Shown in pieces: positions 1 to 32,980 of a DNA stretch of 32,980 bases; the stretch's first letter is position 1, and the number at the start of each line of letters is the position of its first letter. Location of the stretch: assembly GCA_001898705.1 (NCBI GenBank), contig MKUU01000050.1:1-32980 (forward strand). The letters run 5' to 3'. Origin of the DNA: Caedibacter sp. 38-128. Its GTDB lineage: Bacteria > Pseudomonadota > Alphaproteobacteria > Caedimonadales > Caedimonadaceae. The notes under the pieces were generated by a model. The model did not search any database, was not told where the DNA came from, and saw only the letters and a program-made list of their open reading frames with translations. A program made the translations under genes and the position numbers.

Positions 1-78
1 GAGGCTGAAGGCGGCGGTTTGCTAAACCGTTATACGGGTAATTCCGTATCGTGGGTTCGAATCCCATCCCCTCCGCCA
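1..78 (+). tRNA. tRNA-Ser (anticodon GCU), 5' end cut by window edge
   Basis: The 3' part of a type II tRNA is visible. The anticodon GCT at 21-23 sits in a 7-base loop closed by the 14-18/26-30 stem. A long variable arm follows (ATACGG paired with CCGTAT), then a T arm with TTCGAAT, the acceptor strand CCCCTCC, discriminator G and an encoded CCA ending at 78. The long variable arm and GCU anticodon identify tRNA-Ser reading AGC/AGU. The acceptor 5' strand and most of the D arm lie outside the window. No clear hairpin terminator follows. Confidence 0.93.
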
Positions 79-208
79 ATTAATTTTCTAAATAGTTTTG
101 TAGGTAAGTTATGAAAAATATTACTATTCACAAAATATTAAAAATGGTTTTTTTTTGAAAAAAAAGACAACAAAATTGCGTTGGGCTTTTCAATTTTATT
201 GGAGAATT

Positions 209-661
209 ATGAATAAAACAATATTATTAGGAGCAACAGTATTCGGTATTTTAATACCTTATTTTGAAAAAACAATGAACTTTGAGCAATATTCTCAATA
301 TGCATTTAAGCATTTCAGTGGCACTACTTTAAAATTAATCCTTTCTTATTATTGGGAAATCTTGTTATTCATTGCATTTCTAATTGTAAGTTTTATTTCA
401 GTTTTAATAATGTTTCTATCTCTTAAATTATCTCAAAAAGAAGAAAGCTTTAAAACTTTCATCATTATAAATAAATATTCAACATGGTCTGAGATTAAAT
501 TAGTTATAACGTTATTTTTAAGTGGTGCTTTATTTAATATTATGTTTCACTTACCAGTCTATTTTGTGTCAATTTTTCAAATACTTACACTTTTTTTAAT
601 GTGTGAATTTAAAATTTTCGGTATCTACCTAAAAAAACGTACAAAACCATTAAAATTTTAA
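209..661 (+). CDS. Small hypothetical multi-pass membrane protein
   Basis: I do not recognise this family. The ATG at 209 is chosen because GGAG lies at 201-204, four bases upstream. An in-frame TTG at 155 would add 18 residues but has no ribosome binding site. The product is about 150 residues with roughly three or four hydrophobic segments (about residues 3-18, 44-70, 97-115 and 115-137) and a basic C-terminus (KKRTKPLK), so it is probably an inner-membrane protein. It stands alone between the tRNA and a convergent gene and is very AT-rich. An alternative upstream start at ATG 111 is in another frame, joined to this one only through a run of nine T (148-156); see findings. It could be a lineage-specific orphan. 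Confidence 0.6.
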   Translation: MNKTILLGATVFGILIPYFEKTMNFEQYSQYAFKHFSGTTLKLILSYYWEILLFIAFLIVSFISVLIMFLSLKLSQKEESFKTFIIINKYSTWSEIKLVITLFLSGALFNIMFHLPVYFVSIFQILTLFLMCEFKIFGIYLKKRTKPLKF

Positions 662-694
662 AAAATACAATTATTTAAAAGTATTTTCAAAACA

Positions 695-715
695 ATCTAA
701 ATTAAAATATTAGAT
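695..715. terminator. Weak AT-rich hairpin between convergent genes
   Basis: ATCTAA (695-700) and TTAGAT (710-715) can form a 6-bp stem with a 9-base loop in the gap between two convergent genes. On the minus strand it is followed by TGTTTT. The stem has little GC, so a terminator role is only a guess. Confidence 0.25.
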
Positions 716-742
716 CAAATTATAAGAATAATATATTCATAT

Positions 743-1180
743 TTAACAGCTTTTATCTAAAATCCGCATAAGAACAGTTTTAATCTCTAATTTTTTATTG
801 GGTCCTTTAATGGACCAATCGATATCTAAACGTCTCTCAGATTGCACCGTAAAACGTCCGACATAACGATCTGAGCCACAATGATGCTCAACTTTCCAAA
901 AGCCTAAACGCAAATCTAAATCATGGAAATAACGACGATCATGAAATAAAACCTTGGCAACAGAAAGCGAGGGGAAATGATAAATAAGATTTGATGTTGC
1001 TAATCCATGATGCGCACCAAAAGTTGTCTCTCCCTCTTCATGCGCCGCAAGATTATTAAATTCATCATCAGTAAATGTTAAAAGCCCCTCAAAATGACCT
1101 ACGACTTGATGCTCAAGATCTCGAATTTCTCGATTAATTTGCCATGTCCCTCGCAACCATTTCTTAAGATCAACAATCAT
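743..1180 (-). CDS. DUF6314-like conserved protein
   Basis: A 145-residue soluble protein with no signal peptide or membrane segment. It resembles the alphaproteobacterial DUF6314 family by its recurring pattern: W-x-I-x-R (about 13-17), FEGLLTF (30-36), the RRYFHDLDLR segment (about 82-91), VEHHCG near 97-102 and a D-R-Y-V-G motif just after it. Its function is unknown; the aromatic and His-rich pattern suggests a small beta-barrel ligand-binding fold, which is inference. It begins immediately after the cdsA stop with no gap, so it is probably translated with cdsA. Its ribosome binding site is weak. In many proteobacteria dxr or rseP follows in this region instead. Confidence 0.65.
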   Translation of the reverse strand: MIVDLKKWLRGTWQINREIRDLEHQVVGHFEGLLTFTDDEFNNLAAHEEGETTFGAHHGLATSNLIYHFPSLSVAKVLFHDRRYFHDLDLRLGFWKVEHHCGSDRYVGRFTVQSERRLDIDWSIKGPNKKLEIKTVLMRILDKSC

Positions 1181-1885
1181 TTACCAAAACAACCTTATGC
1201 AAAAATATCCAAAACCAATCGTAAGAATACTATCAAGCCTATCTAAAATTCCACCATGTCCTGGAATAATACTGCCTGAATCCTTAACGCCAAGTTTACG
1301 TTTAATCCAGGATTCAAAAAGATCACCAATTTGAGAGACAATTGAAATAAGAGTTGCATGTTTTAGAAACCAAGGAAGTGTTTGAGCATAAGCAGAGGTA
1401 TTAAATTGTGCTAAAAGAGTTGCTACGCCTAGACACATCAGAACCCCGCCAACAGCTCCTGACCACGTTTTATTAGGACTAATCGTTGGAGCCAATTTAG
1501 GCCCTTTTAACCATCTACCGAAGAGATAAGCACCTATATCAGTCGACCATACAAGCAAAAGTATCCCAACAAAAACATTGGCATTTTCATATAAAAGCGA
1601 ACCTAATCCAACGCTAGAACAAAGAATTAAAAAAGTGCCGGAGATAAACCAAATTAGCCTTGAAAACCAAGGAGATCTAGCAGAAAAAATAAGGTGTCCC
1701 CACTCAATAATTGCCCCTAAAACAAAAAGGCCAGCATAAAGATGGCCATAAGGATACCCCTGTAACAGGACAAAGATTGAGAATGATCCTAAGATAAGAG
1801 TGGTTAGGGTTCTTTGTACAAAATTGTTTCTAAGAAGAGACTTTGCCGAAGCGACGTTCCCGTTGTTGGTATTCTGAGATAGCAT
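1181..1885 (-). CDS. cdsA: Phosphatidate cytidylyltransferase
   Basis: Makes CDP-diacylglycerol from phosphatidate and CTP in the inner membrane, the branch point for phospholipids. The 234-residue product has about seven hydrophobic segments. Near the C-terminus it carries the CDP-DAG synthase signature: S-x-I-V-S-Q-I-G-D-L-F-E-S, then the KRKLGVKDSG and PGHGGILDRLDS stretches, which hold the catalytic acidic residues. The ATG at 1885 lies inside the end of uppS (56-base overlap). I see no good later start, and AAGAAG upstream may serve as binding site. At 234 residues it is shorter than the roughly 270-285 usual for the family, mostly because of a short N-terminal half. It sits in the conserved frr-uppS-cdsA order. 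Confidence 0.95.
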   Translation of the reverse strand: MLSQNTNNGNVASAKSLLRNNFVQRTLTTLILGSFSIFVLLQGYPYGHLYAGLFVLGAIIEWGHLIFSARSPWFSRLIWFISGTFLILCSSVGLGSLLYENANVFVGILLLVWSTDIGAYLFGRWLKGPKLAPTISPNKTWSGAVGGVLMCLGVATLLAQFNTSAYAQTLPWFLKHATLISIVSQIGDLFESWIKRKLGVKDSGSIIPGHGGILDRLDSILTIGFGYFCIRLFW

Positions 1886-2567
1886 TAATTAAATCTTCTT
1901 TCTTAAAATCTGGCCATTGCGTATCTAAAAATATCATCTCAGTATATGCCATTTGCCACAAGAGATAATTACTGAGACGATACACCCCACTTGTTCGAAT
2001 AAATAGGTCTGGATCAGGAAGGCCTTGAGTTAAAAGGTGCTCAGCAAAAATTTTTTCATTCAGATCTTCAGGATTAAATTCGCCCTTCTTAACTTTCTCT
2101 GAAATTTGGCGAGCTGCTTCAACTATTTCTCCTCTTCCGCCATAATTAAAAGCAATACACAGCACTAAGCCTGTATTATGAGCTGTCTTTTCAACAGCCT
2201 TATCAATAGATTTTCTTAGGCTTGGCTCAAGTCTGTCATGAAATCCAATAAATTTTAATTGAATATTTTTTTCAATAAGCTCATCAAGACCTGTTTCTAA
2301 ATGATGCCGCAAGAGGACCATAAGTCCCTTAACCTCATCCTCTGGACGATTCCAATTTTCTGTGGAAAAAGCATAAACTGTCAAATATTGAATTTCTAAC
2401 TCTACAGCGGCTTGAATTGTACGCTTAAGGGCCTCTGCGCCTTCGTAATGGCCTTTTAGACGCTCAAGTCCTCGCACTTTTGCCCAACGACCATTTCCAT
2501 CCATTACAATTGCTATATGTCGTGGGAACTTCGCATCTAACGAAGCTGGGGTATTAAGAGAATACAA
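1830..2567 (-). CDS. uppS: Isoprenyl transferase (undecaprenyl diphosphate synthase)
   Basis: Condenses farnesyl diphosphate with isopentenyl diphosphate units to make the lipid carrier for peptidoglycan and O-antigen. All main cis-prenyltransferase regions are present: HIAIVMDGNGRWA (catalytic D23), YAFSTENW (66-72), NYGGRGE (141-147) and DPDLFIRTSG...AYTE (185-210). Arg191, Arg197, Ser199 and Glu210 match the substrate and Mg-binding residues of E. coli UppS. The Glu that normally follows the TSG/TGG motif is Val195 here. Translation starts at TTG 2567 with a good AGAGG upstream and no in-frame ATG nearby. It lies 22 bases after frr and overlaps cdsA. Confidence 0.95.
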   Translation of the reverse strand: MYSLNTPASLDAKFPRHIAIVMDGNGRWAKVRGLERLKGHYEGAEALKRTIQAAVELEIQYLTVYAFSTENWNRPEDEVKGLMVLLRHHLETGLDELIEKNIQLKFIGFHDRLEPSLRKSIDKAVEKTAHNTGLVLCIAFNYGGRGEIVEAARQISEKVKKGEFNPEDLNEKIFAEHLLTQGLPDPDLFIRTSGVYRLSNYLLWQMAYTEMIFLDTQWPDFKKEDLINAISEYQQRERRFGKVSS

Positions 2568-2589
2568 TCAACTACCTCTATTAAGTCTA

Positions 2590-3147
2590 TTAGACTTGTA
2601 AAATATCTTTTTCTTTTTGTTGTAAGGCTTGATCTATTTTTTTTATAAAATCATCTGTAAGCTTTTGAATTTCATCAGAAAAATGATGATGATCATCCTC
2701 TGAAATTTTACTTTCTTTCTCAAGCTTTTTTAATTCATCCATTCCATCACGCCGAACTGCTCTTACTGCAATTTTACTTTGTTCTGCATATTTAGCTGCA
2801 ATTTTAGCAATTTCTTGACGTCGCTCAAGGCTTAAATCAGGCATAGGAATGCGAACAACTTGGCCATCCGCAGAAGGGTTTAGACCTAACCCTGCTTCTC
2901 TAATTGCTTTTTCAACGGCCTTTACAAGTTCTTTATCCCACACCTGTACCGTTAGCAATCTAGCTTCAGGGGTACTAATTGTACCGACCTGGGTCATGGG
3001 CATACGGGATCCATAGGCATCTATCATAAGAGGTTCTAAAAGATGCGTTGAAGCTCTATTTGTACGCAATCCATTAAATTCTTTTGCAAGTGCATCCATA
3101 GCTCCTTGCATGCGCTTTTTTAGGTCATCAAGGTTAAATACGCTCAT
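2590..3147 (-). CDS. frr: Ribosome recycling factor
   Basis: Splits the post-termination ribosome together with EF-G. The 185-residue length is exactly typical. The conserved core is clear: [10 protein letters not shown] (about 24-33), the P-L-x-x-x-A-Y-G segment, [23 protein letters not shown]-type motif (about 90-101), [11 protein letters not shown], and the C-terminal [14 protein letters not shown] helix. The start is ATG 3147, with GGGAG upstream inside the end of pyrH, so translation is probably coupled (2-base gap). Usual pyrH-frr-uppS order. Confidence 0.98.
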
Positions 3148-3149
3148 CT

Positions 3150-3917
3150 TTATAATCTCCCTTGTAGAAATTTTTGTTGATCATCGTGATTAGAAATGGA
3201 TGTAAAATTACCACTTCCTTGAGAAGCTTTAACAAAGCCTTCCGGCTCTTGAATGGAAAAAACAATCAAAGGAAGATGATTCTCCCTTGCTAAAGCAACA
3301 GCAGCCATATCCATAACTCTCAAATTTTCAGAAAGAACCTGTAAGTAACCTAGGTGCTCGAACCGTTTTGCTGTTTTGTCTTTTGCTGGGTCAGATGAAT
3401 AAACACCATCAACCTTTGTTCCTTTCATCAAGACATCACATTCCATTTCATTTGCTCGCAAGACCGCAGCGGTATCAGTCGTAAAAAATGGATTCCCAGA
3501 ACCGGCGGCAAATATTACAACACGCCCCTTTTCTAAATGAAATACGGCTTTACGACGGATATAGCTTTCACAGACAGTTTCCATCGGTATTGCCGACTGC
3601 ACGCGAGCTTCCACATTATGTTTTTCCAACGCATTTTGAAGAGCTAGAGCATTTATGACTGTCGCAAGCATCCCCATATAGTCGGACGTAGAACGATCAA
3701 TTCCTTGCGCCTCACCGTTCACCCCTCTAAAGATATTTCCGCCCCCAATAACAATGCACACTTGGCACCCTGCCAAATGAACACTTTGTACCTCGGCAGC
3801 AATTCTATTGACTGTTTTAGGGTCAAGACCATAACTCGTCTCTCCCATAAGAGCCTCTCCAGAGAGCTTAAGCAGAATACGCTTAAAAGGTTTAGTGGGA
3901 TGGGGCGCGTTTTTCAT
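3150..3917 (-). CDS. pyrH: Uridylate kinase (UMP kinase)
   Basis: Phosphorylates UMP to UDP with ATP; hexameric bacterial amino-acid-kinase fold. Visible motifs include [10 protein letters not shown] near the N-terminus, the IGGGNIFRG glycine loop, [19 protein letters not shown], and [19 protein letters not shown] followed by [15 protein letters not shown] start it at ATG 3917, giving 255 residues. A TTG at 3941 is in frame but adds eight residues without homology. The C-terminus is unusual, ending in a polar Asp/Gln-rich tail after the GSGNFTSI segment. A terminator separates it from tsf, so it may have its own promoter (a possible TTGATT/TTTAAT pair, 17-base spacing, overlaps that terminator). 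Confidence 0.96.
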
Positions 3918-3958
3918 TGAGCACTTAATCCTATATCTCAATAAAGAATATATTAAAA

Positions 3959-3997
3959 AATCATCTTAAGGATCAATCAAGAATCCTTAAGATGATT
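3959..3997 (-). terminator. Rho-independent terminator after tsf
   Basis: A perfect 15-bp inverted repeat (3959-3973 with 3983-3997, 9-base loop) lies six bases beyond the tsf stop. Read on the minus strand the stem runs straight into TTTTTTAATA. Only about four of the pairs are GC, but the length and U-run make it convincing. It should reduce read-through from rpsB-tsf into pyrH. Confidence 0.8.
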
Positions 3998-4002
3998 ATC
4001 TC

Positions 4003-4935
4003 TTACTTCCCAAGTTGCTGAGCTACTTCTGCTGCAAAATCAGTGACTTCTTTTTCAATACCTTCTCCAAGCTTAAAAAGAGCAAATCCTTTTAAGAGAA
4101 CAGGAGCACCAACTTCTTTTGCTGCATCAGTAATTACTTGAGAAACTTTACGTTTTGTATCGTCAATTAAATAAACTTGCTCAATTAATACTGATTCCTC
4201 GTAAAATTTACGAAGACGTCCTTCAATCATTTTTTCAATAAATTCTTCTTTTTTGCCGGATTCTCGAGCTTGCTCTGCAAATATCTTGCGCTCACGATCA
4301 ATTGCATTGGGATCTAAATCAGCAATCGTACACGCTTGTGGATTTGCTGCAGCTGCATGCATTGCTATTTGTTTTCCTAAGGTTTCAAGCTGTGCCTTAT
4401 CACCTGATGACTCAAGTGCAACCAAAACGCCTATTCTTCCTAAGCCGGGTGCAATAGCACTATGTATATAGCTTGTTACAACACCTTGCTCGACTTCCAA
4501 ACTCTTCAGACGTCTTACTTCCATATTTTCACCAATAACAGAAATAAGATTTGTTAATTCTTCAGCAATGCTTCGTCCTGTTCCAGGATAAGGTGTATTC
4601 TTAAAAGCATCTAAATCAGAATTAGCTTTAAGCGCTAAATTTGCAACGGCTCTAACATATTCTTGAAATTTTTCATTGCGAGCAACGAAGTCAGTTTCAG
4701 CATTTATTTCAACTACAGCACCTACAGTACCTGTTGTAATAGCTCCTACAAGTCCTTCAGCCGCTGTACGTCCTGCTTTCTTAGCCGCAGCAGCTAATCC
4801 TTTTGCTCTTAACCAATCAACAGCCGCTTCCATATCACCTGTAGCTTCAGTAAGAGCTTTTTTACAATCCATCATTCCAGCGCCTGTTCGTTCACGAAGC
4901 TCCTTAACTGCGCTTGCAGAAATCTCTGTCATCAT
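4003..4935 (-). CDS. tsf: Elongation factor Ts
   Basis: Nucleotide exchange factor for EF-Tu. The N-terminal UBA-like domain is clear (VKELRERTGAGMMDCKKAL), as is the TDFVARNE motif that contacts EF-Tu (about residues 79-86). The dimerisation domain and C-terminal module follow; 310 residues is normal for alphaproteobacteria. Two adjacent ATGs (4935 and 4932) are served by AAGGA just upstream; either may be used. It is 33 bases downstream of rpsB and ends just before a strong hairpin. Confidence 0.98.
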   Translation of the reverse strand: MMTEISASAVKELRERTGAGMMDCKKALTEATGDMEAAVDWLRAKGLAAAAKKAGRTAAEGLVGAITTGTVGAVVEINAETDFVARNEKFQEYVRAVANLALKANSDLDAFKNTPYPGTGRSIAEELTNLISVIGENMEVRRLKSLEVEQGVVTSYIHSAIAPGLGRIGVLVALESSGDKAQLETLGKQIAMHAAAANPQACTIADLDPNAIDRERKIFAEQARESGKKEEFIEKMIEGRLRKFYEESVLIEQVYLIDDTKRKVSQVITDAAKEVGAPVLLKGFALFKLGEGIEKEVTDFAAEVAQQLGK

Positions 4936-4968
4936 TATTTCCTTAATTTTTTAAAAAAAATAAAATTA

Positions 4969-5787
4969 CTATTCTTGAGCCACAGCCTGTTCAGAAACAG
5001 TATCTTCCTCAAAAATATTCTCTTGAACCTCAGGTATTCCTTGCCCTACTTCATTTGGCACATGAGAAGCACTCCCCAGATCCACACCTGCTGCACGTAA
5101 TTGATGTTGTAATCCATCAAGTATGACCGTCGATGCTACTCTACAATAAAATTCAATTGAACGAATCGCATCATCATTTCCAGGAATAGGATAATCTACG
5201 CCCTGAGGATCAGCATTGCTATCTAAGATCGCAATAACAGGTATGCCTAATCTGTTTGCTTCATTAATTGCGATACGATCGTTAAGACTATCCATAACAA
5301 ACATGATATCAGGTAAGCCTGGCATTTCTTTGATCCCGCCTAAGGACATTTCAAGTTTATCTTTTTCTCTTGTAAGCTTAAGCAACTCTTTTTTCGTCAG
5401 CCCTAAATGCTCTTGTCCTAGAAATTCTTCTAGTTCTTTTAGGCGCCTGATAGATTGAGAAATAGTCTTCCAATTAGTTAACATCCCCCCAAGCCAACGA
5501 TGATTAATATAATATTGACCACAGTGTTTAGCTGCTTCAGCAACAACTTCAGAAGCTTGGCGTTTTGTTCCTACAAATAAAACTCTTCCACCACTCACAA
5601 CAACATCTCTTAACGCTGTAAGAGCTTGATGCATAAGAGGCACAGTCTTCTCTAAATTGATAATATGGACACTATTACGTATACCATAAAGATATGGGGC
5701 CATTTTAGGATTCCAACGACGTGGATGATGGCCAAAGTGAACACCTGCATGCATTAAATCACGCATAGTAAATGGAACATTTTTCAT
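4969..5787 (-). CDS. rpsB: 30S ribosomal protein S2
   Basis: Small-subunit protein S2, 272 residues. Family motifs: [10 protein letters not shown] near the N-terminus, [18 protein letters not shown], the [11 protein letters not shown] segment (about 116-126), [11 protein letters not shown] and [21 protein letters not shown]. The C-terminal 40 residues are an acidic low-complexity extension ending VAQE. AAGGA lies upstream of ATG 5787. It has its own promoter candidate and a structured leader of about 100 bases, consistent with the ribosomal-protein autoregulation known for rpsB in other bacteria. Confidence 0.98.
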
Positions 5788-5795
5788 TGTTTTTC

Positions 5796-5889
5796 CTTTC
5801 TCCGGTTAAACCTCCGCAGGGACGTAGTTGCCTCTACAACCACCGGAGCGACTCTTAACAATAAGAACCGCAGATCCTGCGTGTGGGAT
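5796..5889 (-). promoter_or_regulatory. Structured 5' leader of rpsB mRNA (candidate S2 autoregulatory element)
   Basis: On the minus strand a 7-bp hairpin forms between 5837-5843 and 5824-5830 (GTGGTTG with CAACTAC, one G-U, 6-base loop). Just upstream is CTCCGG (5843-5848). It can pair with either CGGAG (5812-5816) or CCGGAG (5800-5805), two mutually exclusive choices, the second ending a few bases before the ribosome binding site. A small CGCAG/CTGCG hairpin lies at 5869-5881. The region is clearly more GC-rich than the surrounding intergenic DNA. The regulatory role is inference; I do not match it to a named RNA family. Confidence 0.5.
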
Positions 5890-5895
5890 AAAATT

Positions 5896-5924
5896 GATAT
5901 ATCTGGACTCTTTTAAAGATGCAA
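5896..5924 (-). promoter_or_regulatory. Candidate promoter for rpsB-tsf
   Basis: On the minus strand TTGCAT (5919-5924) and TATATC (5896-5901) are separated by 17 bases. Initiation would fall near 5889 and give a leader of about 100 bases that contains all the structured elements. Both hexamers are imperfect. Confidence 0.4.
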
Positions 5925-5976
5925 GCATTTTTGGATAAATATCATAAGGAAATTTAAGTTATTGTAGAGTCTACGC

Positions 5977-6957
5977 TCAGTCTCCTTCTTCAGCTTTATT
6001 TCTTATATGATAAGTGCTGGTTATAAATTGGAAAATGAAAAATAAAATGAGAAAAACGAGAAAAGAAAAAGGTAGAAGGAGCCCTAAAGCAATCCCAATA
6101 ATTGTAAAGATTATGCTCAAATACACTACTTTAACAATTGTTAGATGACCAGTACCTAAAAGTGTTTCTTTTGTTATGGGATTGATTCTTACTTCTTTAA
6201 GTTGTAGGAGCAATCCTAATAAAACTGCCGCTGTGTTTGAAAAAATCAGAGCAATAGAAAAAATCATACATTGATAGAAATCAAAAGGGCTTACTTTAAT
6301 TTTATTAAATATGTAGCCACCGATCATGATTATTACATAAAAAAACAAGTTATGTCTAAACCAAGTATACGTCGTTAAATCTTTTAAAAGGTCTTTAATT
6401 TTAAGCGTCCTGTCCTGGAATACATGTACTTTCTTATGGAAGGCCTTAGCTCTTTCAAGAACTTTTTGTGGCGTATTAACACTAATAATTTCAGCTGATT
6501 TCTCCCATACAGGTAGATCGTGTCGTGAGTTTCCAGCATAAATAAAATGATCAACTCCAAAACGTAAACATAAAGCTTGCGCTTTGGTTGATGCTCGTAA
6601 ATTTTTACTTCCATCACTGGCGAGGCATTCCTTAAAAATTCCAAGGTAATCATAAATGCTTTTGGCACATTTTTGATCTGCCGCAGTAACAAGATAAAGG
6701 TCATGTCCCTTTCTTGCTTTGTCTTTAATGTAGTCTAAGAAGCTTTCATTATATGGTAATAAAGCTGGATCAATTATTACATAATCAGCCAATCTTGCTT
6801 TTAAAAAAGCTCTCCCTCTACAAAGCCAAACAAAAATCTTAAAAATCTTCCAGGGGTATTTTCTAATAAATAATAGAACGCTTTCGTGCGTTACATCTGA
6901 ACGTATTAGAGTGCCATCAAGATCAATACATAAAGGAAGCTTTCTTTCTTTAACCAT
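5977..6957 (-). CDS. HAD-family phosphatase fused to a truncated, degenerate UbiA prenyltransferase domain
   Basis: Residues 1 to about 175 are a HAD hydrolase domain: catalytic DLDGTL (Asp12, Asp14), T91 in LVTAAD, and a late loop AGNSRHDLPVW (141-151). Residues from about 190 resemble the first half of a UbiA-type membrane prenyltransferase, with four hydrophobic segments (about 203-219, 226-252, 274-297, 298-316). HAD-UbiA fusions of about 480 residues are known in alphaproteobacteria. This protein stops at 326, so the second half and its aspartate motif are missing. The first motif (normally NDxxDxxxDR-HPxKRxRP) reads GLLLQLKEVRINPITKE here, without the aspartates. The HAD part looks intact; the UbiA part should not be catalytic. 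AGAGG lies 11 bases before ATG 6957. It follows the SBP-TRIC gene by 26 bases. Confidence 0.7.
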   Translation of the reverse strand: MVKERKLPLCIDLDGTLIRSDVTHESVLLFIRKYPWKIFKIFVWLCRGRAFLKARLADYVIIDPALLPYNESFLDYIKDKARKGHDLYLVTAADQKCAKSIYDYLGIFKECLASDGSKNLRASTKAQALCLRFGVDHFIYAGNSRHDLPVWEKSAEIISVNTPQKVLERAKAFHKKVHVFQDRTLKIKDLLKDLTTYTWFRHNLFFYVIIMIGGYIFNKIKVSPFDFYQCMIFSIALIFSNTAAVLLGLLLQLKEVRINPITKETLLGTGHLTIVKVVYLSIIFTIIGIALGLLLPFSFLVFLILFFIFQFITSTYHIRNKAEEGD

Positions 6958-6983
6958 TCTGATATCATCCTCTCAAGAACTCA

Positions 6984-8498
6984 CTACTTTTGTTTAGATA
7001 AAAAGCTTGGTCCCTTAATATTAAAAATACTCACGACCATTCGTGTCGTAAAAACTCCTACAATTGTTACAATAATTGCCCATAATACTTCATCAGGAGA
7101 CAAATAAGTATGATGCAAATGTAAGAAAACAGATAAAAAAAGGCTCCAAATTATCGCAACTTCAGCATAGAGCTCCCCCATAAAACTCACAACATGACGG
7201 TCTGGTCGCAATAAATCCCTTATTACTCCCCCTCCTGCCCCCGTAATAGCTGCCAACAAGGGGCCCCACAACCAAAGAGGCTCACATTTTGAAATTACGG
7301 CAACATTTGTACCAATAACTGTAAAGGCTGCAAGCCCTAAAGCATCAAAAACATCTAAAGCTCGCCCAAGAAATTTAACATCTAGACGCATTTTTGAATA
7401 AAAACGAAGGCGCGAAGATAAAAACGCCAACAATTGCAGTACAACATAACAAGCAAAGACAGTAATAAAAACTGCAAATAAATAATCTGGTGTCTGCAAA
7501 ACACCTAAGGGGCGCCTACCAACAATAATATCACGCATCATTCCTCCTCCAATTGCAGGAAGCATTGCAAGCGTTATTGTTGTGAATAGTGTTGCATGTA
7601 TACGATAGGCGATGATTATTCCTGATAGTGCAAATGCTACGGTGCCAATTATATCAATAGTATAAAACCATTTCTTATCTATATTTTGTAATAAGAGCGG
7701 AGCAACCAAATAGGTTTTAAAGGCTAATTTATATTCCTTAGAATTTTTAAAATTTTGTATTGCCTTATTGATATTGCTTAACTCTTTTAAAGATGTAGAT
7801 TTTTTACTCAGCATAAAATGTATTGGATTACGACTAATTTCATACGTTTCTATTTTTTCGTGCAATCGCTTATGCCAAGCAATGGTTGTGCCATTAACGT
7901 GATCAGCAAGAAAACCATCTATATGATTATTTTCTAACCATATGATATTTTGGAGAGTATTACTCGTTTTAAAAATTAAATGCTGATAACGTTTGTCATT
8001 AATAAAATCATTTAGTTCTGGAGAAGAGTAGAAGTATCCCTCTGTTACACCTAATTTAAATTGCTGATGTTTAATTGCTGAAATAAATTCGGAAACATTT
8101 CGAAAATTAAGCTTTTTCGAAGAATCTTTAAGAATAAAGAGAGCATCAATACTTTCACGATATGGCACTGTAAAATAATAATTTTTTGTGCGTTCTGTTG
8201 TTTTGGTAGCTCCCATAGCAATATCATAAAACCCAGATTTCAACTTTTCTTGATGTTGCTGCCATGAAATCTCTTCATAAATAACTTCAGATCCAGCAAT
8301 ATCAGCAACAGCATTTAAAATATGAATATCTAGTCCTATTAAATAATTAATACCTTCCTTTTTTTTTATGTATTGATATGGTTCCCAAGAATACCAACCA
8401 CATTTTATTGCCCGCATTTGAGTAGCATCTGCATTGTTTCCAAAAGTGAAAATTACGAGAAATAAAAATTTTAAAATTGACATCAATTTTTTTAGCAC
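6984..8498 (-). CDS. Periplasmic solute-binding domain (SBP family 3) fused to a TRIC/UPF0126 membrane channel domain
   Basis: A two-part protein of 504 residues. Residues 1-26 form a signal peptide (KK, then a hydrophobic run, ADA cleavage site). Residues about 30-265 are a family-3 amino-acid-binding fold: GLDIHIL (55-61), GFYDIAMGATKTTERTKNY with the ligand-carboxylate Arg103, the P-Y-R motif near 112-114, and Asp199 in the GFLAD motif. Residues about 278-495 are a full TRIC/YicG-type domain with both repeats: DIIGTVAFALSG then GGGMMRD (317-323), and DALGLAAFTVIG then GGGVIRD (422-428), about seven membrane segments. The start is GTG 8498; ATG 8483 in frame is an alternative that keeps the signal peptide. 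No ABC partners lie beside it. It may sense or deliver an amino acid to the membrane domain; the substrate is unknown. Confidence 0.85.
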   Translation of the reverse strand: MLKKLMSILKFLFLVIFTFGNNADATQMRAIKCGWYSWEPYQYIKKKEGINYLIGLDIHILNAVADIAGSEVIYEEISWQQHQEKLKSGFYDIAMGATKTTERTKNYYFTVPYRESIDALFILKDSSKKLNFRNVSEFISAIKHQQFKLGVTEGYFYSSPELNDFINDKRYQHLIFKTSNTLQNIIWLENNHIDGFLADHVNGTTIAWHKRLHEKIETYEISRNPIHFMLSKKSTSLKELSNINKAIQNFKNSKEYKLAFKTYLVAPLLLQNIDKKWFYTIDIIGTVAFALSGIIIAYRIHATLFTTITLAMLPAIGGGMMRDIIVGRRPLGVLQTPDYLFAVFITVFACYVVLQLLAFLSSRLRFYSKMRLDVKFLGRALDVFDALGLAAFTVIGTNVAVISKCEPLWLWGPLLAAITGAGGGVIRDLLRPDRHVVSFMGELYAEVAIIWSLFLSVFLHLHHTYLSPDEVLWAIIVTIVGVFTTRMVVSIFNIKGPSFLSKQK

Positions 8499-8621
8499 CG
8501 CTTAAATTTAGCTTTCGATTTGCCTATTTTTGAAGGATGCATTCTTTTTTGTCGATAAAATAATACTTGAAGATAATCTTTTCAAAACATCCCAATATGT
8601 CACAAAAGTTTTATTTCTATT

Positions 8622-8647
8622 AAATTATCAAAAAATATTGATAATTT
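8622..8647. repeat. 10-bp AT-rich inverted repeat
   Basis: AAATTATCAA (8622-8631) and TTGATAATTT (8638-8647) are perfect complements with a 6-base loop. The position, 124 bases before the SBP-TRIC start and 350 before rne, would suit an operator; the composition makes chance possible. Confidence 0.45.
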
Positions 8648-8958
8648 TCTAAACGCACGTTATCGTAATTTTAACTAAATTTTATAGTGACTCAGGTTTG
8701 TGATTATCTAAGACTTAATTTTATCATGACCGGGTCTGGGTTAATTAAGCATCAGTAGATGTTAAAATTAAATTTTAAGAGATACCAAATTGCAATATTG
8801 TCTTAGGTTTATAAAATGAAAGTAGGAAAAATAGCAATTTTACCCAGTGCAACTTTCAAATATAAGAAAAATGTTTCCAATCAAGCAGGAGTCTTATCGG
8901 TTGCTCCTCCTATGAATAAATACACCTAATGTTTTGGTAGCTCTTGAGAATAAATTGA

Positions 8959-8988
8959 TGTCCTCACTGTAAAGGACAGACTCAGGAG
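8959..8988 (+). promoter_or_regulatory. Hairpin and ribosome binding site ahead of rne
   Basis: TGTCCT (8959-8964) pairs with AGGACA (8973-8978) across an 8-base loop, six bases before the AGGAG (8984-8988) that serves ATG 8997. A second possible stem (AGGAG with CTCCT) lies near 8886-8912. RNase E is known to control its own mRNA through leader hairpins in enterobacteria; the same here is only inference. Confidence 0.4.
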
Positions 8989-8996
8989 TAGAATAA

Positions 8997-11174
8997 ATGA
9001 AAAAAACAATGATTATTGATACAGCGCACCCAGAAGAAACGCGCGTTGCTGTCATAGATGAAAATAATCGTCTTTCAGATTTCGATTTTGAAAGTACCAC
9101 AAAACAAATTTTTAAAGGCAATATCTATCTTGCCAAGGTTGCACGTGTTGAACCTTCATTGCAAGCAGCCTTTATTGATTATGGAGGCAATAGACATGGC
9201 TTCCTTGCTTTTAGTGAAATACACCCTGACTATTTCCGTATTCCCGTTTCTGATCGAGAAGCTCTAAAAGCTGAATTACATCAATCAGAGCTTGAAGAAA
9301 AAAACGATGAACTTGCCCTTCCTGTTGAAGATGCTAAAGTCCCCTCATCTCCTGAACAAACTTCAGAAGATGGATTTTCCATGCCTATTTCAGTGTTGGG
9401 AGGCGAATCCCCTCCTCACGAAGAAGATGAGCTTATCGTTCGCCGCCCTTCCCTCCATCGGCGATATAAAATTCAAGAAGTTATCCATAAAAACCAGATA
9501 ATGCTTATCCAAGTCGTAAAAGAAGAACGCGGTGGAAAAGGTGCGGCCCTTACAACTTTTCTATCAATTGCAGGTCGCTATTGTGTCCTTATGCCAAATT
9601 CACCTCGCAGTGGGGGAATTTCACGAAAAATATCAAACGCGAATGATCGCAACCGCCTTCGTGAAATATTGGATGATTTAGCAATATCAGAAGGTATGGG
9701 ACTTATTATTCGAACAGCTGGGCGTGAACGAACAAAAATGGAAATTAAACGTGACGCTGAATATCTTATGCGAACCTGGAATGGTATTCGCGTGCACACC
9801 CTCGAATCAATTGCTCCCTCTCTTATTTATGAAGAGGAAGACATTATTAAACGTGCTATTCGCGATCTTTATACTAAAGATGTTGAATCTATTTTAGTAG
9901 ATGGCGAAGAAGGATATAAAATTGCAAAAACTTTTATGAAAACGTTAATGCCTAGCCATGTAAAACGTGTTCAAAATTATAAAAGCACAACTGTTCCACT
10001 TTTTAGAAAATTTGGGGTCGAAGCTCAAATTGATGAGATGTATAATCCTTCCGTGAGACTTTCATCAGGTGGCTCAATTGTTATCCATCCTACAGAAGCT
10101 CTCGTTTCTATAGATATTAACTCTGGAAGGTCAACACGTGAGCGCCATATTGAAGAAACTGCCTTAAAAACTAATCTTGAAGCAGCGGATGAAATTGCAA
10201 GACAAGTGAGATTACGAGATCTTGCAGGTCTTATTGTTATCGATTTTATTGATATGGATGAGCCTCGCCATGTTGCAGCCGTTGAAAGAAGAGTGAGAGA
10301 AGCTTTTAAAAATGATCGTGCTCGCATACAAATGGGAAAAATTAGCCCCTTTGGTCTTCTTGAGCTCTCTCGACAAAGGCTGCGTCCTAGTATCTTAGAA
10401 ACAACAGCTCATCCTTGTGCTCATTGCAATGCAACTGGCTTTGTACGTTCTATAGAATCCTCTTCTCTTTACATCTTACGAGCTATAGAAGATGAGGGTT
10501 TCAAGGGGAGCATGTCAGAGATTCTAGTTCACGTACCTCCAAAAATTGCTTTTTATCTTTTAAATAGTAAAAGACCACATTTAAGGATGATTGAAGAACG
10601 CCATAACATGCAAGTCTTCATTGAAGGCGATGAAAGCTTAATCAGCCCACAATATCGTCTTAATCGCATAAAAAGAAAAAATGCAGAAGGTCCTCTTGGA
10701 GAAGCTGAGCAAACTAAATCAAAATCTGAAATCTCCACAGCTAAAGATAATCTTTTAGAAGAAAAAAATTCTAAACAGAAGCGTCATCACTCTAGATCTA
10801 TGCATTCACAGCCCCAACAGCATCATAAACATGATGCATTTAGCCCCATAACAGAAGAAGAAAGTAATCCAGAAAATAAGGTTTCACAATTAGTTCCAGA
10901 AAGTGAGAAACGAGATGGAGGAAGGCGCCGACGCCGGCGCTCGCGTAATAAACGTCAAAGTTCTGCTCATTTATCTGAAGGTAATAAGATAGCCACAGGA
11001 ACTTTAGATACTTCTTTTCAAGAAACGCCTCATAAAAAAGTGGAAAAAAATTCCACTATAGTACAAGAAGAAGTTAAAGAGAAAAGCACCTCTTCTGAGG
11101 AAAATACAACCTCCGAGGTTAAGAAACCAAAAAAAACTTCAACGAGAAAATGGTGGACAAAATTACTTGATTAA
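8997..11174 (+). CDS. rne: Ribonuclease E/G family endoribonuclease
   Basis: Core endoribonuclease of mRNA decay and rRNA/tRNA processing. The N-terminal RNase H-like and S1 regions are present (GNIYLAKVARVEPSLQAAF, 41-59). The S1 domain is split by an acidic low-complexity insertion at about 85-150, as in other alphaproteobacterial RNase E. The catalytic Mg-binding aspartates are Asp373 (SIDINSGR) and Asp416 (VIDFIDM), spaced as in E. coli. The Zn-link is C474-A-H-C477, lacking the common Pro. After about 560 comes a disordered tail with an Arg-rich cluster (642-653) that probably binds RNA, ending in the basic/aromatic RKWWTKLLD, the usual alphaproteobacterial ending. AGGAG precedes ATG 8997. 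First gene of a likely operon. Confidence 0.97.
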   Translation: MKKTMIIDTAHPEETRVAVIDENNRLSDFDFESTTKQIFKGNIYLAKVARVEPSLQAAFIDYGGNRHGFLAFSEIHPDYFRIPVSDREALKAELHQSELEEKNDELALPVEDAKVPSSPEQTSEDGFSMPISVLGGESPPHEEDELIVRRPSLHRRYKIQEVIHKNQIMLIQVVKEERGGKGAALTTFLSIAGRYCVLMPNSPRSGGISRKISNANDRNRLREILDDLAISEGMGLIIRTAGRERTKMEIKRDAEYLMRTWNGIRVHTLESIAPSLIYEEEDIIKRAIRDLYTKDVESILVDGEEGYKIAKTFMKTLMPSHVKRVQNYKSTTVPLFRKFGVEAQIDEMYNPSVRLSSGGSIVIHPTEALVSIDINSGRSTRERHIEETALKTNLEAADEIARQVRLRDLAGLIVIDFIDMDEPRHVAAVERRVREAFKNDRARIQMGKISPFGLLELSRQRLRPSILETTAHPCAHCNATGFVRSIESSSLYILRAIEDEGFKGSMSEILVHVPPKIAFYLLNSKRPHLRMIEERHNMQVFIEGDESLISPQYRLNRIKRKNAEGPLGEAEQTKSKSEISTAKDNLLEEKNSKQKRHHSRSMHSQPQQHHKHDAFSPITEEESNPENKVSQLVPESEKRDGGRRRRRRSRNKRQSSAHLSEGNKIATGTLDTSFQETPHKKVEKNSTIVQEEVKEKSTSSEENTTSEVKKPKKTSTRKWWTKLLD

Positions 11175-11187
11175 AAGAGATAACATC

Positions 11188-12552
11188 TTGAAACTTAATT
11201 TTAATTTGCTTGTCCTATTGCTGAAAAGCTTGGTTTTCAGTTCTTTTTCCATAGGTGCCCAATCCATTCAGGAAGGTGCAACTATTCGAGATGCGGAAGT
11301 GGAAGCAACTTTAATTGATTTTACATCTCCTATTTTTCAAGCTGCGGGATTAAAACCTGAAAACCTAAGAATCTTTATCATTGCAGATTCAGATATTAAT
11401 GCCTTTGCAACAACTGAATATTCAATTTTTCTTAACTCTGGATTAATTTTAAAATCAAAAACACCTGAACAAGTTATTGGTGTCCTCGCTCATGAGACGG
11501 GGCACATTGCTGGAGGTCATCTAGCTGGTCGTGAAGGAATGGCTTCCAAAGCCTCGACAATGGCAATGGCCGGCATGGTATTAGGAGCTGCAGCTATGCT
11601 AGCAGGAAACGCCGATGCAGCAGCAGGGTTAATGATGGGAGGCATGCAAGTAGCTCAGAATACTTTTATGCATTATAATCGTGGACAGGAAGGTAGCGCC
11701 GATAGCGCTGGCGTAAAATATCTTGATAAACTTCATTGGTCCTCAAAAGGCTTCTACGAATTTATGCAACTCCTTGAAAAGCAAGAACTTTTAAGCATAG
11801 AACGACAAAATTTGTATATGCGTTCTCACCCATTTAGTCATGATCGTGTTGAATTTTTAAAAAACCATATTGGTAATTCACCTTATACACCAAATAAACT
11901 ACCTGAAAAATTTTACACATCTTATAAGCGAATTCTTGCTAAGCTAGAGGCTTTTTTGCTACCTTCTGGACAAATTTTTCTTAAATATGGGCAAAATAAC
12001 ACGTCAGTTGAAGCGCGTTATGCCCGAGCTATTGCTTATTATCGCGCAAGTAAGATAGCTGAATCTTTAAAACAAATAGAAAGCTTACTTCACGATTTCC
12101 CTAAAGATCCTTACTTTTGGGAATTAAAAGGACAGATTAATTTTGAAAATGGAAACGTTCCTGCCGCCATTCAAGCTTACCAACAAGCCAAGAATTTAAA
12201 ACCCGATGCTGCCTTAATAAGACTGAGTTATGCCCAAGCTATTCTGGAAGCTAATACTCAGACCTATGATCGTGAGGCTATTCTTGAACTTAATAAAGTA
12301 CTTCAGAAAGAAAAAGAAAATCCTTTTACATGGCGTTTACTTGCAATTGCTCACGGACGGCAGAAGAATATTGGAATATCTGCTTTATGCCTTGCAGAAG
12401 AAGCACTGATTTTTAGAAAATATGATCTTGCTCTAAATCAAGCAAAAAGAGCAGAGCATCTTCTCTCGGCAGGACCAGAAAAAGTTCGTGCAGAAGATAT
12501 AAAAGAACTTGCAGAACGCGAATTAAAAAAACAGCAAATAAGTTCTTTTTAA
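11188..12552 (+). CDS. BepA-like M48 metalloprotease with TPR repeats
   Basis: Probable periplasmic zinc protease and chaperone for outer-membrane protein assembly (BepA/YfgC family). I start it at TTG 11188, with AAGAGA upstream. This gives 454 residues and a clean signal peptide (hydrophobic 5-22, cleavage near GAQS). A TTG at 11167 overlaps the rne stop but adds a charged stretch before the signal. The zinc site is H102-E-T-G-H106 (usually HELGH), with Glu168 in the QEGSAD segment as third ligand. A Gly/Ala/Met-rich stretch lies between them (about 122-158). The C-terminal half (about 245-440) carries TPR-like helices such as AIAYYRASKIAESLKQIES. It lies 13 bases after rne; the chaperone role comes from the family, not from this sequence. 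Confidence 0.88.
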   Translation: MKLNFNLLVLLLKSLVFSSFSIGAQSIQEGATIRDAEVEATLIDFTSPIFQAAGLKPENLRIFIIADSDINAFATTEYSIFLNSGLILKSKTPEQVIGVLAHETGHIAGGHLAGREGMASKASTMAMAGMVLGAAAMLAGNADAAAGLMMGGMQVAQNTFMHYNRGQEGSADSAGVKYLDKLHWSSKGFYEFMQLLEKQELLSIERQNLYMRSHPFSHDRVEFLKNHIGNSPYTPNKLPEKFYTSYKRILAKLEAFLLPSGQIFLKYGQNNTSVEARYARAIAYYRASKIAESLKQIESLLHDFPKDPYFWELKGQINFENGNVPAAIQAYQQAKNLKPDAALIRLSYAQAILEANTQTYDREAILELNKVLQKEKENPFTWRLLAIAHGRQKNIGISALCLAEEALIFRKYDLALNQAKRAEHLLSAGPEKVRAEDIKELAERELKKQQISSF

Positions 12553-12613
12553 AACTTTCATTGATCTCTAAAGGAGGATCTTTTAGTATCTATAATTTAC
12601 AAGGGAGGATAGT

Positions 12614-13366
12614 ATGAAAAATTTAAAAATTATGGGGTTAAGTTTACCTATACTTTTGTGCACGACAACTAAAGTTATTGGCGCAGATATCTTTTCAAAA
12701 GAACAACGAAATGGAATTGAAAAAGTTGTCGAAGAGTTTTTACTGAAGAAGCCAGAAGTCTTGGAAAAAGCTTTTCAAAACCTTCAAGAAAAGCGCCAAC
12801 AGGAACAAACATCTCAAAATAAATCTATCATTTCAAAAAATGCAGGCGAAATATTCAATAAGTCCAGCGATCCATTTATTGGAAACCCGCAAGGTCACAA
12901 AAAACTTGTTGTGTTTATGGATCCCTTTTGTGGACATTGTCGCAAATTCCACACAATTTTAAACATGGTTCCCCAAGATCCAGAATTAAAAGATGTAAAA
13001 ATTATATTCAAAGATTTACCAATATTTGGAGAGATTTCTAAATTAGCTGTACGAGCCATCTTTGCAGCTAAAAACCAAGGAAAATATGCTGAATTTCAAA
13101 ATGCTGTATTTGAAGCAAGCCCAGATATGACTGAGCAAGACATTTTTAATATTGCAGAGAAAATTGGCTTGGACATAGATAAATTTAAAACTGACTTGGC
13201 ATCTAGTCTTGTTGAGAAGAAAATTGTTGAAAATGAAACATTAGCTTCAAGCCTTGGTATAGATGCGACTCCTACGCTAATTTACGGGGATGTTATTATT
13301 CCTGGGGGGCCAGATCTTAATAGTCTTAAAAAACTCTTTTCGTTAGATTCAAAAAGAAAAAATTAA
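12614..13366 (+). CDS. DsbA/Com1-family periplasmic thioredoxin-fold disulfide oxidoreductase
   Basis: A 250-residue exported protein. It has a signal peptide (1-23, ending VIGA), a charged helical N-terminal region (about 28-75), and a DsbA-like thioredoxin fold. The redox motif is C106-G-H-C109 in VFMDPFCGHCRKFH, and the cis-proline loop is ATPTLIYG (Pro220). The helical N-terminal extension is typical of the Com1/DsbD-gamma-like proteins of intracellular alphaproteobacteria. It may form or shuffle disulfides in envelope proteins, which fits its place after the BepA-like gene. GGGAGGA lies just before ATG 12614. A second AAGGAGG at 12571-12577 serves no reading frame. A gene symbol is not safe because DsbA, DsbC and Com1 types cannot be separated here. 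Confidence 0.9.
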   Translation: MKNLKIMGLSLPILLCTTTKVIGADIFSKEQRNGIEKVVEEFLLKKPEVLEKAFQNLQEKRQQEQTSQNKSIISKNAGEIFNKSSDPFIGNPQGHKKLVVFMDPFCGHCRKFHTILNMVPQDPELKDVKIIFKDLPIFGEISKLAVRAIFAAKNQGKYAEFQNAVFEASPDMTEQDIFNIAEKIGLDIDKFKTDLASSLVEKKIVENETLASSLGIDATPTLIYGDVIIPGGPDLNSLKKLFSLDSKRKN

Positions 13367-13375
13367 AGGAAAGCT

Positions 13376-14869
13376 ATGTTCCAAACCTTACCTGAACTAA
13401 TTGAAGGTTCTGTACGTATTTATGATATTCATGAATATACAAACGCTTCTGCTGCAGTCCAAAAAATTAAAGAGCTTTACAATGAAAGCTCTACTATAAT
13501 TAATCATGCTTACGATAAACTTAAGCAAGGTGATAAAAATGCAGCTTCACCTAAGGAAGGTTGTTACCCTTACGTTGGTATTTATATAAGTAGTGCTGAT
13601 ATCAAGCTATCAGATGCAGCCCTTTCCTATGGCTTTGTGGATGCTCCAGGTTTTTATGGCACAACACTTACGCATCCTGAGTTTTTTGAAGCTTACTATG
13701 AAGAGCAAATTTCTTTATTGCTTGAGAGATATAAAAAACCTGTCATTGTGGGTCGAAGTGAATGGCCTATCCCTCTAGCCTTTATTGCTGATTTCAGTAA
13801 TACAAGCCTTAACGAATCACAAATCGATCAGCTACGCCTCAATTTTGAGCATCCTAATCTCACGCGACTTAATGATCATATTGTTAACCATACTTATAAA
13901 CCCCTTGCGAATAGTCCACGTCCTTTGGCGCTTTTCTCAGGTGAGCGCGTAGATTTTTCACTTCATCGACTTCACCATTATACTGGGACGTCTCCAGAGC
14001 ATTTTCAAAATTTTATTTTGTTAACAAACTATCAACGTTATTTAGGTGAGTTTATCCATTTTGCTGAGCAAAAGCTTCTTGAAGGCAATGAATATACTGC
14101 TCTGGTAACCCCAGGAGATGTGATTACGAGCCAATCAGGATCTAACACGCTTCATACGATAGGCGAACATCCAATTCACCTTCCTCAAATGCCAGCCTAT
14201 CATCTGAAGCGACCTGATGGTAATGGTATTACTTTTATAAACATTGGTGTTGGTCCCGCGAATGCCAAAAATATCACGGATCATTTAGCTGTTTTACGTC
14301 CTCATTGTTGGATTACCTTGGGCCATTGCGCCGCTCTCAGAAGAAACCAAAACCTTGGAGATTATATTCTTGCCCATGGTTATGTAAGAGATGACGGTGT
14401 TTTAGATGATGATCTCCCTTTATGGGTGCCAGTACCTCCAATTGCAGAAGTTCAAATAGCACTTCAAGACGCCGTTCTTGCTGTTACAGGTCTACAGGGA
14501 ATAGATGCAAAGTTTCGATTACGCACTGGAACCATTTATACAACAGACAATCGAAATTGGGAATTAAGGTCAGATGAAATTTATGAAAAATTTAACCAAA
14601 GCCGGGCTGTTGCATTAGATATGGAATCCGCAACTATTGCGGCGAATGGTCTTCGTTTTCGTGTCCCTTATGGAACATTGCTTTGTGTTTCAGATAAACC
14701 AATACATGGAGAAATTAAACTCCGGGGAATGGCGAACAATTTTTATCGTGAAAGAGTACAGCAGCATTTAATAATTGGGCTGGAGGCGATTCGTATCATT
14801 CGCGAACGCGGAGTCTCGTCCTTGCACTCCAGAAAGCTCCGAGGATTCGATGAGCCTGCGTTTCGCTAA
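13376..14869 (+). CDS. amn: AMP nucleosidase
   Basis: Hydrolyses AMP to adenine and ribose 5-phosphate, controlling adenylate pools in the cytoplasm. At 497 residues it matches the two-domain family: an N-terminal regulatory domain (about 1-180, including the GFVDAPGFYGTTLTHP and RSEWPIPLAF segments) and a C-terminal phosphorylase-type domain. Asp415-Met-Glu417-Ser and the SDKP segment at 439-442 supply the expected catalytic Glu and Asp. The C-terminal HSRKLRGFDEPAFR is the conserved family ending, so the gene is complete. AGGAA precedes ATG 13376, nine bases after the DsbA-like gene. Its last 102 bases overlap the convergent hydrolase gene. Confidence 0.96.
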   Translation: MFQTLPELIEGSVRIYDIHEYTNASAAVQKIKELYNESSTIINHAYDKLKQGDKNAASPKEGCYPYVGIYISSADIKLSDAALSYGFVDAPGFYGTTLTHPEFFEAYYEEQISLLLERYKKPVIVGRSEWPIPLAFIADFSNTSLNESQIDQLRLNFEHPNLTRLNDHIVNHTYKPLANSPRPLALFSGERVDFSLHRLHHYTGTSPEHFQNFILLTNYQRYLGEFIHFAEQKLLEGNEYTALVTPGDVITSQSGSNTLHTIGEHPIHLPQMPAYHLKRPDGNGITFINIGVGPANAKNITDHLAVLRPHCWITLGHCAALRRNQNLGDYILAHGYVRDDGVLDDDLPLWVPVPPIAEVQIALQDAVLAVTGLQGIDAKFRLRTGTIYTTDNRNWELRSDEIYEKFNQSRAVALDMESATIAANGLRFRVPYGTLLCVSDKPIHGEIKLRGMANNFYRERVQQHLIIGLEAIRIIRERGVSSLHSRKLRGFDEPAFR

Positions 14870-15802
14870 AGCTTGCTCAAAGACACCAAAGTTCTGCTCA
14901 ATAAAAGAATCATAATCAGCCCAAAATTGTTCAAGGATTGCATCAGTTTCCATGAATATTTGGTGCCGAGAGTGTTCATAAATTTTAACCTGACATTTTT
15001 GCAAATTTTCAGCAATATAATCTAAACAACTGTTGTCTATTAGCTCTTCTTGGCCCGCTGCAATCAATAAAAGAGGAACACGAATCTGTTTTAAATAGTC
15101 TGATTGATGAAGCATTTGAATAGATTTAAATGTTGCCTGAAGCCAACCATAAGTTCCTCCTCCTGACACAAGACCAGGATTTTTAAGTTGTAAATCTCTA
15201 TGGGCAAAATAGCGTTGCCTATCATGTGTGAAGTAATTGCCTTCAAAATGCTCATGTATAGGATTATAGTTTTCTTGCCCAAAGATATAAGCATCTTGGC
15301 ACCCAATAAAACATGCAGATTGAGCAAGTAATTTAGCTAAAAATTTAGGGTAAGCGCCTGTTTTAACGTCAATCATAGGTGCAACTAAAACAGCGCCATC
15401 AAAAATATTTTGATATTCACTTAAATAACGTAAAGCTAAATGCCCTCCCATTGATTGACCTAATAAAATCAACTGAGTTTGTTGCTTTGGTTTTACATAT
15501 TCAGTCATAAATTGATGAAAATCTTGGAGATACGTGTCGTAGGAATCAATATGTAATTTATGATGATTTGGAAGCACTCGACTTGAAAGCCCTTGTCCAC
15601 GCCAATCCAACGCCCAAACATTGTTGCCTCTTAAGCATAAGATCTCTATCATTTCTTGATATTTTTCCATAAATGAAGCCCGTCCTTGAAGTAAGACGAC
15701 TGTACGGACGGTTGTTTGAGCTTGCTGGTATGCCGGCCAGAATCCTATACGTATTTTTGCACCATCTTTAGTTTGCATAAATCTATAGGATTCTTTTATC
15801 AT
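14768..15802 (-). CDS. Alpha/beta hydrolase, lysophospholipase (PldB)-like
   Basis: Serine hydrolase of the Hydrolase_4/monoacylglycerol-lipase group, probably acting on lysophospholipids or monoacylglycerols. The nucleophile elbow is GQSMGG (Ser117 from this start). WALDWRGQGLS is the typical strand before it. The catalytic His280 is in EHSRHQIFME. The acid position reads AAGQEELID, with Glu where family members usually have Asp. I chose ATG 15802 because GGAG (15812-15815) lies nine bases upstream; ATG 15817 is the longest option but has no binding site. No signal peptide. The last 34 codons are antisense to the end of amn and look like a non-homologous extension. The substrate is not determined. 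Confidence 0.82.
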   Translation of the reverse strand: MIKESYRFMQTKDGAKIRIGFWPAYQQAQTTVRTVVLLQGRASFMEKYQEMIEILCLRGNNVWALDWRGQGLSSRVLPNHHKLHIDSYDTYLQDFHQFMTEYVKPKQQTQLILLGQSMGGHLALRYLSEYQNIFDGAVLVAPMIDVKTGAYPKFLAKLLAQSACFIGCQDAYIFGQENYNPIHEHFEGNYFTHDRQRYFAHRDLQLKNPGLVSGGGTYGWLQATFKSIQMLHQSDYLKQIRVPLLLIAAGQEELIDNSCLDYIAENLQKCQVKIYEHSRHQIFMETDAILEQFWADYDSFIEQNFGVFEQALAKRRLIESSELSGVQGRDSAFANDTNRLQPNY

Positions 15803-15811
15803 TCTCATGTA

Positions 15812-15842
15812 CTCCATTACCCATAATTTAAGTGTAATGGAG
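15812..15842 (-). promoter_or_regulatory. Hairpin covering the ribosome binding site of the hydrolase
   Basis: CTCCATTAC (15812-15820) and GTAATGGAG (15834-15842) are perfect complements with a 13-base loop. On the minus-strand mRNA the second arm contains GGAG, the best ribosome binding site for ATG 15802, and also ATG 15817. Folding would hide it. Read on the plus strand the hairpin is followed by GTTTTATTT and could instead act as a terminator. Confidence 0.5.
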
Positions 15843-15896
15843 GTTTTATTTAAAAAACGTAAAGAAAGAGAGATTTTTAATCTAGATGCAAATCAA

Positions 15897-16694
15897 TTAT
15901 ACATTTAGTAAAATTTCATCCTCTTCACCTGTTTTATGAACGACTTCTTTAAAGAGTCGTAAAAGGTCATCTTCTTTTAATTTTGAGCGCTCTGCACCTT
16001 TAACATCAAAAACTATCTCGCCTTCTGTCAACATAAGCGTACGATTCCCTACCTCAAGGGCTTGATGCATGCTATGAGTCACCATTAACACTGTTAGATT
16101 CTTCTCTAAAATTATATTACGCGTAAGCTGAATAATAAAAGCTGCAGTTCGAGGATCAAGCGCCGCTGTATGCTCATCAAGAACTAATATCTGCATTGGG
16201 GCAAGGACTGCCATAATCAACGAAATAGCTTGACGCTGCCCACCTGAAAGCAACCCTATAGGATCCTTAAGTCTCGCTTCAAGCCCTAAATTTAATCTTT
16301 CAAGAAAGGTTGTAAAAGCTTTACGATTTTTAGGCGATAGCGCAAATCCAAGACCAAGGTTTTTACCACGATAAAATGCTAAAGCCAGATTTTCTTCAAC
16401 AGTTAAACTTCCACACGTTCCTACCAAAGGGTCTTGAAATACGCGAGCAACCATACTTGCTCTTTTTGCCGCAGACCACCGTGTAACATCAGTTTCTTCA
16501 AAAAATATCCTTCCCTGTGAAATATTGATATCTCCAGTTAAAACATTAAGAAGAGTTGATTTCCCAGCCCCATTCCCCCCAATTACGGTGACAATTTCCC
16601 CTTCTTCAATGGTCAGAGAAACATTCTTTAAGACAACTTTTTCTAACGCTGTTCCTTGATTAAATAAAACGCGTACTTTCTCAAGCCTAATCAT
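15897..16694 (-). CDS. ABC transporter ATP-binding protein (TrpZ/COG1101 type)
   Basis: Energy-coupling subunit of the neighbouring importer. Walker A is GGNGAGKST (39-47, Lys45), the Q-loop lies in RVFQDP, the signature is LSGGQRQ (149-155), Walker B is ILVLDE (169-174) and the switch His is His207. The EHTAALDP after Walker B is typical of the COG1101 subgroup paired with the ABC_sub_bind proteins found here. Its ATG overlaps the permease TGA (ATGA, 4 bases), so translation is coupled. Last gene of the four-gene minus-strand operon. Confidence 0.93.
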   Translation of the reverse strand: MIRLEKVRVLFNQGTALEKVVLKNVSLTIEEGEIVTVIGGNGAGKSTLLNVLTGDINISQGRIFFEETDVTRWSAAKRASMVARVFQDPLVGTCGSLTVEENLALAFYRGKNLGLGFALSPKNRKAFTTFLERLNLGLEARLKDPIGLLSGGQRQAISLIMAVLAPMQILVLDEHTAALDPRTAAFIIQLTRNIILEKNLTVLMVTHSMHQALEVGNRTLMLTEGEIVFDVKGAERSKLKEDDLLRLFKEVVHKTGEEDEILLNV

Positions 16695-17596
16695 GCGTGA
16701 CCCCGTCCTATTAATTTATTTGCTGTTGCTTCTTTTAAACGTGGAAGTATCATCGCTATTATTACAATAGCTGCTGTCACCAAATTAAGATCAGTCGCCT
16801 GTAACCCAAGGCCATCCGCATTGAGAGCCAGAGCAATCGCAAAACGATGGAGGATCGTTCCAATAATACAAGCAAAAAGAGTTAACCAAATCCTTCTCGT
16901 AGGAAAAACGACTTCACCAATGATTACGGCCGCAAGTCCCATAATAATAGTTCCATTTCCAATAGTAACGTCAGCAAACCCTTGATGTTGAGCAAACAAT
17001 GCCCCCCCTAAAGCAATCAGCCCGTTGCTTAAAGAAATGCCCAAAAGAATCATTCCTTTTGTTTTTATGCCTTGAGCTTGAGCCATACGTGGATTGGTTC
17101 CAGTTGCTCGTAAAGCAAGTCCAGTTTTTGTCAGCAAAAAATACCACAATGAAACACCAGCAACTAAGGCAATCAAGCTTAATAGAAGAATTGTTCCTGC
17201 TATTTTTGCGGTAAAGAATGTTTCAAATGGACTAAAAATTGTTTTTATATCCATCATGATTGTGACATTAGGGCCCTTCATAATTCGTAAATTGATAGAG
17301 TAAAGAGCCAGCATTGTCAAAATACTCGCTAACAAGTTTAAGATTTTCCAGCGCACACTGAGCCATGCTGTAAATAAACCTGATACGCATCCGCCTAAGA
17401 CAGCACATAATGTAGATAACCATGGATCCTGACCCTGAGAAATTAAAGTTGCGGCAAGCGCTGCACCTAAAGGAAAAGAGCCATCAGCCGTTAAATCAGG
17501 AAAATCTAAGACACGAAAGGAAAGATAAACGCCTAAAGCAACCATCCCATAAATTAATCCAAGCTCGATTGCTCCCAAAAATTGTAATTCGTTCAT
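16691..17596 (-). CDS. ABC transporter permease (TrpY/COG4120 type)
   Basis: Membrane subunit of 301 residues with about eight or nine hydrophobic segments, of the branched-chain-type permease superfamily. It contains the conserved ADGSFPLGAA stretch (about 37-46) and ALRATGTNPRMAQAQGI (about 161-177), the cytoplasmic coupling loop that meets the ATPase. These features and the gene order (binding protein, permease, ATPase) fit the TrpXYZ-like uptake systems. Four bases separate it from the upstream binding protein. The substrate is unknown; tryptophan is one possibility known from Gram-positive relatives. Confidence 0.9.
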   Translation of the reverse strand: MNELQFLGAIELGLIYGMVALGVYLSFRVLDFPDLTADGSFPLGAALAATLISQGQDPWLSTLCAVLGGCVSGLFTAWLSVRWKILNLLASILTMLALYSINLRIMKGPNVTIMMDIKTIFSPFETFFTAKIAGTILLLSLIALVAGVSLWYFLLTKTGLALRATGTNPRMAQAQGIKTKGMILLGISLSNGLIALGGALFAQHQGFADVTIGNGTIIMGLAAVIIGEVVFPTRRIWLTLFACIIGTILHRFAIALALNADGLGLQATDLNLVTAAIVIIAMILPRLKEATANKLIGRGHA

Positions 17597-17600
17597 CCCT

Positions 17601-18653
17601 CTATCTTTCTTGATTTAAAGAGCCTTCAAGCCCAATTTTTTCAATGTTGAAGTCTGTATCTTCCGGAAGCTTCAGGTTTAAGCTACTTAGGGTTTTCATA
17701 TTCACTGTTATCTTAGAAACTCTTGCTGTTTCGATGGCAATATCTCCAACATTTTCTCCTTGCAAAATACGAGCAACCATTTTTCCCGCACTTTTTCCAA
17801 TATCAAAAAGGTGGGCTCCTGCGGTTGCTAAAGCACCTTGTAAAACAGAATCTGTCTCACTTGTGAAGATTGGTTTCTGAAAGTCAAACTGTAGCTTAAT
17901 TAGGCTATCCATCGCAGAAAGAACAGTATTATCTAGAGGGATGTAAAAAGCATCAACTTTTTTAATAAGGCTTAAAGCAGCCGCATGAACATCAGATGTT
18001 TTTATAGCTGTGGCAGATAAAACTTCGAAGCCTTCTTTTTTTGCAAGCGCTTCAAAAAGCTTAAATTGCTTAACAGAATTAATTTCCCCTGGATTATAAA
18101 TACCACCTATAATTTTAGCATGAGGGAGCATTTTCTTAATAAGCGTTACTTGTCTTTCAAGAGGAGGAAAATCACTCACTCCCGTAACAAAGTCTCCAGG
18201 CTTCTTGAGATCCTTGACGAGACCCGCATTTATTGGATCAGTCACAGCAGCAAAAACAATCGGAATATTACTCTTACGAGCAGCAGAGACCAAAGCCTGA
18301 GCGCTTGGTGTTGCAATGGCCACCATAATGTCTGGATTCATACTTACAAATTGTTGGGCAATTTGAATATTAGTTGCACTATTCCCTTGAGGATTTTTAT
18401 AAATCCAGCGTATCGTTTTACCATCAGTATAACCAAGTTCTTCAAGAGATTTTTTAATTCCTTCTCTCACAGCATTGGCAGAAGGATGATCGATTATTTG
18501 TATAACGGTAATAAGTGGTTTGTTCTCTTCTGAGTGCGTAACGGATACTAACAAATTAAAACAAGCTATAATTGTTAGGAACCTTGTATAAAATAAACCA
18601 AAAAAATCTCTGAAGCCCTTCAAAGTTGGAATGAGCTTGTATTTAATGGTCAT
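17601..18653 (-). CDS. ABC transporter substrate-binding protein, ABC_sub_bind family (first paralogue)
   Basis: A 350-residue periplasmic binding protein of the TrpX/YtrF-like ABC_sub_bind (PF04392-type) family. Diagnostic stretches are DHPSANAVREGIKKSL, NPQGN followed by IAQQFVSMNPDIMVAIATPSAQA, PIVFAAVTDP, YNPGEINSVKQF and FYIPLDNTVLSAM. The signal peptide is unusual: about 24 residues with several basic charges before the hydrophobic part (25-41). AAGGAG is seven bases before ATG 18653, so the start is well supported. It is the binding protein directly joined to the permease gene. It is strongly similar along its length to the next gene upstream. Confidence 0.93.
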   Translation of the reverse strand: MTIKYKLIPTLKGFRDFFGLFYTRFLTIIACFNLLVSVTHSEENKPLITVIQIIDHPSANAVREGIKKSLEELGYTDGKTIRWIYKNPQGNSATNIQIAQQFVSMNPDIMVAIATPSAQALVSAARKSNIPIVFAAVTDPINAGLVKDLKKPGDFVTGVSDFPPLERQVTLIKKMLPHAKIIGGIYNPGEINSVKQFKLFEALAKKEGFEVLSATAIKTSDVHAAALSLIKKVDAFYIPLDNTVLSAMDSLIKLQFDFQKPIFTSETDSVLQGALATAGAHLFDIGKSAGKMVARILQGENVGDIAIETARVSKITVNMKTLSSLNLKLPEDTDFNIEKIGLEGSLNQER

Positions 18654-18784
18654 GATAGGGCTCCTTTACTTTTATTTCTTTGCCTTTTACCATATCTCTT
18701 ATTATTGCTAACAAGACAATTTCAGTTAACTACATTTCAAATTTTAGCGTATAAAGCTGTCATACAACCATTTACAATCTCATA

Positions 18785-18790
18785 ATTATA
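18785..18790 (-). promoter_or_regulatory. Candidate -10 element in the gap between the two binding-protein genes
   Basis: On the minus strand a perfect TATAAT lies in the 179-base gap before the 18653 gene. The -35 region at 17-18 bases is poor. If used, the transporter could be expressed separately from the upstream binding protein, with a leader of about 125 bases. Confidence 0.3.
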
Positions 18791-18832
18791 CCTTAAATTT
18801 CAACTAATTTTTGAAAATTGGCGCATATTAAA

Positions 18833-19828
18833 TTATTTTTTTAGCTTATAAATTTTTGCCTTTTGAGCGATTTTGTCTGGGATATTTAACCCTAAATGCA
18901 TTGCTGTCGTGTGATTAACATAGATTTGAGGATTTTGCGGAAACGCCACAGGAATTTGTAAATTTTCTGTATTTTCTAAAAATTTAAGTACTATTTCTCC
19001 AACCTGTTTCCCGTGCTCATAATAACTCGTACCAATAGCAGCAAGGGCCCCTTTTTGAACAAGCACTTCATCACTTGTAAAACATGGAATCTTTTTTTCA
19101 TATTGCAAAGAAATCAAAGAAGGGATTGCAGAAACAACGGTATTATCTTGGGGAATATACAAAACATCTACTTTTCCAATTAAATTTTGGGCAACAAAAA
19201 GTACTTCTGAACTCCTTGTTGTGGGAGCTAGTAAAAGCTCAAAATGTAACTTTTGCGCTAGAGCCTGAAATTCACTAACTGTCTTTACCGAATTAATTTC
19301 TGCGGGATTGTATAAAACTCCAATTTTCTTAGCTGTTGGAAAAAGGTCACGAATCAATTCAATTTGAGCTTGTAAAGGAGGCAGATCACTCACACCAGAA
19401 ATAAAGCTCCCAGGTTTATTTAAATCTTTAACGAGCTTTGACTGCAAAGGATCAGTTACAGCCGCAAACACAAGAGGAATTTCTTTATTATAAGAAGCAG
19501 AGGCAAGAGATTGTGCGCTTGGTGTCGAAATGGCCACCATAACATCTGGCTTTATACCAGCAAACTGTTGTGCAATTTGATTATTAATACTCATATTTCC
19601 TTGAGCATTTTTATAAATGATTTTGTAATCTTTTCCTTCTTTTAAACCACTATGAAAAAGTACATCATAAATCCCCTGCCTTACCGCTTCAAGAGAAGGA
19701 TGTTCAACTAATTGGCTAATAGCAATAACTTTAAGGGCTTGAACGGATGGCTTAGCTCCATCTTTAAATAAAAAAATACCCCCCAAAATTAAAACACCTA
19801 AACTTAAAAATATTTTTAGTATTTTCAT
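18833..19828 (-). CDS. ABC transporter substrate-binding protein, ABC_sub_bind family (second paralogue)
   Basis: A 331-residue paralogue of the neighbouring binding protein, with the same landmarks: EHPSLEAVRQGI, NAQGN then IAQQFAGIKPDVMVAISTPSAQS, PLVFAAVTDP, YNPAEINSVKTV and LYIPQDNTVVSAI. I start it at ATG 19828, giving a short signal or membrane anchor (MKILKIFLSLGVLILGG). ATG 19843 adds five residues and lacks a binding site. No lipobox Cys follows the hydrophobic run, so it is either cleaved or stays anchored. It lacks a permease or ATPase of its own nearby and probably feeds the same transporter with a different or overlapping ligand. 179 bases separate the two genes. Confidence 0.9.
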   Translation of the reverse strand: MKILKIFLSLGVLILGGIFLFKDGAKPSVQALKVIAISQLVEHPSLEAVRQGIYDVLFHSGLKEGKDYKIIYKNAQGNMSINNQIAQQFAGIKPDVMVAISTPSAQSLASASYNKEIPLVFAAVTDPLQSKLVKDLNKPGSFISGVSDLPPLQAQIELIRDLFPTAKKIGVLYNPAEINSVKTVSEFQALAQKLHFELLLAPTTRSSEVLFVAQNLIGKVDVLYIPQDNTVVSAIPSLISLQYEKKIPCFTSDEVLVQKGALAAIGTSYYEHGKQVGEIVLKFLENTENLQIPVAFPQNPQIYVNHTTAMHLGLNIPDKIAQKAKIYKLKK

Positions 19829-19891
19829 GATGCAAATTCTCATTAAATTTTTGGGTCACACTACGAGAAAATCCTTCTTCACGCAAAGTTT

Positions 19892-21058
19892 TTATAATGA
19901 AGGTGGTTTATTTTCTGTCACACATATTTTTTGCTCTTCAAGAGAAATTGAAACTTTTCCATTCAAAAAATCGAGTGCCATCTTCCCAAAAATTTCATAT
20001 CTCCATCCTTTAAGAGCATGGATGGGGGCTTCTTCTTTTAACATAATCATTGCATCAAGATCTTTAGTTGTTGCAATAAGCTTTTCAGCAACATGGGATT
20101 CTTGACTTTTAATTTTTAAAATAACTCTTAATAAGTCAATTAAGATAGAAGAAGCCCCTAATTTTTCTATTTTAGCGTGAAGCGTTGGACATTCTTCAAT
20201 CGGAATCAAGTTCGCTGCGCTGAGAGTATTAATGATTTGGGCGCCCACAGATCCAGTTGCTAGTTTTGTTGAAATTCCTCTGATTTGACACAACTCTTCT
20301 AAAGAGATTGGATTATGCGCTGCAATTTCAATAAGTATTTCATCACGAAGCATCCGACCTCTTGGAATATTTATACGTTCGGCCTCTCGTTCACGCCAAG
20401 CACTAAGTGCTTGTAAACGTGCCAAAAATCTGGGCTCTCCACTTCTTGGGCGCAATCTCTGCCATGCTTTTTCTGGCTGAGTTTTAAAGGAATCAATATT
20501 TTGCAATTCCTCCATTTCCTCTCCTATCCATAAAAATCGATCATTCTTTTGAAGACGCTCTAAAAGTTTTTGATAGATTGTTCTTAAGAAAATAACGTCA
20601 TTCGCTGCATATTTTAATTGTTTATCTGTCAGAGGACGCCGCGCCCAATTTGAATAACGACTTGATTTATCTAAAGGAGTTTTAATAATCGACTTTACAA
20701 GCGTCTCATAGCCTACAGATTCTCCAAAACCACAAACCATTGCAGCAATTTGAGTATCAAAGATAGGTTTTGGAAGCTCTTTCATTAGGAGATAGAAGAT
20801 CTCTAAATCTTGATAAGCAGAATGAAATACCTTGGTAATATTTTCGTTTTTCATAATTTGGAAAAGTGGCAAAAGATCAATTTCATTACTCAAAGGATCA
20901 ATAAGAGCTGTTTCTTGTTCTCCAGCTATTTGTATTAAACAAACTTTGGGCCAATAAGTATCCTCTCGAATGAATTCGGTATCAACCGTAATAAAGTCTT
21001 CATTTTCTATTTTTTTACAAAAGGTTATTAAATTTTCAGTTATTGAAATTAATTCCAT
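19892..21058 (-). CDS. rnd: Ribonuclease D
   Basis: 3'-to-5' exoribonuclease in tRNA 3'-end maturation. The DEDD-type exonuclease residues are visible: Asp26 and Glu28 (VDTEF), Asp84 (HSAYQDLEIF), and Tyr150/Asp154 (YAANDV). HRDC-type helices follow (about 205-290, with LSAWREREAERINIPRGRML and the ICRIS-like QIRGIS segment). At 388 residues the length is normal. It is transcribed divergently from aspS across 92 bases, a common alphaproteobacterial pairing. The ATG at 21058 has the weak AAGGA upstream. Confidence 0.96.
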   Translation of the reverse strand: MELISITENLITFCKKIENEDFITVDTEFIREDTYWPKVCLIQIAGEQETALIDPLSNEIDLLPLFQIMKNENITKVFHSAYQDLEIFYLLMKELPKPIFDTQIAAMVCGFGESVGYETLVKSIIKTPLDKSSRYSNWARRPLTDKQLKYAANDVIFLRTIYQKLLERLQKNDRFLWIGEEMEELQNIDSFKTQPEKAWQRLRPRSGEPRFLARLQALSAWREREAERINIPRGRMLRDEILIEIAAHNPISLEELCQIRGISTKLATGSVGAQIINTLSAANLIPIEECPTLHAKIEKLGASSILIDLLRVILKIKSQESHVAEKLIATTKDLDAMIMLKEEAPIHALKGWRYEIFGKMALDFLNGKVSISLEEQKICVTENKPPSL

Positions 21059-21099
21059 ACAAATATCCTTTTCACTTTAAGAGAAGAATTCTAGCAAAA

Positions 21100-21115
21100 A
21101 GCAATATAAATTGCT
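21100..21115. promoter_or_regulatory. Palindrome between rnd and aspS
   Basis: AGCAAT (21100-21105), ATAA, ATTGCT (21110-21115) is a perfect 6-bp dyad, with A-run and T-run flanks that extend it. TATAAA within it could be the aspS -10 element, placing initiation about 34 bases before ATG 21151. An operator or a promoter are both possible. Confidence 0.35.
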
Positions 21116-21150
21116 ATTTTACCTCAACATAAAATTTAGAAAGAGAAACT

Positions 21151-22932
21151 ATGCATCTTTATCGTACACATAAATGTAATGAATTGAAAATCGAACATGT
21201 AGGATTAAAAGTCCGCCTTTCAGGATGGATTCATCGAAAAAGAGATCATGGCGACCTTTTATTTGTTGACTTACGAGATCATTACGGGATTACCCAATGT
21301 GTTATTGAAGCTAAAAATCCCCATTTTAAAACTTTAGAATCTGCTCGACATGAAAGTGTTGTGACACTTACGGGGCAAGTGATTCAGAGAACCCCTGAAA
21401 CAACAAACACTAAAATGTCAACAGGTGCCATTGAATTGGCGATTGAAGAATGTATTCTTGACTCGAATGCAGATCTCCTTCCTCTCCAAATTAATAGTGA
21501 TCAAGAATTCCCCGAAGAAACAAGACTTCGTTATCGTTTTTTGGATCTGCGCAGAGAGAAAATGCATGCAAATATCGTTTTGCGCAGTCAAATTATTGCT
21601 TCAATTCGCCACCGTATGATTGAGCAAGGTTTTATGGAATTTCAAACACCTATCCTTACTGCAAGCTCTCCGGAAGGCGCCCGAGATTTCCTAGTCCCAT
21701 CACGTGTTCATCCGGGAAAATTTTATGCTTTACCGCAAGCGCCTCAAATGTTTAAGCAACTCCTCATGATTGCTGGCTTTGATCGATATTTCCAAATTGC
21801 GCCTTGCTTCCGTGATGAGGATGGGCGTGCAGATCGTTCGCCAGGCGAATTTTACCAATTAGATTTTGAGATGTCCTTTGTAACTCAAGAAGATGTCTTT
21901 GCGGCTCTTGAGCCTGTACTACATGGTCTCTTTACTGAATTCGGGAAAAATAAAATTATTACCCCGGCTCCCTTCCCACGTATTACTTATGAGGACGCTA
22001 TGCTTAAGTATGGTTCTGATAAGCCAGATCTTCGAAATCCTCTCATTATTTCCCAAGCAAATGAAGTTTTTGAAAACTCAGAGTTTAGCGTCTTTGCGAA
22101 CGCAATCGCTCAAGGATCCGTTATTAGAGCCATCCCAGCCCCCACTGCAGCTAAAGAATCACGTAAATTCTTTGATAACTTAAATGATTGGGCAAAAACA
22201 CAAGGTGCTCCAGGCCTCGGTTATATTATTTTTTCAGATGGCGTTGCGAAGGGACCTATTGCAAAATTTTTAGATGAAGCACGACTTGAACGTTTGAAAG
22301 AATTAACAAATGTTCAAGAAGGTGATGCTGTTTTCTTTGTTTGTGCGCAAAAAAAAGAAGCCGAGAAACTTGCAGGGCAAGCACGTCAGAAAATTGCTCA
22401 AGAAATTAACATGATCGAACAGAATTGCTTTAAATTCTGCTGGGTTGTTGATTTTCCCATGTTTGAGTATAATGAGGACCAAAGAAAAATAGATTTCTCT
22501 CATAATCCTTTTTCAATGCCTCAAGGAGGTCTTGAAGCTTTACTCACTCAAAATCCCTTAGACATCAAAGCTTATCAATATGATATCATTTGCAATGGTT
22601 ATGAGCTTTCTAGTGGAGCTATTCGTAACCACAAACCTGAAATTATGTATAAAGCTTTTGAAATTGCAGGCTACACACGTGAAAAAGTTGAAACGCAATT
22701 TAGTGGAATGTTGAATGCCTTAAAATATGGAGCACCACCTCATGGTGGCTCTGCACCTGGCATTGATCGAATTGTAATGCTTCTTGCTGAAGAACCAAAC
22801 TTACGTGAAATTGTTGCATTCCCAATGAATCAACAAGCCCAAGATTTATTAATGGGTGCTCCTTCGGAGGTAACACAAAAGCAACTTGAAGAACTACATA
22901 TTCGCGTTCAATTACCACCCGAACAAAAATAA
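21151..22932 (+). CDS. aspS: Aspartate-tRNA ligase, probably non-discriminating (Asp/Asn)
   Basis: Class II synthetase of the bacterial type, 593 residues: N-terminal OB anticodon-binding domain (about 1-110), catalytic domain with motif 2 ([21 protein letters not shown]), GAD insertion (about 290-420) and motif 3 (GIDRIVMLL near the C-terminus). In the anticodon-binding domain the residue after RKRD is His33. In E. coli this position is Leu30 (discriminating); His at this position marks enzymes that also charge tRNA-Asn, which then need GatCAB. This prediction is inference from one residue. The start has AAAGAGA upstream of ATG 21151. It converges on prmC with only 14 bases between the stops and no visible terminator. 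Confidence 0.97.
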
Positions 22933-22946
22933 CATTAATATCCTGT

Positions 22947-23804
22947 TTATTTAGGTGCTTTTTGAAAGATTCCACAACGAATGATCCCAGATAAATCTGG
23001 GATCCATTCTTGGATGATAAGTCCCGACTCTTCAAAAATTTCCTCAATAGCTTTTTCTTGTCCTTGGCCGATTTCAAGAAATAAATGCCCTGAAAACTTT
23101 AACAAGCGAAAAGCGTGAGGCGCTAAAGAGCGATAAGCTTCCAAACCGTCTTCTCCCCCAAATAATGCCATTTCTGGATCATATTGGATGACTTCAGGTG
23201 AAAGCACTTGTCGCTCATTTTCAGCAATATATGGCGGATTTGAAATAATAATATCAAACTCTTCACCTAGCCCTTCTCCCCATGAAGTCTGCATAAGCCT
23301 AAGCCGATCTTGTAGATTAAATCTTTCTAAATTAAGGCGAGCAACCTCTAAAGCTGGTGCTGATTTATCAACTCCGACTCCAAGACTATAAGGATATTCA
23401 TGAAGCAAGCTGATAATTAGACAGCCTGTCCCCACCCCCAAATCAAGAATATTAAAAACTGTTTCCCCAGGAGGATACGTTTTAAGAACTGCCTCTATTA
23501 ATGTTTCGCTATCTGGTCGAGGGTCCAAAGTCTCAGCCTTTACAATAAAAGGCAAACTCCAAAATTCTTTTTCCCCTCTGATTTTTGAAAGAGGCTCATG
23601 TAAAGATCTTCTTAATACCCAATTTTCATATTTTTCAAGCTGTTTGGGTGTCAATTGTTTATGAGGAGAAACGAGGATCTCTTCCAGAGAAAAATTTAAA
23701 GCGTACTTAAGCAGCAACCGTGCTTCCTGATAGCTATTTATAATTCCTACTTGCTTTAGTTTTTTCTGAGCGTCTAAAAGTACATCGCAAATTGTTAACG
23801 ACAT
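22947..23804 (-). CDS. prmC: Release factor glutamine N5-methyltransferase
   Basis: Methylates the Gln of the GGQ motif in release factors. The protein is 285 residues: a helical N-terminal domain (1-95), a SAM-binding loop DLGVGTGC (121-128), acidic residue Asp146 in GVGVDKS, and the catalytic NPPY (189-192). It is joined to prfA, its substrate gene, by a one-base overlap of stop and start (TAATG), so the two are translationally coupled. Normal length and complete. Confidence 0.96.
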   Translation of the reverse strand: MSLTICDVLLDAQKKLKQVGIINSYQEARLLLKYALNFSLEEILVSPHKQLTPKQLEKYENWVLRRSLHEPLSKIRGEKEFWSLPFIVKAETLDPRPDSETLIEAVLKTYPPGETVFNILDLGVGTGCLIISLLHEYPYSLGVGVDKSAPALEVARLNLERFNLQDRLRLMQTSWGEGLGEEFDIIISNPPYIAENERQVLSPEVIQYDPEMALFGGEDGLEAYRSLAPHAFRLLKFSGHLFLEIGQGQEKAIEEIFEESGLIIQEWIPDLSGIIRCGIFQKAPK

Positions 23805-24883
23805 TACTCAGCAACATCAGCAAGGCGGCTTGCTTGATCTTCAGTAATAAGAGCATCAAGTAATTCATCCAAAGCTGTTGCTTCCATGACCTGCTCCAAC
23901 TTATATAATGTTAAGTTTATGCGATGATCAGTTACACGGCCTTGTGGATAATTATAAGTACGGATACGTTCAGAACGATCCCCAGATCCAACTTGATTTT
24001 TTCGAGATGCTGACCTTTCAGCCTCACGTTTTTGTCTTTCAAGGTCATAGAGCCTTGCCCTTAAAATTTTAAGCGCTTTTGCCTTATTTTTATGCTGTGA
24101 TTTTTCATCTTGCTGTTGCACGACAAGACCAGAAGGAATGTGTGTAATCCGAACGGCACTATCGGTTGTATTCACTGATTGACCACCTGGTCCACTTGAG
24201 CGATACACATCAATTCGTAGGTCTTTTTCTTCAATCACAATGTCAACATCTTCTACTTCAGGCAAAACAGCGACAGTGGCTGTACTAGTATGAATTCTAC
24301 CTTGTGACTCGGTTGCTGGCACACGTTGAACACGATGAACCCCTGACTCAAATTTAAGACGTGAGTAAGCCCCCTTCCCCATCACTGAAGCACTTACCTC
24401 TTTTATGCCGCCAATACCTGTATCAGTTAAGCTTATAATCTCAAAACGCCATCTTAAACCTTCAGCGTAGCGTTGATACATACGCAATAAATTACTTGCA
24501 AATAAAGCGGCTTCATCGCCTCCAGCACCTCCTCGGATTTCAAGGATAACGTTACGTTCGTCATCCACATCTTTGGGCAACAAAAGAACTTTTATTTGAT
24601 GCTCAAGGTTAGGAATTTGTTCCTTTCGAGCTCTTAAATCTTCTTCTGCAAGTACTTTAAATTCTGCATCAAGAGTAGAATCCTGAAGTAATTCTTCTAA
24701 ATTTTTGATCTCACTTTGCTCTTTACGTAATAATGTAATAGCTTCAGCCACATCTTTAAGGTCTGAATACTCTTTCGAAAGGCGAACAAACTCTTGTCCA
24801 CTTTCATGATTTCCCGTACCAAGCATATCTCCAAGCTCGTGATAACGTGCAAGGACCTGATTTAGCTTATTATCAAAACTCAC
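23804..24883 (-). CDS. prfA: Peptide chain release factor 1
   Basis: Recognises UAA and UAG stop codons. The 359-residue protein has the RF1 anticodon tripeptide P189-A-T191 and the GGQ motif at 233-235 ([19 protein letters not shown] region), which triggers peptide release. GTG 24883 is the start; its AAGGA lies over the hisS stop. It follows hisS by five bases and overlaps prmC by one, giving a hisS-prfA-prmC unit. Confidence 0.98.
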
Positions 24884-24888
24884 GCTTA

Positions 24889-26121
24889 TTATTCCTTTAT
24901 TAATTTATCAATCAGTTTGGTAAAAGAAACTTTTTCCTGAGCCCCTGTTATAAAATCTCTCACAAGAGCTTCTTGTGCTCTTATTTCATCTTCACCAATA
25001 ATAATAGCATGAGTTGCATTTATTTTATCGGCGCGTTTTAACCGTTTAGATAAATTTCCATGATAACCCATATCAACAAAAATTCCCTTATACCGGAGGT
25101 CCTGAGCTAGCTTAAAGCAGACCTTTTCAGCCTCATCTCCTAGAGGAATCATCGCTACCGGAGCCATCGTCTTTGGCAGTTCTGGCCCTAATAGGGCAAG
25201 ACGATCAACACCTGCCCCCCAACCAACACCAGGAAGATGTGGTCCTCCCATCATTTCAACAAGATTGTCATAACGACCTCCCGCTATAACTGCACTGTGT
25301 GCCCCTAATGCATCTGTGATGAATTCAAATGTTGTATGACAATAATAATCTAATCCACGCACTAACCGCGTATTAATTTTATAAGGAATCTCTAATACTT
25401 CTAATCCCTCGCAAACATCCTTAAAAAATATTTTTGAAGTTGCATTTAAATAATCGCTATAAACGGGAGCTTCTTTTACTATTGCTTGATCTTGTTCGGA
25501 TTTAGAATCTAAAATTCTCAATGGGTTACGCTCAAGTCTGTCTTGGCTTTCAGGAGATAATTTAGAACGCAATGGCGTAAGATAAGCTAGAAGAGCCTTT
25601 TTATAAGCCTCTCTGCTTTCATAATCCCCTAAAGTATTGACTTCAAGTTTAACTTTAGAGTCAACCCCTAAAACCTTTAAAATATGATGAGCCATTGCAA
25701 TGACTTCGACATCTGCAACAGGAGTTGCTGTTCCTATAAGCTCAACGCCTATCTGATCAAATTGTCGATAACGACCTTTTTGCGGACGTTCATATCGAAA
25801 CATAGGACCTGCATAAGAAAGTTTTAAAGGCGCATGTTGAGCCATACCATTGGAAATGATTGCCCGCACAACGCCTGCCGTCCCTTCTGGACGTAGAGTG
25901 AGCTCCTCGCCGCCTCTATCCTTAAATGTATAAGTTTCCTTACTTACAACATCAGATGTTTCACCCAGTCGATGAAAAACGCCCGAAAACTCAAATATAG
26001 GCGTTGAGATTTCATCAAAACCATAATAACGCACTACTTTCATTGCTTCTTTTACGACAAAGCGGTATTGACGACATTCATCAGGCAATAAGTCATGCGT
26101 CCCACGAACAGGCTGAAACAC
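24889..26121 (-). CDS. hisS: Histidine-tRNA ligase
   Basis: Class II synthetase, 410 residues. Visible are the N-terminal GTHDLLP, motif 1 region [17 protein letters not shown], motif 2 [21 protein letters not shown] (with the Arg and Gln of the active site), the two HisA motifs LVRGLDYY and [14 protein letters not shown], and a C-terminal anticodon domain. The start is GTG 26121 with GGAG seven bases upstream; no suitable ATG exists. The QKGRYRQF motif suggests the ordinary bacterial type that recognises G-1 of tRNA-His, rather than the divergent alphaproteobacterial type (inference). Only 58 bases separate it from rodZ, with no ispG. Confidence 0.97.
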
Positions 26122-26179
26122 GAATATACTCCATTGGTTTTAGCTTAAGTTCCTGGTTAAAGGTTCTTCAGCTCGTTTA

Positions 26180-27226
26180 TTATATTTTACGTGCGTTAAG
26201 ATAAGAGAGTAATGGCTGAGCGTCTAGCAAAATATGTTGTTTAACTTCACCTTTTTCACCTAAAAGCTTTGGAGGATTCTCTCCAATGATTGCATTAATG
26301 CCACCTGCATTCCCTGTGAATAAAAGTAAACCTTCTTTTTGCGGAACATCAAATGTCTCTCCAGGTAACATTGTTTTTACAAAAATAACCTCTCCGTGAG
26401 CATTTTTTATTTGGACCCAAGCTTCGTCAATACAACTCAACTTTATATTTGTCGCTATATTTTGTGCCTTTTTCTCAACAATCGATACGTTATCCGCAGA
26501 TTGTTCTGTTATTTTATTTTCTCCGTCCTCAAATTTTTCTGAAGGAGTCTTATCATTATTTGTAGGCGTTAAACTTTCAGTTGTTTTATCAACTTCATTT
26601 TGTTTAGGAAGATTTAATGTCGGTGATAAAGAAGCTTCTTCAATTGATTTTACAGAAGTATCTTTTTGAAACTGATCCTGAGCAGGGTCAAGTTTTTCAG
26701 ATCTCATTAATGTTTTATCAGATGGCGTAGAGTCTGGTATTTCTTGTTTTTCTTTAGAAATTGAATTCATAATAAGCCAAAACAATAGAACACTAACAAC
26801 AACCCCAATAGATACAAGTAAATATAACCTATTCGGTGTTGTTGATTTCCTTAAAGCTTCAGGGAGATTTAATTGAACGCTTTGATTTTCAAGTAAAATT
26901 TGTTGTTTAAAAAGCTCTACACATTTTAATGGTTTTTCTCCTAAAAACTGAGCATAAGCTCGAACAAAACCTAAAGTATAAACTCTCTCAGGAAGCTGTT
27001 CTGTATTTCCTTCTTCAATGGCTTCAAGATATCGCCCCCCAATCCTTAAAATTTCAGAAACTTCTCCTATTGTATAATGTTTACGCTCTCTAATCTTCCG
27101 AAAATGATGACCTACATGTTGAGGGATTTTAATCTCTTTAGTCGGAGAATTCTTCTCAATTGGCTCAACAGACTCTTTTTTTTCCAAAGGTTCTGCCTTC
27201 TTTACTGCCTTTTTCTTAGCATCCAT
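26180..27226 (-). CDS. rodZ: RodZ-like helix-turn-helix membrane protein
   Basis: Cytoskeletal adaptor that links MreB to the elongation machinery. The 348 residues run from a Lys/Glu-rich N-terminus (1-35) to a Cro-like helix-turn-helix (about 40-105: LRKIRERK-type FRKIRERKHYTIGEVSEIL, then YLEAIEEGN and LGFVRAYAQFL). A single membrane helix follows (about 134-154), then a Ser/Thr/Glu-rich linker, and a C-terminal periplasmic DUF4115 domain (about 265-345). This is the classic RodZ layout. It begins the minus-strand unit with hisS, prfA and prmC. Function is by family; the symbol is used in the broad sense. Confidence 0.85.
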   Translation of the reverse strand: MDAKKKAVKKAEPLEKKESVEPIEKNSPTKEIKIPQHVGHHFRKIRERKHYTIGEVSEILRIGGRYLEAIEEGNTEQLPERVYTLGFVRAYAQFLGEKPLKCVELFKQQILLENQSVQLNLPEALRKSTTPNRLYLLVSIGVVVSVLLFWLIMNSISKEKQEIPDSTPSDKTLMRSEKLDPAQDQFQKDTSVKSIEEASLSPTLNLPKQNEVDKTTESLTPTNNDKTPSEKFEDGENKITEQSADNVSIVEKKAQNIATNIKLSCIDEAWVQIKNAHGEVIFVKTMLPGETFDVPQKEGLLLFTGNAGGINAIIGENPPKLLGEKGEVKQHILLDAQPLLSYLNARKI

Positions 27227-27567
27227 TCAATCACTTCCCCTTAAGTTACTATAAAATAAATAGCTATATCTTAAAAACAAGTCAATCCGTCTAAAAATCT
27301 TATACGTAAATTTATAAGTTAATAAATCGATATTTAACGCTTTTATCTAAAATTTTTTTTATATTATGGAATGATAAAAAAATTATTACCATATTGTATT
27401 TATAAAATAATTGAGAACAATAAGTACTTAACTTCTAGTACATCAAGCAGATATACTCACTTAAATAACAATAATTATCTTTTTTGATTTTTTTAATTAA
27501 GAAATTTTCTTATCATCAGAAGAATAGCTTATTAATTACCTCTAAACTCTTTATTCAGATTTTTTAA
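27227..27567. other. Intergenic region (341 bases) without a recognisable gene
   Basis: Very AT-rich, between two minus-strand units: the upstream nmo-like gene ends at 27568 and rodZ starts at 27226. It should hold the rodZ promoter. There are several T-runs and a 24-base stretch (27330-27353) nearly identical to the end of the DUF6314-like gene. GATTTTTTTAATTAAG-like sequence occurs twice (about 27485-27500 and 27557-27572). No gene or clear terminator seen. Confidence 0.5.
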
Positions 27568-28593
27568 TTAAGCTATTTTTACTTTTTCCCGCATTTCAAT
27601 TGCGGCTATTGCTTGGGCAATAAGTTCTTCAATAATTTCTTTAGCTGGTTGCTCTTTATCTACAAGACCAACACTTTGTCCCGCCATAACCGAGCCTGTT
27701 TCAATATCACCATCAACAACGGCACGTCGCAAAGCGCCCGCCCAATATTTCTCAATCCTAAGTTGCCCTTCTTTAAGATCAACTTCACCCGTATTAACTT
27801 GTTGGATAACTTGTCGTTGAAATTCGACAAATTTTTGGGTCCCTTCATTTTCTAAGGCACGTACAGGAATCACGGGAAAACGCGCATCAAGTTGAGGAGA
27901 AATAATAGCATCTCGAGAAGAAGCTCGGATAAAAGCTTGCTTAAATTTAGAATGAGCTTTGCATTCTGAGGCACAAACAAAACGTGTCCCCAACTGACAT
28001 CCTGACGCCCCCATCTCAAGGTAACTTAAAATGGCTTCACCACGACCTATTCCGCCAGCAACAAAAATAGGCACTTCTTTTAAAACAGGAATAATTTCTT
28101 GCGCCAAAACAGAGGTTGTCACAGGACCAATATGCCCTCCAGCTTCGTGCCCTTCAATCACTAAAGCATCAACTCCCATGCGGACCAATCGTCGAGCTAA
28201 AGCCAGCGCTGGGGCAAAGCATATCATCTTAATTCCAGCATTTTTAACTGCCTTAATAGATTCAGCACTCGGCAGCCCACCTGCTAAAATAATATGGCTG
28301 ACACGATGTTGAATACAAACCTCGATAAGCTCATTCAAAGCAGGATGGAGTGTAATCAAATTCACTCCAAATGGACGATTTGTCAGTTTTTTTGTTTCGC
28401 TAATTTCTTGATCAAGGTGATGTGGTTCCATTGCTCCACAAGCAATTACCCCAAACCCTCCCGCATTTGAAATGGCTGACACTAAATGACGCTCTGAAAC
28501 CCAAGTCATCGCCCCTGCAAGAATAGGCGCATCAACACCTAAAAAATCTTTTCCACGTTGCCATAAAGAGTTTAAATATGAATATGCTTGCAT
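27568..28593 (-). CDS. NPD-family flavin oxidoreductase (nitronate monooxygenase-like)
   Basis: FMN-dependent TIM-barrel protein of the 2-nitropropane dioxygenase/nitronate monooxygenase group. Seen from ATG 28593 (341 residues): PILAGAMTW near the N-terminus, SNAGGFGVIA (FMN phosphate-side), VNLITLHP, IIL-AGG, a phosphate-binding VIEGHEAGGH (about 146-154) with the catalytic His candidate, PIFVAGGIG, and GASGCQLGTRFV. The C-terminal VMAGQSVGLV is typical of nitronate monooxygenases. GGAAAG lies eight bases upstream of this ATG. The longer ATG 28656 has no binding site and lies in a hairpin loop. A FabK-type enoyl reductase is a less likely alternative. Substrate unknown; nitronate detoxification is the default reading. 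Confidence 0.85.
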   Translation of the reverse strand: MQAYSYLNSLWQRGKDFLGVDAPILAGAMTWVSERHLVSAISNAGGFGVIACGAMEPHHLDQEISETKKLTNRPFGVNLITLHPALNELIEVCIQHRVSHIILAGGLPSAESIKAVKNAGIKMICFAPALALARRLVRMGVDALVIEGHEAGGHIGPVTTSVLAQEIIPVLKEVPIFVAGGIGRGEAILSYLEMGASGCQLGTRFVCASECKAHSKFKQAFIRASSRDAIISPQLDARFPVIPVRALENEGTQKFVEFQRQVIQQVNTGEVDLKEGQLRIEKYWAGALRRAVVDGDIETGSVMAGQSVGLVDKEQPAKEIIEELIAQAIAAIEMREKVKIA

Positions 28594-29097
28594 ATTAGCT
28601 TTCCAAATCAAATTATTTCCTTTTGCATAGTCTTCTTTGTGAAAACAGGCAAGCATTTTTCACGACAGATGTTTAATCTTAAAAAGTTAATTTAATTAAT
28701 ACCACTACGATGGATCACCCTTTATATTAAAACTTTTGAAGATCGCCTCTTATCCTGTTCAAATTAATTATTCTTTATTTTATAGTTTTCTTAATTTCTT
28801 AAGAATGACAAAAAAGTAACTGATTTTATAATAAACTTATTAAATTGCTGCTTCTTTAAAAATTCTCAACCATGAAATCAAGGAAGACCTTCTTAGCCAC
28901 TCAACTATTATCATTATAATAAATTACACAAAAAAAAATCAAGAAAAAACCCTTTGTTTTCCGCTTTATTAATTTTTATATTCAATTACTTATATAAAAA
29001 ACACATTTTATAACAAGCCCCTCTTTTATAGAAACTAAAAACATGCTAATTTCCAAGAGTTGAAAGACAAAATTTTGAACTTTTTGAGACCTTAAGA
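28594..29097. other. Divergent intergenic region (about 500 bases)
   Basis: Separates the nmo-like gene (minus) from mlaE (plus). No gene is seen. Two hairpins are clear: GTGAAAA/TTTTCAC (28639-28645 with 28657-28663, on the nmo leader) and TTCTTAA/TTAAGAA (28788-28794 with 28799-28805, 4-base loop). A weak promoter-like TTACTT, 17 bases, TATAAC lies near 28985-29013 for mlaE. The rest is AT-rich without obvious structure. Confidence 0.5.
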
Positions 29098-29874
29098 ATG
29101 ATTTCTTTTTGCGCGAATATTGGGCGACTTTTTTTAAATTTTCTTCAAGGAACGGGACACTTTATCGTTTTTATGAGTCAGGCCCTTGCTATAGGTATTC
29201 GCCCCCCTTATTACTCACGTCAAGTTTTAAAACAAGCCATTGATATTGGATATTTTTCCCTTCCTGTTGTGGGATTAACCGCAACATTTACAGGAATGGT
29301 GCTTGCTTTACAAAGTTATACAGGCTTTGCACGTTTCTCTGCTGAAGGTGCTGTGGCAACAGTCGTCGTATTATCCGTAACGCGCGAACTCGCCCCTGTT
29401 CTCGCAGGTTTAATGGTTGCAGGCCGTATCGGAGCAGCAATTGCAGCTGAACTTGGCACCATGCGCGTAACTGAACAAATTGATGCCTTATCAACTCTAT
29501 CAACTGATCCATTTCAATATCTTGTCATGCCTCGTATTATTGCTGGTACACTTATGCTTCCTCTCTTAGTTTTAGTTGCAGATATTATTGGGGTTTTTGG
29601 TGGGTATCTTGTTTCAATCTATAAACTTGGATTTAACCCTGGAAATTATCTGCATCAAACACTTCAATACTTAAAAGCAATGGATGTAATTTCAGGACTT
29701 GTTAAAGCTGCTGTTTTTGGTTTTTGCATTACGATTATGGGGTGTTACCATGGATACTATTCGCAGGGTGGTGCCCAAGGAGTTGGGAGTGCAACCACAA
29801 ATGCTGTCGTCTCTTCTTCAATTTTAATTCTTATTTTTAACTACTTATTGACGGCGGTTTTCTTTGATAAATGA
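29098..29874 (+). CDS. mlaE: MlaE-family ABC lipid-transport permease
   Basis: Membrane subunit of a phospholipid transporter that maintains outer-membrane asymmetry. The 258-residue protein has five or six hydrophobic segments and the typical MlaE family landmarks: FTGMVLALQ (about 65-73), ELAPVLAGLMVAGRIGAAIAAELGTMRVTEQIDAL (about 95-130), and IMGCYHGYYSQGGAQGVGSATTNAVV near the C-terminus. The ribosome binding site is weak. The stop overlaps the mlaF start (ATGA), so the two subunits are coupled. No mlaD or other MCE-domain gene follows in this window. Confidence 0.95.
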   Translation: MISFCANIGRLFLNFLQGTGHFIVFMSQALAIGIRPPYYSRQVLKQAIDIGYFSLPVVGLTATFTGMVLALQSYTGFARFSAEGAVATVVVLSVTRELAPVLAGLMVAGRIGAAIAAELGTMRVTEQIDALSTLSTDPFQYLVMPRIIAGTLMLPLLVLVADIIGVFGGYLVSIYKLGFNPGNYLHQTLQYLKAMDVISGLVKAAVFGFCITIMGCYHGYYSQGGAQGVGSATTNAVVSSSILILIFNYLLTAVFFDK

Positions 29875-30647
29875 CAAAACATAAACTTCCAAGAATTTTT
29901 TTAAAAGATGTCCATAAAGCATTTGGGCCTAAGAAAGTACTGCAAGGACTGAATTTAGAAGTCCTCTCAGGTGAATCCTTAGTAATTATCGGTGGCTCAG
30001 GCACAGGTAAATCTGTGATGTTGAAATGTATTCTTGGGCTTATTCATGCTGATAAAGGTACCATTCAAATTGATCAACAAGAAGTCATTAATGCCTCTCG
30101 CACTAACTTAGATGCTATACGCCATAAAATAAGCATGCTTTTCCAAGGTTCTGCCTTATTTGATAGTCTTCCTGTTTGGGAGAATATTAGTTTTGTTTTA
30201 CTCCAAGAAAAGAAAATGACTCGTACACAAGCACGAGCATATGCTATCGAAAAGTTGGCCTCAGTTGGCTTACCGGCCGAAGTTGCAGATCTTTACCCTG
30301 CAGAGCTTTCAGGAGGTATGCAACGGCGTGTTGCGCTTGCGCGGGCAATTGCACCTAAACCAGAAATCTTGTTTTTTGATGAACCCACAACAGGGCTTGA
30401 CCCTATTATGGGGGGGGTCATTAATGAGTTGATCAGGGCAAGTGTGGATGAATTAGGCGCAACAGCAATTACAATTACACATGATATGGCAAGTGCTAAA
30501 AAAATTGCAGACAAAATTGCTATGATCTATCAGGGAAAAATTGTCTGGCAAGGTCCCGCCAAAGATATTGAAAAAACTGACAACCCTTATGTCCAACAAT
30601 TTATCCATGGTCGCAATCAAGGCCCTATTAAAGTGGACGTAAAATAA
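29871..30647 (+). CDS. mlaF: MlaF-family ABC ATP-binding protein
   Basis: ATPase partner of MlaE, 258 residues. Walker A is GGSGTGKS (41-48), the Q-loop lies in MLFQGSALFDSL (the GSALFDSL sequence is characteristic of MlaF), the signature is LSGGMQRR (about 145-152), Walker B is EILFFDEP and the switch His is in ITITHDM. Overlaps mlaE by four bases. RadA starts one base after its stop, so the expression of lipid transport and DNA repair genes appears linked. Confidence 0.96.
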   Translation: MTKHKLPRIFLKDVHKAFGPKKVLQGLNLEVLSGESLVIIGGSGTGKSVMLKCILGLIHADKGTIQIDQQEVINASRTNLDAIRHKISMLFQGSALFDSLPVWENISFVLLQEKKMTRTQARAYAIEKLASVGLPAEVADLYPAELSGGMQRRVALARAIAPKPEILFFDEPTTGLDPIMGGVINELIRASVDELGATAITITHDMASAKKIADKIAMIYQGKIVWQGPAKDIEKTDNPYVQQFIHGRNQGPIKVDVK

Positions 30648-30648
30648 T

Positions 30649-32007
30649 ATGGCAAAGCCCGCTGTTCTCTATGTATGTCAACAGTGTGGTATGAGTCACC
30701 CTCGTTGGATAGGACGATGTAGTGGCTGTGAGAGTTGGAATACTCTCATTGAAGAAGTTCAAACTTCTTCTCCTGCTCTTAAACATCATAAACAAACCCG
30801 CGGAAAAGTTATTGAATTTACAAAATTGGCCGATCAATCGCCAACTCTACCACGCGCTTTAACAGGTCTTGCCGAATTTGATCGTGTTTGTGGAGGTGGC
30901 CTTGTCCCAGGGTCAGTCATTCTTGTTGGGGGGGACCCTGGCATTGGAAAATCAACGCTATTGCTGCAAGTTGCCGCCTTATTAAGTCAACGTCAACCTT
31001 GCTCTTATATTTCTGGTGAAGAAGCTGTTGAACAAGTCCGTATGAGAGCTCACCGCCTTCACTTACAGGAATCTCCGTTATTACTTGCTTCAAGCACAAA
31101 TGTTGGTGAAATTATTGCCTCATTAGATCATGCCAACGCCGTACCTTTGGTCATCATTGACTCAATCCAAACAATGGCAATTGATGCCATTGAATCTGCT
31201 CCAGGATCTGTGAGTCAAGTTCGAGCCGCAGCTCATGAACTGACCCGCCTTGCTAAAAAACGCGGGATTACAGTCATTATGGTCGGTCACGTAACAAAAG
31301 AAGGTATGATTGCAGGCCCCAAAGTTCTAGAGCATATGGTTGACACGGTTCTTTATTTCGAAGGAGAACGAGGTCATCAATTTCGAATTTTAAGAGCCGT
31401 GAAGAATCGATTTGGGGCAACAGATGAGATTGGCGTCTTTGAAATGACGCAAGCAGGATTACAAGAGGTGGCCAATCCTTCAGCCCTTTTTCTTTCTGAG
31501 CGCCAAGGAGATGCCAGTGGATCCGCTGTTTTTGCTGGCATTGAAGGTACGCGTCCTTTGCTAGTTGAAATACAAGCCCTCGTCTCACCAGCTTCATATG
31601 GAACGCCTCGTCGTGCAGCTATTGGTTGGGATGCAGGCCGACTTGCTATGGTTTTAGCCGTTCTTGAAACAAGGTGTGGCATTCCCTTTAGCACAAAAGA
31701 TGTTTATTTAAATGTTGCTGGGGGGCTCAAGATTTCCGAACCTGCAGCTGATCTTGCTGTTGCATCAGCTCTTATGTCTGCCTTAAGTGGCAAATCTCTG
31801 CCTAGTGATGCTATTTTCTTTGGTGAAATTGGCCTTTCAGGAGAATTGCGCTCTGTTGGACAACATGAAATGCGCCTCAAGGAAGCCGCTAAACTGGGGT
31901 TTAAACAGGCTTTTTTACCTCCATGTCGACAGAAGCCCGCACTAAGCCAAGATTTAAGTGTTCGTTTACATGAGATTGCCCTGCTCAAAGAATTTATTCA
32001 TTTTTAA
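30649..32007 (+). CDS. radA: DNA repair protein RadA
   Basis: Branch-migration helicase of homologous recombination, 452 residues. A C4 zinc finger (Cys10, Cys13, Cys24, Cys27) is followed by a RecA-like ATPase with Walker A GGDPGIGKST (94-103), the RadA-specific KNRFG (252-256) and a Lon-protease-like C-terminal domain (about 280-452, with FFGEIGLSGELR). All regions that define the family are intact. Starts one base after mlaF, with no separate binding site visible. A weak hairpin (32007-32012 with 32035-32040, then TTTATTT) follows the stop. Confidence 0.97.
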   Translation: MAKPAVLYVCQQCGMSHPRWIGRCSGCESWNTLIEEVQTSSPALKHHKQTRGKVIEFTKLADQSPTLPRALTGLAEFDRVCGGGLVPGSVILVGGDPGIGKSTLLLQVAALLSQRQPCSYISGEEAVEQVRMRAHRLHLQESPLLLASSTNVGEIIASLDHANAVPLVIIDSIQTMAIDAIESAPGSVSQVRAAAHELTRLAKKRGITVIMVGHVTKEGMIAGPKVLEHMVDTVLYFEGERGHQFRILRAVKNRFGATDEIGVFEMTQAGLQEVANPSALFLSERQGDASGSAVFAGIEGTRPLLVEIQALVSPASYGTPRRAAIGWDAGRLAMVLAVLETRCGIPFSTKDVYLNVAGGLKISEPAADLAVASALMSALSGKSLPSDAIFFGEIGLSGELRSVGQHEMRLKEAAKLGFKQAFLPPCRQKPALSQDLSVRLHEIALLKEFIHF

Positions 32008-32081
32008 AATGAGATTTATAAATTGAAAATTATTTCATTTTTATTTAGTAATAATGCAAATTTAGTATTTGAAATAAGCTA

Positions 32082-32780
32082 ATGACTGAATCTTCTCTTA
32101 TTATTTCTGAGTTTAATGCTGTTGATATGGGCATTCTTGCGCTGTTGGCTTTATCTGCCCTTATTGGCGTCATCCGTGGCTTCACGCGCGAAATCTTTGG
32201 TATTGCGGGTTGGGTAGGTGCTGTGCTTGTCACATTATGGGGGATGCCATTATTAAAACCTTTCATGCGAGATTGGGTTGGTAATCCGCTTTTTGCAGAT
32301 ATTATTTCGGTATTAGGCTTGTTCATTGTTTCTTTTGTGACATTCATGACGCTTATTCGGGCAATGTCGGACCGCGTCAAAAGCAGTATTCTGGGAAGCT
32401 TAGACCGCTCCTTAGGACTTCTTTTTGGAATCATCCGTGGAAGTATCCTTATCATCTTGCTTTTCTTAGCAAGTAACATTGTATGGAAGCCTGAAAAGCG
32501 CCCCCCTCTCCTTCTAGCGGCAAAATCTTATCCTTTCTTATTGAATGGAACAGAGAGTTTCCTCTCTATCCTGCCAAAAGGAATGATTCCAACATCTGTT
32601 TTTAAGTCTAGTGAAGATCTTCCACACCAACTTTTGGAAAATCCAGATAAATTAATGCAAGCGCTATCCCAACCTAAACCTAAAGAAAGTGACAGAAATA
32701 AAGCTGAGGGATATCGCACACAACATCGCCATTCAATGGATCGGCTTATCCAAAATTATAAAGCAGAAGATGAAGCTTAA
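32082..32780 (+). CDS. cvpA: CvpA-family membrane protein
   Basis: Four-helix inner-membrane protein, 232 residues: hydrophobic segments at about 12-33, 37-55, 68-90 and 108-130. The typical pattern VDMGILALLALSALIGVIRGFTREIFGIAGW is near the N-terminus, and the conserved SILGSLDRSLGLLFGIIRG stretch is at about 112-130. The C-terminal 90 residues are polar and probably cytoplasmic. CvpA is linked to colicin V production and envelope homeostasis in E. coli. The gene order radA-cvpA is common in alphaproteobacteria and is often followed by purF, which is not seen here. The ribosome binding site is weak. Confidence 0.93.
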   Translation: MTESSLIISEFNAVDMGILALLALSALIGVIRGFTREIFGIAGWVGAVLVTLWGMPLLKPFMRDWVGNPLFADIISVLGLFIVSFVTFMTLIRAMSDRVKSSILGSLDRSLGLLFGIIRGSILIILLFLASNIVWKPEKRPPLLLAAKSYPFLLNGTESFLSILPKGMIPTSVFKSSEDLPHQLLENPDKLMQALSQPKPKESDRNKAEGYRTQHRHSMDRLIQNYKAEDEA

Positions 32781-32980
32781 ATAGAACCCTAAAGCGGGAG
32801 AGCGTCGCAAGGAGAGCAAAGGAGAAAACGGTAAGACCCTTTTGACTTCCTATCCATTTACACCTTCATCATCCTTGCTCATTCTCCAGGATCTCAAACC
32901 TTTCTTAGGTGCACCCAGGAAAGCGTGAAGTACCATTTCATCGAGAGAAACGTCCTGCTGCCGAAAAATCCAAAAATAAT
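32781..32980. other. GC-richer terminal stretch without a convincing gene
   Basis: The last 200 bases are about 46 percent GC, clearly above the rest of the window. A minus-strand frame is open from the window edge to a TAG at 32850 and a plus-strand frame is open from about 32833 to the edge. Several frames are open together, which is what a GC-richer non-coding repeat would give. ATCCT/AGGAT (about 32871-32891) forms a short inverted repeat. It could be an intergenic repeat element or the end of a gene outside the window. Confidence 0.4.

Follow-up and report, generated by a model that had tools for sequence, protein, structure and literature searches.

How is an amino-acid-binding domain put to use when it stands in one polypeptide with a complete TRIC channel domain? 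The question is raised by a gene at 6984..8498 on the reverse strand of the window, the stretch of 32,980 nucleotides from Caedibacter sp. 38-128 (contig MKUU01000050.1) that was analysed here. The initial annotation had read it as a family-3 solute-binding protein (SBP) domain fused to a TRIC channel, which could gate conduction or hand a captured amino acid to the membrane domain. The role of prokaryotic TRICs, as K+ channels, membrane-potential regulators or glycine transporters, and their control are unsettled, and a receptor hard-wired to the pore in one chain makes binding, gating and transport testable on one purified protein. Literature searches found no published study of the function of an SBP-TRIC protein. 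Silverio and Saier (2011) reportedly refer in their abstract to prokaryotic TRICs with further domains fused at the N- or the C-terminus. The architecture may therefore have been recorded before, and it is probably present in domain databases already.

The gene is complete and encodes 504 amino acids from a GTG start, with an alternative ATG at codon 6; which of the two is used is uncertain. Residues 1-26 (8421..8498, reverse strand) are hydrophobic by hydropathy and modelled as a helix at 2-18, with low confidence at 21-24, which is the expectation for a signal peptide or anchor. The single open frame with signal peptide, SBP and TRIC domain thus stands as first described. That two separate proteins are made, or that a sequencing error has joined two genes, was named at the outset as what would undo this picture; it is extremely unlikely, and nothing was found in its support. 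The only in-frame start codons at residues 225-330 are ATG229, TTG264, ATG312, ATG320 and ATG321, and none of the five gives a complete TRIC domain with a credible ribosome-binding site. TTG264 has no Shine-Dalgarno sequence. The AGGAGG ahead of ATG320/321 is a by-product of how the GGG motif is written, GGAGGAGGA, and a start there would cut TM2. An internal start or a split gene was therefore rejected. A sequencing or assembly error is countered by the uninterrupted frame across many independent assemblies, by the single clade formed by the fusions (see below) and by purifying selection, which acts on both halves of both copies present in this genome (dN/dS 0.03-0.19). Measured against Caedibacter orthologues, this copy has a dN/dS of 0.18-0.19 in the SBP and 0.09-0.10 in the TRIC half, and the second fusion copy one of 0.03-0.08; the genome holds no standalone TRIC.

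The family-3 solute-binding domain, residues 28-263 (7710..8417, reverse strand), matches Pfam PF00497 (SBP_bac_3) at residues 37-264 with an E-value of 4.6e-18, far over the curated cut-off, and an NCBIfam lysine/arginine/ornithine SBP-like match at residues 11-202 lies below its cut-off. In an AlphaFold2 model of the monomer (pLDDT 89.8, pTM 0.80), this half has the bilobal fold of amino-acid binding proteins, with Z-scores of 24-25 to 3h7m, AncQR, GlnBP and LAO and 22.9 to the GluR0 ligand core (2pyy). The head-group arginine and aspartate of LAO, GlnBP and AncQR are also in place, as the initial annotation had it: Arg103 (8190..8192, reverse strand), the predicted partner of the ligand carboxylate, is Arg in 52 of the 54 full-length members compared, and Asp199 (7902..7904, reverse strand), predicted to hold the amino group, is Asp in all 54. 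W35 is invariant in the same set. From a hand alignment, we take Asp11, Tyr14 and Phe52 of LAO to correspond to W35, W38 and W79, and a tryptophan at the Asp11 position would argue against a basic ligand. Unlike LAO, GlnBP and AncQR, the fusion appears to have an aromatic-rich pocket (W35, W38, W79, Y155, Y157), carries a Tyr at LAO's Gly-Ser-Thr motif and is joined to a TRIC domain rather than working with an ABC permease. The ligand is probably a zwitterionic amino acid, small or aromatic rather than basic.

The TRIC domain follows at residues 277-494 (7017..7670, reverse strand) with seven transmembrane helices. Pfam PF03458 recognizes two Gly_transporter/TRIC repeats (E 1.2e-28, far over the curated cut-off), each of which passes when scored singly (61.5 and 52.4 bits), and a PRK10578-like NCBIfam match at residues 278-499 is below cut-off. 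The modelled half aligns with 5wuf over 195/195 residues (Z 25.1, rmsd 2.0), and the seven-helix two-repeat fold is common to prokaryotic TRICs (PF03458/UPF0126; SaTRIC, SsTRIC, RsTRIC, CpTRIC, E. coli YadS/YicG). Both GGGxxRD motifs noticed at first are confirmed by the sequence and the family alignment, at the TM2 kink (residues 317-323, 7530..7550, reverse strand) and the TM5 kink (residues 422-428, 7215..7235, reverse strand). The filter phenylalanines F289 (TM1) and F392 (TM4) and the glycine kinks 317-319 and 422-424 are kept in the family and are features of SsTRIC, one of the K+-conducting TRICs (PMC5401562). The cytoplasmic lock of SaTRIC, D99-R139-D140-Y155 (PMC5477506), has its counterparts in D385, R427, D428 and Y444. 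In place of the cytoplasmic TRIC plug motif PX5-7E(D/Q)XYA the protein has E442-L-Y-A with a longer P-to-E spacing (9), and across the family E442 is kept in about 26% and Y444 in 38/54. The fusions differ from other prokaryotic TRICs in the added N-terminal periplasmic SBP, in the plug glutamate, which is mostly not kept, in a longer M3-M4 loop and in the new near-invariants W277, F278, W411 and E446, of which W411 and E446 are invariant in the 54 members. Positive-inside counts give an N-out topology, in agreement with the reported TRIC orientation (PMC5477506) and with the early proposal that the binding domain faces the outside.

Could the pore nevertheless be incidental, with the TRIC half serving mainly to anchor the protein in the membrane or as a scaffold for assembly, and the SBP an orphan sensor or the servant of another permease? 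One amino-acid ABC permease is present elsewhere in the genome, and standalone SBPs near the fusion SBP clade exist in other Pseudomonadota (family f192), and the stretch read around them shows no neighbouring ABC genes. We consider this improbable, since a mere anchor would not need the pore residues, which are conserved in nearly all members, and the TRIC half evolves at a dN/dS of about 0.1 or lower.

The surroundings of the gene name no partner either. An RNase E gene lies upstream on the opposite strand, and a HAD/UbiA-like gene follows 27 bp downstream, then rpsB, tsf, pyrH, frr, uppS and cdsA-like genes. The HAD/UbiA-like gene (5977-6957, reverse strand), which stays beside the fusion in Caedibacter, joins a HAD phosphatase to an apparently truncated UbiA-type prenyltransferase (326 aa, where the model spans 482 positions). 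No conserved operon partner was found in flanks of up to 6 kb at 47 loci; synteny exists at clade level only, with housekeeping-type neighbours in Rickettsiaceae and the rne-side and rpsB-tsf-pyrH-frr genes in Caedibacter. No ABC gene adjoins the fusion, as had been remarked from the start, and a complete importer of the PF04392 type is encoded about 7.4 kb away (15897-19843, reverse strand), made up of a permease, an ATPase and its own two binding proteins of the ABC_sub_bind kind. An ABC amino-acid importer with a fused binding domain was rejected on two grounds, the missing BPD_transp domain and the missing adjacent ABC gene.

Rather than being a local curiosity, the fusion recurs in many bacteria. 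The 54 full-length members come from Caedibacter relatives, Rickettsiaceae, Reyranella and beta- and deltaproteobacteria, and from metagenome-assembled genomes (MAGs) of Verrucomicrobia and Cyanobium. It is found in 6 of the 10 genomes of the order; class-wide, 16/385 genomes match the profile used at 1e-40, two of these (L044/L045) with a TRIC domain only, and in the family of genome G075 the distribution is patchy (4/61). The named matches cover Caedibacter sp. 37-49, Caedimonas, Paracaedibacteraceae, Rickettsiaceae, Megaira, Reyranella, Burkholderiaceae, Alcaligenaceae, Desulfobacteraceae, Opitutae/Verrucomicrobiota and Cyanobium. Since every one of these records is a MAG, an isolated outlying bin may have been assigned wrongly. 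Plasmid and phage records yielded no full-length fusion. A tree built from 78 TRIC domains unites 48 fused domains and the two SBP-less rows in a single clade (support 100/100) on a long stem (1.92 changes per column), which makes a single origin of the fusion probable; most simply, the fusion arose once and the SBP was lost once. The main clades reappear in the SBP tree, which is weak in its deep branches and sets the fused L007, L042 and L051 apart. Judged from these comparisons, the SBP-TRIC fusion is a widespread and old subfamily.

The segment between the two halves bears on how they might work together. The linker, residues 264-276 (7671..7709, reverse strand), is covered by the last SBP helix (254-273 in the model), which breaks at 274-275 before TM1 begins (276-299). 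The span from Y263 to W277 measures exactly 15 residues in 54/54 full-length proteins, and several spans within the SBP vary in length. A second member, 37% identical, was modelled with linker helices at 264-272 and 274-282 before TM1 at 285-308 (pLDDT >90 there); the two models are not fully independent because both were folded from the same sequence set. GlnPQ-type ABC importers resemble the fusion in having an SBP covalently joined to a membrane domain, and differ in their BPD_transp domain and ATPase partner and in a tether that is described as flexible in GlnPQ, an importer fed by SBP delivery, where homologues carry an 11-residue insertion in the SBD1-SBD2 linker (PMC8025302). Where an SBP-like domain gates a pore, chimeras have shown connector length to be critical (PMC6385376).

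Since direct coupling needs a fixed-length helical connector and GlnPQ delivery domains have flexible tethers, we tentatively favour, at a little under an even chance, an amino-acid-responsive TRIC in which ligand-induced closure would act on TM1 and the pore. The fusions would then be an old family of inner-membrane proteins with a periplasmic amino-acid receptor built onto a TRIC pore, assembled from three protomers, each carrying its SBP on top of its own pore. Binding of a zwitterionic amino acid would close the SBP, and the movement could travel along the linker helix into TM1, reaching the outer vestibule and then the M1/M2/M4/M5 filter, where the change may alter K+/Na+ conduction. The reading is supported by the linker, constant in length beside variable SBP spans and modelled as a helix in two members, by the retention of Arg103 and Asp199 together with F289, F392 and the glycine kinks of K+-conducting TRICs, and by the grouping of the TRIC halves in one clade on a long stem. 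Such a protein would function in the manner of ligand-gated channels, yet it is no glutamate receptor. GluR0 likewise couples an SBP-like ligand domain to a membrane domain, but its membrane domain is an inverted P-loop channel set into the SBP, whereas the SBP of the fusion is unsplit and N-terminal. A bacterial ionotropic glutamate receptor was rejected because the SBP is contiguous (28-263) and the membrane domain is TRIC, not a P-loop channel in a split SBP.

The tethered SBP might instead capture glycine or another small amino acid and deliver it to the TRIC domain as a transporter, a quite possible alternative that we rank only slightly lower, given the glycine-use phenotype of TRIC genes. 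According to work cited in PMC12173739, UPF0126/PF03458 genes matter for the use of glycine in 11 bacteria, and the family was proposed to be a glycine transporter; this link fits transport as well as gating and is counted against the responsive TRIC. SBPs normally serve to capture ligands, crystal structures show TRIC pores with their outer side open (PMC5477506), and many members belong to intracellular or reduced-genome lineages that need amino-acid import, often with 2-3 paralogues. However, the linker, fixed in length and modelled as a helix, does not resemble a flexible tether, the solved prokaryotic TRICs pass K+/Na+ (PMC5401562) and no energy-coupling partner is conserved nearby.

Exceptional members cut both ways for the responsive TRIC. 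In a third paralogue of L054 (1492-2973) and L055 (1450-2931), the ligand Arg and both Arg motifs of the TRIC half are gone while the fusion and the linker length are kept; this joint loss supports the coupling, but it counts as one event only, which is a point against. In L170 (1501-3039, reverse strand) the SBP is strongly diverged and the ligand Arg and Asp are gone, but pore and linker length are intact, which shows that the two functions can come apart and weakens any general rule that ligand site and pore are lost together. L044/L045 have lost the SBP, with no split SBP gene within about 8 kb, yet keep most of the outer-face signature; this too, like L170, is counted against the favoured reading. 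That signature comes from comparing fused with standalone TRICs: 8/62 periplasmic-side and 1/81 cytoplasmic positions are newly fixed (P 0.01), and 0 periplasmic and 8 cytoplasmic canonical positions are lost (P 0.01), with boundaries drawn after the residue list had been seen. Outside the membrane core, the fused-specific invariants are mostly periplasmic, and canonical residues have been lost chiefly on the side of the cytoplasmic plug. With other boundaries and cut-offs, P ranged between 0.0004 and 1, and most settings pointed the same way. The asymmetry, sensitive to these choices and not significant under each of them, is thus only suggestive that newly fixed residues tend to the periplasmic face; to that boundary-dependent extent it supports the amino-acid-responsive TRIC.

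What is new here is the 15-residue linker span modelled as a helix, the retention of ligand and pore residues almost throughout, and the suggestive periplasmic-face fixation. If gating is true, the fusion would be a second, independent route from a bacterial binding protein to an amino-acid-gated channel. A bolder proposal, which we hold as possible but rather doubtful, is that the fusions are amino-acid-gated ion channels of a class of their own. Such a class would have evolved a single time and independently of glutamate receptors, by rigid attachment of a family-3 receptor to a TRIC pore, and would be widespread among intracellular and environmental bacteria.

Two further features vary among the members. 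In the Rickettsiaceae fusions L062 and L068, the C-terminus is extended by a long charged tail in which Glu, Pro and Lys abound. Tandem SBP-TRIC gene pairs, which could form mixed trimers, occur in L058 and L074 and at G120:C1:754902-758091, G224:C2:18698-21980 and G168:C12:224522-227743.
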